This document shows positions 1 to 64,000 of a stretch of DNA of 64,000 bases, piece by piece; the first letter of the stretch is position 1, and each line of letters begins with the position of its first letter. The notes under the pieces are model-generated. The model searched no databases, was not told the origin of the DNA, and saw only the letters and a program-made list of their open reading frames with translations. A program made the position numbers and the translations under genes. The DNA is from Methylobacterium radiodurans. GTDB taxonomy: Bacteria > Pseudomonadota > Alphaproteobacteria > Rhizobiales > Beijerinckiaceae. Location: assembly GCF_003173735.1 (NCBI RefSeq), contig NZ_CP029551.1:4169001-4233000 (forward strand), written 5' to 3'.

Positions 1-1
1 G

Positions 2-127
2 GGCAGGCTCTACCGATTCGCGGGGGCGCACGGCTGCACCGGACACTGGCTTCTCTCGGCCTGTCGTCACGACGCCGACGGCCTGCTCGACCTTGCGGAT
101 GATCATGCGTCCGATCTGACGCGGTGA
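2..127 (+). CDS. 3' end of an unidentified gene (cut by window edge)
   Basis: The frame is open from the window edge to a TGA at 125-127, giving the last 41 residues of a protein. The fragment is rich in Cys, His and Asp and ends in DDHASDLTR. Codon third positions are mostly G/C, as in genuine genes here. I do not recognise the family and the rest lies upstream of the window. Confidence 0.4.
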   Translation, partial: GRLYRFAGAHGCTGHWLLSACRHDADGLLDLADDHASDLTR

Positions 128-715
128 CCCTACCGACCGAGCATCCTCCAGGACATGTCGTGGGTCGCGACGCCAGTTCGGGTCGGCATGACGAGGACGG
201 AAAGGATCCCGCGACCGGATGTCGATGACGGAGGGATGATTTCCGAAGGCGCCGACCGAAGGGTGCCCAATTCGTGTCGACGCGGGAAATGGGGCATGAA
301 CCGTCCGGCGGCCGGACGTCGCTAACCCGCCGATGATCACGCCGCGTGGTTGCACGAGGAGCGTCGGCGTTGATCCATCTCGGGCGGCTCGTCACGCTCC
401 CGGAGAAGCACGGTCCGGGCTTGCCCGCCGCCCCCGCCCGACAGCTCGGCCTCGACCCTAAGGCGGTGCGCTCCTCGACGGAGTTCGGGCGCGCTTCGGG
501 GACGCCCCGGCTCGACGTTGCCAGATTTTGAGGTTTCGAGTCGGAATACACGTGGCTCGACGCCGGCGAGCAGGAGAGTCCGTGCCTCCGATGGCATACA
601 GATCTGCGAAATCTGCGAAGGCGGTGCGGCCTTCCCGTTCGATGGCAGAGGTCGGTTACGTGACCTTAAGGCTGCTGTGTTTTTTCCGGCACTCGTGACT
701 GTTCTGGAACGACCG
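128..715. other. Intergenic region, no supported gene
   Basis: Open frames here have neither coding-like codon usage nor recognisable sequence. The frame of the following chemoreceptor stays open upstream to 518, but those residues do not resemble a PAS domain, so I place the gene start at 716. The region presumably carries that gene's promoter; I see no clear consensus. Confidence 0.5.
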
Positions 716-2698
716 ATGTTCGCACTCGTCCGGCGCTCCGGCGCAGCCGCCAAGCTCGATGCGGTGGAGCGTTCGCAAGCCACCGTCGCGTTTGCACTCG
801 ATGGGACCGTGCTGGAGGCCAACCGCAACTTCCTGGACCTTATGGGCTACGGCCTCGACGACGTTCGCGGGCGGCACCACCGGATGTTCGTCGCGGCCGA
901 CGAGGCGGCGGCCCCTTCCTATGCGGAGTTCTGGGAGGCGCTCCGACGTGGGACGTTCCGGAGCGGCGAGTACAGGCGCATCGCCAGGGACGGCCGCGAA
1001 GTCTGGATCCGAGCCACCTACAATCCGGTGCTCGACGCACGGGGCCGGCCGACGCGCATCGTCAAGTTCGCGCTCGACGTGACCGCCGAGAAGGAGGCCA
1101 CCGCCGAATCCGCCGGGCAGATCGCCGCGATCGGCCGTTCGCAGGCCGTCATCCATTTCGCTCCGGACGGATCGATCCAGGACGCCAACGCCAACTTCCT
1201 CCAGGCAACGGGTTACGACCTGCATGAGATCCGAGGTCGGCACCATCGGATGTTCGTCGAGGAGCCTCATGCGGCCTCTGCCGAGTACCGCGGCTTCTGG
1301 GACGCGCTCGCCCGCGGCGAGTATCGCTCGGGCGAGTTCAAGCGTCTCGCCAAGGGCGGCCGGGAAATCTGGATCCAGGCCTCCTACAACCCCATTCTCG
1401 ACGCGGCTGGACGCGTCCTGAAGGTCGTCAAGTACGCCACCGACGTCACGGCCGCCAAGCAGAAGGCAGCCGACATGGCCGGGAAGGTGGAAGCCGCGGC
1501 GCGATCGCAGGCGGTGATCGAGTTCGACATGGATGGCATCGTGCTCGATGCCAACGCCAACTTCCTGGAGGCGATGGGCTACGCCCTGGACGAGGTCAGG
1601 GGCCGACATCATCGCATGTTCGTCACGCCGGATTATGCCGGAAGCCGGGCCTACGCAGCCTTCTGGGCCAATCTGCGCGCAGGCAAGTTCTCCTCGGCCG
1701 TATACCCGCGCATCGGCAAGGGCGGACGGCAGGTCTGGATCCAGGCGACCTACAATCCCGTGCTCGATCTGAACGGCCGGCCGTGCAAGGTGATCAAGTT
1801 CGCCACCGACGTGACCAACAGCATGGCGGTCCGGACGAAGGCCATCGCGGCCGCGGAGCAGACGTTGGGCCGGGTGCAGGCCGTTGCCGTGGCCTCGGAG
1901 GAGATGCACCGGACGTCGGTGCAGATCGCCGACCAGATGCTGCGGTCGCATCAGGCCGTAGGCGAGATTCAGGAACGCATGCAGGCGGCCGGAGAGGCCG
2001 CCGCCAAACTGAACCAGGCGGCCGGTGCCATGAACGGCGTGGTGGAGGCGATCACCGGCATCGCGGAGCAGATCAACCTGCTGGCGCTGAACGCGACAAT
2101 CGAATCCGCTCGCGCCGGCGCGGCGGGCCGAGGCTTCGCGGTGGTCGCCAGCGAGGTGAAGAACCTCGCGGGCCAGGCTCAGGCGGCGACCGGCAGGATC
2201 TCGGGCGAGATCGGTGCGATGCAGGTGGTCTCCCGAGACGTGGAGGCCGCACTGACCTCGATCCGGACCGCGGTCGATGCGGTCCAGGGCTTCATCTCGA
2301 CGACGGCGGAGGCGAGCGAGCAACAGCGCGCGACCACCGGCACGGTCAGCGTCAACGTGCAGTCGACGGTCAGGGACGCCGCCAGCATCGCGCAAAACCT
2401 CGACGCGTGGCTCGTGGGGGTCGAGGAACGGCGGGACGACGACCGCGTGCGCACGGCGATCGCGGCGAAGGTCGAGATCCCGTCCCCGCCGACGCCGGAG
2501 GGCGGTGACGGACATCCCGAGTTCTTGTCGTGCGTCGTCGTCAACATATCGCAGACCGGAGCCAAGCTGGCAGTCGATGGCGAGAGGCTGCCGGACACCA
2601 TCCGACTTCATGTGGGGCACGAGCCACCTCGCCCCTGCCGCGTCGTGCGCCGAAACGAAGGCGAGGTCGGCGTGATGTTCATGCAGGCGCCCGCGTAG
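716..2698 (+). CDS. Cytoplasmic chemoreceptor, PAS-PAS-PAS-MCP-PilZ
   Basis: A 660-residue methyl-accepting chemotaxis-type signal transducer with no transmembrane segment, so it should act in the cytoplasm. Three PAS domains in tandem (about residues 12-130, 135-250 and 255-375) are close copies of each other. Each carries GRHHRMFV and a WI(R/Q)A(T/S)YNP strand. The MCP signalling hairpin follows (about 400-560), with the conserved [11 protein letters not shown](S/A)ARAG tip that contacts CheA/CheW. The C-terminus from about residue 570 is a PilZ domain: RDDDR (RxxxR) and NISQTG (NxSxxG) are the c-di-GMP binding motifs. The likely role is to couple redox or ligand sensing and c-di-GMP level to chemotaxis. 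PAS-MCP proteins of this type, such as BdlA of Pseudomonas, control biofilm dispersal. ATG 716 is chosen because the PAS homology begins right after it; the frame is open upstream to 518. It stands alone. Confidence 0.9.
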   Translation: MFALVRRSGAAAKLDAVERSQATVAFALDGTVLEANRNFLDLMGYGLDDVRGRHHRMFVAADEAAAPSYAEFWEALRRGTFRSGEYRRIARDGREVWIRATYNPVLDARGRPTRIVKFALDVTAEKEATAESAGQIAAIGRSQAVIHFAPDGSIQDANANFLQATGYDLHEIRGRHHRMFVEEPHAASAEYRGFWDALARGEYRSGEFKRLAKGGREIWIQASYNPILDAAGRVLKVVKYATDVTAAKQKAADMAGKVEAAARSQAVIEFDMDGIVLDANANFLEAMGYALDEVRGRHHRMFVTPDYAGSRAYAAFWANLRAGKFSSAVYPRIGKGGRQVWIQATYNPVLDLNGRPCKVIKFATDVTNSMAVRTKAIAAAEQTLGRVQAVAVASEEMHRTSVQIADQMLRSHQAVGEIQERMQAAGEAAAKLNQAAGAMNGVVEAITGIAEQINLLALNATIESARAGAAGRGFAVVASEVKNLAGQAQAATGRISGEIGAMQVVSRDVEAALTSIRTAVDAVQGFISTTAEASEQQRATTGTVSVNVQSTVRDAASIAQNLDAWLVGVEERRDDDRVRTAIAAKVEIPSPPTPEGGDGHPEFLSCVVVNISQTGAKLAVDGERLPDTIRLHVGHEPPRPCRVVRRNEGEVGVMFMQAPA

Positions 2699-3312
2699 CG
2701 CAGGCGTGCTGGCGCCGCGAAGGCTAATTCGACGCTCCGAGGCCGCGCTCGTCGGCGTGCGAGGGACCTATCTCGCCGCATTCCATGTGGCGCGGCGAGA
2801 TGGACTTCCACCGGCCATCCGTGACCGCCACGGTGCCCGGCGGCTTGCACACGGCCGTTACCTCGCTTCGACCCCAGTCGTCGCGAAGAGGATCTATCGG
2901 GAAGGACGGGAGCAAGGGTTGGGCGGAGGAAGCCTGGGCGTCGGTTCCGCCGAGCGCACGGCTTTGGAGTGGCTTCCGCCGATCTCTCGGATCCCGTCGT
3001 GCGGCGGCGCAGGCCGACCTTGGAGGGAAGCGGGAACACCGCCGGAACGCCCCGCGCTGAACCGATCCACGGGCGAAGGAGAGCCGGCCCGCGGACCCCG
3101 GACGGAGTACACGTCAACGACCAACCATCCGCCGGCATCTGCCTCCTAGGCAGGGCGATCGTACGGTCTGAAACGGGGCGTGTCGTCCCGGAAGGCGGTG
3201 CGAGCGGCCACGCGTTCCCGCGCCAGCATCCCGCTAGGCGAGTTCCTGTCGCGAGGTCGCCTGGGAAGTCGACGGCGTGATCAGACGGTCGGCGGTGATG
3301 TGCAGCGTAACT
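2699..3312. other. Intergenic region, no supported gene
   Basis: About 600 bases between two signalling genes. Overlapping frames on both strands are open for up to 170 codons, but none has a recognisable motif or a good ribosome binding site. They look like by-products of high GC. Confidence 0.5.
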
Positions 3313-3342
3313 GAACCTTAGCGAGGTTCCGATGAACCTCGC
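3313..3342 (+). promoter_or_regulatory. Overlapping alternative hairpins before the GGDEF-EAL gene
   Basis: GAACCT (3313-3318), AGGTTC (3324-3329) and GAACCT (3334-3339) lie in a row, so the middle element can pair with either flank. The downstream choice extends to a perfect 8-bp stem GCGAGGTT/AACCTCGC (3321-3328, 3335-3342) with a 6-nt loop, ending 5 bases before ATG 3348. It could be an operator repeat or an mRNA switch occluding the start; which is not known. Confidence 0.45.
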
Positions 3343-3347
3343 GAGCG

Positions 3348-6300
3348 ATGAGACCGGACGTCATGCCCAGCCCCGCCGCCAATGTCAGCGAAGAAGAGCG
3401 CATAGCCCGGCTTCGGGAGCTCGGCGTCGAAACGATGGGTCCGTCCCCGTCGCTTGATCGCATCTGCGACCTGGCCCGTCAGACCTTCGGCGTACCCATC
3501 GCGTATGTCTCCATCCTCGACGGCGACAAGCAGTGGCCCAAGGCCCAGTGCGGGGTGGTCCTGGGCGAGATGCCGCGTGGGCAGTCGCTCTGCAACCATA
3601 CGCTGCGCAGCGACGAGGTACTGGTCGTACCCGACACGTCGGCGGATGAGCGCTTCGCGGCGAACCCGCTCGTGACGCACGGGCCTCGCATCCGGTTCTA
3701 CGTTGGCGCACCCTTGTTGCTCGGACCGGGCGTGCGGCTCGGCGCGCTTTGCATCGCCGACACCGCACCGCGCGAGTTCCGACCGGATCAGGTCGCGATC
3801 CTGGCAGGCCTTGCCGAGGCGGCAACGGCGGAGTTGCTTCGCCATCGTGCGGACCTCGCGGCCGCGGCGGATCGGGAGGAGCTGAGCCGGATCGCAATGC
3901 GGGCGGCCGACTGGGAAGGGGAGCTGCTGAAGCAGCGCACGCTTCTCTCGCAGGCGGAGAGCGTCGCCGCCTCGGGAAGCTGGGAGGTCGACCTCGCGAC
4001 CGGGGAGCTGACTTGGTCCGACGGACTCTACCGGCTTCTCGGTGTCGAGCCCGACGCGGGCCACGACGTGGCGGATCTGTTCAGGCGGGGCACCGTCCCC
4101 GAGGATCTCCATCTTCTCGACGAGGCGATCGAATCTGTCGGGCAGGCCCGGCCCTTCGCCATGGAAATCCGCATCGTCGATGCCGGCGGGCGAACGCGGC
4201 ACCTGTCGAGCCGCGGCGGCCCGATCGGCGACGTCGCCGGACGGCCGCCGCGCATGGTCGGGATCCTTTGCGACGTCACGAAAGCGAAGGCCGTCGAAGC
4301 GGCGCTCCGCGAAAGCGAGGACCACCATCGCCACGCCGTCGAGTTGAGCCCCCAGATTCCCTGGACGGCGGACGCGGACGGACGCATCACCGAGGCGGGC
4401 CCTCGCTGGATCCGGCTGACCGGCATGACCCCGGCACAGACCTTGGGCCACGGCTGGAGCGCGGCTCTCCATCCCGACGATCTCCAGCCGACGGTCGCCC
4501 GATGGACCCGCGCCCTGGAAGAGCGGCATCCGTTCGACATAGAGTATCGCGTCAGACTGCAGTCGGGCGCGTACCGCTGGTTCCGAGCCTATGCGGCGCC
4601 GAGGTTGGCCGCGGACGGCTCGATCGTGCGCTGGTACGGCACGCTCGAGGACATCCACGATCGCAGGAGCGCGGAAGAGGCGCTTCGGCGGAGCGAGGTC
4701 TTCGCGCGCAGCGTCCTCGACGGCAGCCCGGACTTCGTCACGGTGCTCGACCTGGACGGCCGTGTCCGCTCGCTCGGCCGAAGGGCGGCGGAGCGGTTGG
4801 GGCCGGACGTGTCCGATCGGGTCATCGGGCATCCATGGGTGGATGGCTGGCCGAGATCGCACCGGGGTTTCGTCGAACAGGCCGTAGCCCTCGCTCGGAC
4901 CGGCGTCGGACACCGCTTCTCGTGCCGGTGCCCGGACAGGGACGGGTCGGATGCGTGGTGGGACGTCTCGGTAGATCCCGTCCGGGACGTGGACGGCACG
5001 ATAACGCACATCCTCGCCATCTCCCGCGACGTCTCGGAACAGGCGCGGATGCAGCGGGAGTTCGACGCGATGCGCGACCAGCTCGCCGCGGTGCTGGAGA
5101 GCACCACCGACAGCGTGATCGTCGTCGACCGCAAGTTCCGCGTCACCTACATGAACCCGCATGCCAGGGCGTTCGTCGGCCGGACGAGCGCGCTCGAGGT
5201 CGGCGGCTGCCTCTGGGACGCCTACCCCGAGTACATGACGCCCGACCTCGTCGGACGGTTCGAGGCCGTTCTCGAACGGGGCGAGACGGTCAGGTTCGAG
5301 ATGTTCGCCGAAAGAGCGGCCATCTGGCTCGACGTTCACGCCTACCCGAACGGAAGCGACGGCGTTTCCCTCTTCTTCCGGGACGTGACCGTGGCCCGTC
5401 GTGCCCGGGACGAGATCGCTCATCTCGCCCATCACGATCCGCTGACGGGCCTGCCCAACCGCACGCGCTTCAACGACATGTTGGAGGATGCGCTGGCACG
5501 GCGCAGCGAGGATGTCGCCGTTCTCCTGCTCGATCTCGACCTCTTCAAGGAGGTCAACGACACCATGGGCCATCCAGTCGGGGACGAACTGCTGCGCGCC
5601 GTCGCGAGCCGACTTCGCGGGACCGTGGCTGACGCGTGCCTGTTGGCCCGGCTCGGAGGCGACGAGTTCGCCGTCGTGGAGACGGCGGGAACGGAGGCGG
5701 CGTTGGCGCTCGCCGGGAGGATGGTCGCCTGCCTTCAGGCACCATTCGACATCGACGGCAACGCGATCCGCCTCGGCGCGAGCGTGGGTGTGGCCGTGGC
5801 GGGCGACGATTGCCGGTCCGCGAACGAGCTCTTCAAGGCCGCCGACATCGCGCTGTACAAGGCGAAGGCGGACGGCGGCGGTGGCGTGCGGCTGTTCGAG
5901 GATGCCATGCTTGGACGGATCCGCGCCCGGCAGTCCATGAAGCGGGACCTTGGCGCCGCCCTGGAGCGGCGTGAGCTGCATCTCGTCTACCAGCCGCTGA
6001 TGGACCTCGGCTCCGGCCGCGCCTGTTGCGTCGAGGCCCTGCTGCGCTGGGACCATCCCGAGAGAGGCAGCGTGTCTCCGGCGGAGTTCATCCCGCTGGC
6101 CGAGGAGACGGGCCTCATCGTACCGATCGGCGACTGGGTACTGGAGACGGCATGTCGACAGGCTGTCGACTGGCCGGCGGACGTCTCCGTCGCGGTCAAC
6201 GTCTCGGCGGTCCAGTTCCGGTGCGACAGCCTCCCGCTGCGGGTGGCGGCAATCCTCGCCCGGTCCGGTCTCGATCCGGTCCGCCTTGAGCTCGAGATCA

Positions 6301-6701
6301 CGGAGTCGGTGCTGCTCCACGACAACGACCACAACATGCGTGTGCTCCATGCGTTGAGAAAGCTTGGGGTGCGCATCGCGCTCGACGATTTCGGGACCGG
6401 ATTCTCGTCGCTTTCGTACCTGCGCCTCTTCCCGTTCGACAAGCTCAAGCTCGACCGCAGCTTCGTCAGCGACATCGGACATTCGGCCCAGTCGGAAGCG
6501 ATCATCCGCGCGGCGGGCGAGATGGGCACCGCGCTCTCGATGATCACGACGGCCGAAGGCGTCGAGACGGCGGAGCAACTCGCGTGGCTGAGGGCGCACG
6601 GCTGGTCGCAGGCGCAGGGCTACTTCGTCGGACGGCCGTCCCGCTCGCCTTTCATCCCGGCTTCTGCCGCCGGCGAGACAATGTCTCGATACGCTTCTTG
6701 A
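3348..6701 (+). CDS. GAF-PAS(x4)-GGDEF-EAL c-di-GMP turnover protein
   Basis: A 1117-residue soluble sensor that probably makes and/or degrades cyclic di-GMP. Order: GAF domain (about 15-170, with the FYVGAPL strand), four PAS domains (about 195-320, 325-445, 450-570 and 575-690), GGDEF (about 695-855) and EAL (about 865-1110). The active-site motif GGDEF is intact at about residue 770. I see no RxxD inhibitory site five residues before it. The EAL motif (EALLRW, E896) and the downstream ITES, DDFGTG, KLDRSF and AEGVET elements are all present, so the phosphodiesterase looks competent. A second in-frame ATG at 3363 is an alternative start; an inverted repeat sits directly upstream. It is single-gene, with no signal peptide or membrane segment. 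The direction of net c-di-GMP change cannot be told from sequence. Confidence 0.92.
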   Translation: MRPDVMPSPAANVSEEERIARLRELGVETMGPSPSLDRICDLARQTFGVPIAYVSILDGDKQWPKAQCGVVLGEMPRGQSLCNHTLRSDEVLVVPDTSADERFAANPLVTHGPRIRFYVGAPLLLGPGVRLGALCIADTAPREFRPDQVAILAGLAEAATAELLRHRADLAAAADREELSRIAMRAADWEGELLKQRTLLSQAESVAASGSWEVDLATGELTWSDGLYRLLGVEPDAGHDVADLFRRGTVPEDLHLLDEAIESVGQARPFAMEIRIVDAGGRTRHLSSRGGPIGDVAGRPPRMVGILCDVTKAKAVEAALRESEDHHRHAVELSPQIPWTADADGRITEAGPRWIRLTGMTPAQTLGHGWSAALHPDDLQPTVARWTRALEERHPFDIEYRVRLQSGAYRWFRAYAAPRLAADGSIVRWYGTLEDIHDRRSAEEALRRSEVFARSVLDGSPDFVTVLDLDGRVRSLGRRAAERLGPDVSDRVIGHPWVDGWPRSHRGFVEQAVALARTGVGHRFSCRCPDRDGSDAWWDVSVDPVRDVDGTITHILAISRDVSEQARMQREFDAMRDQLAAVLESTTDSVIVVDRKFRVTYMNPHARAFVGRTSALEVGGCLWDAYPEYMTPDLVGRFEAVLERGETVRFEMFAERAAIWLDVHAYPNGSDGVSLFFRDVTVARRARDEIAHLAHHDPLTGLPNRTRFNDMLEDALARRSEDVAVLLLDLDLFKEVNDTMGHPVGDELLRAVASRLRGTVADACLLARLGGDEFAVVETAGTEAALALAGRMVACLQAPFDIDGNAIRLGASVGVAVAGDDCRSANELFKAADIALYKAKADGGGGVRLFEDAMLGRIRARQSMKRDLGAALERRELHLVYQPLMDLGSGRACCVEALLRWDHPERGSVSPAEFIPLAEETGLIVPIGDWVLETACRQAVDWPADVSVAVNVSAVQFRCDSLPLRVAAILARSGLDPVRLELEITESVLLHDNDHNMRVLHALRKLGVRIALDDFGTGFSSLSYLRLFPFDKLKLDRSFVSDIGHSAQSEAIIRAAGEMGTALSMITTAEGVETAEQLAWLRAHGWSQAQGYFVGRPSRSPFIPASAAGETMSRYAS

Positions 6702-7155
6702 GCGTCCGGCGCGGGGGAGGGACAGCTCCGCTGAATATGTCAGCCGGAACCCAAGGTACAATCTTTGTCTCCGGATCCTTCAAGTGCCGGTCCTGATCCG
6801 ACATCAGGCTTCGTACCCCCTTGCGCCCGCAACCGAAGGGTAGCCCCAAAAGGGTCCAGGCTTCCGAAGGGCGCATGGTCGGTCGGGTAGGCCGCCAGCA
6901 GCCGACCAGCCGGATGCATCGATGGCACGTTCGGAAGGACGCAACCTTGCAAGATACCTGCTCCGGGATCCCGGCCGCCCTGGGCGTTTCGGTCCAAGGC
7001 CGCCGTCGACACCGGACCCCGCGAGCTTCTCGACGCTTACCAAGAGGCCTACGAAGCGGCCGACGATCGAGCCCGGCTCGTGTGTCGATCGGAAGGGAGC
7101 GCGCTCACGAGTGCCGATAGCTCGCCGAAGTCGTCAAAGGGACCGTTATAAGATT
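6702..7155. other. Intergenic region, no supported gene
   Basis: No convincing coding frame. Short frames on both strands lack motifs and are interrupted. The downstream end (from about 7140) becomes AT-richer and leads into a tandem repeat. Confidence 0.45.
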
Positions 7156-7181
7156 TTTGACCTAGTCCTTTGACCTAGAGG
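7156..7181. repeat. Tandem 13-bp repeat with TTTGACCTAG core
   Basis: TTTGACCTAG occurs at 7156-7165 and again at 7169-7178, one 13-bp period apart. The stretch around it (from 7145, TTATAAGATTTTTGACC) is unusually AT-rich for this genome. It could be a double operator or the -35 part of a promoter (TTGACC). No gene starts directly downstream on the plus strand. Confidence 0.4.
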
Positions 7182-7408
7182 AAGCGCTGCTCCGCTCAGG
7201 CGGTGGGTCAGTTCGAAGTTCTTCGATCCACACTCATGGACGCAGCGCGGGCGGAGCCTCCAATCCTTCCGCCCTTGCTTCCATGCTCGATAGCCGCAGC
7301 CGATTTTCCGTGGTCCTTCGGCGTCAGCTCGCGGTCCTCAGCCTTCCCGTCGCCATATCCATGATGGCCTTGGCGAGCTGGTCGGAATCGCGGGGACGCC
7401 GGGGGTGG

Positions 7409-7615
7409 TCACGCGATCCACCCCTTCCTGACGCCATCGGCATACAGCGCCTCGGCATAGGTGGTAGCGTGGAGCTCGTGTTCGTTGCTGATCCGGGCGA
7501 CCCGGCCCTCGGCCTCAGCCTTCGCGTAGGCGGCTACCAAGGCGGCCTTGTCACCGCCGTGCTCCTTGTAGAGCAGGCGCATCACGTCGCGCTGTGCGGG
7601 CTTGGGATCGGTCAT
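7409..7615 (-). CDS. Small unknown protein, second gene of a coupled pair
   Basis: A 68-residue protein of unknown function, predicted soluble and mostly helical, with an Ala/Glu-rich middle and a charged N-terminus (MTDPKPAQRD). Its ATG overlaps the TGA of the upstream gene (ATGA at 7612-7615), the usual sign of translational coupling. Codon usage is coding-like. It has no transmembrane segment or known motif. It could be one partner of a two-protein complex with the product of the gene before it. That is inference from coupling only. Confidence 0.65.
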   Translation of the reverse strand: MTDPKPAQRDVMRLLYKEHGGDKAALVAAYAKAEAEGRVARISNEHELHATTYAEALYADGVRKGWIA

Positions 7616-7836
7616 CCGGGCCGCCCTCGCACATAGACCTTCTGATAGCCCAGGAAGTCGGCCATCTCCGGCGCTTTCGCTACTTCGGCGTCGAACCGAC
7701 CGTCAGGCACGCGCTGCACCGATCCGTGAAGGGCGCCAAGCGACTGCATCTTGCCCGAAGGCATCCACTCGAAGAGGATGTACTTCTCGCCAGCGGGCGG
7801 CTCCTCGCCGGGCTGAAGGCGTATGATCTCGGCCAT
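7612..7836 (-). CDS. Small unknown protein, first gene of a coupled pair
   Basis: A 74-residue protein beginning MAEIIRLQPGEEPPAGEKY and ending in a beta-like segment (YQKVYVRGRPG). I do not recognise the family. The stop codon overlaps the start of the following 68-residue gene by four bases, so the two form an operon read leftward. Codon usage fits the genome. No signal peptide or membrane helix is visible. Confidence 0.65.
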   Translation of the reverse strand: MAEIIRLQPGEEPPAGEKYILFEWMPSGKMQSLGALHGSVQRVPDGRFDAEVAKAPEMADFLGYQKVYVRGRPG

Positions 7837-7940
7837 ACCCCTACCATGCCACGGCCACCCGCGGGGACCAAGGGCGGGTCAAGCGGGGTGGAACTCAATC
7901 CGACCCACTACTCCGCGCCGGGTCATGCCGGCTAGGCCCG

Positions 7941-8338
7941 GGGCGCACCATCCGTCCGCCGGTGGATGGACGAGCGGGACGCCTTCCGGGCAGGCCCGAC
8001 CTCCGAGGACGCCACGCGGAGACAGCGCCTATCAAGCCGATCCACTGGTTCGTGGCCTGCCGCCCCGTCGTCGAGGGGGCTTCCTGCCCGGGGACGTCCC
8101 GCCCCGCCCTCCCCTGGCCGCCCGGGAACGCGGCGGTCGACGACTTCCCTACGACCCGGCCGTCGCGACCGGTGGGGAGCGCACGATCCTTGGCGGCCCG
8201 AAGACCACGGACGTGACCGTGCTGAAGCAGGGGCCCCGCCCGGTGCTCGCCGTCCCCTGCAAGGGCACCGTCAAGGCTTTCCGCAACCTGACGAACAGGC
8301 TGGAGGAGGCGGTCGGCGACCGTACCAACATCCACAGC
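7941..8338 (+). pseudogene. Decayed fragment of the 36.8-kb restriction gene
   Basis: About 400 bases are a close nucleotide copy of the 5' part of the gene at 36767-37726. Recognisable pieces in different frames include DERDAFRA, KPIHW(F/Y)VACR, YDPAVATGGERTILGG, VLAV(P/S)CKG and KAFRNLTNRLEEAVGD. Several small insertions/deletions split the reading frame and the match stops near 8338 (…TNIH). No methyltransferase remnant lies beside it. It is therefore a dead partial paralogue, showing that this restriction gene or its carrier inserted more than once. Confidence 0.85.
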
Positions 8339-8540
8339 TCCGAAGCCGCCCTCGCGACCAACCTCCTGGACCTGAAGGCTCCGGAAACGTCCGGCCGGGA
8401 CCCGGTCGCCTTGGGAATCGGAATCGGAGGCCGACCGCAGGCACCTTCATGCCATGGCAACGCTACCGGAGGCGCATGCCGGGGGACGGCCTCGGGGCGG
8501 TGGGACGCCCGAATGGGGCGCGACGAAGAAGCGGACTTGC

Positions 8541-9875
8541 CTAGGCGGCGCAGGCACGTTCGAGGAAGGCGTCGATGTTCCGACGCAGGCTTGCCACCTC
8601 GCGGTCGAGGGCATCCTGCGCCGACGCGACGCTCCCGGTCGCCACCGAAGCCGACTCCGCGGATCGCGCCAGGGACATGATCGCCTCGCCCGTGACCCGT
8701 GTCCGCACCGCCGTCGATTGCACGGCCTGCGCGATCTCCGCCGTGACCGCGGCCTGCTCCTCGACGGCGGCGGCGATGGCCGTCGCGATGGCATCGACCT
8801 CCCCGATGCCGGCGGTCACCCCGTGGATGTCGGACGCGCTCCGTTGCGTCGCCTGCTGGACCGCCTCGATGCGTTGACCGATCTCCGTCGTCGCGCGCGA
8901 GGTCTGGTTGGCCAGCTCCTTCACCTCGGCGGCGACGACCGCGAACCCCCGACCCGCCTCCCCTGCACGCGCGGCCTCGATCGTCGCGTTCAGCGCGAGG
9001 AGGTTGGTCTGGCGCGCGATGCTGGCAATGAGCTCGACGACATTGTTGATCCCTGCGGTCTGCTCGATCAGGCCCTGCACCGACTCTCGGGCCCGTTGCG
9101 CGTCCAGCACGGCCTCCTGCGCGACATGCGCGGAGCGGGATGCCTGCTGCCCGATCTCCCGGACCGACGTCGCAAGCTCCTCGGTCGCCGCGGCGGTCGA
9201 CTGCATGGCGGCCGAGGTTTCATCCGCCGTGTGCATGACGCCTCCGGCGAGTTCGTTCACCTCGCCGGTCATCCCGGCAAGGGTCGCCGACGCCGCCGCG
9301 AGCGCGGTGTTCGCCTCCTCCGAGATCCGCAGGCTTTCCTGTACCGCTCCGGAGAAGGTCGAGACCGCCTCCGCCAGCGCGGTTCCGCGCCTTTGCCGCT
9401 CCTCGACCAAGACGTCCTGATAGACCGAGATGGCGAAGTCCATGTCGAGCATGACCGCCTTGTTCAGGGCCTTGACCTTGCCGGCCAGGGACACCCCCCT
9501 GAACCGGAACTTGGTGGCCAGGTGCTCGACGAGCGCGTTCAGGACGAAGGCGTACCCGCCGATGTACCAGCGCGGTTCGAGGCCGACCTTGTGATGGACG
9601 AGCCCGATGCGCCGGATGCCGGCCACGTAATCCTCGTCGAACCTCGCCGCGAAAAGGCGCTCCCAATGGTTGGACTGAGCCTTGACCAAACGATCCTAGT
9701 GCAGTCCGAGCAGCGCCTTCAGGTGTGGCGAGGTTTGCACCTTATCGTAGAAACGGGCGAGGATCGACGGAAGTGCGGGCGCGATGAGCGGCCAAAGGTG
9801 ATTCAGTTCAAGCCTTGTTTCGGGATCGATTCCGATGAAGTCGAGGCGCTCATCCAGTTGATATTGGTCGGACAT
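8541..9875 (-). pseudogene. Globin-coupled chemoreceptor split by an in-frame TAG
   Basis: Read leftward from ATG 9875 (MSDQYQLDERLDF) this is a HemAT-like aerotaxis receptor. A protoglobin domain carries the haem-pocket motif [16 protein letters not shown] with the expected proximal His. An MCP signalling domain follows, with [20 protein letters not shown] and the [11 protein letters not shown] region, and no membrane segment. Codon 60 is TAG (9696-9698), in the same frame on both sides: …[20 protein letters not shown]…. Apart from this one codon the frame is open for the whole length. Translation could restart at TTG 9689, giving 382 residues without the first globin helices. It may be a recent nonsense mutation, a read-through gene or a sequencing error; all other residues look under selection. 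Confidence 0.82.
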
Positions 9876-10380
9876 GATGTGTGCCTTGGCGCCGTCGCGG
9901 CTTGGTGTTGAAGATTTTTGGGCATACTGATGCGATTTGGTGAACGTTCCCTTCCCGGCTTTCCCTCGGCTCTTGGTCATCCCGGATGGGGATGGGCCGC
10001 TTCATGTCATCGACTGCGTGTTGACGGACATTCGGCTATCGGGAACAACGGGGTTAAGCCCCGACGCCCGACTGTCCGTTGCGGCGACCCGCCCGGGTTG
10101 ATCCGGAGCCCGCCGCATGACCCGGAGCACGAGGCCGGGTTGCCGGCGGTGGCCGAGGCGCGACGCCGCGGGGCCTAGCATCGCTGCGGGGCCCTCGGCT
10201 TCGAACGGGGCGTCCGCGCACGGGCGACGAACGCCAAGCTTCGCCGCCTTGACTGCCCGATGGACCCGAGCTCGCGTCCCGGCCTGTCGCAGACGTGCGA
10301 GAATGTCCGCCTAGGGCACGGCCGAATCCTTTTACAGGCTCGGCCACGCCTCAGGGTCGAGGAATGGGAGCAGGTCCTTC
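9876..10380. other. Intergenic region, no supported gene
   Basis: About 500 bases between the chemoreceptor start and the end of an unknown gene. No frame has recognisable sequence. The promoter of the leftward chemoreceptor should lie in the first 150 bases; no consensus is obvious. Confidence 0.45.
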
Positions 10381-10794
10381 TTAACCCCGCCCTTCGGCAG
10401 GGATCCGTCGCGGCGCGCCGCGCGTGCGTGCGCGCCAATCCATCTCGGCGAGGCCGCGCCGGCCGATCTCGGCGGTCGAGGCGCAGGCGTCCGGCAGGGC
10501 GAACGCCAGGTTGCCGATCGTCGTCGAGTACGCCGCCCGGACCGTCACGAGCGCGATTTGGCGCAGGCCGAGCCCGCGCTCCAGCATCGCCTTCGGCGTG
10601 GTGCGGTCCAAGGCGTTCAGCCTGTGGTTCAACCGCCTCGCCCTGCCGCCGGAGCGCAGCTTGCGGAGCCCTTCCTCCATGCCAACGAGACCAACGCCGC
10701 GCGCCTCGCCCAGCCGCACCGCCAAGCCGGTGACTGTCGAGCGCCGCACCCTCGTCATGGCGTTGCAGGCAAAGTCGAGGGATCTTGGGCTCAC
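10381..10794 (-). CDS. Unknown protein, coupled to the metallopeptidase gene
   Basis: A 137-residue frame starting at GTG 10794. The start overlaps the stop of the upstream peptidase gene (GTGA), which suggests translational coupling. Codon third positions are strongly G/C, as in coding DNA. The middle (about 45-110) is predicted helical, with segments such as LERGLGLRQIALVTV. The first 40 residues and the Arg-rich C-terminus look less protein-like, so this may be a truncated or fused remnant of a longer gene. I do not recognise a family. Confidence 0.5.
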   Translation of the reverse strand: MSPRSLDFACNAMTRVRRSTVTGLAVRLGEARGVGLVGMEEGLRKLRSGGRARRLNHRLNALDRTTPKAMLERGLGLRQIALVTVRAAYSTTIGNLAFALPDACASTAEIGRRGLAEMDWRARTRGAPRRIPAEGRG

Positions 10795-11906
10795 AACCTT
10801 CGACGAATGAGATCGTGGATGAAGCTCAACTTCGCGATCACGGGCGGAGCCAGCACGAAGGGGTAGAGGTCACGGTTGCCCATCGCCCGGTTCACCCCGT
10901 TCATCGCGAACACGAACGGGAACCACGCGGCCATGATCGGTTCGATCGTCTCGGCCGTGTACGGGTCGAAATCGATCGTCGCGGACATCGCCGCGCTCGC
11001 CTTCACGCACGGCCTGACCTGCAGCCCGAAGGCGCTCGCCATCTCCAGCGTGTCGACGATGTGCAGGTAGTGGGCCCAGGTCTCGGCGAAATCCTCCCAC
11101 GCGTGGGTGGTCGCGTAAGCGGAGACGTAGCGCTCCTGCCAGTCCGCCGGCGCACCGTTGGCGTGGTGGCGCTTCAGCGCCTCCGCGTAGTCCTCCCTGT
11201 CGTCGCCGAAAACGGCCCGGCAAGCGTCCAGCTTGCCTCGATCCCGTACGATGACGTCCCAGTAATGGTGGCCGACCTCGTGACGGAAGTGGCCGATCAG
11301 GGTGCGGTAGGGCTCACCCATGGACTTGCGCCGCTTCTCGCGCTCGACGTCGTCCGCCTCGACCAGGGCGATGGTGACGAGGCCATCGTCGTGGCCGGTC
11401 AGGACCTTCGGCCCCTGGGTTTCCGGCGGGTCAGAGAGGAAGTCGAACAGCAGGCCGTGCTCAGGATCCTCGGCGCGCGTCTTGAGCGGCAGGTCCCAAC
11501 GCAGGAGCTGGTAGAACAGGCGGTGTTTGGCCACCTCGATCTGCTGCCACGCGAGGAGCTGAGGCGGGTCGGAGGCGTTCGGGATCGTGCCGTTGTGGCG
11601 GCAGGCGAGGCAGAACTCCTGGTCGGAACCCGGTGGCACGAGCCAGTTGCAGGCCTCGTAGCCGGCATTGGCGCAGAAGCGGCTTGGACGATCGGGCACG
11701 GCGAGCGGCGTCCAGGTGTCGCCGCCTGCAGGCTCAAGAGCCGAGAGCGTTCCCGTCTCCGGGAGGTAGGCCAGCGTGTGGCCGCACTGCTCGCAGCTGC
11801 GATTCTCGAAGTAGAGGACGTTGCTGCAGGACTGACAGCCCCGCGGCAGTTGGGCGGAAGCGCCCCACGTCCTCGACCCGGCATCCGAAGGTCGCCGCGA
11901 AGGCAT
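10791..11906 (-). CDS. Zinc-ribbon putative metallopeptidase (DUF2248-like)
   Basis: About 350 residues are recognisable. A zinc ribbon near the N-terminus has CQSC then CEQC, 15 residues between the pairs. A later half holds GHFRHEVGHHYW, whose HEVGH is an HExxH zinc-protease motif (about residue 208). Family members of this zinc-ribbon/HExxH type are about 350-380 residues and are often found beside transglutaminase and ATP-grasp genes. The substrate is unknown. The only ATG (11906) lies inside the upstream PAS gene, and the first ~15 residues are merely its PAS codons read in another frame. The native start therefore seems lost. Product level may depend on translation running in from the PAS gene. 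Confidence 0.72.
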   Translation of the reverse strand: MPSRRPSDAGSRTWGASAQLPRGCQSCSNVLYFENRSCEQCGHTLAYLPETGTLSALEPAGGDTWTPLAVPDRPSRFCANAGYEACNWLVPPGSDQEFCLACRHNGTIPNASDPPQLLAWQQIEVAKHRLFYQLLRWDLPLKTRAEDPEHGLLFDFLSDPPETQGPKVLTGHDDGLVTIALVEADDVEREKRRKSMGEPYRTLIGHFRHEVGHHYWDVIVRDRGKLDACRAVFGDDREDYAEALKRHHANGAPADWQERYVSAYATTHAWEDFAETWAHYLHIVDTLEMASAFGLQVRPCVKASAAMSATIDFDPYTAETIEPIMAAWFPFVFAMNGVNRAMGNRDLYPFVLAPPVIAKLSFIHDLIRRRL

Positions 11907-12777
11907 CGTTCACGGCGATGAGGCGGAAGCCTTCGAGCTGCACGAGGGCGGTCGGCACCGGCGCGAGTTGGAAGGCCTTCGCGAACCGCTCCTCGCTCTG
12001 CCTGAGCGCTGCCTCCGCCTTCGAGCGATCCTCCAGGTCCGCGAAGGTGAACAACATGCAGGGTATGCCGCCCGGCATCTCGATGGGGTGGCCCGCCACG
12101 ATGACGTGCTTCTCCGCGTCGATCGGCACGCGCAGGCAGGCCTCCATCTGCGGGATGGTCCGGCCTTCGTGCAGGCGCGTCAGGGCAAGGTCGCGCCGTT
12201 CCGCCTCGCGCAGCACGTCGACCTCGCAAACGGTCCTGCCCAAGACCTCGTCGCGGGCGAAGCCCGTGAGCTGCAGGAAGCCCTTGTTGACCTTGACGAA
12301 GCGCAGGTCCGACAAGCGGCAGACAAGGGCGGGAGCCGGATTGGCCGCGAACGTTCGCTCGAAGCGGTTCTCGGCCTCGAACCGGTCCGTGACGTCCTGA
12401 AGGAGCAGCACGAGGCAGTCTGGTACGCCCTCGGAATCGTTGATGACCAAGCTGCGGATCCGGTGAACGCGCTTGCGCTGTTCGTTGTCGGCGCGAGCGA
12501 CCTCGACGAGCACGTCACGGAAGACCTCGCCTGCCATCACGCGTTCGACCGGAGGGTGCTTGCGCTTGCCTTCGTGCTGGTCACGGTACCGCACGATGAA
12601 GCGTTCGCGGAAGGCGTCGAGGTCGGAACCAAGATCCTCGAGCCGCGTGACACCGTACATGCTCGATGCCGCAGCATTCGCGTAGGTGAGCCTTTGGTCG
12701 GAGGCGATCTGAATGACGCCATCGCTCAACCCAGCGATGATCTGCTGCAGCTGTCCGCGATTGATCTGTTCGACCAT
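11734..12777 (-). CDS. PAS(x3) protein, C-terminus replaced
   Basis: A 347-residue protein with three PAS domains (about 8-125, 135-250 and 258-305) and no kinase, cyclase or other output domain. The N-terminal PAS has GVIQIASDQRLTYANAAAS, the second FVKVNKGFLQLTGF and the third LIAVNDAFAATFG. The third PAS stops abruptly near residue 303 (CRVEDV, about nt 11868). The last 44 residues are the antisense-free other frame of the neighbouring zinc-ribbon gene. This indicates a junction that removed the end of the sensor and the start of the peptidase gene. Whether the remaining sensor still works is unknown. Confidence 0.75.
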   Translation of the reverse strand: MVEQINRGQLQQIIAGLSDGVIQIASDQRLTYANAAASSMYGVTRLEDLGSDLDAFRERFIVRYRDQHEGKRKHPPVERVMAGEVFRDVLVEVARADNEQRKRVHRIRSLVINDSEGVPDCLVLLLQDVTDRFEAENRFERTFAANPAPALVCRLSDLRFVKVNKGFLQLTGFARDEVLGRTVCEVDVLREAERRDLALTRLHEGRTIPQMEACLRVPIDAEKHVIVAGHPIEMPGGIPCMLFTFADLEDRSKAEAALRQSEERFAKAFQLAPVPTALVQLEGFRLIAVNDAFAATFGCRVEDVGRFRPTAAGLSVLQQRPLLRESQLRAVRPHAGLPPGDGNALGS

Positions 12778-13034
12778 GTGCCAGCCGCCCGCTCCGATTG
12801 CCTCAGTGGTGACAACTCGCCAGCCTGAGGGTTGGAAGTCGCCGCACCGGCGATCGTGAACCGGGCGGTTGCCACTCGCTCATATTCGAAGGGCGAATGG
12901 AGGTTGAGCTACGTCCGGATCAACCATCTTCGCCGCCTTGAACGATGGGGAGTTTCGGAAATCGTGACACTTCGTCCCGTTGACGCGTCGACGGGCTGCT
13001 GATGCACGCCCTCTGCGTCCAGCAACGGTGTGCT

Positions 13035-13208
13035 TCACCGCCGTTTGCTGTTGACCGCCGCGTCGACGTCGGCGTGACCGGTATGGCCGCAGTTGATGCA
13101 AGTGAAGAGCGCTTGGCTCCGGCGGCTCCTGGCATCGACAACTTCGCGCGCCGCGCGAGTCGGCGACGTGAACGGCGCGGGCACAACCATGATCCTTGCA
13201 GCGGCCTT
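13035..13208 (-). pseudogene. TnpB fossil (IS200/IS605 family, zinc-ribbon end)
   Basis: Reading leftward, one frame gives VVPAPFTSPT… then VVDARSRRSQALFTC and INCGHTGHADVDAAVN before TGA 13037-13035. This is the C-terminal zinc ribbon of an IS200/IS605-type TnpB, where the usual first CxxC has decayed to SPTRAA while the second (CINC) survives. Upstream the frame meets a stop and no RuvC part is visible. Only the tail of the nuclease gene is left; no TnpA or element ends were found. Confidence 0.7.
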
Positions 13209-13366
13209 CAGAGGCGACCGGGCGGGATCCTACGTTCGCTTCCCGCGCAATGGCAGCGCCTGTTCGACCTCGTCTACATCCCTTCGGATCATGGTCACGC
13301 CCCGCATGACTTGAGCCAGGCAAGCGCCGCGTGTTCGGGCCTCGCACCGAAAGCGAGGGGTTCCGG

Positions 13367-16300
13367 TCAACCCGACCGCCGGGTAAGGCCTCTCCCTTTG
13401 CGAACGGCTTGCCTGTCCATCAGGAACCGGGGCACGCGCGAACCCGCCATCGGCTTGGCGTAGTGGTAGCCCTGGGCGTAGTTGCAGCCCATCGCGAGAA
13501 GACGCTCGGCTTGGCCGGCCGTCTCCACGCCCTCGGCCGTGACCTGCATGCCGAGGTTGCGCCCGAGCCCGATCACGGCGGCGACGATCGCCGCATCGTC
13601 ATGATCGCGCTCCATGTCGCGCACGAAGCTCTGGTCGACCTTGATGTGCCCGACCGGGAACTGCTTCAGGTGCGTGAGAGAGGCGAACCCGGTTCCGAAG
13701 TCGTCCAGCGTGATGAGCACGCCGGCCTCGTCCAGCTGCTGCAGCATCAGGGGGACGGCCTCGGAGCCGTGTCCGAGGAAAACCGTTTCGGTCACCTCCA
13801 CCTCGAGGGAACCCGCGGGGACGCCGTGCTCTTCCAGGACGGCCAGGATGCCGCCCGCAAGGTCCGGCTTGCGGAACTCGGCCGAGGCGAGGTTCACCGC
13901 CACCCGGCCGGACGCGAGGCCACGATCCTGCCACGCGCGCAGGTCGGTCGCGACTTGACGGAGCACGGATTCGCCGATCGCCGTCGCCAGCTCCGGCTCG
14001 TCGAAGGCCGATCCGAAGTAGCCCGGCGTCAGCAAGCCCTTCTCCGGATGCCTCCAGCGCGCCAACGCCTCGAAGCCGACGACCGTGCAGCGTGCGAGGC
14101 AGACCTTGGGCTGGTAGAAGGGCACGATCTGCCCTGCCTCGAGGGCTGCCCGGATCTCGCCGGCGACGGCGAGGCGCCTCTCGGCTTCGGCGCGCAACGC
14201 GGGCGTGAACACCACCGCTCGGCTCCGGCCTTCGGCCTTGGCTCGGTAGAGCGCTATGTCCGCGTCCTTCAAGAGGTCTCGTGCCGCGTGGTCGTGATCC
14301 GGATGGGCCGCGATGCCGATGCTCGCCTTGCATGCGAGCCGATGCTCCCGGTGCCGGAAGGGCTGTGCGAGCCTCTCGATCAGAGCCTTCGCATGGCCGA
14401 CGGCATGCTCCAGGCGAAGCGGCTCGACGACGATCAGCGCGAACTCGTCGCTGCCGAGGCGGGCCAGGGTGTCCTCCGCCCGCAGGCCCTCGCCCAGACG
14501 GTGGGCGGCCTCCACCAGCACCGCGTCCCCGCTGTCATGGCCGAGGCTGTCGTTCACGTCCTTGAAATCGTCGAGGTCGACCAGCAGCAGGCTCACGCTG
14601 GACCCTTCCCGCCCGGCTTGTTCGAGTGCCTGTTCCAGGCGCTCCTGGAACAGGCGACGATTGGGCAGGCCGGTGAGCGCGTCGTGGTTCGCCGAGCGCC
14701 ACGCCTGTTCCTCGGCCAGCTTGCGTTCGGTGATGTCGCAGCTGACGCCGACGACGCGTTCGTCGTCGACCCGCTCGGCCCAGGCGCTCAGCCAGAGCGT
14801 CCGGCCCGACGGCGTGACGTACCTGAACTCCCGATGGACATAAGCCTCTGCACCGCCGAAGGCCGCCCGGATCTCGGCCCGCTCGTCCGGATGCACGTGG
14901 TCGAGAAAAGCCGTCGTCGGGCCGGAGCCGATCCCGAGCAGCTCGATCGCGCTCTCGGACCGAAGGCTCTGGCCGGTGACGAGGTTCTGCTCCCAGGCCA
15001 CCATCCGCCCGGCACGTAGGGCAAGCCGCAGACGCTCCTCGCTGGCGCGCAGGGCCGCGTCGGAGCGACGTTTCTCCGTCACGTCGTGCATGGCACCGAT
15101 CATGCGCACCGCGCGACCCCATCGGTCGCGGATCGCGAAGCCGCGGTCGATCACTTCCGCGTAGCCGCCGTCGCCACGCGCGAAGCGGTACTCCGCGATC
15201 CAGCGGCATTGATCGCCGTCGAGGGCTTCCTCGAAGGAGGCGAGAACGCGCGCGCGGTCCTCCGGGTGGATCTTGCTCTTCCACCACGCGCCGCTTGTTT
15301 CGTGCTCGATGCCGTCGTAGCCGAACAGGCGCCGCGTCGCCTCGCTCCACACGATATGATCCGACACGAGGTCGTAGTCCCAGATCGCGTCCTCGGTCGC
15401 CAGCAAGGCCAGTCGGTAACGCTCCTCGACGGTCGAGGAAGAGTTGTCCGCGTGCCGGTGGCGGCGCTCCCCCGCGCCGGCTCCGACCGCGGGGGATTCG
15501 CGGTGCGCCGGCTCATGCCCATGCAGGCAGTAGGTGTTCCGCCCCGCTGCCTTGGCACGGTAAAGGGCCTGATCGGCACGAGCGTAGAGCAGGTCGGGAT
15601 CGGCGGCGTCCGACGGAGCAAGCGCTATGCCGATGCTGATGCCGATCCCCGTCGGGTAGCCGTCGAGGTGAACGGGCGACGCCATCGCCGTGATAAGCCG
15701 ACGAGCCAGGCAGATGGCCTCCTCGGGCCTCCCGTTGGCGCCTCGGAGAACGACGAATTCGTCCCCGCCGAGGCGGGCGGCCACGTCATCGATCCGCAAC
15801 TCCGACCTGATCCGGTCCGCCACCGCGCACAGCAGGCTGTCGCCTGCCTGATGACCCAGGGTGTCGTTGACGCGCTTGAATCGGTCGAGATCGAGGCAGA
15901 GCAGGGCGAAGCCGCCGCTGCGCCCGGACCGGGCGATCTCCTGTTCGAGCCGCTCGCGAAACAGAAGCCGATTGGGCAGGCCGGTGAGCGGATCGTGGCG
16001 AGCGATGTGCGCCAACCGCGCCTCGGTCTCCTTGCGTTGCGAGATGTCCCGCAGGAACGCGTTGAAGGTGGTCACGCCACCTGCGGTGTCGAGGGACAGC
16101 GCGACCTCGACCGGGAACTCGGTTCCGTCTCGACGCAGGGCCGCGAGCTCGAAGCGCTGTTTGCCCAGAACGTCGCCCCGGCGGGTCTGCAGGTAACGTT
16201 CGACCCCGCGGGCATGGGCGGCGCGGTGGCCCGGGGGCACGATCGTCTCGGCCAGGCAGCGTCCCAGCACCTCGGCCGCCGACCAGCCGAAGGTCGCCTC

Positions 16301-16897
16301 CGCGGCCGGATTCCAATGCGTGATCCGCCCGGCCGCGTCCATGCTCACGAACGCGTCCTGCGCGGTCGCGAGCACTTGGTGGTAACGCTGGGCGTTCTCG
16401 CGTGCGGTTCGCGCGTCGCGCCAAGCCCGCAGGTACGCCACGACGACCTTCGCGAGATCCTGGAGCTGTTCCCTCTGCTCGGCCGAGAAGGTCCTGGGCC
16501 GCCTGTCGAGGACACAGAGCGAGCCGACGTTGAGCCCCGGGCCGAGGACGAGCGGCGCACCGGCATAGAAGCGGACGCCCGCCTCGCCCGCAACCAAGGG
16601 AAGGGCGGAGAAGCGCTCGTCCGTCCTGGCATCCTCGACCACCAGGACGTCCTCCGAGAGGATGGCGTAGGTGCAGAAGGATTCCTCGCGGGGTGTACCG
16701 TCCAGGGTCAAGCCGCATTTGGCCTTGAGCCACTGGCGCCTTTCGTCGACGAGCGACACGTACGCGACCGGAGCGTCGAAGAGGGTTTGCGCGATGCGGC
16801 AAACCGCGTCGTACTGCGGCTCCGGCGCGGACCCGATCACGTCCAGGGCGTGCAACGCGTCAAGGCGATCTTTCTCGTTCGGATGCAGCGGGGACAT
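13367..16897 (-). CDS. GAF-PAS-GGDEF-PAS-PAS-GGDEF-EAL c-di-GMP protein
   Basis: A 1176-residue soluble protein with two diguanylate cyclase-type domains and one phosphodiesterase domain. Order: GAF (about 5-165, FYAGAPL), PAS (175-300), GGDEF-1 (305-465, intact GGDEF at G377 with RIDD inhibitory site), PAS (495-620), PAS (625-735), GGDEF-2 (740-905, degenerate GSDEF at G815 with RAED inhibitory site) and EAL (915-1165). The EAL signature EALARW begins at about E943, and TETV, DDFGTG, KVDQSF and AEGVET are all present. It could synthesise c-di-GMP at GGDEF-1 and degrade it at EAL, with GGDEF-2 perhaps regulatory. ATG 16897 is chosen because GAF homology starts at MSPLHPNEKDRLDAL; the frame stays open upstream to 17251. 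Two cyclase domains in one chain is uncommon. Confidence 0.92.
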   Translation of the reverse strand: MSPLHPNEKDRLDALHALDVIGSAPEPQYDAVCRIAQTLFDAPVAYVSLVDERRQWLKAKCGLTLDGTPREESFCTYAILSEDVLVVEDARTDERFSALPLVAGEAGVRFYAGAPLVLGPGLNVGSLCVLDRRPRTFSAEQREQLQDLAKVVVAYLRAWRDARTARENAQRYHQVLATAQDAFVSMDAAGRITHWNPAAEATFGWSAAEVLGRCLAETIVPPGHRAAHARGVERYLQTRRGDVLGKQRFELAALRRDGTEFPVEVALSLDTAGGVTTFNAFLRDISQRKETEARLAHIARHDPLTGLPNRLLFRERLEQEIARSGRSGGFALLCLDLDRFKRVNDTLGHQAGDSLLCAVADRIRSELRIDDVAARLGGDEFVVLRGANGRPEEAICLARRLITAMASPVHLDGYPTGIGISIGIALAPSDAADPDLLYARADQALYRAKAAGRNTYCLHGHEPAHRESPAVGAGAGERRHRHADNSSSTVEERYRLALLATEDAIWDYDLVSDHIVWSEATRRLFGYDGIEHETSGAWWKSKIHPEDRARVLASFEEALDGDQCRWIAEYRFARGDGGYAEVIDRGFAIRDRWGRAVRMIGAMHDVTEKRRSDAALRASEERLRLALRAGRMVAWEQNLVTGQSLRSESAIELLGIGSGPTTAFLDHVHPDERAEIRAAFGGAEAYVHREFRYVTPSGRTLWLSAWAERVDDERVVGVSCDITERKLAEEQAWRSANHDALTGLPNRRLFQERLEQALEQAGREGSSVSLLLVDLDDFKDVNDSLGHDSGDAVLVEAAHRLGEGLRAEDTLARLGSDEFALIVVEPLRLEHAVGHAKALIERLAQPFRHREHRLACKASIGIAAHPDHDHAARDLLKDADIALYRAKAEGRSRAVVFTPALRAEAERRLAVAGEIRAALEAGQIVPFYQPKVCLARCTVVGFEALARWRHPEKGLLTPGYFGSAFDEPELATAIGESVLRQVATDLRAWQDRGLASGRVAVNLASAEFRKPDLAGGILAVLEEHGVPAGSLEVEVTETVFLGHGSEAVPLMLQQLDEAGVLITLDDFGTGFASLTHLKQFPVGHIKVDQSFVRDMERDHDDAAIVAAVIGLGRNLGMQVTAEGVETAGQAERLLAMGCNYAQGYHYAKPMAGSRVPRFLMDRQAVRKGRGLTRRSG

Positions 16898-17153
16898 GCA
16901 CGATCTCACCGGGGCGGGCTGCCTGGCGAGCGCCCCTACCTCGGGGCACGCTATGCAACCGCTGGTTAATGGAAGGTCATGGCACGCACGCGTTTCGGGG
17001 AGACGGTCGTCGGGGATACCAGCCTTTGCGCCCTTGCCGTCGACCATCGTGCGCAGCCGGTCGCGGTCGTAGTCCGCATCGCCCGGAAGGAGGTCGGAGG
17101 GCCGGGGCGTCATCTGAACCGCGGTCTGCGACCTGGAATGGCATGCGCGGGAC

Positions 17154-17402
17154 ATGAACCGGCGCCGCCTCGCGTCCGAGCCGCCGGCTCCGGATCGGAT
17201 CGAGTTCAGGTTACCCCGCGAGGAGGACGAGAAGGTCTCGCTCGCGGCCACGGTGATCGCGAGGGTCGCGGCGGCCGGGGCCGACCCGGACGTGGATGCC
17301 GAGACGTTGGCGCTTCATGCGGACGAGAAGAGCTTGTCGGCGATGCTGGCGCTGGCTGAGCCGGTCACGGACATCCGCGGCTACCTGGTGAGAACGGGGT
17401 GA
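17154..17402 (+). CDS. Small unknown acidic protein
   Basis: An 82-residue frame with strongly coding-like codon usage, diverging from the large c-di-GMP gene. The middle (DEKVSLAATVIARVAAAG) is predicted helical. The rest is acidic, and no membrane segment or known motif is seen. ATG 17154 follows GGGAC, a weak ribosome binding site. I do not recognise it. Confidence 0.5.
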   Translation: MNRRRLASEPPAPDRIEFRLPREEDEKVSLAATVIARVAAAGADPDVDAETLALHADEKSLSAMLALAEPVTDIRGYLVRTG

Positions 17403-17452
17403 CGCTGCCGGCGTCGGGCGCTTGAAGAAGCGCGTGATCCCAACCGTTCGAG

Positions 17453-17500
17453 GCGCAAGCCTAAGGCAATGGCGCAAGCCTAAGGCGATGGCGGAAGCCG
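17453..17500. repeat. Tandem 19-bp repeat, about 2.5 copies
   Basis: GGCGCAAGCCTAAGGCAAT (17453-17471) is followed directly by GGCGCAAGCCTAAGGCGAT (17472-17490) and a partial GGCGGAAGCC (17491-17500). The copies differ by one base. It lies between two small plus-strand genes and inside no convincing frame. It may be replication slippage or a multi-site operator. Confidence 0.6.
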
Positions 17501-17636
17501 AGCGTCCGCAACTCTCGGGCGTGCGGGCCGCACGGCGGCGTCCGAGAGATGCGCTCACATTTGTACCTTTGCCGAGGGAGCATCCAGCCTCCTGCCGCGT
17601 TGGTTCAAGGGGCGCGTCTGAGCCAGGAGGCCGGCG

Positions 17637-17921
17637 ATGCTCTGGCGCCGAGAACTCCACACGAGTTCAAGCGGTGACCGGTGGTTCCTCGCGCGGGACA
17701 CCGCGCCGGATCGCCCATACATCCTGCACGAGCCCGATGCGGCCTCGGGCGGCCTGCCGAGCCAGATCGAGATCGGCTCCTTCCTGGTGACAGGCAAGGA
17801 AGGCCCTGAACACCGGGAGCTTGTGCGACTGATCGGAACGCTGGCGGAAGGCGGCGTCCTCGTGACACCGCCCGTTGAGCAGGCACGCTCGCACTGGATC
17901 CCGTCGCATGGTCTGGGTTGA
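17637..17921 (+). CDS. Small conserved-looking unknown protein
   Basis: A 94-residue protein, MLWRRELHTSSSGDRWFLAR at its start. Its RWFLARD…PYILHEPD…LPSQIEIG pattern reminds me of a small protein common in rhizobia and methylobacteria; this is recollection of a family, not a search result. It is predicted to be a small beta-rich soluble protein with a helical end (EHRELVRLIGTL). GAGG sits about 10 bases before the ATG. The function is unknown; it stands alone on the plus strand. Confidence 0.7.
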   Translation: MLWRRELHTSSSGDRWFLARDTAPDRPYILHEPDAASGGLPSQIEIGSFLVTGKEGPEHRELVRLIGTLAEGGVLVTPPVEQARSHWIPSHGLG

Positions 17922-18075
17922 GGGGGCACCGATGGCGGCGCCCCTCGCTTCCAGGTCCTCGAACGTTGCAGGCCTGCGACACGGTCAAGCTTCATCTTCG
18001 GTCGAGGCTCTTTCCGCACCCGCTGGTCAGGGCAGCCGGCTATGGAATGCGGGGCCTTTCCTCGGGATCCGCGCC

Positions 18076-18189
18076 ATGTCGCACACAGTCAACAACCTGC
18101 TGTTGAACCACCGCGAAGTCGCCGCCGTGGCAGCCACGTCGGCCATGTTCCTCGCGGGCCTTTTCTTCGTGACGTGGCTGGTGACCTGA
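18076..18189 (+). CDS. Tiny single-pass membrane protein
   Basis: A 37-residue frame starting MSHTVNNLLLNHREVAAVAA and ending in a hydrophobic stretch (MFLAGLFFVTWLVT), which would make one transmembrane helix with the N-terminus inside. The function is unknown. The short length keeps confidence modest, though the hydrophobic pattern is not expected by chance. Confidence 0.45.
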   Translation: MSHTVNNLLLNHREVAAVAATSAMFLAGLFFVTWLVT

Positions 18190-18502
18190 GCCGGCCGGCC
18201 ATCCGTCGAGGAACGGTTAACGGGCGCCTGGTGATCGGCAAGCATCGAGCCGGGCATCAGCGGGCGTTTTTTCCGGTGCCGCCAGGGCCGCGGCGTACAA
18301 GCGGGGCTGAACGGCATGCGGGCCGGGCTCATGTCCCACGGCTCGACCCGCGCCCGGCCCTGAAGCTGGCCGGCATTTGGACAGGCTCGACAGCCCCTTG
18401 ACCCATGGGCGCTGCCCTGGCCCCGCCTGTTCGAGCCTGCCCCGTTCGCAGGCTAGGGCTCAGTCCGGCTGACCCGAAGGAGCAGGTCCGCATTTGAGAA
18501 GC
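18190..18502. other. Intergenic region, no supported gene
   Basis: About 310 bases between two tiny convergent genes. No gene or clear terminator is visible. Confidence 0.4.
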
Positions 18503-18607
18503 TCAGGGCAAGCTGATCCAGCGCAGCAGTTCAAGAACGATGGCGACCGCTGCCGCCGCCAGGAAGCCGGCCACACCGGCAACAAGGATGGACCGCCGAG
18601 CCTTCAT
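18503..18607 (-). CDS. Tiny single-pass membrane protein
   Basis: A 34-residue frame, MKARRSILVAGVAGFLAAAA onwards. A positively charged N-terminus is followed by one long hydrophobic helix and a short LRWISLP tail. It lies 50 bases after the integrase stop on the same strand and could be co-transcribed with it. The function is unknown. Confidence 0.45.
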   Translation of the reverse strand: MKARRSILVAGVAGFLAAAAVAIVLELLRWISLP

Positions 18608-18657
18608 AGGACGCCTGTATGTAAGTTTCGTGGTGCGGCGCACGCATGCCTTGCCGC

Positions 18658-20112
18658 CTAGCGATCCAATCCCCTGGCCACCAATCCCATCTCCTCCTTG
18701 ATCGGGCTGCCATCGAGCGGCGGCAACTTGAGCTTGGCGATCGCCCGGCGTGCGGCCCGCATGTGCGGCCCCTCGCTGTAGACGTCCAGCGTGATGCTGC
18801 TGCGCTTGTGTCCGACGATGGCCGAGATCATCTCGCCGGGGACCCCGGCCCTCTCCATCCGCGTGGAGAACCAGCGTCGAAAGGAGTGGAAGTTGACGAG
18901 CGAGCGCCGCTTGCCCGCGACGACCTCGTCGACACCCACGCTTCGGCGATATTCGGTGAATCGATTCGATGCCTTGAAACTCCGCTCGCGCATCGAACCG
19001 GCTTTCCGCACCGGCGGCCATTCCGGGAAGAGGTCGTCGTCGGGGCCCTTGCCCGCCGTACGCCGTGTGATCACCTCGACGAGGTCCGGATGGACCGGGA
19101 CGTATCGCGCAGCCGTTTCCCGCTTCTGCGGCTTGAACAGCAGGCATCCGTTCTCCGTGTCGCGGACCTTCAGGTCGACGATGGCGTCCAGGCGTGCGCC
19201 GGTCAGCGCGCCGATCAACATCAGGTCACGCAGGTTCGGCTTGGCCGGTCCACGCAACAGGTCGGCGACCTCTCCGTCCGTGAACGCGCGCTCCTTCTCG
19301 TCGTGCCTCGTCTTGGGTCCCTTGACGGCGACGCCCGCGAAGACGTTCTGCGTCACGGCCGGCGCCCTGGGAAGCATCCATTGCCAATAGCCCGACAGGC
19401 GGCCGATGTACTTGTTGAGGGTGACGTGGTTCAGCCCCGTCATGTCGACGAGGGCGTCGGCGAAGGCGTGCGCCCGCTTCACGTCGATCTCTTCCAGAAG
19501 TGCCGGAACCTGCTCGCGCTTGCACCAATCCTTGAGCAGGCGCATGGCACGGGCATCGTCGGCCCGCGTGCGTTCCTTGACGAAGAGCTGCTTGCGGTAG
19601 TCCTCGTGCATCATGTCGACGGGGGTGGCGCGCCCGTAGGATACGGCCGAGAAGAGCATGGCCTTCTGGGTCTGCTCCGGCAGCGCCTGCTCGACCTCCG
19701 TCGGCCCCGCCTCGGGGTCGTCGACCTTGATCCAACGGGAGTCCTTCCATCGGATCTCGGCGTGGCGCTCGTAGACCGCTTCGCGGAAGTCGGTCCATTC
19801 CTCCTGCGTCCCGTTCCGCTTGAGGTCATGCGCGATCTTCGAAAATTCGATCGCGGCGCTCATGTCGTCCTTACCGGGCCGGCCGACGATTTCGAGGGCG
19901 GCGGCGATACGGCGCTTGAAGCGTTCGACATGGGATCTCTTGAGGACGTTGGCCTGCTTGAGGCTGTCCGTCTCCAAGTTGTGGACGAGGCGGGTCGCTC
20001 CGATCGCGCGGCGTGCCGGGACCGGCACGGACACGGTTACCCGCCAGCTGCCGCCGTGCAGTTCGAGGTACGCCTTCTTCGGATCCGGTCTCCGCGGCAA
20101 TTCGGCCCCCAT
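18658..20112 (-). CDS. Tyrosine recombinase / integrase
   Basis: A 484-residue phage/island-type integrase. The C-terminal catalytic domain shows the tyrosine-recombinase set: Arg in LTGARLDAI, HSFRRW (HxxR), VGHKRSSIT (His) and the nucleophile in LDVYSEG. The N-terminal 320 residues hold an arm-binding segment (KKAYLELHGGSWRVTV) and a SAM-like core-binding domain (YRKQLFVKERTRADDARAM…). ATG 20112 is preceded by ACGGAGAC. A frame upstream to GTG 20232 exists but lacks a binding site. An extended -10 promoter lies at 20333-20341, about 220 bases upstream. No tRNA or obvious att repeat adjoins it, so the insertion site cannot be named. It marks the start of a mobile region that also holds a serine recombinase. 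Confidence 0.9.
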   Translation of the reverse strand: MGAELPRRPDPKKAYLELHGGSWRVTVSVPVPARRAIGATRLVHNLETDSLKQANVLKRSHVERFKRRIAAALEIVGRPGKDDMSAAIEFSKIAHDLKRNGTQEEWTDFREAVYERHAEIRWKDSRWIKVDDPEAGPTEVEQALPEQTQKAMLFSAVSYGRATPVDMMHEDYRKQLFVKERTRADDARAMRLLKDWCKREQVPALLEEIDVKRAHAFADALVDMTGLNHVTLNKYIGRLSGYWQWMLPRAPAVTQNVFAGVAVKGPKTRHDEKERAFTDGEVADLLRGPAKPNLRDLMLIGALTGARLDAIVDLKVRDTENGCLLFKPQKRETAARYVPVHPDLVEVITRRTAGKGPDDDLFPEWPPVRKAGSMRERSFKASNRFTEYRRSVGVDEVVAGKRRSLVNFHSFRRWFSTRMERAGVPGEMISAIVGHKRSSITLDVYSEGPHMRAARRAIAKLKLPPLDGSPIKEEMGLVARGLDR

Positions 20113-20332
20113 GTCTCCGTTGGAAATCGTGCCGGCGCATAGGTTCGGCGTTCGCCAGGCAGCGGCGGCATCGGCCGGCGCGTCCCTGCCCCGCGGAAAT
20201 GCGCGACCGCAGGATGACGCGTGTCCGTTCACCCGAGGCTAACGACCGAGAAGGCCATTGCCTTTTCGAGGTTGGGAGGACGAACCCTCGGGTTCCGACA
20301 AGCACGGACCGCCGACGATCCGACCGAACCCA

Positions 20333-20341
20333 ATTATACCA
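20333..20341 (-). promoter_or_regulatory. Extended -10 promoter (TGGTATAAT) for the integrase
   Basis: On the minus strand the sequence reads TGGTATAAT, a perfect sigma-70 extended -10 (TGnTATAAT). A -35 at 17-bp spacing (TGGCTA) is poor, as often with extended -10 promoters. It is oriented toward the integrase gene. It sits in an AT-rich patch (20331-20357) unlike its surroundings, and the same motif recurs at three other mobile-type genes in this window. Confidence 0.65.
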
Positions 20342-20490
20342 ATGATAAATAAAACTAGCCATGCCGGGTTGGGATCGTATCCCTATCGAAGCGGGACATG
20401 CCCGCTTCCATGACGGTTCCTCGATCCGGGCCATGTCTTCCGGCCGCCAGCCCCTCCATGCGCTGCGCCCGATAGGGCAAGGCTGCCCGT

Positions 20491-20811
20491 TCACCTCCGC
20501 GACGGCAGCCCGCAGCTCCTCAATGATGTTCCAGGCGTGGAGCGGGATCGTGTGCATGCGGTTTCAGGCTGTGCGTTGACGGCGGCTTCGAGGTTCCGGC
20601 GCGCCTCGGCGGTACGTTCCCTAAGGAAGGTCGAGACGGTTGCGATGAGGTCGTCGACCTTCTCGTCGAACAGGGCCTCGACGGTGCGCCGGTTCTCGGC
20701 GCCCCGGTCGAGCCGCGCGATGTCGATCAGGTTCAGCGCCTGCCGCCGACTCTCGACGGAGCGCTGGGACACCGGGTTCTTCTCGTAGTCAGTATCGAGT
20801 GCCTCGATCAC
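20491..20811 (-). CDS. Unknown helical protein downstream of the PIN gene
   Basis: A 106-residue frame read leftward, starting at GTG 20811 with GGAG eight bases before it. The central part is clearly protein-like and helical (LNLIDIARLDRGAENRR, TVEALFDEKVDDLIATV). The last 25 residues look less so, and another overlapping frame beginning at 20557 (MHTIPLHAWNIIEELRAAV) could instead be the continuation after a frameshift. It follows the toxin-antitoxin pair by 55 bases. The function is unknown. Confidence 0.45.
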   Translation of the reverse strand: MIEALDTDYEKNPVSQRSVESRRQALNLIDIARLDRGAENRRTVEALFDEKVDDLIATVSTFLRERTAEARRNLEAAVNAQPETACTRSRSTPGTSLRSCGLPSRR

Positions 20812-20866
20812 CTCGTTCACTCCTGCCGGAAGGCCTTGATTCGCGTCTTGGAACCCGATCGCGGGA

Positions 20867-21166
20867 TCAGGGCTCGGCCCTGGGGTGGGCATAGAGCTCC
20901 GCCTGTTCGCGAAGGACGTCGACGTGAGCGGCGATCAACTGCTCGGGCGCCAGCGTGGCGAGAAAGCCCTCCCACCACAGGCTCAAGGTATGGGCGAGCG
21001 TCGCGTTCCGGCCACGGACCAGCGCGATGCCCCGGAACTGCTCGAAGACCGTAACCCCTGCGATGCCGAACTCGTACGGTCGCAGCCCCGCGAACCACGC
21101 CTTGACGCTTGGATCTGGCCTCGGCCGGTTCAACTGGCTCAAGACATCGTTGTCGATCAGGATCAC
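20867..21166 (-). CDS. PIN-domain toxin-like protein, short
   Basis: A 99-residue protein with the start of a VapC-type PIN ribonuclease: ILIDNDVLSQL supplies the first acidic residue and VTVFEQFRGIAL the second. Usual VapC toxins are about 130 residues, with another conserved Asp near residue 95-100 in a DALIAA-type segment; here the frame ends before that. It is therefore probably truncated and possibly inactive. It begins 8 bases after the antitoxin-like gene, the usual antitoxin-toxin order. If functional it would cleave RNA and be neutralised by the upstream gene product. Confidence 0.68.
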   Translation of the reverse strand: MILIDNDVLSQLNRPRPDPSVKAWFAGLRPYEFGIAGVTVFEQFRGIALVRGRNATLAHTLSLWWEGFLATLAPEQLIAAHVDVLREQAELYAHPRAEP

Positions 21167-21174
21167 GGAGCGGG

Positions 21175-21459
21175 TCAGATGCCGAACGGGGCCGGATGGT
21201 TGGCTCGCGCCTCGGCCATCATTTCATCCAAGAGGTCGGCCGCTTCCTGACTGACCCGGTTGTCTCGAACGTAAGCCTGCGGGGTCAGGCGGTAATCCCG
21301 TTCGAACTGCCTCTTGCTGATGACGACCAGATCCTCGCCTCCGGACTGGGTCACGGTGGTCGGCCCGGTCGCCACCGCCTCGCGGGCGACCGCGCCGAAA
21401 CCCTGCCCTAGTTCCTCGGCGTTCCAACGCCTGCCGGCATCCCTTTCCATGACGTCCAT
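21175..21459 (-). CDS. Phd/YefM-like antitoxin
   Basis: A 94-residue protein starting MDVMERDAGRRWNAEELGQ. The fold pattern is that of Phd/YefM antitoxins: short helix, strand (PTTVTQSGGEDLVVISKRQF), then a long C-terminal tail. In Phd proteins this part binds the operator and the C-terminus wraps the toxin. The PIN gene follows 8 bases downstream on the same strand. A second ATG three codons later is an alternative start. Confidence 0.68.
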   Translation of the reverse strand: MDVMERDAGRRWNAEELGQGFGAVAREAVATGPTTVTQSGGEDLVVISKRQFERDYRLTPQAYVRDNRVSQEAADLLDEMMAEARANHPAPFGI

Positions 21460-21613
21460 CCTTCGTCCAGCTTCTCTACAGGCTACTATAGGCCTCAACG
21501 GATGTGGAGCGTGGGGGCAGGCAGCTCTGCGGTCCGGCGAGCCTCGGCCCACTTCCGCCGCTCCCGGCTCGCAAGACGACGGCCCTCGATGATGGGCCTT
21601 GGGTTGGCGATGC

Positions 21614-22165
21614 TCAAGCGGGCGCGGATGCCGCCGTGGCGTTCTCCGCCAGCCGGACGCGGATCTCGTCCAGGGTGACCGGACGGAAGCCGAAGCAGTC
21701 GACGCCGACGTCGGTGCTCCTGGCGGTACCTGGCAGGCTGCCGTGCGAGTGGCCGTAGAAGTGAAGGTCGCCGCGGTGCTGGCCGGGCCAGACGCGGTGG
21801 GCGTAGTGGCTGCACCAGATGTCTTGGACCGTATTGCCGGGAAGCGGGACCACGACCCGGGCGACGTCGACGACGCCGTCCCAGGGCAGGCGCGACCCGA
21901 TCTTGTCGTGGTTGCCCCGGACGAGGTAGCGCCGGCAACCGTTCAGGCGCGCGAAGATCGCGCGGGCGCGGTGCTCGGGGCAGCGGTAGCAGAAGTCCCC
22001 CAGGTGCCAGACGGTGTCCTCGGGTCCGACGGCGGCGTTCCAGTTTGCGATGAGGGCCTCGTCGTGCTCCTCGATCGTGGCGAAGGGGCGGTTCAAACCG
22101 AGGCGCGGGCCGAGGGTGGCCTGGTGGTGCCAGTGCGTGTCCGCGACGAAGTGGGTCTTGGGCAT
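21614..22165 (-). CDS. Calcineurin-like metallophosphoesterase
   Basis: A 183-residue protein with the full metal-ligand set of the family: DTHWHH (D-x-H), HLGDFCYRC, RGNHDKIG (GNHD), CSHYAH and YGHSHG (GHxH). It has no signal peptide, so it should be cytoplasmic. The substrate is unknown; small members of this family often act on phosphoesters or nucleotides, and they are frequent cargo on phages and plasmids. ATG 22165 has GGAGG seven bases upstream. It is the last gene of a leftward run with the unknown gene at 22274. Confidence 0.88.
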   Translation of the reverse strand: MPKTHFVADTHWHHQATLGPRLGLNRPFATIEEHDEALIANWNAAVGPEDTVWHLGDFCYRCPEHRARAIFARLNGCRRYLVRGNHDKIGSRLPWDGVVDVARVVVPLPGNTVQDIWCSHYAHRVWPGQHRGDLHFYGHSHGSLPGTARSTDVGVDCFGFRPVTLDEIRVRLAENATAASAPA

Positions 22166-22273
22166 GGAAGCCTCCGTCAGCCTCTCCGGTCGGGAGATCG
22201 AGGCAAGGGGTGCGACGCTGAACGTCGAGGGCGGCCGCACGCTTCCCGAACCATCGATCGGGCGCGGGAAAAC

Positions 22274-22945
22274 TCAACGGTTGATCCTGATCTGCCAGGC
22301 TATCCCGGCCATGGTGTCCTCGCATCCGACCTCCCCGAAGGCGTCGATCCCGTGGAAACGGTCAGCCGTCCGCAGGATCAGGCCGAAGGACTCGCCGTCC
22401 GGGTCGAAGACCTCCCACGCCCGCGAGACTTGGCCGCAATCACGCGTACGCTCGATGAAGGCTGGGTGATCTTCCCAATGATCGAGCGGATCGAGGAGCA
22501 CCCAGGTTTCTGAGCCTTGCACGACATCCGCATCGTAATGATCCGGCGCGCTCGCCAAGAGCCAAGTCAGGGCCTTCCGTGGCAATCGGCGGCCGGAGCC
22601 TACGTTCGTGCCGGCAGGCCGCTCACGTCGTTCGGGACGCTTCTTCACCTTGATGCCGCCGGTGGCCGGAAGGAGCGCGATACCGCCGCCCGCGATGGCC
22701 TTGCAAACCGAGACGCCCTTGTCCGTGAGCTGAAAGCCCACCCACTCCGCGTTCGAACGCGTGGCGAGCGCCACGCCATCCATGATCATCGATTGGAGCG
22801 CCTGGTGGAGCCGGATCCGCGAGAAGGGCTTCTCGCCCGGGCGGAGGGAGACCGCGCCTTCCGCGGCGACGCGCTTCAGCAGGTCCAGCGCGAATGCGCG
22901 AGCCGGCTGTGCTCCGAGGTAACTGTTCAGGCTATCGAAACCCAT
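22274..22945 (-). CDS. Unknown protein in the mobile region
   Basis: A 223-residue soluble protein starting MGFDSLNSYLGAQPARAFAL, with GGAGG about eight bases before the ATG. The first ~70 residues are helical and might be a small winged-helix-like unit (RIRLHQALQSMIMDGVALAT). A Lys/Arg/Pro-rich linker follows (about 98-118). The second half is Trp/Asp-rich (WVLLDPLDHWEDHPAF). No family recognised. It sits between the serine recombinase and the phosphoesterase, all leftward. Confidence 0.7.
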   Translation of the reverse strand: MGFDSLNSYLGAQPARAFALDLLKRVAAEGAVSLRPGEKPFSRIRLHQALQSMIMDGVALATRSNAEWVGFQLTDKGVSVCKAIAGGGIALLPATGGIKVKKRPERRERPAGTNVGSGRRLPRKALTWLLASAPDHYDADVVQGSETWVLLDPLDHWEDHPAFIERTRDCGQVSRAWEVFDPDGESFGLILRTADRFHGIDAFGEVGCEDTMAGIAWQIRINR

Positions 22946-23117
22946 GCTTTCGCCTCCGTGAGCTTACCCGAGTCTTGCTCACTTCTCGTTCGTCGCCGGT
23001 CCCGGCGGGGCGATGCCAGGAAGGATTGCGGCCACGGTCGATCGCCGCGACCCGGACATCCGCCGCACCTGTTCGACACCGCAGATCCGGTCGGACCGGC
23101 GACCGATGCCGGCCCGG

Positions 23118-25511
23118 TTAGCGACCGGCCGCACCGGCATGATCGGACACGAGGCGATACGCCTTGCCTCCGTCGGCCCTCGCGCACCTCTCGATCCTGC
23201 GGCACCGACGGAGCCGCAGGCGCGATATCGCGGATCGGATGGTTCGGGAGGTCTGGCCGGTCACGGCCTGGATCTCGGCGATCGTGGCCCCCTCGGCACG
23301 GCCGAGCAGGTCGATAAGGAGGGGCAACCTCTTCCTGGATGGCGCGCCGCCCTCGTGCCGGGCGGCGGCCTTCTTGATCGCATAGTCGAAGCGGGACGGA
23401 TCCACGCCGTCGAGGAGTTCGGGTGCGCGTTCCGCCAGGATCGTGACGATCCGGCCCCACGACCCGCTTCGAACCAGGCTTCGGATCGCCATCCTCAACC
23501 TGTCGCGCGTCCCGAGGTCCGGCGGCAGGTCGGCGATCGGGCGCCTCAAGCGTAGCGCCAACAGCATGGCGTCGACGAGGTCGCGTCTGTCGCGGCGCTC
23601 CCCGTCCAGGCGGTCGCACGCGTTCGGCGGCACGAGATGCCTGATGGCATTCCATGCTCCGTCGTCGAGCCTGCACCGCCCCCCGGCCAAGTGTCGGCTC
23701 ACCTCCTCGCACCCCCTCGCCAAGCGGATCTCCTCCTTGGAGGGGGGAACCCAGGTTCCCGTGAGTGTACGCGTCGAACCGTCGTCGTCGCCCGTCGAGT
23801 CGAGAAGGGCCCAGGCACGGATGCGCATCGTGATCGCGATGCCGTGCGATTGCGGATCCGGCAGGACGATGACCTCCTTGATAAGGGAACGGATCGCGGC
23901 CGCCAGGCGGGCACCCGCCACCGAGCCGGTGTCGATCGTGCCGGCGGAGGCGAGCGCCCGGAGGGCGGAACCGAGGTTGCCGAGTTCCTCGACGCGCTTC
24001 TCGATGTCGACCGGCGGTCGGGACGACTTGAGGAGGGCGAGCGAACCCTTCGCGTCCTGGAGTTTCACCTCCAGCTTCCTCCGAAGCTCGGCAAGGGTCG
24101 ACCGGGTCAAGCCCTCGGTGAGGGCCTCCTCGAAGGTGCCGGCGAGCTCGTCCGTGTGCCGTTCTATCCGCCTCTCCAGTTCCGCCCGTTCGCGGGCAAT
24201 ATCGCGTGCCCGCTTCTCGCTTTGCGCCTGGAGGCTCCGGAGGTAGGGCGCATAGAGCCGCGGCCTGTCGAGCGCCTCGCCGAGGAGCTTGAGTACCCCG
24301 GCCTCGATCCAGCCCATGCTCCAGCTTCGGTTGTTCGGGCAGCCCTTGTTCATGAGGTGGCCGGAGCAGGCGAAACGCCGTTCCTCCGACGCCTTCGGCT
24401 TCCCGAGGCACACCATGGCAGCCCCGCATCGCGGGCATCGCGCCAGGTTCGACAGCAGGAACTTGCCGCTCGAGCCCCTCGGCGCGGCGTCTTGACGGGT
24501 ACGCCGGCCGAGCTGCTGCGCGCGGTTCCAGGTGTCCGCGTCGATGATCGCGAGGCGCGGAACCGCGCGAACCTTCCACTCGCTCCGCGGACGCGGGTAG
24601 CTCTTGTACTTGCCCGTTTCCGGGTTGCGAACGTGCCTGTACCGTCCGTAGACCAGGATGCCGCGGTAGAGGATGCAGTCCACCACGTCCGTGATCGCAT
24701 CGCCGGTCCACGGCGTGCTCCGGCGCCCCATCAGGCCTCGAAGGTTGAGCAGGCGCGCGATCCTGGCCCGGCTTATCCCTTCGAGCACGAGGTCGAAGAT
24801 CAGCTCGATGATCTTTCTCTCGTCCTCGTCCACCTCCAGGTGCCCGGCCTTGTTGCCGACCCGCCGGTAGCCGAAGCGCCGACCCCACGGCACCAGCCCG
24901 TCCAGGACCATCTGGCGTCGCGCCCAGGAGGTGTTCTCCATGATGGTCTGACGCTGTTCCTGCGAAAGGAACCCGAAGATGGCGACGTCGAGAGCCTCCA
25001 TCTTCCCGCGCGTCGCGGAATGGAGCTCGACGTCCCAGCGCCTCAATTGCCGCCAAAGCCAGCCGAGGTCGACCATGTCGCGCGACAGGCGGCTGGGATC
25101 GGCGATGACCACGGCGTCGAGTTCGCGGGCGCGGGCGCGCTCAAGCAGGGCGTGGAGTTGATCCCGGTTGACGAGGTAGCCGCCGGATCTCTCCTCGTCC
25201 GAGTAGATGCCGTCCTCGACCAGGTCGATGCCCGCCGGTCGCGCGTACTGCGAACACCCTTCGATTTGCCGGACCGTACTGACCTCGTTTTGCCCGGACG
25301 TCGAGTAGCGCGTGTAGTAGGCGCCCCGCTTGCGGCCGGTCGCGGCCGGGGCCGGCACGGCGATTACGCCACGGGCGTCCCAAACGTCCGGGATCGAGCT
25401 GAGCACGTCCACCTGGCAGGGATCCGCGGCGGCGCCTTCCGGGCGCCCGCGGTACCGCGCGGCCGGTATCCGATCGAAGACCGGTTCCGATTCGAAGTCG
25501 AGAAAGCTCAT
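23118..25511 (-). CDS. Large serine recombinase with C-terminal transposase-type and wHTH modules
   Basis: A 797-residue site-specific recombinase. After an unusual ~60-residue N-terminal extension comes the resolvase catalytic domain, nucleophile Ser70 in YYTRYSTSGQ, with VIADPSRLSRD and the long helix. A recombinase domain (about 225-320), a zinc ribbon (CPRC…FACSG…KGC) and a coiled coil (about 430-500) follow, as in phiC31/Tn4451-type enzymes. Unusually, residues 615-700 match the DNA-binding N-terminus of IS5-type transposases (DUF4096 pattern: L-D-GAW-IRHLVPP…RRDLVDAMLLALR…DLPPDLG…SGSWGRIV). Residues 727-785 look like a winged helix (EGATIAEIQAVTGQTSRTIR). GTG 25520 is an alternative start; ATG 25511 has GGAG four bases before it. 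It probably integrates or excises the surrounding element. Confidence 0.88.
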   Translation of the reverse strand: MSFLDFESEPVFDRIPAARYRGRPEGAAADPCQVDVLSSIPDVWDARGVIAVPAPAATGRKRGAYYTRYSTSGQNEVSTVRQIEGCSQYARPAGIDLVEDGIYSDEERSGGYLVNRDQLHALLERARARELDAVVIADPSRLSRDMVDLGWLWRQLRRWDVELHSATRGKMEALDVAIFGFLSQEQRQTIMENTSWARRQMVLDGLVPWGRRFGYRRVGNKAGHLEVDEDERKIIELIFDLVLEGISRARIARLLNLRGLMGRRSTPWTGDAITDVVDCILYRGILVYGRYRHVRNPETGKYKSYPRPRSEWKVRAVPRLAIIDADTWNRAQQLGRRTRQDAAPRGSSGKFLLSNLARCPRCGAAMVCLGKPKASEERRFACSGHLMNKGCPNNRSWSMGWIEAGVLKLLGEALDRPRLYAPYLRSLQAQSEKRARDIARERAELERRIERHTDELAGTFEEALTEGLTRSTLAELRRKLEVKLQDAKGSLALLKSSRPPVDIEKRVEELGNLGSALRALASAGTIDTGSVAGARLAAAIRSLIKEVIVLPDPQSHGIAITMRIRAWALLDSTGDDDGSTRTLTGTWVPPSKEEIRLARGCEEVSRHLAGGRCRLDDGAWNAIRHLVPPNACDRLDGERRDRRDLVDAMLLALRLRRPIADLPPDLGTRDRLRMAIRSLVRSGSWGRIVTILAERAPELLDGVDPSRFDYAIKKAAARHEGGAPSRKRLPLLIDLLGRAEGATIAEIQAVTGQTSRTIRSAISRLRLRRCRRIERCARADGGKAYRLVSDHAGAAGR

Positions 25512-25646
25512 GTACTCCACGCCGTGGAATGATGCCGGAAGGGCAACGCGCGAACATCTTGCGCAAGCGCTCGGCGCATGATGCGCGAAACTTGCGAGAA
25601 CTGAAGTATTGACTCGCTCGTGATGAATGGCTTTTTTCGCGCACCC

Positions 25647-25925
25647 TCATCCTTCTCGCGGTCGGGGGTTCGAGCGTCGGGGTACCGCCCTCCGGCCTGG
25701 CCGCGGGTGGGGGCTGGACGCGAGCGGGCTGTCGCCGCCATGGATCGGCGGGGCTGAAAGGCTCGCTTGCCCGCTCGACCGGCGCCGCGGGGCGGACTGC
25801 GCGACGACCCTGTCGCCGGAACCGGGGGCGGCTTGCAGCCTCTCGACCCGCCAGGCGGCAAGCGCTTCGAGAAAGCGTCCTACGCTCGATTCGGCGGACC
25901 GGAGGTCCCGATGTTGCGGTGTCAT
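25647..25925 (-). CDS. Possible small gene in the recombinase leader
   Basis: A 92-residue frame starting MTPQHRDLRSAESSVGRFLE, with GGAG about 11 bases before the ATG. It lies between the strong promoter at 26118 and the recombinase gene, on the same strand. The first 45 residues look protein-like and helical. The Pro/Arg-rich remainder does not, so the call is weak. No family recognised. Confidence 0.28.
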   Translation of the reverse strand: MTPQHRDLRSAESSVGRFLEALAAWRVERLQAAPGSGDRVVAQSAPRRRSSGQASLSAPPIHGGDSPLASSPHPRPGRRAVPRRSNPRPREG

Positions 25926-26117
25926 GTCGGCTTGGCTCCCGAAGGCGGGTCCGTCAGGCGCCGCACGCGGGCGTGCCGGCCTCGTTGCCCCGGCGCGAGG
26001 CGCAGGGGTTGAAGAGGTCGGCGGCGCGCAACGAAGGTCGGCGCCCACGCGAACGGGGGCACGCGAACGATCCCGCCCACGGAACCGACGCCTCACGGAC
26101 TGATGCTGAGAACCCTA

Positions 26118-26145
26118 ATTATACCATGGGTACAATTGATGGCAA
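26118..26145 (-). promoter_or_regulatory. Near-consensus promoter, TTGCCA-N16-TATAAT with TGG extension
   Basis: On the minus strand TTGCCA (26140-26145) is followed after 16 bases by TGGTATAAT, with TATAAT at 26118-26123: five of six -35 bases, a perfect -10 and the extended -10 TG. It points leftward to the serine recombinase operon, about 600 bases away. It is the best sigma-70-type promoter I found in the window. Confidence 0.7.
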
Positions 26146-26727
26146 AGCCGTGAAGGCGGGAAGGCTCCGCGCGAATCGTCGGTATCGGTGCGCCACCTCG
26201 CCGAGCCGTGCCTCGCGGTCCCGGACGCCAGGGGCGGAATCGGGCGCGTCGTGATTTTCGCCCCGGCACCGGTGGTGGATGGCCGCCAAGTCGCCCTCCC
26301 CTCGCCTGTCGGATGACGTGTCATCCCCGCGGCTCGCGATCGGTGATGTACCCGGCCCCATGCCGTCGCCAACGACCGTTCCACGATGCTTGGCGTCGGG
26401 TCGACCGCGAGATGTACGGCGCCCGGGCCGACACGTTTTCCGTGGCGGCCCGGGCCATGTGCCGCCATCTGGCATTCCCGTCCTCGGCCGGCTTGCCTGC
26501 CATCCTCGGACGCGCTGCTGGCGTGTCCAGGCACGCGGTTGCCACCCACGACCGAACGTCCACCGGCGCCTATGCGCGTCCGGCCCGAGCCCTGTCCCGA
26601 TACTTGCCGCGGCCCACCCCCGAGGTGGGCGGCTTGCCCCGGAAGCATGCCGGATCCGGACGGTTGCTTCCGGGAACGCGGTACCCTCGGCCGGGGTGGC
26701 GGTTGCTCCGATCCGGCCTGTTCTCGC
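26146..26727. other. Intergenic region, no supported gene
   Basis: About 580 bases between the recombinase promoter and the end of an unknown leftward gene. Long open frames exist on both strands but carry no motif or codon signature. Nothing else was seen. Confidence 0.45.
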
Positions 26728-27885
26728 CTAGCGCGCCAGTGCCGCGAGCGAGGTCAGGTCGTCCGGGCCCGGCACGTCGAGCCCGGTCAACGGCCACTCG
26801 AATTCCTCGAATCGGCGGATCAGGAACTCGGCTTCGTGGACTGCCGCGGTGCCCACCGCATGAGCGCCATGGCAGTCCGCGACCACTCGAGTCAGGCGTC
26901 GAGCGGCATCGACGGCTCCTGGCGCCTCCTCGGGGATGATCCGACCGAGGCTTGCCTTCTCCGCCCAGGACTGAGTCTCGCGGGCCAAGCTTTCCAGGAC
27001 TTCCAGGGTATCGGCATCGATCCGTTCGGCCAGGAGGCGTCCATGGACGGTCCGGAGCTGCCGGAACGTCTCCATTGCGGCGGATGCCGCGAGGCCGGCC
27101 AACAGCCTCGCGGTATCGGTACCGTAGGTAGCCCCCGCGAAGGATCCCGCCCATGGACCAACCCCGATCACGTGCCCGACCTGGGGTGTGCCGAACTCCC
27201 AGGCTATGCCCTGCCGGTAGGCGTCGGGGCGATAACCGAGGGGCTCCCGTATATGGACGAGGCGAGGGGACGTGTCCCGTCCCTGCGGGAATGGTTGTAG
27301 GCGCCATCCTGCCGCCCCCGGCGTCGCGAGGGGGTCGTAGGCCCGGATCAACACGACGTCGCCCACGATGCGTACGCGCTCATCCATGAACCGCCTGAGG
27401 TCCTCCGCGGCCGAGGCACGACCGTCCTCGTGGATTTCCGACACCTCGATCTCGGACGGCGGGCGGTCGCCACCTTCGATATCCGTGCCGCGGGTCCATT
27501 TCCATTCGTCGTGGGTAGCGGCCGCAAGGGGTGTCCGCCGGGTCACGTGGCCGAGGTCGGTGTGGGCGGGATCACGTGCGAACCGTTCGCCGGCGAGGAA
27601 CGCCTCGAACTCCGCGGGACCGAACGTCTTCCAGGGACCCGGGATGACGCTGCCGACTGGCATCCCGGAGACCTGGTACCAGAGGGCCCCCTCGAAGACG
27701 CGCCAGACGAGCGGCCTCCCCGTGGCATGGTCGACATGGGTCTCGCCGAGGTCCTCGGTCGATCCGACACGCAGCACGACGGGCGTGGTCATCGCCGCGA
27801 ACCAGTGCTCCCGCTTGCGCTTACGCTTACGCCGCAGCAGCATGGGGGCGGGATGTTTGACCAAGACGGCCCGATCGCTGGGCAT
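26728..27885 (-). CDS. Unknown 385-residue protein
   Basis: ATG 27885 (MPSDRAVLVKHPAPMLLRRK) is chosen because GGAG lies seven bases upstream; the frame stays open to 27942. A strongly basic patch (RRKRKRKRE) near the N-terminus could bind nucleic acid. The region after it is mixed alpha/beta and acidic (DIEGGDRPPSEIEVSEIHED). The C-terminal third is helical. No signal peptide or known catalytic motif is visible. Codon usage is coding-like. Its place next to the recombinase region suggests accessory cargo; I do not recognise a family. Confidence 0.68.
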   Translation of the reverse strand: MPSDRAVLVKHPAPMLLRRKRKRKREHWFAAMTTPVVLRVGSTEDLGETHVDHATGRPLVWRVFEGALWYQVSGMPVGSVIPGPWKTFGPAEFEAFLAGERFARDPAHTDLGHVTRRTPLAAATHDEWKWTRGTDIEGGDRPPSEIEVSEIHEDGRASAAEDLRRFMDERVRIVGDVVLIRAYDPLATPGAAGWRLQPFPQGRDTSPRLVHIREPLGYRPDAYRQGIAWEFGTPQVGHVIGVGPWAGSFAGATYGTDTARLLAGLAASAAMETFRQLRTVHGRLLAERIDADTLEVLESLARETQSWAEKASLGRIIPEEAPGAVDAARRLTRVVADCHGAHAVGTAAVHEAEFLIRRFEEFEWPLTGLDVPGPDDLTSLAALAR

Positions 27886-28040
27886 TCCGTTCTCCCGGGT
27901 CGATGGACGGGGACGACCCTCATGGCTCGTGTCCCGTCCCACGTTCGGTGTCTAGGCGACCTGAACCCCGAAGGCGTGCTCGTAGCGCAGCAGCACTTGA
28001 GGTCGGGGCGGGGCACGCGAGGGACCGCCGCGGCGAGTTG

Positions 28041-28325
28041 ATGAAGGGGGGCGCCGCCCTCATGGCGCTCGTCGCAAGGTGCAACCGTTCCGCGGTCCAG
28101 CGGGTGGAGGCGGCCGCTGACGGGGTGAGCGGCTTGGGGACGCGCTTGGCCGGGCTCGACGCCCGCATCGCGGCGGCATGGGCCGCGAGCGCGAACGACG
28201 GACGGGCCCCGGCCGTCATGCTCCTGGCCGACCTCTACTTTGCCGAGGCCTCCGACGAGGAGCACTGCCTCGTCGAGTCCCGTGTTCGGCAGATGCTGCG
28301 CGAGGGGATCCTCTCGCCGTCATAA
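28041..28325 (+). CDS. Small unknown helical protein
   Basis: A 94-residue frame, MKGGAALMALVARCNRSAVQ at its start. It is almost entirely predicted helix, Ala-rich, with an acidic segment near the end (FAEASDEEHCLVESRVRQML). ATG 28062 (MALVARCNR) is an alternative start with a GGGG stretch upstream. It diverges from the 385-residue gene. The function is unknown. Confidence 0.5.
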   Translation: MKGGAALMALVARCNRSAVQRVEAAADGVSGLGTRLAGLDARIAAAWAASANDGRAPAVMLLADLYFAEASDEEHCLVESRVRQMLREGILSPS

Positions 28326-28862
28326 CGCTCCTTCGCGAGAGGCGGGGTCCACCCGGCAGGCCGGTTCCTTCGCACCACCGCCGCCAGCGGCCCTTCCGCC
28401 CTGCCGCATCCGATCGAGCGGAGATTGCCGGCTGGCCTCCATGACCGGGCACGCCCGACGCGAGCGCGGGGTTCGAGGGCCTCGTCGCTTTTTGTCGAGG
28501 CTAGACTCGCCCCCGCCTACGCAGGGAGAAAGCTCGTCAAGCATCCGACCGCCAGCCGCTGTTCCCCTGTCGCGCCCCGGGGAAGGACCTTGGGGCATGC
28601 CAGCGCCTCGACGCGAATGGGATTGCGGCGTTGCGATAGCCCATGGGGGAAGATCGGCTTCTGAGACCTCTCGCGCCCCGTTATCGATGATGGCGCCTTC
28701 GGTGGAGCCGAGTTGCCCCGGGTAGCGCGCCGATGGCGGGCCTGCCCCGGCCGCTTCCACACGGGACAGGCCTTGGCGGGCGGCGTCACCCAGGGAGGCC
28801 GCACGGGCGTCGAAAGCCGCAGGACTATCGTCCGCGTTGCCGACCGCCGGGACGCGCGTCAT
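28320..28862 (-). CDS. Doubtful frame downstream of a small gene
   Basis: A 180-codon frame whose ATG overlaps the end of the upstream small gene. The first 75 residues (MTRVPAVGNADDSPAAFDAR…) have coding-like codons. The rest is Gly/Arg-rich and resembles non-coding high-GC sequence. It may be a decayed or truncated gene. It meets the small plus-strand gene tail to tail. No family recognised. Confidence 0.25.
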   Translation of the reverse strand: MTRVPAVGNADDSPAAFDARAASLGDAARQGLSRVEAAGAGPPSARYPGQLGSTEGAIIDNGAREVSEADLPPWAIATPQSHSRRGAGMPQGPSPGRDRGTAAGGRMLDELSPCVGGGESSLDKKRRGPRTPRSRRACPVMEASRQSPLDRMRQGGRAAGGGGAKEPACRVDPASREGAL

Positions 28863-29019
28863 CGGGGGCGCGCTCCGCGGGCCCGGTCAACATCGCGAGG
28901 AGCCTCTCGCCTCGTTGCTTGCCGTGGGCCGTGGCGAATTGGTTACGGACGTCGCGCAGGTCCGACTGGGCCCGCTGCTCCTTGGTCTCCGCGTAACGCT
29001 TGTCCACGATGACGGTCAT
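28825..29019 (-). CDS. Small unknown charged protein
   Basis: A 64-residue frame starting MTVIVDKRYAETKEQRAQSD. It is highly charged and predicted helical, with an Arg/Gly-rich tail. A purine-rich stretch (GGAAAAGCGAAG) precedes the ATG. I do not recognise it. The frame is open further upstream (to 29160), but that part does not look coding. Confidence 0.42.
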   Translation of the reverse strand: MTVIVDKRYAETKEQRAQSDLRDVRNQFATAHGKQRGERLLAMLTGPAERAPDDARPGGRQRGR

Positions 29020-29269
29020 TGGCTTCGCTTTTCCGAGCCGGCCGGCCCCGTCGAGAGATAGGTGGCGAATCGGGAACCGGCACCGGTACGCGACGACACT
29101 ACACACCAGATGATGAGCGGTTCGTAAACCCCTCCCGAATGGAGCGAAGTGGAGGGCCAAGCCCTAGCCCACAGAGGCACGCTCGGGTATCGACCCTGAT
29201 CCAACGAGGCGACTTCGCCTACGAACGACAAGCATCCGGGCCGCGAGCGTGTTCCTTTCAGTTCACGAT

Positions 29270-31063
29270 ATGATCGCGCGGATCTTCCCGCGCGGCACGT
29301 CCCCGGCCGAGGTCGGTGCGGAGGAGGCGGTGGCTGGGGCGCCGGATCCGGGCCTCGCCGTCGCGCCGCTCTGGCCCCCCGACCTGTTCGCGGTATGCGC
29401 GCACCTCCTCCAGTGCTCGGCTGCCTATCCCCGCATCACGGGGCTCGCCGAGGATGAGAGGGGAGACAGGAAGAACCTCGTCGTACGCCCCTCCGAGCTG
29501 AAGCAATATCAGAGGATCGCGCTCACGTGGTCCTGCACGCCGGAGGTGCCCAGGGAGGTGCAGAAGCTCTGGGATCGGCTGCTCAACCAGGGCGCCTCCC
29601 CGTTGTGCGACCTGGCCGAGACCGCATCCAAGCCCGCGGCTTGGTGGAAGCCCGCCTTCGCGCTCATGGCGATCGCCGACGAGGCCTGCGCCGACATCGG
29701 CTACCAGCCCCCGCCGGGGGCAGACTGGGAAAGGAAGTGGGTCGTCAAGCTGGCGAACAACTTCCTGGCCGGCTCGGCCCCGGCCGCGCCGCGCAGCCGC
29801 CACCTGCGCCATTCGAACCATCGCCCCACCATCACATCCTCCCTCGTGGACCCGGACGTCGTCTGCGTCCAACCGAAGGCGCGGACGCCCGACGTCGGCT
29901 GCAGCCTGCGCAACCTGTCCCACAACGTGGCCTTGCTGCCTCCACGGGGGATCATGCGCGTCCACTGGCTGACGCCGCCGACGGTCCAGTCGTTGGAGGA
30001 CGACACCTCGCTGAACCTCCTGCTGGTGCCGTTCCCGTATGCGATCCGCACGTCGAGCTTCCGCTCCCGCCGCGCCACGCCGCCGGGTTCGCCCGTGGCG
30101 TGGGGATGGTTCGAGGTGCACCAGGACTGGCTCGGCGCCGACGCGGACCTTGTCGTCGACCTCGTCAGAGCCCTCCTCCGGCAGGCCGAGGACCACGAGC
30201 AGATCCACGGGATCGTGTTCCCGGAGCTCTCCTTGAGTTACGAGGTCTACGAGAGGCTGGCGTCATGCCTGCGCGACCAGTTCCCCTCCGTGCAGTTCCT
30301 GGTCTCGGGCGCCAGCTCGAACTGCGGGGGCGACACGGGCAATTTCGCCCTCGCCAGCCACTTCTTCGCTGACGCGACCGGCGCCGCCGCGGGTTCGAAC
30401 GGCCGCATGATGGCCACTGTCAGCCGGGCCAAGCATCACCGCTGGTCCCTCGAGGTGTCCCAGATCCGGGCTTACGGCCTGGAGACGGCGTTTCCGGACG
30501 AGCTTCCGGAAATGCGATGGTGGGAGGACATACCGTTGCGCGCTCGGGAGGTGCACGTGAACGCGATGCGCAGCGCGTCGGTGTTCAGCGTGATGATCTG
30601 CGAGGACTTAGCGCGCAGCGATCCGGCCCATGAACCCTTGAGGGCGATCGGGCCAAACCTCGTCTTCGTCCTACTAATGGACGGGCCGCAGTTGGAGTGG
30701 CGCTGGGCCGCCCGCTATTCCACCGGGCTCGCCGAGGATCCCGGCACCTCGGTGCTGACGCTGACTTCGCGGGCCCTGGTTGAGCGATGGAACCACGGCA
30801 AGGAACCGGGTGAGCAGGATTGGTCGATCGGCCTGTGGAAGGACGAGGCTAATCGTGCCGTCCAGATCAAGTGCGAACCGGGGCAGGAGGGCGTCATCCT
30901 GAAGTTGCGGGGAAAGAGACAGGTCGAGAAGACGCTCGACGGCCGCGACAACACGCAGACTTTTGCTTGGCACCGTCTCGGCGAGCCGCGCCCGCTCGGG
31001 CTTGATCGCACCGGCGACCGTGAACTCATCGCCAGGCTGCGGCTGCAGCCGGGCGCGACCTAG
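29270..31063 (+). CDS. Stand-alone nitrilase-fold (carbon-nitrogen hydrolase-like) protein
   Basis: About 597 residues. The C-terminal half has the three catalytic positions of the nitrilase superfamily in the right order and spacing: Glu in IVFPELSLS, Lys in RAKHHRWSLE and Cys in VMICEDLAR (about residues 326, 395 and 451 counted from GTG 29249). The N-terminal ~220 residues match no domain I know and include a helical part (LKQYQRIALTW…LWDRLLNQG). Nitrilase domains fused to reverse transcriptases occur in some anti-phage DRT systems. No reverse transcriptase is near, so any defence role is inferred from the neighbours only (restriction-modification, protease/MBL, patatin). GTG 29249 is an alternative start. 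It is cytoplasmic and single-gene. Confidence 0.72.
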   Translation: MIARIFPRGTSPAEVGAEEAVAGAPDPGLAVAPLWPPDLFAVCAHLLQCSAAYPRITGLAEDERGDRKNLVVRPSELKQYQRIALTWSCTPEVPREVQKLWDRLLNQGASPLCDLAETASKPAAWWKPAFALMAIADEACADIGYQPPPGADWERKWVVKLANNFLAGSAPAAPRSRHLRHSNHRPTITSSLVDPDVVCVQPKARTPDVGCSLRNLSHNVALLPPRGIMRVHWLTPPTVQSLEDDTSLNLLLVPFPYAIRTSSFRSRRATPPGSPVAWGWFEVHQDWLGADADLVVDLVRALLRQAEDHEQIHGIVFPELSLSYEVYERLASCLRDQFPSVQFLVSGASSNCGGDTGNFALASHFFADATGAAAGSNGRMMATVSRAKHHRWSLEVSQIRAYGLETAFPDELPEMRWWEDIPLRAREVHVNAMRSASVFSVMICEDLARSDPAHEPLRAIGPNLVFVLLMDGPQLEWRWAARYSTGLAEDPGTSVLTLTSRALVERWNHGKEPGEQDWSIGLWKDEANRAVQIKCEPGQEGVILKLRGKRQVEKTLDGRDNTQTFAWHRLGEPRPLGLDRTGDRELIARLRLQPGAT

Positions 31064-32279
31064 GGGTCCGTGATCGGCAGCCCGGCAAGGTCACGAGCGT
31101 AGCTCGCGCGCCGGAAGGTGCCATGGAGGCCGGCGGCGTGAGGCGACGAGCTTCGCGGCCTCGTCGGCCTCGGGCCGAACAAGGGCTACGGACGCCTCGC
31201 ATCGGGCTGGACGATGGGACACCCTGACGTCCGGGACGTGATCCGCAGCGGATCTTCGGCCGGCGCCGAACGAACTCCGACCGACGGCGACGATCCCCAC
31301 GCCGCATAGGTGCCGGCCGCCTCAAAGCTAAAGCCAAGCTGTTTGGCGTTCCTGTCCCGGCCGTCCTCGATGATGAGGGCGAGCGCGGCGCAGGCCGATT
31401 GCACCGCGATCTTCTGGAAACGCCGGGAGCCTTCAAACTTCTGCGGCTCTACGCCGGAGGCTCGGACTAGGCCGATCGACGTAGGATGCTGGCCTTCGTT
31501 GTGGCTGCAGCTCACCTGCAGGCATGAGCATACCGTGTGTCAGGCTCGTCGAACCGAGATGGCGGCTCTCCGGAGCATATTAACTACGAAGCACGTGCCG
31601 ACGGTCATCGCTGTCTCATCCACGTGAACGTTGATGCCGTGCCGGGTGGCGAACTCCCGATCGTGGGCGATTTGGTCGGCAACGTTGTGGCGCTCCATAC
31701 CGCGGTCCCGCCACAGGCATGGTTGAGAAGCACTGAGATGGCTGGATGTTCAGCAGGCGCTCGGTAACCTGTCCGCGGGCACGTTCGGCGGCATGTGCAG
31801 GTCGCTAACGACACCCGTCACGTCGAGGTAGCCTAGCGGCGCCTGCACCGCCTATCCTGACTTGGCCGACGGTTTGGCAGGGCTGGAATGCCGCTCTCTG
31901 CTTCGGCCTCGACCCGCCACCCGCACGGAGGGTCTCGGCTCCGTCGCTCGCAGTTCGGGAAAAATCACATATCTACCAAGTGCTTGCTGGGCATTCATGC
32001 GCTGGCGTGGGTGACCAGTGCAGTTACTATTCTGCCTGTGTTTTCGAAAACGTGCTGGGCACATAGTAGCTGCGTTGGACGCCCTCGTATCGGCCGGGAG
32101 TTCGAGCAACCGGCCGGTTGGCTGCTTGGATCTTAGCCGTATGACCCTCGGCGCACTCGGGCCTGCCGATTGGTCGGAGTTCGCGCTGACCTCGCCACAT
32201 GGCTGAAGGTCCCCGCGCCCACGCCGCGAGGCCCTGCCGGTGCCCTCGGCCGACGAACGGGCGCGCCGACGCGGATCGG
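31064..32279. other. 1.2-kb region without a confident gene; possible remnants
   Basis: Several protein-like fragments appear on the minus strand in different frames, for example FQKIAVQSACAALALIIEDG (near 31400) and ERHNVADQIAHDREFATRHG (near 31680). No continuous gene joins them. Base composition falls toward AT around 31940-32060. It looks like decayed insertions rather than an active gene; I could not assign a family. Confidence 0.45.
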
Positions 32280-33437
32280 TCAATAGGCCCGCGGGTAGGG
32301 GAAGCCTCGCGGCTCGCCGATCTGCACGCCCAGGCGGGCTTGCAAATCGTCGTCCACATGCGTGCGCAGGGCGGCGTCGCAGATGGCGTAGCCCCAGTTG
32401 GTCAGGCGCTCTTGAAGCCCGCGTGGCATGGCCTGTAGCCGCGTCGGAGTGGCCGCCAGGTCGGATGGGTCGCGTGACGTGCAACCCAGCGGGTCCGTAC
32501 GCGTCCCGTAATCCTCGAACCGGGTCCGGATGCCCCAGTAAGCTCCCGTCCGCGCACCGCGTCGGAACGCGTCGATCAAACCGCGCTTGCGCAGGCTGCG
32601 GACCTGGTTGTCGACGACGTCAAGGATGCGGACCGCATGGCGTGCCCAGTCGGTCGCGGGATGCTCCTCGGCGGCGACCTTCTGGCCGCCGTCGCTCACG
32701 AACAGGGTCTCGTAACGCTTGATGGCCGTTTCCAGCCCGAGGTTGTCGTACACGCCCCCGTCGCTGAGCGTCACCCGTTCCCGGTAAGCCGGGGAGTCCA
32801 ACTCCGCAGGGATGTCGTCCGCATACGGCTGCCGGACCTCCAGTTCGAGCGGCGACAGGACGGGTGGAAACGCGGAGGAGGCGGCGACGGCGGTTGCCAG
32901 CCGCACGTCCGGATCCTTGACGAGACCTACGCGGTAGTCGCCCATGTAGGGCCGCGAGAAACGCCAGAGCGCCGCCGTCTGGACGTTCGTCGCGTTGATC
33001 ACGAAGCGCGGTCCTTCGCCCGCGCCGTCGTCGGGCAGGTCGGAGAGCGAGGCGCCGTCGAACAGGATGCGGTCGTACGCGGCGGCAACGCGGTCGCTGA
33101 TGGTGCCCGGCAGCAGGATGCCGCCGACGATGGCGCCGGCATCGACGTCGGTCGAAGCCATGCGAAGGACCTTGTCGGTGACCAAGTCGAGCCGCGTCGC
33201 ACGGCAATCTTCGAAACGCAGCTCGCGCCAGTGCAGGCCAAGGACCGCCGCCGTGATCGAGCCGCCCGAGACGCTGGACACGCGCGACAGCTTCCCGAGG
33301 ATCCCGGCCTCGTTCAGCCTGATCAGGGTTCCGAGATGGAAGACCATCGCGCGGTAGCCGCCGCCGGAGAGGCAAAGCGCGATGCCGGGCTCGGGGCCCC
33401 CTGCGGGCTCATCGGACAACCGCGGATCCACAGGCAT
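32280..33437 (-). CDS. Patatin-like phospholipase
   Basis: A 385-residue predicted lipid acyl hydrolase of the patatin family. The oxyanion-hole loop SGGGYRAM (about 24-31), the nucleophile elbow SVSGGS with Ser57 and the catalytic Asp motif LSDGGVYDNLG are all present, so the Ser-Asp dyad is intact. No signal peptide is seen; members without one can act on the inner membrane. Patatins serve as membrane-damaging effectors in some CBASS systems, but there is no cyclase gene here, so a housekeeping lipase is equally possible. ATG 33437 is chosen for GGGAGG eight bases upstream; the frame reaches 33461. Confidence 0.88.
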   Translation of the reverse strand: MPVDPRLSDEPAGGPEPGIALCLSGGGYRAMVFHLGTLIRLNEAGILGKLSRVSSVSGGSITAAVLGLHWRELRFEDCRATRLDLVTDKVLRMASTDVDAGAIVGGILLPGTISDRVAAAYDRILFDGASLSDLPDDGAGEGPRFVINATNVQTAALWRFSRPYMGDYRVGLVKDPDVRLATAVAASSAFPPVLSPLELEVRQPYADDIPAELDSPAYRERVTLSDGGVYDNLGLETAIKRYETLFVSDGGQKVAAEEHPATDWARHAVRILDVVDNQVRSLRKRGLIDAFRRGARTGAYWGIRTRFEDYGTRTDPLGCTSRDPSDLAATPTRLQAMPRGLQERLTNWGYAICDAALRTHVDDDLQARLGVQIGEPRGFPYPRAY

Positions 33438-34090
33438 GGACGACCTCCCGCGCTCGACCACCCCGCCGAATCTTCAAGGCGTCGTGCAGCCGCGGCCGCA
33501 ACGATAAGCGGACGTACGCGCGGCGCAAGTCCGACATCCCGCTGCTCGGAGGATGCCGGCCGCGTTCGGGCCAGGCGCTTCCCGCGCGATCGACGCCGAT
33601 CCGCGACGGCTGCATTCGTAATAACCTCCGGCACGGACCTTCCTTCCGGCACTGCCGGGACACTTCGAGGTCGGAAGGCAATCGAAAGCCCTCCTGACGG
33701 TTTGGGCATCGCATCGGCGGAAGCGGGGCTGCGAGGAGCCGTCCGATGACGGCCTGCCGCATCGCAGGCAAGCTTGGTGATGGTGGCGGACCGGGTAGGC
33801 CGGATGTTCGCAGTCTCCGCGTGCAGCCCGCCCCCGCCGTTCCGAGATGCACGAGGAGCAAACGGTCCGGCGACGGGCTCTCGAACGGCGGGCAAGGTCG
33901 GCGGGGACCGTCGTCAGCGGCATGTACGGGCTTCGAGTAACGGATATGCGAGCGAAACCGTGCAGCCCGCTACAGGTTGTACATAGGATTCGCAACCGAG
34001 CCTGCGTGTCGGTATCCCTGTATCCAGCCGATCGATTCGGGGGAACCGATGCAAGCGATGGAGCTGCCGGGCAAATCCACAAGGGGTATT
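33438..34090. other. Intergenic region, no supported gene
   Basis: About 650 bases between the patatin gene start and a small plus-strand gene. No coding frame is supported. From about 33930 composition shifts toward AT, continuing into the next gene, which suggests a boundary of transferred DNA. Confidence 0.45.
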
Positions 34091-34399
34091 ATGCCTGAGT
34101 TTGTCGCAACATACGACCTGGAAGAAACCGCGCCCTCCCCTCACACGGAGTTCAAGAGGATCGCGAGCGATCATGACTGGCATGGAATGGTAATTGATAG
34201 TCGAGACTCTTCGATGAAGTTCCTGCCAAATTCGACGGTCTCCCTGACTGCCGACACGATGCGAGCTGCGGTTTCTTCGTTCGGTGTGCTCGTTTCGGAT
34301 GCGAAGAGAAACATACCAAATTTCCATATCGAACGGGTAACGATCGTCGGAGGCGGCGAGGTTTGCGCATTCCACGACGGTGATCCCATCCGCTACTGA
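34091..34399 (+). CDS. Small AT-richer unknown protein, possibly Cas2/VapD-like fold
   Basis: A 102-residue protein starting MPEFVATYDLEETAPSPHTE, with AAGGGG five bases before the ATG. The pattern ATYDL…P…EF…W…FLPNSTV…AV…V…FHIERVTIV has the look of small ferredoxin-fold proteins that begin with a YDL strand, as in Cas2/VapD-like families. This is a resemblance by eye, and no catalytic residue can be vouched for. Codon third positions are clearly less G/C-rich than in the neighbours, so it was probably acquired from another source. It stands alone between the patatin and restriction-modification genes. Confidence 0.6.
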   Translation: MPEFVATYDLEETAPSPHTEFKRIASDHDWHGMVIDSRDSSMKFLPNSTVSLTADTMRAAVSSFGVLVSDAKRNIPNFHIERVTIVGGGEVCAFHDGDPIRY

Positions 34400-35253
34400 T
34401 CGCGCCGGATGCCTGTAAAGGTCTTCGGATCGCTGGCGGCAATGGGGCATGCATGGGAGGCTTGCCCGGCGAGGGCGGCCGGAGCTCCCGCCACGGGGCG
34501 ACCCGACCGCGGCGAACGGCGAGTATCCGTCCGCCGCCGTTCAGGCGCGCATCCGCCCGTTCGGCGCGCGCAGAGACCGCCGGGTCCGGTGCAGGCGCCA
34601 GGCGTGCGATACGACGGCGGGCGTTGCGTCCGATTGCGCTCGACACGAGCGTCGCACGGGACGTGTGCCCAACCCCCGACCCCAGTACCCTGCCGCGATG
34701 AAAGCGTGGGGCCGCGTCAGCCCCCGTGGAAGCGGAAGGGCGCAGCGTACGGGCCGGAGGCCGGCAGGACCAGCTCCCGGACCGTCTCACGCTCAAGCGC
34801 AGCCATCGGAGCCTGCGGCCGAGGACCTTCGGCACGGCATGGTCAACGACCGCGGTCGGGTTGCCGGCGTGCACCACGCCTCCGCGCACCTGCGGAGGCG
34901 GGGTAAGCCCCCGGAGGAAGCCGGGATGCGGGGGCGGGCGCGGGCATTCGGCGGACCCGGGCTGAAGCTAACCTCGTCCCCAAGGAGAAGGGACGAGGAC
35001 CTGCCTCAAGGCTGCCCCGGAGGGGCGCAACGACGGGCCCGGCAAAGGGAAACCTTTCGCCGCTTCCCTTAAACCCCCATCGGGTTTTGGTCGGGGTCCG
35101 CTGGAGCGGGCGACGGTCGTCGGAGATCCCGCCGGTCGCCGCGGCCCCTCCCGGCGGTCTGGCACCCCGTCGCGGCCTATCCGTGTAGGCGCGGACGGTG
35201 GAAAGCGGCTCGCCGGGGCTCACGAGCCGGGCGACGCGTGGTAACTTGGCGGC
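34400..35253. other. 850-bp region with hairpins, no supported gene
   Basis: No frame is convincing. Several perfect inverted repeats occur: CCTCCGC/GCGGAGG near 34880, a 9-bp stem at 34972-34998, AAGGGAA/TTCCCTT at 35045-35070 and AAACCC/GGGTTT at 35071-35087. The cluster may hold terminators or repetitive palindromic elements. Confidence 0.45.
34972..34998. repeat. 9-bp inverted repeat
   Basis: CCTCGTCCC (34972-34980) pairs perfectly with GGGACGAGG (34990-34998) across a 9-nt loop. No T-run follows, so a classical terminator is not shown. It belongs to a cluster of hairpins before the methyltransferase gene. Confidence 0.5.
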
Positions 35254-36777
35254 ATGGATTCGCTTCAGCATGGCCCGGAGGATCTCGGTCCGCCCGTGTC
35301 CCTCCACGTCACCGATCCGCCCGTGCCCATGTCGCGCAAGGCTGCCGGCGCGTACTACACGCCGGACCCTGTCGCCGCGTGCCTCGTGCGGTGGGCCGTG
35401 CGCGAGCGCGACGATCGCCTGCTCGACCCGTCCTGCGGCGACGGCGGCTTCCTGGCGCTGCACCCGCGCAGCTTCGGCATCGAGCGGGACGGGACCTCGG
35501 CCCGCCTCGCCCGGGAGCGCGCGCCCTGCGGCGAGATCCATGTCGGCGACTTCTTCGCTTGGGCGGAGCGGACCGCGGATCTGTTCGACTGCGCCGCGGG
35601 CAACCCGCCCTTCATCCGCTACCAAGCCTTCTCCGGCGAGACGCGCGAGCGCGCCCTGCGCCTGTGCCGGAAGCTCGGCGCGACGTTCTCGGGCCTGACC
35701 TCGTCCTGGGCGCCCTTCCTCGTCGCGACGGCCGGCCTGCTCAGGCCGGGCGGCCGCATGGCCTTCGTCGTCCCTGCCGAGATCGGCCACGCGCCCTATG
35801 CCGCGCCGCTCCTGGATTTCGTCGTCGGGCGCTTCGCCATGGTCCACCTCGTCGCGATCCGGGAAAAGCTCTTCCCGGAACTGTCGGAGGACTGCTGGCT
35901 CCTGTTCGCCGACGGCTACGGGGGCTCCACGCCCGAGATCCGCCTCAGCGCCGTGGACCGGCTCGACGCGGATGGCGGGCCGCCGTCCGCATTCGCGCGC
36001 GTCGCCGTCGCGGAGTGGCGATCGGAATGGCGTAGGCGCCTGCGCCCATTCCTGATGCCGGAATCTGCGCGGGACGCCTACCGCCGCGTCCGCGATGCGG
36101 ACGGTACCCGGCGCCTGGGCGAACTCGCCTCCGTGGGCATCGGCTACGTGAGCGGCGCGAACGACTTCTTCCATCTCCGGCCGTCGGAGGCGCGGCGTCT
36201 CGGCATCCCCGACACCTTCTTGCACCCGACCGTGCGCAACGGCCGCGCCCTCTCCGGCAACGTGCTGGGGCCGGACGACGTCGCGCGATGGCTGGCGGCC
36301 GACGAGCCCGTCCTGCTGTTGCGGCTCCCCAAGAAAGCCGCGCTGCCCGCGTCGGTCACGGCCTACCTGGACGGCGAGGCCGGGCGGCGCGCGCGCACGG
36401 CCTACAAGTGCCGTGTCCGCTCGCCGTGGCACTCCGTGCCGGACGTGCGGGTCCCCGACTACTTCCTGTCCTACATGTCCGGCGAGAGGCCGGCCCTCGT
36501 GCGGAACGACGCGGGCTGCACCGCCACCAACTCGGTACACTGCGTCCGCCTTCTCCATCCGGCATCCCGGCGACGCCTGGCGACCTGGGGCACTCCCTTC
36601 GTCGACCTGAGCTGCGAGATCGAGGGCCATCCCCTCGGCGGAGGCCTCCTCAAGCTGGAACCGCGCGAGGCCGCGCAGGTCGCCCTGCCCCCGGCGGGCC
36701 TTCCGAGGCCCGCCGACGGTGACGCGCTGCGCGAGGGCCTGGCCGTCATGCGGCGGTGGCGCCACCGTGCCGGCTGA
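35254..36777 (+). CDS. Type II N6-adenine DNA methyltransferase (gamma-type)
   Basis: A 507-residue modification enzyme expected to methylate adenine in the target of the adjacent restriction gene. Motif X is seen at GAYYTPDP (32-39), the AdoMet-binding motif I at LDPSCGDGGF (57-66) and the catalytic motif IV at GNPPFIRY (116-123). The C-terminal half (from about 285, VGIGYVSGANDFF) resembles the target-recognition part of Eco57I/TaqI-like enzymes. The length suits a stand-alone type II methyltransferase. The start is uncertain: ATG 35329 (MSRKAAGAYYTP) is also possible and neither has a strong ribosome binding site. The restriction gene overlaps its last codons. Confidence 0.9.
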   Translation: MDSLQHGPEDLGPPVSLHVTDPPVPMSRKAAGAYYTPDPVAACLVRWAVRERDDRLLDPSCGDGGFLALHPRSFGIERDGTSARLARERAPCGEIHVGDFFAWAERTADLFDCAAGNPPFIRYQAFSGETRERALRLCRKLGATFSGLTSSWAPFLVATAGLLRPGGRMAFVVPAEIGHAPYAAPLLDFVVGRFAMVHLVAIREKLFPELSEDCWLLFADGYGGSTPEIRLSAVDRLDADGGPPSAFARVAVAEWRSEWRRRLRPFLMPESARDAYRRVRDADGTRRLGELASVGIGYVSGANDFFHLRPSEARRLGIPDTFLHPTVRNGRALSGNVLGPDDVARWLAADEPVLLLRLPKKAALPASVTAYLDGEAGRRARTAYKCRVRSPWHSVPDVRVPDYFLSYMSGERPALVRNDAGCTATNSVHCVRLLHPASRRRLATWGTPFVDLSCEIEGHPLGGGLLKLEPREAAQVALPPAGLPRPADGDALREGLAVMRRWRHRAG

Positions 36778-37726
36778 GCGCGGGGCGCGCGCACCGTCCG
36801 TCTGCCGGTGGATGGACGAGCGCGACGCCTTCCGGGCCTTCGCGACCTCCGAGGACGCCACGCAGAGCCAGCGCCATATCAAGCCGATCCACTGGTACGT
36901 GGCCTGCCGCCTCGTCGTCGAGGGCGGCTTCCTGCCCGAGGAGGTCACGCCCCGCCCTCCCCTGGTCGCCCGGGAACGCGACGGCTGGCGACTTTCCTAC
37001 GACCCGGCCGTCGCGACGGGCGGGGAGCGCACGATCCTCGGCGGCCTGAAGACCAAGGACGTGGACGTGACCGTGCTGAAACCGGGCCTTGGCCCGGTGC
37101 TCGCCGTCTCCTGCAAGGGCGCCGTCAAGGCCTTCCGCAACCTGACGAACAGGCTGGAGGAGGCGGTGGGCGACTGCACCAACATCCACATCACCTACCC
37201 GGCCCTGGTCGCCGGGTACTTCTTCGCCTTCCGGGCAAACCGGGAGGCCGGGATCGTCGCCGAGGAGGAGGCCGCGGCCGGGACGTCGCCGCGTCGGCAG
37301 CTGGCCGCGAACGACATCGCCATTCGGCGCGGCGGCAGCCCGGTCGAGTCGATCCTGCGGTTCCACTACGCCCTGAGCGAGCTCACCGGCCGTCGCGGCA
37401 TACGCGACGACGTCAGCCGCTACGAGAGCGTCGCCCTCACCCTCGTCGAACCCGACGGCGAACGCGCGGGCGAGACGCTCGACGGCTTCCCCGGCCCGGA
37501 CAGCCGCATCCTTCTCCGGAACTTCTTCTCGACGCTCTACCTCCGGTACGACGAACGCTACGTGTACGGCGCGCCCGACCTCAAGCCCGTCACGCGCCGG
37601 CGGCTTTGGGCGCCGGACTCGCCGGCCTTCGTCGCCGAGGGGACCGGGCGCCTTCCGGCGCGGCCCGACGGATACGAGGCACGGATCGATGGGGCGGCCG
37701 AGGAGCCGTTCGGCTTCGCTCCCTGA
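36767..37726 (+). CDS. Putative type II restriction endonuclease
   Basis: A 319-residue protein encoded directly after, and overlapping, the methyltransferase gene (GTG 36767 starts inside its last codons; ATG 36812, MDERDAFRAF, is the alternative). This is the classic arrangement for a type II restriction-modification pair. The region GLKTKDVDVTVLKPG…VLAVSCKG has the strand-turn-strand look of a PD-(D/E)xK nuclease with Asp before and a Lys in SCK, though the usual acidic residue of ExK is replaced. Function is inferred mostly from context. A decayed nucleotide-level copy of its 5' 400 bases lies at 7941-8338. Confidence 0.72.
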   Translation: MPAERGARAPSVCRWMDERDAFRAFATSEDATQSQRHIKPIHWYVACRLVVEGGFLPEEVTPRPPLVARERDGWRLSYDPAVATGGERTILGGLKTKDVDVTVLKPGLGPVLAVSCKGAVKAFRNLTNRLEEAVGDCTNIHITYPALVAGYFFAFRANREAGIVAEEEAAAGTSPRRQLAANDIAIRRGGSPVESILRFHYALSELTGRRGIRDDVSRYESVALTLVEPDGERAGETLDGFPGPDSRILLRNFFSTLYLRYDERYVYGAPDLKPVTRRRLWAPDSPAFVAEGTGRLPARPDGYEARIDGAAEEPFGFAP

Positions 37727-37994
37727 CCGTCTCGCGCCGCCGCATGGCCCCGGACGGCGCCGCCGAACCCGTTCGTGTCGGGCCGGGCCGACCCGTCCGC
37801 CGCCATCTCAGGGACGAAGCCGGGCGGGCACCGTCCGGGTGCCGCTCCCGCCCGACGGGGAGGATGACGCGTGGCTCATGACGACGGGCCCCAGCGGATG
37901 CCGGCCGCGACTCCTCGCGGCCCGGAAGGCTCGCTCGAGGTGCGGCCCCGGCAAGCCATCCCTCGCGAAGAGCGGCCGCGACGCGCCCCGGCGT

Positions 37995-39089
37995 TCAGAG
38001 CTCGATGCGCAGGGACAAGGGATCGACGGCCGCATCCCTCGCGCGGTAGGCGATCCGGTTCCCCGGCCTTCCCTGTATCGTCGCCATCGCCGCGCGCACG
38101 TGCGGCAGGTCGTTTGTGACGTGGATCGTGCACGGCCTCCCCTCCTGTGTGTACGCGATCTGCTCCAGGACCGCCGGCTTCGGGTTGCCGTCGCGGCCGT
38201 TCGCCGAGATCACGTAGTGTCTGGCCGGGAACTGCCGGAGGAAGCCTTCGGTGATCCCGCGGTCGCTGCCGTGATGGGGCACCTTCATGACGTCGACCAA
38301 GAACGGGTGGTCGCTCCCCTGCCGCGCGGCCTGCCAACCGGCGACGATGTCGTCCCCGCGGGCATCGCCGGTCAGGAGGATGCGCTTCCCGCCCGCCTCC
38401 ACCATGGCGACGATGCTCGACAGGTTCGGGACGGAGGTGTCGAGGTCCTCGCGAAAGAGCCCGGCCAGCTCCGCCGGCCGGGCGCCCCGCGGCTTGGCGG
38501 CCGCCTTTGCCCACTTGTCTCGCAAGGCGTCCAACCTCGCCTTGAGAGGGGCGAGGACGGTGACCTTCGCGCCGGCCAGCTCCCGCAGGGTCGTCGGTGC
38601 CGAAATCAGGCCTCCGGGCACGGAGGCGTTCATCGGAACCCTCAATGCGGAGAGCGTCCGGCGCAGCTCGCTGCCCTGTTGGAAGCTCGCGACCTCCGCG
38701 GTCGCGGCCCGATGCGCGTCGAGGATGTCGGCCGGGGCGGCACGGCCGACCCGTTTCGCGGCGCCGACGATGTCGTCGAAGCTGTTGAACCAAACCTCCT
38801 TGAGGTCGACCGTACCATCCACCCGCTCCTCCAGGACGAGACGGCTTTCCCTCCGAACCAGCGCGAGGACGCCGCCGATGTGGTCGTCGTCGATATGGGT
38901 CACCATGCAGAGGTCGACGCGCAGCGTGCGGCCGCCGCGGAGTTGCTCGATACGGGGAGACAGCCGTTCCGGGTAGGTCGATGGAGGTCCGGCGTCGACG
39001 AGCCAGAGGCGCCTGCGTCCGTCGGCGTCGTCGAAGTGAATGAGGAAGCAGTCGCCGTGCGCGGCGTCCAGGGCCTCGAAGATGACCAT
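37995..39089 (-). CDS. ComEC/Rec2-like metallo-beta-lactamase-fold hydrolase
   Basis: A 364-residue soluble MBL-fold protein. The metal-binding motif THIDDDHIGG (H65-x-D67-x-D69-H70), LLTGDARGDD and PHHGSD are all present, so two metal ions should be bound. The start MVIFEALDAAHGDCFLIHF is typical of the ComEC/Rec2-like branch that occurs as stand-alone proteins in defence and protease modules. It begins 10 bases after the stop of the S8 protease gene with a G-rich ribosome binding site between, so the two are one operon and likely act together. The substrate is unknown; nucleic acid or a nucleotide is a guess. Confidence 0.85.
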   Translation of the reverse strand: MVIFEALDAAHGDCFLIHFDDADGRRRLWLVDAGPPSTYPERLSPRIEQLRGGRTLRVDLCMVTHIDDDHIGGVLALVRRESRLVLEERVDGTVDLKEVWFNSFDDIVGAAKRVGRAAPADILDAHRAATAEVASFQQGSELRRTLSALRVPMNASVPGGLISAPTTLRELAGAKVTVLAPLKARLDALRDKWAKAAAKPRGARPAELAGLFREDLDTSVPNLSSIVAMVEAGGKRILLTGDARGDDIVAGWQAARQGSDHPFLVDVMKVPHHGSDRGITEGFLRQFPARHYVISANGRDGNPKPAVLEQIAYTQEGRPCTIHVTNDLPHVRAAMATIQGRPGNRIAYRARDAAVDPLSLRIEL

Positions 39090-39099
39090 GTCCGCCCCC

Positions 39100-41043
39100 T
39101 CAGATCGATTGGAGCGCGCGGAGCACGTCGACCAGGCCGGCACCTTGGAAGTAGCGTTCGCGCCCGAGGTCGGTGCAGGTTCGGCAGAGGACTTCCTTGA
39201 TCCTGCGTGGGTCGCCGATCAACTCGCGGTGCCGGGCCATGAGCAGCGCCGCGGCGCCGCTCACGTGCGGGGCCGCCATGCTGGTGCCGTCGAGCCGGCG
39301 CAGGCCCCCGCCAGGGGTCGGGCCGAGGATCTTCTCGCCGGGCGCCACGAGGTCGGGCTTGATCCGCCCGTCACCCGTCGGCCCGCGGCTGGAGAAGAAG
39401 CTGACGCCGTAGGTGTGGGGCTCGATGCGGTGGGTCGATCCGACCGTGATCACCTCGCGCGCGTTGCCGGGATCCGTCACGGTGATCGACCGGAAGTCCC
39501 CGAAGTGGTCATCCGCCCGGCCCGTGACCCAGCCGCGGTTGCCCGCCGCGGCCACCACCACCACGCCCTGTCCGGACAAGCGGTTGCATTCCTCGCAGAC
39601 CGGCGTCCTCCCGCAGGCGAAGCTCTCGACCTCGTGAGGGATGGACAAGCTCAGGTTGACGCCGTGGATGACGGGCAGGCGACGGTTCTTATTCAGGAAG
39701 CCGACGAACTCAAGGGCGGCCTGAATGGTGAACTCGTCACCTCCGGCCCCGTCGTCGCCGAACACCCTCAGGTCGTACAGTTCCAGGGCAGGGCAAATCC
39801 CGCGCACGTCGATGTCCCGTTCGGGGTTCTCCTCCTGTGGCCAATCCGCCGCGAGGATGCCCGCCACGTGCGTGCCATGGGCCGAGGCGGGTGGCCGATA
39901 GCCGGGCCCATGCGGCACGCGGATGATCGTCTGGATCGTGGTCCAGTCGAGGTCGCCGCCATCGTCGTAGCGACGACGCATCGCCTCGATCTGCCGGCGG
40001 AAGCGTCGCGTCTCGGCCGACGCCTGCAGCCGGTCGGGCCAGCCGCCGCTCTCGCTGCGCGGGATCCTCCCGGTCGCGATCAACCTCCGCAGGAAGGTGA
40101 AGTCGTAGGTCTCGGAAACCCGCGTGACCGCTGCCCATCCCGCCTCGGGATCGAAGGCCGGGTCGCGGACGCGTTCCGTCTCCAGCCTCTTGCGATCCCG
40201 GAATGCGGGATGCCGCGCGTCGACGCCGTCGTCGACGATTCCCCAGCGGATACCGGTCGTGTCCAGGTTGAAGACGCAGTGGGCCGCGTCGGCCTTCACG
40301 GTGCGGCGGGAGACGCCGACCGAGACCGACGCCTCCCTGTTGCGGTTGATCGTCCAGATCCGCGGTTCCTGGCCCGTCCCCTCTCCCCCTGCATCGACGC
40401 CGGCGCCATAGGGGTGCATGGCGCGGGCCATCTCGACGAACCGCGCGATGATGGGTTGCGCGGCCAGCAGCGTCGGGCGCCGCCGTCCGGGACGCCCTCC
40501 CGCTAGGATCTCCTCGATCGGGGCGAGGTCCGTCCGTACGGTCGCCGGGTCTTCCCGCAGGCTGACCGTCGCCGCCAGCGCCGCGAACCGGAAGAACTCC
40601 CATTGCCCCGTCCGCGAGACGGCGGCGGCGATCTCGTCGTCGTACTCGGTCCCGCGGAACAAGCGGTCGTGAAATGCGTCAAGCGGACCGATCTGCGCGG
40701 AGACGCGGATCCACCACGATGTCATCGGCACCACGATCTCGAAGAGCTGCCTGAAGCCGAGGCGCGCGCAGACCGCGCCGTTGAGGTAGGCGACCTCCGC
40801 CCGCGTCGCGGCACGCGCGTCGGCGGCGGCCAGCCTGTCGCGCAGGTTCCTCGCGAGCGCGCCGGGGCTGGAGCCCGAGTAGGGCGTCAGGATCAGGTCG
40901 ATCGGCCGACCGGGCTCGCGGAGGAACGCGAACCACACGTTGGGCAGGATGGCGCTGTCCTGGGTGAAGCGCTGATGTCCGAACGTGGCGAAGACCAGGG
41001 CGCGGAACTCCTCGTCACCGGTCGCCTGCACCCGGCGCGCCAT
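39100..41043 (-). CDS. Cytoplasmic subtilisin-like (S8) protease with unknown N-terminal domain
   Basis: A 647-residue protein. The catalytic triad of the subtilase family is complete: Asp271 in GIVDDGVDARHP, His389 in AHGTHVAGI and Ser589 in DGTSMAAPHVSG. There is no signal peptide or propeptide-like start. The first ~230 residues (MARRVQATGDEEFRALVFAT…) form an unrecognised domain that could sense or bind a partner. An insertion of about 100 residues lies between the Asp and His motifs. The MBL-fold gene follows at 10 bases. An intracellular protease paired with an MBL protein inside a restriction-bearing island suggests a regulated, abortive-infection type role. That is inference. Confidence 0.88.
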   Translation of the reverse strand: MARRVQATGDEEFRALVFATFGHQRFTQDSAILPNVWFAFLREPGRPIDLILTPYSGSSPGALARNLRDRLAAADARAATRAEVAYLNGAVCARLGFRQLFEIVVPMTSWWIRVSAQIGPLDAFHDRLFRGTEYDDEIAAAVSRTGQWEFFRFAALAATVSLREDPATVRTDLAPIEEILAGGRPGRRRPTLLAAQPIIARFVEMARAMHPYGAGVDAGGEGTGQEPRIWTINRNREASVSVGVSRRTVKADAAHCVFNLDTTGIRWGIVDDGVDARHPAFRDRKRLETERVRDPAFDPEAGWAAVTRVSETYDFTFLRRLIATGRIPRSESGGWPDRLQASAETRRFRRQIEAMRRRYDDGGDLDWTTIQTIIRVPHGPGYRPPASAHGTHVAGILAADWPQEENPERDIDVRGICPALELYDLRVFGDDGAGGDEFTIQAALEFVGFLNKNRRLPVIHGVNLSLSIPHEVESFACGRTPVCEECNRLSGQGVVVVAAAGNRGWVTGRADDHFGDFRSITVTDPGNAREVITVGSTHRIEPHTYGVSFFSSRGPTGDGRIKPDLVAPGEKILGPTPGGGLRRLDGTSMAAPHVSGAAALLMARHRELIGDPRRIKEVLCRTCTDLGRERYFQGAGLVDVLRALQSI

Positions 41044-41455
41044 GCCCTCGTCCCCTGCCCGAAAGCCCTAATCAGCCACGCCGGACCAGCGATGTAAACG
41101 GTGGCTGGAAGTCGAGGCGCCGTCTCCGGCGCCGGAAATCGAGGGCGGCGGTTTCCGGTGCGGCATGATCCGCAGGCAGGGCCGGTACATGCGCTTACCG
41201 AACGACTGGGCCGATGCCCCTTGGAGGCCTGTTCGCGCAGATGCTCGGCGCAGGCACGGGCTCCGATGCGGAGGACCCGGGCCGGGCGCCGGATCGCGTC
41301 GATCGAGCCTCGTCGATCGACGGGGCATCCAGGCCGTCGTGGAAGGCCGAAGCGGGCATGGGCGGATGCCCCGTCGCACGATGCGCGGCTCGTCCCGGGG
41401 TTCCTGCGAGCCCCGAAGGCTTTCGCGCCTTCGCCATCGGCCGCTCGACCATTCA
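41044..41455. other. Intergenic region, no supported gene
   Basis: About 410 bases between the protease gene start and the end of the Crp/Fnr gene, both leftward. No coding frame or clear terminator was identified. The protease operon promoter should lie here. Confidence 0.45.
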
Positions 41456-42187
41456 TCAGGCGTGGCGCCCCGTGCCATCGTTCGGAGGCGCTCCGCCAGC
41501 CGCGATGCGGGCGAGGCTCGAACGATCGACGACGTGGACCCATCCCCGCCCCGGGGCGACGATACCGGCCCGTGCCCAACCCGAGAGGATGCGGCTGACG
41601 GTGAAGAAGGTCGCGCCGCAAAGCTCACCCAGCTCCTGGCGCGTCATCCTGACCAAGCCTTCGTGCTTCGCGCCGCCGCCCTGCGAGCTCGTCAGCGTCA
41701 GGAGCAATGCCGCAAGCCGCCGCCGGACCGGCTCGGCGTTCAGCAGGGCCTCGCGATGGGCCACGTCCATGAGCTGACCGCTGATGATGGCAAGGGCGTT
41801 CATCGTCAGCCGGGGGTGATGCATCATGAGGGCGAGGATCTGCTCACGCGGCCAGGCGTACGTCTCGCAAGTCCCCAACGTGAGGGCGCTCGCAGGATAG
41901 GGACACCCGCGGAACACCGCGGCGCAGCCGACCAGGTCCCCGGATCCCAGCAGCCGGATGGTGGATTGCCGCCCGTCGTCGGTCACGGCGGTGAGCTTCG
42001 CCCGTCCCGCCACGAGTAGGATCAACTCCCCAGGCGGGTCCCCTTGCCTCGCAAGAAGCGTGTCGGGGCCAAGACGTGACGCCTTCGCCCGGCCCAGCAC
42101 CGCCTCCATGCTCGGCTCGTCGAGCGCGTGAAACAACTCATGGCGGCGCAGCAGTCCGCCCGCGGCGCCAGCCTCCTCCTTGAACAT
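41456..42187 (-). CDS. Crp/Fnr-family transcription regulator
   Basis: A 243-residue regulator with an N-terminal cyclic-nucleotide-binding beta-barrel (about 15-130: LLARQGDPPGELILLVAGR, DLVGCAAVFRG), a dimer helix, and a C-terminal winged helix with recognition motif MTRQELGELCGATFFTVSRI. It lacks the N-terminal cysteine cluster of true oxygen-sensing FNR. An FNR/Dnr-like palindrome lies 52 bases upstream of its ATG, so it may regulate itself and the divergent transporter-cyo genes. The effector is unknown; a redox or nitric-oxide signal is suggested only by its neighbours. Confidence 0.88.
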   Translation of the reverse strand: MFKEEAGAAGGLLRRHELFHALDEPSMEAVLGRAKASRLGPDTLLARQGDPPGELILLVAGRAKLTAVTDDGRQSTIRLLGSGDLVGCAAVFRGCPYPASALTLGTCETYAWPREQILALMMHHPRLTMNALAIISGQLMDVAHREALLNAEPVRRRLAALLLTLTSSQGGGAKHEGLVRMTRQELGELCGATFFTVSRILSGWARAGIVAPGRGWVHVVDRSSLARIAAGGAPPNDGTGRHA

Positions 42188-42238
42188 GGGTCGCTCCCGG
42201 GATGCAGGGCGCCTTCTGAGGAGTTCCGCACCGTCGCT

Positions 42239-42256
42239 CTTTGACCTCGGTCAAAG
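42239..42256. promoter_or_regulatory. FNR/Dnr-like palindromic operator
   Basis: CTTTGACCTCGGTCAAAG is a perfect 7-bp inverted repeat around CTCG, close to the Crp/Fnr family consensus TTGAt-N4-aTCAA. It lies between the leftward regulator gene and the rightward MFS-cyoABCD genes, so it can serve either side. Confidence 0.65.
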
Positions 42257-42905
42257 ACGAGCCGACGCGGCCTGTGCTCACGTCGGCGCGACCGCAACCG
42301 CCGAGAATGGATTTGCACCCAGGGCTCCAGCCTTCGTTCGGCCATCCGCTCCTGGGACGCCCGGGAGCTCCGGGAGCGGGCCGCTTCGGGACCGGGAAGT
42401 ACGCCGCCGGTCCCCAACCACGGCGGCACCCCTCGTGCATCGGCGTCCGGGACACGGTCGCGGACGTCGATGATGCGTCAGCCCCAGGCGCAAGAGCCCT
42501 AACCGCGGGAACTCGTTCAGGCCGCTTACCCGACAGTCCGGCGCTGCCAGCGATGGATGCCGGGAGAGGCGGAAAGCCTTCGAGCGAGGGAGGCGCGGTT
42601 GAACGCCTGGCGTCCGTCCGGTCCGTCCCACGTTGCCGGCGCGATGTGAGCGGTGCCGGCGGATCCAGCGAGCGAACGAACGGCGGCCTCGCCGCATCAC
42701 CCCCCGACCATTCCCGACGGTCGCATCGAAGTCAGTCCGCGCGACGTCATCGGCACGCGATGCGCAGCGCCGCGAGGGCCACGTTCCGAGGTCCGCCACG
42801 TATGCCCGTAAGCAGGGCTTGGAACGTATCGGGGCCGGGTCCGACGTGCCGCTCGGATCCACCGTCGCATGTCGGGACCGTCCGACCACGGAGGCGATCA
42901 CGCAG
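42257..42905. other. Long leader before the MFS gene, no supported gene
   Basis: About 650 bases. The MFS reading frame is open upstream to 42633, but those residues have no transporter features, so the start at 42906 is preferred. No other gene seen. Confidence 0.45.
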
Positions 42906-44246
42906 ATGGCCCTAGACCAGGTTCAAGGAACGCCCTCCTCCGCACCGATCGAGCGCGACGCGCGCCTGGCGTCCACCGACCACAAGGTGGCGCCGAGCGA
43001 GATCGCCATCGGTGTCATCATCGGCCGGGCCGCGGAATACTTCGACTTCTTCGTCTTCGCCATCGCCGCGGTGGTCGTATTCCCCAAGGTGTTCTTCCCC
43101 TTCGCCCCTCCGCTCGAGGCGACGCTCTACTCCTTCGCGATGTTCTCGCTGGCCTTCGTCGCGAGGCCGGTCGGCTCGGTCATCTTCACGGCTCTGGACC
43201 GGCGGCACGGCCGCGGCGTCAAGCTGACCGTCGCATTGTTCCTGCTCGGCTTCTCCACGATGGCGATCTCGTTCCTGCCGGGCTACGCGCAGATCGGCGC
43301 CGCGTCCCTTTACCTCCTCGGCGTCCTGCGGGTCGGACAAGGCCTCGCCCTGGGCGGCGCTTGGGACGGCCTCGCATCGCTCCTCGCGCTCAACGCCCCG
43401 GTCGAGCGCCGGGGCTTCTACGCCGCCATCCCGCAGCTCGGCGCGCCGCTGGGCTTCATCCTCGCCAGCGTCCTGTTCTCGTTCTTCCTGCTCAACCTAT
43501 CGGAGGCCGACTTCCTGGAATGGGGGTGGCGTTACCCCTTCTTCTGCGCCTTCGCCATCAACGTCGTGGCCCTGTTCGCGCGCCTTCGGCTCGTCGCCAC
43601 CGACGAGTTCTCGCGCCTCCTCGAACGGCGTCGGCTGGAGCCCTCGCCCATCGTACCGCTGGTCCGCAACCATTCGACCGAGCTTGTCTTCGGCGCCCTG
43701 ATCCCCCTGGCGAGCTTCGCGCTGTTCCACCTCGTGACGGTCTTTCCCATCAGCTGGATAACCCTGTTCACGGACCGGTCGGCCGGCGAGTTCCTGATGG
43801 TGCAAAGTTCCGGCGCGTTCATCTGCGCCGGGGCGGTCGTCGCCTCGGGGTTGCTCGCCGACCTCATCGGCCGTCGCATGCTCCTCCTGGTCTCGGCCGG
43901 CCTGATCGCCGTCTTCGCCCTCTGCAGCATCGTCGCCCCGCTGCTCTTCGAGGAGAACGCGATCGGCCAGACGATCTACGTCAATGCCGGCTTCGCGCTG
44001 CTCGGCCTCTCCTACGGCCAATCGTCGGGCGCCGTGACGGCACGCCTCGACCAACGATACCGCTACACCGGCGCCGCGCTCACCAACGACCTGGCCTGGT
44101 TGCTCGGTGCAGGCTTCGCGCCGCTGATCGTCCTGTTCCTGTCGGCGCAATACGGCCTCGCCTGCGTCGGCCTGTACTTGTTGTCCGGAGCGCTGACCAC
44201 CTTGTTGGCGCTCGGCGTGACCCGGTCCGAGGTCAGGCAGGTCTGA
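42906..44246 (+). CDS. MFS transporter (metabolite:H+ symporter type)
   Basis: A 446-residue inner-membrane transporter with about 12 hydrophobic helices. Motifs of the metabolite:H+ symporter branch (ProP/KgtP/ShiA-like) are visible: IIGRAAEYFDFFVFAIAAVV at helix 1, DRRHGRGVKL in the helix 2-3 loop, and RVGQGLALGGAWDG in helix 4. The substrate cannot be read from sequence; organic acids or betaines are typical. ATG 42906 starts 26 residues before the conserved DHKVAPSEIA. It ends 72 bases before the chosen start of cyoA and reads in the same direction, so it is probably the first gene of the oxidase operon. The FNR-like box lies some 650 bases upstream. Confidence 0.9.
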   Translation: MALDQVQGTPSSAPIERDARLASTDHKVAPSEIAIGVIIGRAAEYFDFFVFAIAAVVVFPKVFFPFAPPLEATLYSFAMFSLAFVARPVGSVIFTALDRRHGRGVKLTVALFLLGFSTMAISFLPGYAQIGAASLYLLGVLRVGQGLALGGAWDGLASLLALNAPVERRGFYAAIPQLGAPLGFILASVLFSFFLLNLSEADFLEWGWRYPFFCAFAINVVALFARLRLVATDEFSRLLERRRLEPSPIVPLVRNHSTELVFGALIPLASFALFHLVTVFPISWITLFTDRSAGEFLMVQSSGAFICAGAVVASGLLADLIGRRMLLLVSAGLIAVFALCSIVAPLLFEENAIGQTIYVNAGFALLGLSYGQSSGAVTARLDQRYRYTGAALTNDLAWLLGAGFAPLIVLFLSAQYGLACVGLYLLSGALTTLLALGVTRSEVRQV

Positions 44247-44318
44247 GTTCCGCGGATGCAGCCAACCCGCCCCGTCCGAACGAGGCTCGCCGCCGTACGC
44301 GCGGCGAGGGACCATGGA

Positions 44319-45578
44319 GTGAACGCCCTGACCAGTCCTTCAGCTCCCCCCTCCCCCGGCGCTCGCGGTCGACGCGGCTCCCGCACGCGCTGGTCCCTGC
44401 GAGGCCTGGCGCTGATCGCGGCATCGGCACTGCTTGGCGGCTGCAACCTGATCGTCATGAATCCCGCGGGGGACGTCGCCGTCCAGCAGCGCAACCTCAT
44501 CCTGGCGTCCACCGCGCTGATGCTGCTGGTCATCGTTCCCGTGATCGCGCTCGCCTTCCTGTTCGGGTGGCGCTACCGCGCCTCGAACCCGGACGCGACC
44601 TACGACCCGGACTGGCACCACTCGACGCAGCTCGAGGTGGTCATTTGGACCGTGCCGCTGCTCATCATCATCGCGCTGGGCGCCATGACCTGGATCAGCA
44701 CGCATACGCTCGATCCCTACAGGCCCCTTTCCCGGCTGGCGCCCAACAAGCCGGTGCCGGCCGACGTGAAGCCCCTGACGGTGCAGGTCGTGGCGCTCGA
44801 TTGGAAGTGGCTGTTCTTCTACCCGGAATACGGGATCGCCAGCCTGAACGAGATGGCCGCCCCGGCGAACCGGCCGATCGTCTTCAAGCTCACCTCCTCC
44901 TCCGTGTGGAACACGTTCTACGTTCCCGCGCTCGCCGGCATGATCTACGCCATGCCGGGCATGGAGACGAAGCTCCATGCGGTCATGAACAAGGAGGGGG
45001 AGTTCAGGGGGCAATCGGCCCACTACAGCGGGTCCGGATTCTCCCGCATGAACTTCGGCTTCCGGAGCCTCGGCGAGTGGGGCTTCGAAGAGTGGGTGGC
45101 GAAGGCGAAGGCGTCCGGAGCACCCCTGAACCGGGAAGTCTTCCTCAAGCTCGAACGGCCGAGCGAGGCGGAGCCGGTCCGATACTTCGCCTCCGTCGAG
45201 AACGGCCTGTACGAGGCCATCCTCGGCATGTGCGTCGAGCCGAACCTGATGTGCGCGAGCGAGATGCACCACATCGACAAGCGGGGAGGCGCCGGCCTGG
45301 AGAGCGCGGCCAACCGCGAGCGGCTCGATTACGACAACCGCCGCCTGAGGAGCGGTGACGAGCCGTCGGGCGCCACCTTCCCGGCATCGGGCCGGCCGCC
45401 CATGGGCGCCGTCCAGCCGGAGGGCATGATGCCCCGCGACCAACACCTGAGCCGCGAGGGCGTCAACGAGCGCAAGGGCGAGCCCGACCAGGGACAGGGC
45501 AACGCCCTACCGGGCGCCGATAGGAGCCCCGCGCCGGCACAGTTGAACAATCGCCCTTCCGAACGCCACAAGCACTGA
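44319..45578 (+). CDS. cyoA: Cytochrome bo3 ubiquinol oxidase subunit II
   Basis: A 419-residue lipoprotein subunit. A basic N-terminus and lipobox LLGGC give signal-peptidase II cleavage. Two transmembrane helices follow (about [19 protein letters not shown] and [17 protein letters not shown]), then the periplasmic cupredoxin domain ([20 protein letters not shown]). The CuA ligands are absent, as in quinol oxidases. The protein is about 100 residues longer than E. coli CyoA, owing to a Pro/Gly/Gln-rich C-terminal tail (GDEPSG…[12 protein letters not shown]). GTG 44319 is preferred (AGGGA before it, sensible signal length); ATG 44256 is possible. Subunit I follows at 17 bases. Confidence 0.93.
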
Positions 45579-45595
45579 TCCGAGCGAGCATCAGC

Positions 45596-47599
45596 ATGTT
45601 CTCGAACCTCGATCTCAGGCAGCTCGTCTTCGGGCGGCTGACGCTCGAAGCCGTACCCTATCACGAACCCATCCTGGTCTGGACCTTCGTCGCGGTCGCG
45701 GTCGCCGGAATCGCGCTCCTTGGCCTCGTCACCTGGTACGGTAAGTGGGGGTATCTCTGGCGGGAGTGGTTCACGAGCGTCGATCACAAGAAGATCGGCA
45801 TCATGTACGTCGTACTCGCTATCGTGATGCTCCTGCGCGGCTTCGCCGACGCGATCATGATGGTGACCCAGAAGGCGCTCTCGGTCGGGGCGTCGGAGGG
45901 TTACCTGCCACCCCACCATTACGACCAGGTCTTCACCGCCCACGGCACGATCATGATCTTCTTCATGGCCATGCCCTTCGTGACCGGCGTGATGAACTAC
46001 ATCATGCCGCTGCAGATCGGCGCGCGCGACGTCGCATTCCCCTTCCTGAACAACTTCAGCTTCTGGATGACGGCCGGCGGCGCGGTCCTCACGATGCTGT
46101 CCTTGTTCGTCGGCGAGTTCTCGCGGGCGACCTGGCTCGCCTACCCTCCCCTGTCGGGGGCGGCCTACAGCCCGGGCGTCGGCGTCGACTACTACATCTG
46201 GGGCCTCCAGATCGCCGGCGTCGGCAGCACGCTGTCCGGCGTCAACCTGATCGCGACCATCGTCAAGATGCGTGCCCCCGGCATGACGATGATGAAGCTG
46301 CCGGTCTTCTGCTGGACGACGCTCGCCAGCAACGCGATCATCGTCACGATCTTCCCGATCTTGACCGTCGCGCTCGCGCTGTTGGCGCTCGACCGTTACG
46401 TGGGAACGCACTTCTTCACGAACGATTACGGCGGCAACTCGATGCTGTACATGAACCTCATCTGGATCTGGGGCCATCCGGAGGTTTACGTCCTCATCCT
46501 GCCCGCATTCGGCATCTACTCGGAAGTCGTGTCGACGTTCTGCAGCAAGCGGCTGTTCGGCTACGCCTCGATGGTCTACGCGACCGCCGTCATCGCCCTC
46601 GTGTCATGGCTGACCTGGCTCCACCACTTCTTCACGATGGGTGCCGGTGCCAACGTCAATGCCTTCTTCGGCATCACGACGATGATCATCTCGATCCCGA
46701 CCGGGGCGAAGGTGTTCAACTGGCTCTTCACCATGTACCGCGGGAAGATCCGCTTCGAGACCCCGATGCTCTGGGTCATGGGTTTCATCCCGACCTTCGT
46801 GATCGGCGGACTGACCGGCGTGCTGCTCGCCGTGCCGCCCGCCGACTTCGTCCTGCATAACAGCCTGTTCCTGGTCGCCCACTTCCACAACGTCATCATC
46901 GGCGGCGTGGTCTTCGGCCTATTGGCGGGCGTGAACTATTGGTTCCCCAAGGCCTTCGGCTTCAAGCTCGACCCGTTCTGGGGGAAGGTGTCGTTCTGGT
47001 GCTGGCTCGTGGGATTCTGGGTCACGTTCATGCCGATCTACATCGTCGGCCTGATGGGGGTGACACGCCGCACGCAGCACTTCGACGACCCGACGGTGCA
47101 GCCCTACCTCACGGTGGCGGCCCTCGGTGCCTTCATCATCATGGCGGGCATCGCCGCCTTCGTGGTCCAGATCCTCGTCAGCATCCTGCGGCGGGAACGG
47201 CTGCGCGACCTCACGGGGGACCCTTGGGGAGGGCGGACCCTGGAATGGTCGACCGCCTCGCCGCCGCCGCCCTACAACTTCGCGTTCACGCCGGTCGTCC
47301 ACGATCTCGACGCGTGGTGGGACATGAAGAAGCGCGGACACGAGCGGCCCCTCGAGGGCTACCGGCCGATCCACATGCCCCGGAACACGAGCGCGGGCAT
47401 CGTCCTGGCGGGGATCAGCACCGTGCTCGGCTTCGCCCTGGTCTGGTACATCTGGTGGCTGGCCGCCCTGTCGTTCGCCGGCCTCCTCGCCGTCGCGGTC
47501 CTCCACACGTACAACTACAACCGCGACTTCTACATCCCTGCCGAAGACGTGGTCCGGCTCGAGAGCCAAAGAACCGCGCAGCTCGCAGCGAGGGCCTGA
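45596..47599 (+). CDS. cyoB: Cytochrome bo3 ubiquinol oxidase subunit I
   Basis: A 667-residue catalytic subunit (E. coli CyoB is 663). It is a haem-copper oxidase of about 15 transmembrane helices that reduces O2 to water with ubiquinol and pumps protons. The low-spin haem ligand lies in [10 protein letters not shown]. The CuB site has [12 protein letters not shown] with the His-Tyr crosslink pair, then HHFF; the haem o3 and b ligands lie in [10 protein letters not shown]. The quinol oxidase N-terminal helix ([20 protein letters not shown]) is present. It is tightly followed by subunit III. Confidence 0.96.
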
Positions 47600-47603
47600 G
47601 CCG

Positions 47604-48230
47604 ATGCACGAGACGACCGCCCCGCCCGGCGCAGCACGGCCGGTCTTCTACGAACGGGAGGAGCACGCCCACGGCGACGGGGGCACGCTGCTCGGGTTCT
47701 GGATCTACCTGATGAGCGATTGCCTCGTCTTCGCGGCCCTGTTCGCGACGTACGGCGTGCTCGGCAGCAACTATGCGGCAGGCCCCTCGGGAGCCGAACT
47801 GTTCGACCTCAGGCTCGTCGCGCTGAACACGGGTCTCCTGCTGCTCTCGTCCATCACCTATGGCTTCGCCATGCTGGAGATGGAGAGGGACCGCGTCGAC
47901 GCCACCATCGGCTGGCTGGCCGTGACGGGTCTGTTCGGGGCAGGCTTCCTCGGCATCGAGCTCTACGAGTTCGCGCACCTCATCCGGGAGGGCGCGACCC
48001 CGCAACGCAGCGCCTTCCTGTCCTCCTTCTTCGCGCTCGTGGGCACCCACGGCCTGCACGTCACGTTCGGCGTCATCTGGCTGGTCACGCTCGTGACCCA
48101 GGTGCGCCGCTTCGGGCTCATCGCCGAGAACAGGCGGCGCCTGATGTGCCTGTCGATGTTCTGGCACTTCCTCGACGTGGTCTGGATCGGCGTTTTCACC
48201 TTCGTCTACCTGATGGGAATTTCGCGATGA
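47604..48230 (+). CDS. cyoC: Cytochrome bo3 ubiquinol oxidase subunit III
   Basis: A 208-residue inner-membrane protein with five hydrophobic helices, close in length to E. coli CyoC. The conserved start of the helical part ([20 protein letters not shown]) and [11 protein letters not shown] are typical of haem-copper oxidase subunit III. The gene lies four bases after cyoB and its stop overlaps the start of cyoD (ATGA). It stabilises the oxidase complex. Confidence 0.95.
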
Positions 48231-48637
48231 GCACCCTGCCCGGACGCGGGATCGCATACGAGCCTCGCACTGGCGGATCCGCGCGGGGAGGATCCCATCC
48301 GCCCGGTGCCCACGGCACCTTCCGGAGCTACGTCACCGGCTTCGCCCTCTCCGTCGTCCTCACCGCCATCCCGTTCTGGCTCGTCATGGGTGACATCCTC
48401 GGCGACAAGCTCAAGACGGATCTCGTCGTCATGGCGTTCGCGGCGGCACAGATCGTGGTTCACATGATCTACTTCCTCCACATGAACACGAGATCGGAGG
48501 GTGGTTGGACCTTCCTGTCCTTGATGTTCACGCTGACCCTGGTCGTCATCGCCCTCGCCGGGTCGATCTGGGTCATGTACCACCTCGACCAGAACATGAT
48601 GCCGATGTCTCCCCACGAGGCCCTGCACAAGCCCTGA
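48227..48637 (+). CDS. cyoD: Cytochrome bo3 ubiquinol oxidase subunit IV
   Basis: A 136-residue protein with three transmembrane helices ([34 protein letters not shown] and [18 protein letters not shown]), the normal pattern of CyoD. A ~30-residue soluble N-terminus makes it longer than the E. coli subunit (109). The start overlaps the cyoC stop by four bases. It is the last gene of the operon: no cyoE or SURF1 gene follows. Confidence 0.94.
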
Positions 48638-48642
48638 CGCGT

Positions 48643-48677
48643 GGGCGGGACGCCGGGTCCGGGAGCGACGCCCGCCC
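48643..48677 (+). terminator. Possible terminator hairpin after cyoD
   Basis: GGGCGGG (48643-48649) and CCCGCCC (48671-48677) can pair a few bases after the cyoD stop. There is no T-run, and the loop of about 20 bases is long, so the call is tentative. Confidence 0.35.
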
Positions 48678-49360
48678 GGCTCGGAGGCCGCCCCGATCGA
48701 TCCGGGAAGGCCGCGATCGTCCCCGCCAGCCGAAGGCGCGAATCCTCGCCGAGGTGCAACCGGGCGAGGCCGGGGCTGCGGGGGATCCCGGTCGTGGCGA
48801 GGTGGCAGACTCCTACCGTCGAACCGCCGCGAGCTCCGCGCCGCATGGTCTGATGAACGCCCCGGCGTTTCCGCCCGGCGCCCTGAACAGGGAACGGAAG
48901 GTGACGGGCTCGGCTGGAGCCGGAGAGAGCCGATGCTACCCGTACCGAACCTTGCAGGGCGATCCCTCCCCTTTCGCCGGAACTGGGGTGTCCGGGTCAT
49001 GATCCCGCGGTGAATGCCTACGCGGTGCGTGACGGGCGCGACTGCCTGCTTCGAAGCCATCCTTGCCGCAAGGTGCTGGATTGCACACATCCGCATTCAC
49101 GCAAGACCGCATCCCGCACGATCACGCCGGCCGATCTTCAGTGTGACGACCGTAGCTTGACGCCCCAATGATGGTCACGCCAAGAGCCGCGCAGCGTACG
49201 CTCGGAAGAAGGTGGCGCCAAACCTGGGTGGTGACCCTGATGCACCGGCTTTTGTCAATTGCGGATCGGTCCAGGGCCGGGATTCCCCTGGATTGCCGGT
49301 ACTTGTCCTGACTTGGCCGCTTGACCTGCATCGATCACTGCTCTTTCAACAGGGTTGTCA
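48678..49360. other. Intergenic region, no supported gene
   Basis: About 680 bases after the oxidase operon. A 47-codon frame near 49169 (MMVTPRAAQRTLGRRWRQ) is the most protein-like piece but has no support. Nothing else seen. Confidence 0.4.
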
Positions 49361-49597
49361 ATGTGCGACGCCGAAAATATGGAGAGTAGGAATCGCCATA
49401 CGGCCTATCTGGTCGCCGTAACTCGGGAGGGTCATATGGTACAGGTTTACGTCGCGATGGCCCTGACGGCGGATGACGCGCTGGCGGTCGTGGCGGGCTC
49501 GTCGACGGAGATAACCCGGGTTGAGCTCGCGGGTGCGCTCTCGCGCAACACGGCCCGCCGCCTGCGCCTCGAACCGGGTGATACGCGTCCGCTCTGA
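49361..49597 (+). CDS. Small unknown protein
   Basis: A 78-residue soluble protein, MCDAENMESRNRHTAYLVAV at its start. The pattern AYLVAVTREGH-VQVYVAMALTADDALAVV reads as strand-strand-helix, and LRLEPGDTRPL ends it. It resembles small single-gene proteins common in methylobacteria, by recollection only. ATG 49379 (MESRNRH) is an alternative start. AGGG lies eight bases before ATG 49361. The function is unknown. Confidence 0.65.
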   Translation: MCDAENMESRNRHTAYLVAVTREGHMVQVYVAMALTADDALAVVAGSSTEITRVELAGALSRNTARRLRLEPGDTRPL

Positions 49598-49866
49598 AAG
49601 CCCGCACGGACGGCCGGGTCGCTCGCGGCCGCAGCGTCAGGGAACATCCCGGTAGGCTAAGGGCGCCCGTGCATACCAATCGCGGCCAGGGTGTCCTGCG
49701 ATGCATCCTAGGAGCGTTTCGTAGAACCCGGCTGATCTAATCGAGTCTTCAGCCGTTCGACGGCACGCCAGTCCTGCCGGGAAGCTTTCCTGCCCGCCTA
49801 CGCAACCAGCCCCTCCATGAGGCGGCGCGAGGCACGAGGCGAAGCAGCAAGCATCGTATGCAGGGG

Positions 49867-49939
49867 CGGCAGAGTTTAGCGGAGCCGTCCCTACCGCACG
49901 ACCAAGCCCGTCCGGTAGAGTTTACCGCCAACTCTGCCG
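49867..49939. repeat. 10-bp inverted repeat with an internal alternative hairpin
   Basis: CGGCAGAGTT (49867-49876) and AACTCTGCCG (49930-49939) are perfectly complementary across 53 bases. The right arm can instead pair with a nearer AGAGTT (49917-49922) over a 7-nt loop. It lies downstream of the DUF6894-like gene and could end its transcript or be a small element's end. The rest of 49598-50023 shows no gene. Confidence 0.45.
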
Positions 49940-50023
49940 GCCCGATCCTTCGTGCCGACGGGTCTCGGCTTAACCCAGCGATGGCAGACAGGGGCAGGCT
50001 TTCCCAGACCACCCCTGTCCGGA

Positions 50024-50254
50024 TCAGCAAGTGGCGTTGAGGTTCAACTCGATCGTGCAGAGTCTCGTACCCTGCTCGTCGCGGATATAGGCCACGAAGT
50101 TGCGCTTGCCGTCCCGGGGCGGGGTTTCTCGGCCGATGTCAGGCAACGCCGCGATCGCCGCGTCACGCGCGGCCTGCAAGCTCTGGTACTCCTGACCCTC
50201 TTCGTCCTTCAGCCACAGCGCACCATCCTGGAAGTCGATAAAGTAGCGGGGCAT
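50024..50254 (-). CDS. DUF6894-like small protein
   Basis: A 76-residue protein starting MPRYFIDFQDGALWLKDEEG. The pattern MPRYFxD…D…DEEGxE…SLxAARDxA…ALPD, then a C-terminal strand pair (FVAYIRDEQG…CTIELNL), is that of the short alphaproteobacterial DUF6894 family, whose function is unknown. It is divergent from the Crp/Fnr gene; the intergenic region is about 220 bases. Confidence 0.82.
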   Translation of the reverse strand: MPRYFIDFQDGALWLKDEEGQEYQSLQAARDAAIAALPDIGRETPPRDGKRNFVAYIRDEQGTRLCTIELNLNATC

Positions 50255-50474
50255 GGCAACGCGGGAGCTGGAGAAAGCGGAGATTTACGAACCTCAAAGC
50301 TCTTTCGCGAGGATTGGTTGCATGGATCAATTCGAGCGTGCGCGTGCGGCGGGCAAGCCAATGAAAGTCGCCGAAAATTCAGCCATTTGTGCACTTGTGA
50401 ACAGACAGGGTGCCCGGCGTCGCGTTAGGACCGGACGCTTCAGACACAATCAGAAAACAACCTTTCGCTGCGCA

Positions 50475-51332
50475 ATGTCATCCGACCTCGCATCCCTGCC
50501 CGGCGGTAACCTGCTCCTCGGCGCCCTGCGCCTGCCCGACCAGGCCCTGCTGAAGCCGCACCTGGAGCTGCGGGAGTACCGGCGCGGCGACGTGCTGTTC
50601 GAGGCGGGCGAGGACGTCGGCCACATTACCTTTCCGCTCGGCCAGTGCGTGGCCGCCCTCGTCATCGGGCTGCGGGACGGACGCGCCGTGGAGACGGCGA
50701 CCGTCGGGCGCGAGGGCGCGGTCGGCGGCGTGGTGAGCCAGGGCTCCCTGCCGGCCTTCAGCCGGGCCGTGGTGCAGATCCCCGGCTCGGTGCTGCGCGT
50801 CGAGGCGGCGGTGCTGCAGCAGGTCAAGCAGACCTCGCCGGGCCTGCGCAACATGATCACCCGATACTCCGACTGCCTGCTCGCCCAGGTTCTGCAGTCG
50901 GTGGCCTGCAACGCCAGCCACACCATCGAGGCGCGCTGCGCCCGCTGGCTGCTCGGCCTGCAGGACCGGCTCGGCAGCGACGTCCTGCCGGTCACCCACG
51001 AGGTGCTGGCCGAGTTGCTCGGCGTGCAGCGCTCCTACCTGACGCGCACGCTGCGGACCCTGCAGCAGCAGGGACTGATCCAGGTCCGGCGCGGGCGCAT
51101 CATCATCCAGAGCCGCTCCGCGGTGGAGGCGGCGGCCTGCGAGTGCCACGGCGCGGTCAAGCGCCACTTCGAGACCGTGCTGGGCGCGGTGTATAACGCC
51201 TCCGGCACGCTGGTGTCGCTCCGCCCCGCGTCGGCGGAGGAGCCGCGGATGTGTCAAGTCGTCCAAGGCGGCATCACTCCTGCTGGGAATTCGCGTCCAC
51301 GCCGCCCACGACGAAACGATGCCCTGGCCTGA
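50475..51332 (+). CDS. Crp/Fnr-family transcription regulator
   Basis: A 285-residue regulator. The cNMP-binding barrel (about 20-130) has YRRGDVLFEAGEDVGHITFP and GREGAVGGV. The C-terminal winged helix has LPVTHEVLAELLGVQRSYLT followed by TLRTLQQQGLIQVRRGRI. No FNR-type cysteine cluster is present. ATG 50475 (MSSDLASLPGGNLLLGALRL) begins at the family's usual start; the frame is open upstream to 50253. Its last 14 bases overlap the start of a histidine kinase gene, so the two are co-expressed and probably act in one pathway. Confidence 0.88.
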   Translation: MSSDLASLPGGNLLLGALRLPDQALLKPHLELREYRRGDVLFEAGEDVGHITFPLGQCVAALVIGLRDGRAVETATVGREGAVGGVVSQGSLPAFSRAVVQIPGSVLRVEAAVLQQVKQTSPGLRNMITRYSDCLLAQVLQSVACNASHTIEARCARWLLGLQDRLGSDVLPVTHEVLAELLGVQRSYLTRTLRTLQQQGLIQVRRGRIIIQSRSAVEAAACECHGAVKRHFETVLGAVYNASGTLVSLRPASAEEPRMCQVVQGGITPAGNSRPRRPRRNDALA

Positions 51333-53535
51333 CGACTCCCTCGACAGCGTCCCGACGCAGAGCTTCGACGACGTCGTGCGTCTGGCGGCCGGGCTGTGCG
51401 GTGCGGCGCATGCCGTGATCTGCCTGCAGGCGGGGGAGCGCCTGCAGGCGCATGCCAGCTACAGTGCCGCCGGTACGGCCGGCGCGCTGGCTCCGGACGT
51501 GTGCGCCGATGCGGTCGTGACGGATGAGCTGCTCATCGTCCCTGACCTGCTCGACGATCCGGAGCAGCTTCATCGTTCGCTGCTCGCGAGGAGCGCCGGG
51601 ACCCGCTTCTACGCGGCCGTATCGCTACGATCGGCCGATGGAACGGTGCTGGGCGTACTCTGCGTGCTTGATCCTGCGCCGCGGCGGGATGGTCTGACCT
51701 CCGAGCAGCAGGACTGTCTGCGTAGCCTCGCCCGGCAGACCGTCACGCTTCTTGAGCTGCGGAGTGAAGCCCGGGTGCACCGGGCGCAACGCATCCTGCA
51801 CGAGCGCATCCTCGACAGCGCGATGGACTACGCGATCATCGCCATGGACCACGGCGGCCGGATCACGCGCTGGAACGGCGGGGCCGAGCGCATCCTGGGC
51901 TGGCGGGAGGCGGAGGTGCTGGGTGAACCCACACATCTGATCTTCACCCCTGAGGACCGCGCCGCCGGCCGTCCCGAAACCGAGATGCAGCTGGCCCTTG
52001 CCCGGGGCAGCGCCCCGGACGAGCGCTGGCACATGCGCAAGGACGGCGATCGGTTCTGGGCCAGCGGCGAGCTGATGCCGCTCAAGGACGAGAATGGCAC
52101 GGTGCAGGGCTTTCTCAAGATCCTGCGCGACCGAACCCAGCAGCGGGCGAACGAATCCGCGCTCCGGCAGGCGCAGGAACAGCTGCGGCTTGCGGTCGAG
52201 GCGACGCACATCGGGATCTTCGACCTGGACCTGGTCACGGGCGAGCTCGCCTGGGACGCTCGGGTCCGTGCCTTGTTCGGCCTGCCACCGGACATGCCCG
52301 TGAGCTACGACACCTTCCTGGCCGGCCTGCACCCCGACGATCGGGGCTGGGTGGACGCGACGGTACGGTCCGCGCTCGCCCCGGGAGGTTCCGGCCACGT
52401 CGAGATCGCCTACCGCACCATCGGCATCGAGGACGGCGTCGAACGCTGGCTGGCGGCAACCGGCCAGGCGATCCTGCAGGATGGCCGCAAGACGCGCTTC
52501 ATCGGCACGGTGCGCGACATCACCGAGGGTCGGCTCGCCGAGCAGGCCATCCGCGAGACCGAGGAGCGCTACCGCCTGGCGGCGCGCGCGACCAACGACG
52601 CGATCTGGGACTGGAACCTGGCGAGCGACCATATCCGCTGGAACGAGGCGGTGCAGACCTTGTTCGGCTACGCGGCCGACGAGGTCGGACCCAGCGGCTC
52701 GTGGTGGAAATCGCATATCCATCCCGAGGATCGCGAACGGGTGAAGGCCAGCATCCATGCCGTGATCGACGGCGGCACCGAGCATTGGACCGACGAGTAC
52801 CGCTTCCTGCGGGCCGATGGCGCCTACGCGTACATCCTCGATCGCGGCTACGTGCTACGCGACGGCTCCGGCAGGGCGGTCCGTATGATCGGGGCCATGC
52901 TCGACATCAGCGCGCGCAAACGGGCCGAGGAGCACCAGCGCCTACTCACGGGCGAACTGCAGCACAGGGTCAAGAACACGCTCGCCCTCGTTCAGGCGAT
53001 CGCCAGCCAAACCCTGCGCGGAGCCACGAATCCCGAAGGGGCCCGCGACGCCCTTGCCGCACGCCTGATCTCGCTCGGGCGCGCGCATGACATCCTGACC
53101 CAGGCGAGTTGGACGGAAGCCCCTATCCCGGACGTGGTCGAGGGTGCGCTCTGCCCGCACCGGCCGGCGGGTACCTCCCGGATTCGGACCGGCGGACCGA
53201 ACGTGTTGCTGGCCGCCAAGCCGGCGCTTTCGCTGGCGCTCGCCCTGCACGAGCTCGCGACCAACGCGGCCAAGTACGGGGCGCTCTCGAACGCGACCGG
53301 CGTCGTCTCCGTGCGCTGGTACGTCGTGCACGCGGACGATGCGCCACGTTTCTGCCTGAACTGGTCCGAGCTGGGCGGACCGACGGTCTCGGGGCCGCCG
53401 GTCCGCCGGGGCTTCGGTTCGCGGTTGATCGAACGCAGCTTCGCCGCCGAGGTCGGCGGCGAGGTGGAGATGACCTACGCGCCTACCGGCTTCACCTGCC
53501 GCCTGGAGGTGCCGCTCGCTTCCATGCAGGAGTAG
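51319..53535 (+). CDS. GAF-PAS(x3)-HWE histidine kinase
   Basis: A 738-residue soluble sensor kinase. GAF (about 15-150), then three PAS domains (about 165-285, 290-410 and 415-535), then an HWE-type kinase core. The phosphorylated His is about 549 in ELQHRVKNTLALVQAIA; the N-box is LHELATNAAKYGAL and the W-x-E element is in LNWSELGGP. HWE/HisKA_2 kinases feed the PhyR-NepR-EcfG general stress pathway in alphaproteobacteria, and a nepR/sigma locus lies 5 kb downstream. No PhyR is present here; the nearest partner is the single-domain regulator at 53628. The gene overlaps the preceding Crp/Fnr gene. Confidence 0.9.
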   Translation: MPWPDDSLDSVPTQSFDDVVRLAAGLCGAAHAVICLQAGERLQAHASYSAAGTAGALAPDVCADAVVTDELLIVPDLLDDPEQLHRSLLARSAGTRFYAAVSLRSADGTVLGVLCVLDPAPRRDGLTSEQQDCLRSLARQTVTLLELRSEARVHRAQRILHERILDSAMDYAIIAMDHGGRITRWNGGAERILGWREAEVLGEPTHLIFTPEDRAAGRPETEMQLALARGSAPDERWHMRKDGDRFWASGELMPLKDENGTVQGFLKILRDRTQQRANESALRQAQEQLRLAVEATHIGIFDLDLVTGELAWDARVRALFGLPPDMPVSYDTFLAGLHPDDRGWVDATVRSALAPGGSGHVEIAYRTIGIEDGVERWLAATGQAILQDGRKTRFIGTVRDITEGRLAEQAIRETEERYRLAARATNDAIWDWNLASDHIRWNEAVQTLFGYAADEVGPSGSWWKSHIHPEDRERVKASIHAVIDGGTEHWTDEYRFLRADGAYAYILDRGYVLRDGSGRAVRMIGAMLDISARKRAEEHQRLLTGELQHRVKNTLALVQAIASQTLRGATNPEGARDALAARLISLGRAHDILTQASWTEAPIPDVVEGALCPHRPAGTSRIRTGGPNVLLAAKPALSLALALHELATNAAKYGALSNATGVVSVRWYVVHADDAPRFCLNWSELGGPTVSGPPVRRGFGSRLIERSFAAEVGGEVEMTYAPTGFTCRLEVPLASMQE

Positions 53536-53627
53536 CTTGGCGGTAGCGCCGCGCTACCGCCGCCCGTCGGCGGGAAATGTACCCGGCCGAGCTGAAACCT
53601 TTTCCGCGCCACCGGCCTTTGGTTCGC

Positions 53628-54008
53628 ATGAATTCTTCCGCTGCGTCCCCGCCCGTTGTCGCCCTCGTCGCCGAAGATGAAGCGCTCCTCCGGATGGAAG
53701 CCGCCGACACGCTGGAGGAGGCCGGGTTCAAGGTTCTGGAGGTGACGAGCGCGGATGCCGCGATGCGCCACCTGGAGGGGACGGGCGGCATCGACCTGCT
53801 GTTCACCGACGTGAACATGCCGGGTGAGCTCAACGGCCTCGATCTGGCACGAGCGGTCGCCGACCGGTGGCCGGCGATCACCATCATCGTCTGCTCGGGC
53901 GCGACGCGGCCGCAGCCCGGTGAGCTGCCGCCAAGGGCTCGGTTCATCGACAAGCCCTACTCGCCCGGCCTGGTGAAGAAGGTACTGCGCGAGTTGCGAG
54001 CGGCGTAG
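53628..54008 (+). CDS. Single-domain response regulator
   Basis: A 126-residue receiver domain with no output. Acidic pocket AEDEALL, phosphoacceptor Asp61 in LLFTDVNMPG, conserved Ser in IVCSGAT and Lys in FIDKPYS. It follows the HWE kinase by about 90 bases in the same direction and is the probable partner. Such regulators can serve as phosphate sinks or inputs to the general stress response (SdrG-like). ATG 53628 (MNSSAASPPVVALVAEDEAL) fits the domain; ATG 53577 is also in frame. Confidence 0.9.
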   Translation: MNSSAASPPVVALVAEDEALLRMEAADTLEEAGFKVLEVTSADAAMRHLEGTGGIDLLFTDVNMPGELNGLDLARAVADRWPAITIIVCSGATRPQPGELPPRARFIDKPYSPGLVKKVLRELRAA

Positions 54009-54165
54009 GGTTCCGTGTTCGTGACGCCATTCCCGGCCATGCGCAAGGGTTTTCAACAGATCAATTTATGGATCCCGCCCCCCTCCCGGACGTTCTTGCG
54101 GACGTGCTCGCCGCCGTTGAGCTGCCGGCGGCCAGATCGCGCAAGAAGTAAGGAGACAGGAGCAC

Positions 54166-54711
54166 ATGGCCGCCAAGCAGAAGACCTTGCCTGATGCTTT
54201 CTATGAGACCCTCAAGGACGTGTACTACGCCGAAAAGCAGTCCGTGCGCGCGCTGAAGAAGTCGGCCAAGGCAGCCGAGCACGAGGAACTGCGCCAAGCG
54301 TTCGAGACGCACGCCGAGGAGAGCGCCAATCAGGTCGAACGCCTCCAGCAGGTGTTCGAGATCATCGGCAAGCCGGCCCGGGCCAAGACCTGCGAGGCCA
54401 TGCAGGGCCTCGCCGCCGAGATGGAGGAGGACCTGGAGGACTTCGGGGACAGCCCGGCCGCGGACGCCGTGCTGGCGGCCTGCGCCCAGGCGGTCGAGCA
54501 CTACGAGATCGCCCGCTACGGCACCCTGAAGACCTGGGCGACCCAGCTCGGCTACGACGACGCGGCGAAGCTGCTGGACGAGACCCTGCAGGAGGAGAAG
54601 AAGACCGACCAGCTCCTTTCCGAGATTGCCGAGCGCATCAACGTCGAGGGCGCCGGGGACGATGCCGGAGAGGGGGCCCCTAGGGGGAAGGGTGGGCGCA
54701 AGGCTACCTGA
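54166..54711 (+). CDS. DUF892 (YciE/YciF-like) ferritin-fold stress protein
   Basis: A 181-residue four-helix-bundle protein of the DUF892 family. Carboxylate and His positions expected of a ferritin-like di-metal site are visible: YYAEKQ, HAEESANQVE, EHYEIARYG and EEKKTDQ. Family members are induced by osmotic, desiccation or oxidative stress; the reaction is unknown. AAGGAGACAGGAG lies just before the ATG. A Gly/Lys-rich tail (GAPRGKGGRKAT) may bind nucleic acid. Its position in a block of stress-signalling genes suggests it is a member of the regulon. A hairpin follows. Confidence 0.92.
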   Translation: MAAKQKTLPDAFYETLKDVYYAEKQSVRALKKSAKAAEHEELRQAFETHAEESANQVERLQQVFEIIGKPARAKTCEAMQGLAAEMEEDLEDFGDSPAADAVLAACAQAVEHYEIARYGTLKTWATQLGYDDAAKLLDETLQEEKKTDQLLSEIAERINVEGAGDDAGEGAPRGKGGRKAT

Positions 54712-54741
54712 GCAGGGTCTACATGGCATGCGGACACGGAA

Positions 54742-54763
54742 AGGGCGCCATGTACGGCGCCCT
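54742..54763. terminator. Hairpin between convergent genes
   Basis: AGGGCGCC (54742-54749) pairs perfectly with GGCGCCCT (54756-54763) over a 6-nt loop. With one mismatch the stem extends further (GGAA…/…CTCC). It sits just after the DUF892 gene and before the 3' end of the opposing hybrid kinase gene, so it may end transcription from the left. There is no strong T-run. Confidence 0.55.
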
Positions 54764-55010
54764 CTCCCGTTGTCGGCTTTGCGCCGCTGATCCGCGTTGA
54801 CGCCCGGGCAGGCCGCGCAAGCCTCGCGCTCGATCCGGTCCGCGATATGCTCAGGCAGGTCGGCTCGCGGCGACAGCTCCGAGGTCCAGCCATCGGAGAT
54901 CACGCCGTGCCCGCTGCGGGTACGTTCCTAGTGGCACGACCGAAATACGGCCACAGTGCAGCCGGCGCCTCATCGTTGCCCTTCCCATGCCGATTCACTC
55001 GCGCATGAAC

Positions 55011-57023
55011 TCAGCCGTGCTTGGGCCGGAACGCCAGAACTTGACCCTCGGACCGCAGGGTACCGACCAAGGCCCTGGCCAGCTCGGCCTGCCCGAACGG
55101 CTTGCTCAGGCGGGCGATCCCGGCGAGCTGATCCTCGGGGAGTTCGGCATAGCCGCTTGCCAGGATCACCGGCAACGCGGGGTACTCCGACCCGATCGCC
55201 TCGATCAACTGGGCGCCGGTCACGCCCGGCATCATCTGATCCGTGATCACGAGGTCGACGTCGTCCGTCCGCCGCAGGACACGCAGCGCCTGCTCGCCCG
55301 AGCTCGCCTCCAGCACGGCATGCCCGAGGTCCTCCAGCATGGCCGCGGTGTTCATCAGGACGAGCGGATCGTCGTCGACGACCAGCACCGTGAGCGCCTG
55401 CAGGGCGGGTAGCGCGGGATCCGGCTGAGTCGCATCCTCCCGCAGGTTGCCGGTCTCAGCCTCGGGCAGCCACAGCTCCGCGGTTGTCCCCTGGCCTGGG
55501 GTGCTCTTCAGGATCAGGCGTCCGCCTGACTGTTCCGCAAAGCCATGCACCATCGAAAGGCCGAGGCCGGTGCCCTTGCCGATGCCCTTGGTGGTGAAGA
55601 ACGGGTCGGCCGCGCGGGCGAGGGTCTGCTCGTCCATGCCCTCGCCCGTGTCGGTGACCGACAGGCAGACGTAGCGGCCCGGCTTCAGCCCAGCGACCTC
55701 CTCTGCGATCACCCGCTCATCGCGCGCGCCGATGGTGATGGTGCCACCCAGCGGCATGGCATCCCGGGCGTTCACGGTCAGGTTGAGAAGGGCGAGTTCC
55801 AGCTGGCTGGCATCGGCGAAGGCGAGCGGGAGCTGCAGCGGGAACTGGGTGCCGACAGGAATGGTCGAGCCGATCGAGCGCTGCAGCAGCTCGGCCATGC
55901 CGCGGACGAGTTCCGGCACGTCGATGTTGCCGGTAGCCAGTTCCTGGCGGCGCGCGAACGCGAGCATGCGCTTGGTCAGCGTGGCGCCGCGCTCTGCGGC
56001 CTGGATCGAGTTGTCGATGAACTGCAGCAGCTTGCGGTCGTGCGGCAGGCGCTTGCGGGCCAGGTGCAGGTTGCCGAGCACCACGGCCAGCAGGTTGTTG
56101 AAGTCGTGCGCCACGCCGCCGGTCAGCTGGCCGATGGCCTCCATCTTCTGGGACTGGATGAAGCGCGCCCGCGTGGCGTCGAGCTCCTCCTGCGCCTTCT
56201 TCCGTTCGGTCACGTCGCGCGTGATCTTGGCGAAGCCGACCAGCTCATCGTGCTCGCCGCGGATGGGGTCGATGATCACGTGCGCCCAGAACCGCGTGCC
56301 GTCCTTGCGCACGCGCCAGCCCTCGGCCTCGAAGCGGCCCTCGGTGGCCGCGGTCCGCAGGGCCCGGGCGGGGAGCGCGGTGGCCCGGTCCTCCTCGGTA
56401 TAGAAGCGCGAGAAATGCTCGCCGATGATCTCCTCGTCGGCGTAGCCCTTGAAGCGCTGCGCCCCCTTGTTCCAGCTGGTGATCCGGCCCCGAGGATCGA
56501 GCATGTAGATGGCATAGTCCCGAACGCCCTGGACGAGCAGGCGGAAATGCTGCTCGCTCTGCTGCAAGGCCGCCTTGGTGGCCTGCCGCTCGCTGAGGTC
56601 ACGCGTGACCTTGGCGTAGCCGACGAGCGTGCCGTCCTCGCCGCGTATCGGATCGATCAGCACGTGCGCCCACATCAGCGAGCCGTCCTTGCGCACCCGC
56701 CACCCCTCCTGCTCGAAGCGGCCCTCCGTGGCCGCGATCTGGAGGGCACGGCGTGGCAGGTCAGTGGCCTGATCCTCGGGAGTGTAGAAGCGGGAGAAGT
56801 GCTCGCCGATGATCTCGGCGTCCGCGTAGCCCTTGAAGCGCTGGGCGCCCCGGTTCCAGCTTACGACACGCCCGGTCGGATCGAGCATGTAGATCGCGTA
56901 ATCGACGATGTTCTCGACCAGCAAGCGGTAACGATCGTTGTCGAGCACTGCTGCTTCGATCGCCGTCGATGCACTAGTTACTTCATCGGATGCTGTGCCG
57001 GGGCGGAGGCGATCATCAACCAT
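55011..57023 (-). CDS. PAS-PAS hybrid histidine kinase with receiver
   Basis: A 670-residue soluble hybrid kinase. Two nearly duplicated PAS domains (about 30-145 and 155-270) share DYAIYMLDP-GR and GAQRFKGYAD-EIIGEHFSRF. HisKA follows, with the phosphorylated His306 in GGVAHDFNNLL, then a HATPase with N-box LNLTVNARDAM and the G1/G2 boxes (DTGEGMD, GTGLGLSM). A C-terminal receiver has acceptor Asp595 in VITDQMMPG. The near-identical PAS pair points to recent internal duplication. The output partner is not encoded next to it. It is convergent with the DUF892 gene. Confidence 0.93.
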   Translation of the reverse strand: MVDDRLRPGTASDEVTSASTAIEAAVLDNDRYRLLVENIVDYAIYMLDPTGRVVSWNRGAQRFKGYADAEIIGEHFSRFYTPEDQATDLPRRALQIAATEGRFEQEGWRVRKDGSLMWAHVLIDPIRGEDGTLVGYAKVTRDLSERQATKAALQQSEQHFRLLVQGVRDYAIYMLDPRGRITSWNKGAQRFKGYADEEIIGEHFSRFYTEEDRATALPARALRTAATEGRFEAEGWRVRKDGTRFWAHVIIDPIRGEHDELVGFAKITRDVTERKKAQEELDATRARFIQSQKMEAIGQLTGGVAHDFNNLLAVVLGNLHLARKRLPHDRKLLQFIDNSIQAAERGATLTKRMLAFARRQELATGNIDVPELVRGMAELLQRSIGSTIPVGTQFPLQLPLAFADASQLELALLNLTVNARDAMPLGGTITIGARDERVIAEEVAGLKPGRYVCLSVTDTGEGMDEQTLARAADPFFTTKGIGKGTGLGLSMVHGFAEQSGGRLILKSTPGQGTTAELWLPEAETGNLREDATQPDPALPALQALTVLVVDDDPLVLMNTAAMLEDLGHAVLEASSGEQALRVLRRTDDVDLVITDQMMPGVTGAQLIEAIGSEYPALPVILASGYAELPEDQLAGIARLSKPFGQAELARALVGTLRSEGQVLAFRPKHG

Positions 57024-57584
57024 GCCGCCGGCTTACTATGGATCGATCCGGATGTCTCCTGCCTCGGCGGAAGGGCCCGAGGAGGGCCAGCCGGTTGGCC
57101 CGTCGTCGAACGCCCGGTTCAGGATCTCCCTCGGAGGGTTAACCGACATCGCTTCAAGCCTGTCGAGGTGCATGCGGTTCGCGACCTTCGACGTCGTCAT
57201 CGCCGGCAGGCGCGACACGTGCCACGTCCTCGGGGACGCGGAGGGCGAGCCGCCGATGGCGCCAAGCCGATTCTACCTCGGCCCCGGACAAGGAAGCGGC
57301 TATGGCCGACCGTACCCACACTGGGTCCGACGACCCCGGTGCGATGCATTGCTTGGCCACATGCTTCGCGGGCGGCACGGCGTGACCGGATCTCGGATGG
57401 CCGGCCCGCCGGACGGCCGGTGCCGGATTGGCCTCCCTAGGAGGAGCGTGTAGGCGCGCCCGCCGCGACGGCCGCACGCAACGCATGGCCGCGTACCGTC
57501 ACGCGCTCGACTTCCCCGGATCTGCGGCGCCGGTCCCGGGCCGAGGCCGGCACCGCACGGGCAGGCGGTGCCGAGACGCCCTGC
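57024..57584. other. Intergenic region, no supported gene
   Basis: About 560 bases between the hybrid kinase start and the end of the sigma factor gene. A plus-strand frame near 57171 (MRFATFDVVIAGRRDTCHVL) is the most protein-like piece but lacks further support. Confidence 0.4.
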
Positions 57585-58310
57585 TCAGCCCGTCCGTGCC
57601 CCCATGACCGCCAAGGTCACCTCGTCCTGGCCGAGGTCGCCGCCACCGTAGCCGAGAAGTCCGGCCAGGCGCTCGCGGGCGCGGGAAACACGGCTTTTCA
57701 CCGTCCCGACCTGGCAGCGCATGACCTCGGCGGCTTCTTCGTAACTCAGCCCTTCCAAGGCGACGAGGACGAGAGCCTCCCTCATCACGTCCGGAAGCCG
57801 GTCGAGCGCCGTCCGCACGTCCTGCAGGTCCACCCGCCCAGGCTGCTCGGGTATGACGGACAGTCGGTCCGTGAACTCGCCCTCCACGTCTTCCACCTCG
57901 CGTCCCCGCTTGCGCTTGACGGTGAAGAATTGGTTGCGCGTTATCGTGAATAGCCACGCGTCGAGGTTCGTGCCGGCCCGGAAGCTGGCACGGCTTCGCC
58001 ACGCCCGCAGCAGCACGTCCTGCACGACGTCGTCCGCCGTCACGTGGTCGCATCCCAGCGATCTGACGTAGCGACGAAGACTCGGCACGGCCGCCAGCAA
58101 GCCGGTTCGGAACGCCTCGGCATCCCTATCGTCCGCCTCCATCAGCGCTTGGTCGAGGCGAGCCAGCAGGTTCGCGAAATGGGCCGGCGGCTCGGCGACG
58201 ATGGCGGGATCCGCGTAGGCGACCGCGAGCATCCGGCCCAGGTACCGGCGAACCGCGTCCGGAAGGTCCGGAATCCCGCAGGACACGGCGGCAGGGCAAC
58301 TCTCGATCAT
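57585..58310 (-). CDS. EcfG-type ECF sigma factor with a NepR-like N-terminal segment
   Basis: A 241-residue sigma factor. Region 2 (about 70-135) has VTADDVVQDVLLRAW and NLDAWLFTITRNQF. Region 4 (about 170-225) has LPDVMREALVLVALEGLSYE and the helix-turn-helix VGTVKSRVSRAR. These are features of the EcfG general stress group. EcfG proteins usually start just before region 2; this one has about 60 extra residues. Residues 16-56 align without large gaps to the NepR anti-sigma core of the neighbouring gene: (V/Q)RR-(L/I)G--L---YA…AEPP-HFANLLARLD against APLDERLAELLNSID. The product may therefore carry its own inhibitor-like or PhyR-binding segment. ATG 58310 is preferred; GTG 58340 is also in frame. 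Confidence 0.85.
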   Translation of the reverse strand: MIESCPAAVSCGIPDLPDAVRRYLGRMLAVAYADPAIVAEPPAHFANLLARLDQALMEADDRDAEAFRTGLLAAVPSLRRYVRSLGCDHVTADDVVQDVLLRAWRSRASFRAGTNLDAWLFTITRNQFFTVKRKRGREVEDVEGEFTDRLSVIPEQPGRVDLQDVRTALDRLPDVMREALVLVALEGLSYEEAAEVMRCQVGTVKSRVSRARERLAGLLGYGGGDLGQDEVTLAVMGARTG

Positions 58311-58550
58311 TCGGTTCTCGGGGCTGGGCGTTGCGTACACTCTCGCTTGAACCCCCTTTCGCCGGCAAGCGGCGGTTCTGCCGGGAACGCGGCTTGCCGA
58401 TCGCGACTCACGGCAGAAACGTCCGTCATAGACCGCCCGGCCGCCGTATGCGGCGCGCCCGCCGTGAACCGCGCAACCGCATCAGCCGTGATCGCCGTAG
58501 TGGTTCGGCCGGCAGCCGCCGTAAGGGCCGCGATGGAAGTCGAAGCCGCA

Positions 58551-58796
58551 CTAGGACCAAGGACCAGCGAGGAGGCTGTCATCGTTGTCCGCGAACGGCT
58601 TCTTCGGCGCCGCAGCATCGATGCTGTTCAGCAGCTCCGCAAGGCGCTCGTCGAGCGGCGCGCGAAGCGTAGGGGCATACAGGTGCTGAAGGTGGTGCCC
58701 GATGCGACGCTGAGCGTCCACGGAGAGACCCGGCCCTTCCGCTCGCGTGGGCGACTCCGCTAGGTGGCGCTCGTCGTTCGCAGGGTCGTCGGCCAT
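58551..58796 (-). CDS. nepR: NepR-like anti-sigma factor
   Basis: An 81-residue protein. The NepR core QRRIGHHLQHLYAPTLRAPL then ERLAELLNSID is clear; in this family it binds the EcfG sigma factor and is released by phosphorylated PhyR, switching on the general stress response. The N-terminus (MADDPANDERHLAESPTRAE) and C-terminus are disordered, as usual. GAGG lies five bases before the ATG. The sigma factor gene lies 240 bases downstream on the same strand. No PhyR gene is in the window. Confidence 0.88.
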   Translation of the reverse strand: MADDPANDERHLAESPTRAEGPGLSVDAQRRIGHHLQHLYAPTLRAPLDERLAELLNSIDAAAPKKPFADNDDSLLAGPWS

Positions 58797-58874
58797 GAGC
58801 CTCACGTAGCGCTCAGCCCTTGGTCGCCCAGATCCGGATGCCCTGCGGTATGCCGGGCTTGTCCCGATGGTAGG

Positions 58875-59072
58875 TCAGGCGTGGTCCGCGTCGACCATCG
58901 CTCGGCAAGGCGGCCGGAAGGCCGGGGAGGGGGCCGAGGCGATCCGGCGGATCCGGACGTAGCGCGGCACCTTGTCGTTCGCCGTGCCCGGCTCACGGCA
59001 AGCGAACTTCGGTCCGTGCGCCTTGCGCCAGTACTCGTCCCGGTGCTCGAAGGCACGGCTCGGGTCCGGCAC
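58875..59072 (-). CDS. Small unknown protein upstream of nepR
   Basis: A 65-residue frame containing a convincing stretch EYWRKAHGPKFACREPGTAN and VPRYVRIRRI. The last 20 residues (APSPAFRPPCRAMVDADHA) look like run-off after a frameshift, since another frame continues. It is therefore a small or damaged gene. I do not recognise it. The gap from 59073 to 59341 shows no other gene. Confidence 0.42.
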   Translation of the reverse strand: MPDPSRAFEHRDEYWRKAHGPKFACREPGTANDKVPRYVRIRRIASAPSPAFRPPCRAMVDADHA

Positions 59073-59341
59073 CCGGGCGAGCGTGCCCGGGTGCCGGTCC
59101 GGATGGGCGACCTCCCGGCCGGCACGGTTGACCCCGGAGCCGGTACGAGCGCCGCCTCTACCTCCTCTCCCGACCCTGCCCCCGGGCGATCGGCGTCCCT
59201 ACCGAGGGCTCGATCTTGGCGATGTGCTCGGCGGACGGTCCCATGATGATCGCGCGCGATCCGGGCTGGCCCCGCGGCCGTCTCGCTCGGCACGGCCGGG
59301 CGCGCGCGAGGCGCGTGGGCCGTGAGGAGCCTCGCCGATCG

Positions 59342-60118
59342 CTACAGCTCGATGACCAGGCCCGGGTCGAAGCCGGTCGCTTCCGTCGGATACCCGTGCG
59401 GGTTGCAAAGCACGCGCGTCGCGCCGATCCGGTAGTCGAACCGGTCGTGGACGTGTCCATGAACCCAAAGCGTCGGGCACGCCTCTTCCACGAGGGCGTC
59501 CAGCCTGGAGGCATAGGCGGGATTGAGCGGACCGTCGCGGAACCGTTCGGCGACGCTGCGCGCGCTTGGGGCGTGATGGGTCACCACCACGTGCGGATTG
59601 TCGGGCGTCGCCGGCAACCGTGCGAGCGCTCCGGCGAGGAACGCGCGCGAGCGGACGTGCAGGGCGAGGGCCTCTTCCGGGCGGAAACGCAGCCATCTCG
59701 GCCGCGTCGCCCACCTGATCAGCCTGTGGTCGTTGAGTCCCGACCGCGCGTCACGCATCGAGGCAGCCCGCAGCTCCGGACCGTCCAGATCGTAGTCCGT
59801 CCACAGCGTGCATCCGGAAACGGCCACGTCCCCGAAGGTCACGGTGTCGTTCTCCAGGAGATGGATGCCACCCTCGCTCGCCGCCGCGCGTCCGCGGGCC
59901 AGTTCCTCGGCAAAGGTCCGGCGATAGAACTCGTGATTGCCCGCCACGAGCACGACCTGCATGTGCGGACGGATGGCCGCCGCAAGCCACTCCACGGCTT
60001 CCGTTAGGCCGCCGCCCACGTCGCCGGCGACGATGGCCACGTCCGCTTCCGGGATGCGCGGGGGCCGCCAAGGCGCGCCGGCGTCTCGGTGAAGGTCGGA
60101 GAAGATCCACAATCTCAT
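59342..60118 (-). CDS. Calcineurin-like metallophosphoesterase
   Basis: A 258-residue cytoplasmic phosphoesterase with the full motif set: FSDLHRD (D-x-H), IVAGDVGGG, VAGNHEFYRR (GNHE), VVTHHAPS and WVHGHVHDRF (GHxH). It resembles the YkuE/Icc-like "predicted phosphohydrolase" group found on plasmids and phages. The substrate is unknown. ATG 60118 has GGGAGAGCG directly before it; the frame stays open far upstream without similarity. It is unrelated in detail to the other phosphoesterase at 21614. Confidence 0.9.
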   Translation of the reverse strand: MRLWIFSDLHRDAGAPWRPPRIPEADVAIVAGDVGGGLTEAVEWLAAAIRPHMQVVLVAGNHEFYRRTFAEELARGRAAASEGGIHLLENDTVTFGDVAVSGCTLWTDYDLDGPELRAASMRDARSGLNDHRLIRWATRPRWLRFRPEEALALHVRSRAFLAGALARLPATPDNPHVVVTHHAPSARSVAERFRDGPLNPAYASRLDALVEEACPTLWVHGHVHDRFDYRIGATRVLCNPHGYPTEATGFDPGLVIEL

Positions 60119-60491
60119 CGCTCTCCCCTCTCCTTGATCTTGCGCGGCGGTCGGCACGAGCCGCGGCTGGGCGGAATGATTCCACCGAATCCGGGACGTG
60201 CCGCCGTGCTCGGAGGATGGCGGGACGTGCGGACGGGGCCGGAAGGCGATATTCGCGCATAGGCCGCAGCGACATCCGGGACGAGCGCCCCCTCCCCGCT
60301 CGTCGGTCGGACGGACGCCCGTCGGCCTTCGGACTTCGCCCCCTCGAAGCGCCGACGCAGGGTTCCCGTCCGACCACGCACCGGATCCGCGGGCGGGGCC
60401 CGTGCCCGGCTCGACTGATCCCGGTGTTCGAACCGACCCTGCGGGGAATGTGCGCCGTTGCGGTCCGGACGAGGGCGCACCGACGAACCGG
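60119..60491. other. Intergenic region, no supported gene
   Basis: About 370 bases between two leftward genes. Frames from both flanking genes run on into it without recognisable sequence. Nothing else seen. Confidence 0.4.
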
Positions 60492-61385
60492 TCAGCCCGC
60501 GTCGTTCCCTTGTCTCCGCGATCGGAGGACCGCCGCGCGCGGCGTGCGAGCCATCCTGGGGTTGGCGTGGGCCTCGGGGCGCCTCCGAGCCGGCGGCAGG
60601 GACGGGGTTCGCGTGCTCCGCCCGGGCATACCCGCGCCTTCGAGCCGCTCGAACTCGGCGGAAAGCGCAAGGAGCCTGTCGCTGGTCCGACGTTCGCGCT
60701 CCAGCTCGCGCGCGGCCATCAGCGCGGCGAGGGTCGCTGCCTCGATGCGGCGTGCGTGAGGATCGGCGGCCACGGCGATCGCAAGGGAAGCGACGAGCAC
60801 GGCCGTCCTGAGGATCGCGGGCGGCAATGCCTCGCCGACCAGGACGGGGATGTCGGCCTGCCCCAGCCGGGGCGCCATGAACGGCAGGAGACGCGTCGCG
60901 AACGGCAAGGGGACCGGGCCCGATGCCGCGAGCGACGCCTGGGTCCACAGGTTGACCTGGTGCGAGCAGGGCAGGAACCAGGGCGGAGCGGGACGGGGAG
61001 CCTCGCCGCCGGCATCCGGTCCGTCCGACGCCCATGCATCGAAGCGGGCAGCGCTCATCGCACGCGCGGAGGCGGGATGATCGCGTCCGACCGTCACGAC
61101 GGCATCGAGCGCGACGCGCACCTGTCCGTCGCGCAAGCCGTCGATCGGGAGCGCCAGGACGAGGTCCCGTCCCTGCTCTTCCGCTGCCCGCATGGCGTCG
61201 AGCAAGGCTCCGGTACGGATCGTATCGACATGCGAGACGCGTGGACCCGCGCCCCGTCGGGACAGGGGCAGCGCCGTCGGCTCCGCGGCGACCTCGACGG
61301 CCGCGCCTGCGCTGGCGAGGCCGTGGGCGATCAGGAGGGCCGCCGCGGGTCCGGCCGCGTCGTCGGAGAAGACACCGATGCGCAT
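60492..61385 (-). CDS. ParA/MinD-like protein without P-loop, copy A
   Basis: A 297-residue protein starting MRIGVFSDDAAGPAAALLIA. The first strand-loop-helix is laid out like the deviant Walker A of ParA/MinD ATPases (V-F-S-D-D-A-A-G-P-A-A-A), but the KGGxGK(S/T) lysines are absent. A later strand LVLALPIDGL sits where Walker B would be. The region TRLLPFMAPRLGQADIPVLV then ILRTAVLVASLAIAVAAD matches the divergent gene at 61880, so the two are paralogues. The C-terminus is a charged helix ending in a basic tail. GTG 61391 is an alternative start. An extended -10 promoter lies 45 bases upstream. The role is unknown; plasmid partition or scaffold function is a guess. Confidence 0.68.
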   Translation of the reverse strand: MRIGVFSDDAAGPAAALLIAHGLASAGAAVEVAAEPTALPLSRRGAGPRVSHVDTIRTGALLDAMRAAEEQGRDLVLALPIDGLRDGQVRVALDAVVTVGRDHPASARAMSAARFDAWASDGPDAGGEAPRPAPPWFLPCSHQVNLWTQASLAASGPVPLPFATRLLPFMAPRLGQADIPVLVGEALPPAILRTAVLVASLAIAVAADPHARRIEAATLAALMAARELERERRTSDRLLALSAEFERLEGAGMPGRSTRTPSLPPARRRPEAHANPRMARTPRAAVLRSRRQGNDAG

Positions 61386-61429
61386 CGTCACTCACCCGTC
61401 GAGAAGCTCCCGGAAGTGGAAGCGCCGCT

Positions 61430-61438
61430 ATTATACCA
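61430..61438 (-). promoter_or_regulatory. Extended -10 promoter (TGGTATAAT) for ParA-like gene A
   Basis: On the minus strand TGGTATAAT, a perfect extended -10; a weak -35 (TGGACG, four of six) lies 18 bases before it. The expected transcript start is about 35 bases before the gene. It is the same motif as at 20333, 26118 and 61787. Confidence 0.68.
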
Positions 61439-61786
61439 GAGATATAAAAATGCCGTCCAGAGCAATGCCTGTGCAAATCCCCTTCCGCCTGCGAGGCGGG
61501 GGCGGTCGCCCCGTCGGTCCCACGGAAGTGCACCCACACGTTCGCGTGGAGGCGGACTTCCGCGATGGCCCGATGGAAGGGCGGGCCAGCTCGGCGCGAG
61601 CGCATCATCGAGGTGCGGTCACCATCCCCGCGCACGCAGGACCGAGCGATCCGACCGGCAGGGGGACAGGGACGCCGAGGTGGCGCACGCGACATCTCGG
61701 ATCGAGAGGTCCTGCGCGAGGACAGGCTTCAGACCGGGAAGGCCGCACGGCCGTCACGTCGTGCCCTTCCGACCAAGCAATACCGA

Positions 61787-61795
61787 TGGTATAAT
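61787..61795 (+). promoter_or_regulatory. Extended -10 promoter (TGGTATAAT) for ParA-like gene B
   Basis: TGGTATAAT on the plus strand, with only a poor -35 (TTCCGA) at 17 bp. It points to the gene at 61880, giving a leader of about 80 bases. With the promoter at 61430 it forms a divergent pair 350 bases apart; the stretch between them shows no gene. Confidence 0.68.
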
Positions 61796-61879
61796 TACGT
61801 CCTCCTCAACATCGCTGGCCTGCCGCGTTCCGGACATCCCGTCCGAGCGCCCGCCGCCCTGCGCGAAACGGGATGTCCC

Positions 61880-62863
61880 ATGCTGCTTGGATTCACCGGC
61901 CCCGGTTGCCTCTCGGCCAATGCCCACGTCGCCCTCCTGGCCACGCACGCGGCAGCGGCCCTCGGCTTCTCGGTGCAGCACGTGCGGGTCGTTGGCGGCG
62001 CGGAGCCGTCGCTGCTGCCGCGCTTGATCCCGCCGCGGGGAGGAAGTTTCGTCGAACGGCCTGCCGTTGCCGTCGCACGATCGATCCGCGGCGGATTCGA
62101 CCTGACGATCGTCGATGCCGGTACCGGCAACCTCCCGCGATTGGGCGCCCTCCCCTTCGATGCGGTGCTCGTCGGTGCCGGACCCTGCGATATCGAGGAG
62201 CGTCGCGCGGCGTCGTTTGCCGGATCGCTGCCCGGACACCTCTCGCGGGTCACGTGGTTGCTCGGGCTGGACCGCGACGGAGGCGAGCCCGAGCTGAGGC
62301 GCTTCGAGCACGGCGTGCGTTCGGCGCTCTCCGAGACGGGCACGCTTCGGACCCCGCGCATCCTGCCCGCACTCGCGCCGATCCTGCGTCGCGCCGACAC
62401 GGACAGGCTCCTCGCCGGCCGGCCGTCCGCCCGGGTGCTCGGGGCCGGGGTCGCCCTCCTCGCCTCGATCGCCTCGGCGGTCGACGCCGAGCGGGGCGGA
62501 ACCCTCGAGGGCCCATGGTCGAGTCTCGCCGAGGCCGTGGGGGGTACGCGCCCATGCGATCGGCGGGACGAGGCCGAGACGCTCCGGGCGCTGGCCGACG
62601 ACCTGGAGCGCATCGCGGACGGCGGCGGCCCGACGGCCGAGGACCTCGCGCACGCGCCCGTGCTTGAGCAGTGGGAGAGCGCCGCGCGGATAACCCGGTG
62701 CCTCGTCGGCGTCGTGGGCGGTCATCCCAACCTCCCGTCCGGGAAGCAGGTTCGGACGTCGGAGGTCTATGCCACCGACGGACGTTCCTGGGCGCGAACC
62801 CTTTCGCGCTTCTACGTGCTTCGTACCCCCCGGCAGGAGCTTCCGTCCGTCAACGTGCACTGA
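61880..62863 (+). CDS. ParA/MinD-like protein without P-loop, copy B
   Basis: A 327-residue protein starting MLLGFTGPGCLSANAHVALL. The opening strand, GPG loop and following long helix (HVALLATHAAAALGF) mimic a ParA/MinD nucleotide site, yet no Lys is present in the loop. FDLTIVDAGTGN matches the Walker B strand with its Asp, and FDAVLVGAGP a later strand. RILPALAPILRRADTDRLLA then VLGAGVALLASIASAVDAE align with the divergent copy A. No signal peptide or membrane helix is certain. ATG 61880 fits the first strand and lies about 85 bases after the promoter. Loss of the P-loop in both paralogues suggests a non-ATPase role retained by selection. Confidence 0.7.
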   Translation: MLLGFTGPGCLSANAHVALLATHAAAALGFSVQHVRVVGGAEPSLLPRLIPPRGGSFVERPAVAVARSIRGGFDLTIVDAGTGNLPRLGALPFDAVLVGAGPCDIEERRAASFAGSLPGHLSRVTWLLGLDRDGGEPELRRFEHGVRSALSETGTLRTPRILPALAPILRRADTDRLLAGRPSARVLGAGVALLASIASAVDAERGGTLEGPWSSLAEAVGGTRPCDRRDEAETLRALADDLERIADGGGPTAEDLAHAPVLEQWESAARITRCLVGVVGGHPNLPSGKQVRTSEVYATDGRSWARTLSRFYVLRTPRQELPSVNVH

Positions 62864-62980
62864 CGCGCGTCGCGTCCCGCGCGCCCGGCCCCTCGCGGGG
62901 TTCGCCGAGGACGGGCGGCGGCGACGCCGCCCGTCCGGGTGAGCCGGGCACCCTGATCGTCACGAGGTGGCTTCCGCGGC

Positions 62981-63298
62981 TCACCAGCCCTCTTCGTCAA
63001 GGTAACCCTGCCGGACGCTCAGGTGTAGGCGCACGCCGTCGGATTGGTCGCGATAGAAGTCCTCGCCCCCTTCCCGCTCGTCGAAGGACATGTCGAGCAG
63101 CTCGGGCCCGGTCGCCGCCTCCTCGTCCGGCCAGGTCTCCTCGTGATCGTGGAACGCGGCGTCGGACAGGTTGCCCTCCGCGGCCGCAAGTCGGCCGGGG
63201 CGGTTCCTGGCCGCCGGCAACCTGCGACGCGCCGTGGCCGGCGGCCTCGGGCGGCGCCGGGGCGCGGCGTCGGACGTATTGGATCTCGCTTGCCTCAT
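62981..63298 (-). CDS. Unknown acidic-tail protein, second of a leftward pair
   Basis: A 105-residue protein. The first half is very basic (RRRPRPPATARRRLPAARNR) and probably disordered. The second half is acidic (HDHEETWPDEEAATGPELLD) and ends in a short folded-looking segment (GVRLHLSVRQGYLDEEGW). ATG 63298 has GAGGAGA nine bases upstream. It follows the gene at 63338 by 40 bases. I do not recognise it. Confidence 0.58.
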   Translation of the reverse strand: MRQARSNTSDAAPRRRPRPPATARRRLPAARNRPGRLAAAEGNLSDAAFHDHEETWPDEEAATGPELLDMSFDEREGGEDFYRDQSDGVRLHLSVRQGYLDEEGW

Positions 63299-63337
63299 GT
63301 CGCGCGTCTCCTCTCGTCTGGATGGTCCGGCCATGCG

Positions 63338-63964
63338 TCAGGCCCCGAGTTGGCGCCCGATCCGCAACGACCGGTCGACTGCGAACTCGCCCACGCGCTT
63401 CCTGCAGGTTTCAGGCGCGGGGGGCCGGGTCAGCGACCTGCAACGGGGGCGCCGGCGGGCCGCGTCATCCCGGAAACGGCCGCCGCCCGCCCGGGCGCGC
63501 GCCTGAAGGCGTCGTCCGACGACGCGCAGGCACTCCTCGACCTGTACCCATCGGCCGCTCGCGTCCCCGGGGCCGATACCGGAGCACGCCGCGGCTAGGA
63601 CGTCGGTGGTCAGCAGGAGCGAACGGTGCAGCAGGGGCTCGCCCGGCCTTCCCTTCAGCAGGTCCGCTTGGCAAAGGCGGCCAGGCCTCGGCACCCCGAT
63701 CGAGGCGATCATGCCGGAGCCGATCTCGGGACCCGGCCCTTCGATCCGTGACGCGAGGGCATGGATCCGGGAACGCGGATCGGCGTCAGCCTCCGGTGCG
63801 CCGCGGACCGGATCGACGTAGGCGGTCGGCATCGCGATTGCGTCGAGGTCACGGGCCGCGTCCGGGCTGCGGAGCGCCACGAGGACATCGTCATGGCGGT
63901 CGCGCCCGAATATCGCGAGGACGCGTCGGCGCAGGAAGCGCGCCGGTACCCGGACGACCCGCAT
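63338..63964 (-). CDS. Unknown protein, first of a leftward pair
   Basis: A 208-residue frame starting MRVVRVPARFLRRRVLAIFG. The first 150 residues look like a folded mixed alpha/beta protein (DDVLVALRSPDAARDLDAIA, SLLLTTDVLAAACSGIGPG, WVQVEECLRVVGRRL). The last 50 are Arg-rich and less certain. It is near the window edge but its start is inside. No family recognised. It is probably co-transcribed with the following gene. Confidence 0.5.
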   Translation of the reverse strand: MRVVRVPARFLRRRVLAIFGRDRHDDVLVALRSPDAARDLDAIAMPTAYVDPVRGAPEADADPRSRIHALASRIEGPGPEIGSGMIASIGVPRPGRLCQADLLKGRPGEPLLHRSLLLTTDVLAAACSGIGPGDASGRWVQVEECLRVVGRRLQARARAGGGRFRDDAARRRPRCRSLTRPPAPETCRKRVGEFAVDRSLRIGRQLGA

Positions 63965-64000
63965 GCCTCGTGCGGTCGGCCGCGCGGCGACGTCGACGGG

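Follow-up and report, generated by a model that had tools for sequence, protein, structure and literature searches.

EcfG proteins with NepR-like extensions

In Methylobacterium extorquens, EcfG sigma factors carry an N-terminal extension of approximately 55 residues that resembles NepR and that, within Alphaproteobacteria, is limited to Methylobacteriaceae (Francez-Charlot et al. 2016; PMC4814048). The main-text parts of that study ascribe the extension to the EcfG proteins of strain AM1 in general, suggest an ancient nepR-ecfG fusion, credit the resemblance to NepR to reference 4 of the paper and locate all six AM1 ecfG genes away from the phyR locus. Binding of NepR in vitro was obtained only with EcfG1 deprived of the extension, and in two-hybrid assays NepR bound only the truncated forms of EcfG1 and EcfG5, the latter less strongly (PMC4814048). 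Two starts yield a full-length EcfG1 and a form shorter by 14 residues, and both isoforms reportedly interacted with NepR in vivo in pull-down experiments and were capable of complementation; full-length tagged EcfG1 and EcfG2 complemented the sextuple mutant, and EcfG2 seems to be constitutively active (PMC4814048). We found no test of the extension in the portions of four further papers that were covered (PMC8999054, PMC8103513, PMC6599016 and PMC7083833).

Two other known arrangements are pertinent. In the canonical nepR-ecfG operon of Alphaproteobacteria, for example that of Sphingopyxis granuli, where the two genes overlap by 4 bp, nepR is located directly upstream of ecfG, and NepR and EcfG are encoded as two proteins (PMC7083833). 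Some members of ECF36 combine sigma and anti-sigma factor in one chain, but their extensions contain transmembrane helices, not NepR, and belong among those activated by proteolysis (PMC8999054).

The window analysed here, a stretch of 64,000 nucleotides of the Methylobacterium radiodurans genome, contains an ecfG paralogue that shares with the AM1 genes the 55-60 NepR-like N-terminal residues, the presence of several paralogues per genome and the lack of a detectable EcfG-type promoter in front (PMC4814048). Like the canonical operon, the locus has a nepR gene upstream and, as in some ECF36 members, the window protein joins sigma and anti-sigma parts in one chain, unlike the two separate products of the canonical operon. 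It further differs from AM1, for which the main-text parts of PMC4814048 report no separate nepR beside a fused ecfG, in that a separate nepR precedes it by 240 bp in the same orientation. The initial annotation, which knew of no characterised fusion, was mistaken on this point, given that the M. extorquens fusion has been described and partly tested (PMC4814048). The window EcfG is a further case of a published trait of Methylobacteriaceae, known since 2016. The resemblance to NepR itself reportedly goes back to a 2009 PNAS paper, taken to be the above-mentioned reference 4.

The ecfG locus and its neighbourhood

The ecfG gene occupies positions 57585..58310 of the minus strand and encodes 241 aa from the ATG at 58310 to the stop at 57585; the open frame extends to a GTG at 58340 and comprises 251 aa, and residues are numbered below in this longer frame. 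The ATG at 58310 is most likely the start, to judge from the comparison with P0001, a relative of 84% identity that begins there. The database prediction from the same genome (P0002, 215 aa) begins at an inner ATG, residue 37, which falls within the NepR-like segment and would cut it. This start is probably too late because P0001 is identical at 19 of the 26 residues immediately upstream of the inner ATG, which favours the longer form. The sigma part (57588..58115, minus strand; residue 76 to the C-terminus) matches Pfam sigma regions 2 and 4 above the cut-off and is clearly of EcfG (ECF15) type, its top PDB match being 5uxx_A (4.5e-45), a Bartonella quintana sigma factor solved with NepR. A VIA-align comparison covered mainly residues 66-235 and is thus uninformative on the extension, which comprises the 60-65 N-terminal residues; the NepR-like segment proper spans residues 26-67 (58140..58265, minus strand).

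The separate nepR is located at 58551..58796 of the minus strand, with an ATG at 58796 and a possible GTG start at 58805, and its end is separated from the ecfG ATG by the 240 bp mentioned above. Its product scores 19.3 bits against PF18557 (E 8.9e-4), below the cut-off of 25.7, hence we refer to it as NepR-like; a phmmer search seeded with it against the PDB sequences gave no match. The initial annotation placed both the EcfG-type sigma factor and the neighbouring nepR correctly. Elsewhere in the genome, at 4.066-4.067 Mb, a PhyR-type sigma-like match (77 bits) is found beside a strong nepR match. The EcfG-type promoter motif GGAAC-N15-18-GTT occurs 6 times in the window, with 4.75 occurrences expected by chance; none is close before the two genes, the nearest match on the same strand (60486-60508) being some 1.7 kb upstream of nepR.

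The gene adjoining ecfG on the same strand (55011-57023, minus strand) encodes a hybrid histidine kinase with two PAS domains, HisKA, HATPase and a receiver domain. The kinases of PhyR are usually of the HWE/HisKA2 type; given its Pfam HisKA match, this one is not obviously of that type. Also near the locus are genes for a receiver-domain protein (53577-54008, plus strand), a DUF892 protein (54166-54711, plus strand) and a calcineurin-like phosphoesterase (59345-60070, minus strand).

Homology of the extension to NepR

Residues 11-75 alone match no family in Pfam or NCBIfam, and PF18557 matches neither the segment nor the whole window protein. Further comparisons were made with two profiles of NepR sequences from outside the genus, one of 28 sequences, 8 of which had entered via loci found with an EcfG query, and one of the 20 sequences that remain when those 8 are removed. 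The separate nepR scores 24.0 and 19.2 bits against these profiles, respectively. The segment of the window EcfG scores 8.6 bits against the 28-sequence profile, as high as 1 of 5000 shuffles (3718 of which obtained a score), and 7.1 bits against the 20-sequence profile, as high as 4 of 5000. In a six-frame scan of 1027 stretches of the window, the 28-sequence profile ranked nepR first (23.4 bits) and ecfG second (5.1 bits, with the third stretch at 4.5), and with the 20-sequence profile the ecfG stretch took rank four at 3.7 bits. Taken by itself, the window segment resembles NepR above chance, but weakly. The initial annotation had proposed a profile search of just this region, in which a match to the curated family was not obtained. 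It had also regarded the combination of no NepR match and predicted disorder as speaking against a NepR domain; the curated match is indeed missing, but the segment is predicted to be helical and not disordered. Ten consensus positions, defined as residues common to 12 real NepR rows, are kept in the window protein (Gly35, Leu38, Tyr42, Pro52, Phe55, Leu58, Leu59, Leu62, Asp63 and Ala65, with position 63 being Glu or Asp in NepR), and the residues originally singled out as NepR-like are borne out by this comparison. Among 80 aligned relatives, L34, G35 and L62 are conserved in at least 90%.

The case for homology is carried by the relatives. The extension of P0001 reaches 13.9 bits against the 28-sequence profile and 11.9 against the 20-sequence profile, with 0 of 5000 shuffles as high in either case, and those of other EcfG proteins reach up to 31.3 and 25.4 bits, respectively. 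In a genome search, PF18557 exceeds its gathering score within two EcfG frames of the same genome (L003, 28.4 bits; L004, 29.9 bits), the former scoring 25.3 when searched as a protein, just below 25.7. The gathering score is also exceeded in the EcfG proteins P0094, which bears the NCBI name 'NepR family anti-sigma factor', P0095 and P0120; P0116 gives 13.1 bits and P0111 no match. NepR and sigma domains occur jointly in 7 of the 120 matches listed, from among 2323 homologues. Profile-profile comparisons from which the window gene was excluded yielded probabilities of 96.8% and 96.6%. A chance resemblance between helices, with no homology involved, could draw on the failure of the window segment to match any curated family and on the four shuffles that equalled it with the stricter 20-sequence profile; set against relatives that pass the Pfam gathering score, a profile-profile probability of 97% and the location of the segment in the operon place of nepR, it is extremely improbable. 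We accept, from these sequence comparisons, that the N-terminal extension of the window EcfG is homologous to NepR, because its relatives match NepR far better and not on the strength of the window protein alone. As in the NepR-fused EcfG proteins of Methylobacteriaceae, a NepR-homologous extension precedes region 2 with no stop codon in between. The NepR-like domain reported in the initial annotation is accordingly real, on the scores of the relatives, the profile-profile comparison and the operon position, and the extension is not one that recurs in ordinary EcfG proteins devoid of NepR similarity: the extensions of the others are NepR-like too, often more so than that of the window protein.

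Origin and spread of the fusion

To the 171 loci tried we applied a lenient NepR threshold of 3 bits; L156 lacks the motif used, leaving 170 classified loci, among which L099 and L003 denote a single place. The ecfG gene is fused in 47 loci, nepR is in the ecfG frame behind a stop codon in 25, and it is in another frame just upstream in 91. No NepR match of at least 3 bits was found in the remaining 7 loci, 5 of which (L015, L025, L030, L042 and L043) show the extension when aligned and entered the tree as fused. The distance from the NepR core to the sigma domain is 24-54 bases in fused genes and 31-164 bases in the others. The NepR core thus has a similar position in fused and unfused loci, which implies that the extension stands in the place of nepR; loss of a stop codon or a frameshift between nepR and ecfG could have been the route of fusion. 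In other Rhizobiales, nepR immediately precedes ecfG, in some cases in frame with it and divided from it by one stop codon.

In a phylogenetic tree of 155 sigma domains, a single branch (support 97/96) separates 48 fused rows and L007 from every unfused row and L104, and the fused label requires 2 changes, compared with a mean of 41.7 after shuffling. The tree is midpoint-rooted; provided that the root lies on the unfused side, as appears plausible, we infer a single old fusion. Collinearity and the tree together indicate that the boundary between nepR and ecfG was most likely lost in the ancestor of Methylobacterium and Microvirga. The protein of L104, a locus from genome G270 of the same family, is a fused NepR-EcfG that groups with unfused sigma factors and perhaps represents a second, independent fusion.

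In all 59 genomes of the genus, the best match begins at query residue 26 or earlier and contains no stops, from which it follows that each genome has an EcfG with the extension. Named fused loci among those classified come from Methylobacterium (7) and Microvirga (2) only, in agreement with the published limit to Methylobacteriaceae; no fusion was found among the classified named loci outside these two genera, within the best 80 of at least 562 relatives, nor among the 25 loci from beyond the family (L129-L153) that the order search supplied, this being a check of fetched loci and not of all matches. Matches of the L144 type, in which the extension seems to be covered with no stop codon, were rejected as fusions because nepR is read there in the wrong frame.

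Within the M. radiodurans genome, the extension is absent or much reduced in the paralogues L005 and L007. The former (1343-2073 of the locus, plus strand; G000:C1, about 1280.3-1281.1 kb) is an unfused pair in which nepR and ecfG overlap at an ATGA, resembling the canonical operon (PMC7083833), and falls on a long branch on the unfused side of the tree. Neighbouring coordinates indicate unfused tandem pairs in four further genomes of the genus (G008, G033, G035 and G039).

A subclade with a separate nepR beside the fused gene

The window EcfG falls, on a long branch, into a tentatively supported subclade of 17 rows (80/94). At a threshold of 12 bits, 14 of the 17 subclade loci have a separate nepR no more than 1.5 kb from their fused ecfG, compared with 0 of 22 fused loci fetched from the rest of the genus (21 distinct places); the comparison covers the best-matching fetched loci and not every EcfG gene in the genus. 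The orientation varies: in 13 subclade loci nepR is convergent behind ecfG, whereas the nepR of the window precedes ecfG and shares its strand. Fused segments within the subclade score at most 9.4 bits and those elsewhere up to 27.1 in the same comparison, although some loci outside the subclade (L002, L015, L039, L042 and L043) have equally weak extensions. The association of a separate nepR with a weak extension involves one clade and so one evolutionary event; it suggests that NepR acting in trans may have taken over while the fused copy diverged. Such a separate nepR beside a fused ecfG is not mentioned in the main-text parts of PMC4814048 and looks new.

Structure models, selection and possible function

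The AlphaFold model of the window protein has helices at residues 28-43 and 53-83 (pTM 0.44), the second of which continues into the first sigma helix; in a second model, of an EcfG1-type relative and built with additional paired NepR rows, the helices are separate, at 26-45 and 50-65 (pTM 0.43). The two helices expected by the initial annotation were thus predicted, but neither model packs the extension confidently on the sigma part, and with these pTM values a docked arrangement is not supported by the models. In 22 pairs of relatives, which do not include the window gene and several of which share a sequence, dN/dS is 0.00-0.62 in the extension, with more than one synonymous change per site in four of these comparisons, and 0.01-0.13 in the sigma part; the value for the extension is the higher one in 20 of the 22. 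Low values that nevertheless exceed those of the sigma part indicate that the extension is constrained, albeit less than the sigma part.

The reading that we favour, and regard as reasonably likely, combines descent from a nepR-ecfG fusion with competition between a cis-docking segment and NepR acting in trans. The window EcfG would be one of several paralogues in a Methylobacterium-type genome that derive from this fusion, and its NepR-like segment may occupy, in cis, the sigma2/sigma4 surface used by NepR. Once docked, it would compete with trans NepR and set the amount of sigma factor that NepR can capture, serving as a shield and threshold and not as a tight lock. In the subclade, the neighbouring nepR would probably provide the main inhibitor in trans, and the fused copy would have drifted from the NepR consensus; PhyR might be able to release the segment. 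The in vitro binding of NepR by truncated EcfG1 alone means that NepR binding is hindered by the segment, whose occupation of the NepR site in cis is the simplest explanation, although the reported pull-down of NepR by both EcfG1 isoforms indicates that in cells the extension is not a full block (PMC4814048). The competition with NepR envisaged in the initial annotation is accordingly supported for EcfG1, and for EcfG1 only (PMC4814048).

A true cis-inhibitor, with the fused segment barring sigma from RNA polymerase until bound by PhyR~P in the manner of NepR, would account for the retained NepR consensus positions and the purifying selection on the extension in relatives, and the genome does contain a PhyR-type match beside a strong nepR match. 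However, M. extorquens EcfG2 seems constitutively active and full-length EcfG1 and EcfG2 complement and are thus active (PMC4814048), which argues against a tight lock and weakens the self-inhibited sigma factor that had been proposed for this locus; with docking absent from the AlphaFold models as well, we consider such an inhibitor unlikely. At the opposite extreme, the extension would be a relic of the fusion with no regulatory role of its own, retained since its second helix joined the sigma2 fold. The single helix 53-83 of the window model, the elevated dN/dS of the extension and its absence or reduction in L005 and L007 all fit a relic, but this reading is quite improbable in view of the conservation of L34, G35 and L62, the in vitro binding of NepR by truncated EcfG1 only (PMC4814048) and the separate helices of the EcfG1-type model. 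Similarly doubtful is a two-layer switch, in which the cis segment would sit in the NepR groove and hide sigma from the neighbouring NepR, and stress signals would swap the NepR copies; the signal could come through PhyR~P or through some other partner, for example the NepR-receiver protein that most genomes of the genus encode. For tests of the cis-docking and competition reading and of its alternatives, the genus offers natural contrasts: fused EcfG proteins with and without an adjoining nepR, strong and eroded NepR segments and, in the same genome, an unfused nepR-ecfG pair.

A NepR-receiver fusion protein

The NepR-receiver protein was identified in the M. radiodurans genome at G000:C1:3402819-3403364 (L068, 1474-2022, plus strand), where a NepR-like domain is fused to a response-regulator receiver domain. 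Its Pfam NepR score is 27.1 bits in the genome search, above the cut-off, and 24.3 as a protein, just below it, and the Response_reg score is 43 bits. At the level of titles and abstract openings, we found no naming of such a fusion in the literature. In 51 of the 59 genus genomes, the best match starts no later than query residue 3 and ends no earlier than residue 179 of 182, and all 20 relatives fetched match the NepR profile (13.6-22.6 bits). A match of the same type, covering residues 15-175, is present in a single genome from a different genus of this family (L263) and scores 19.9 bits against the 20-sequence NepR profile.
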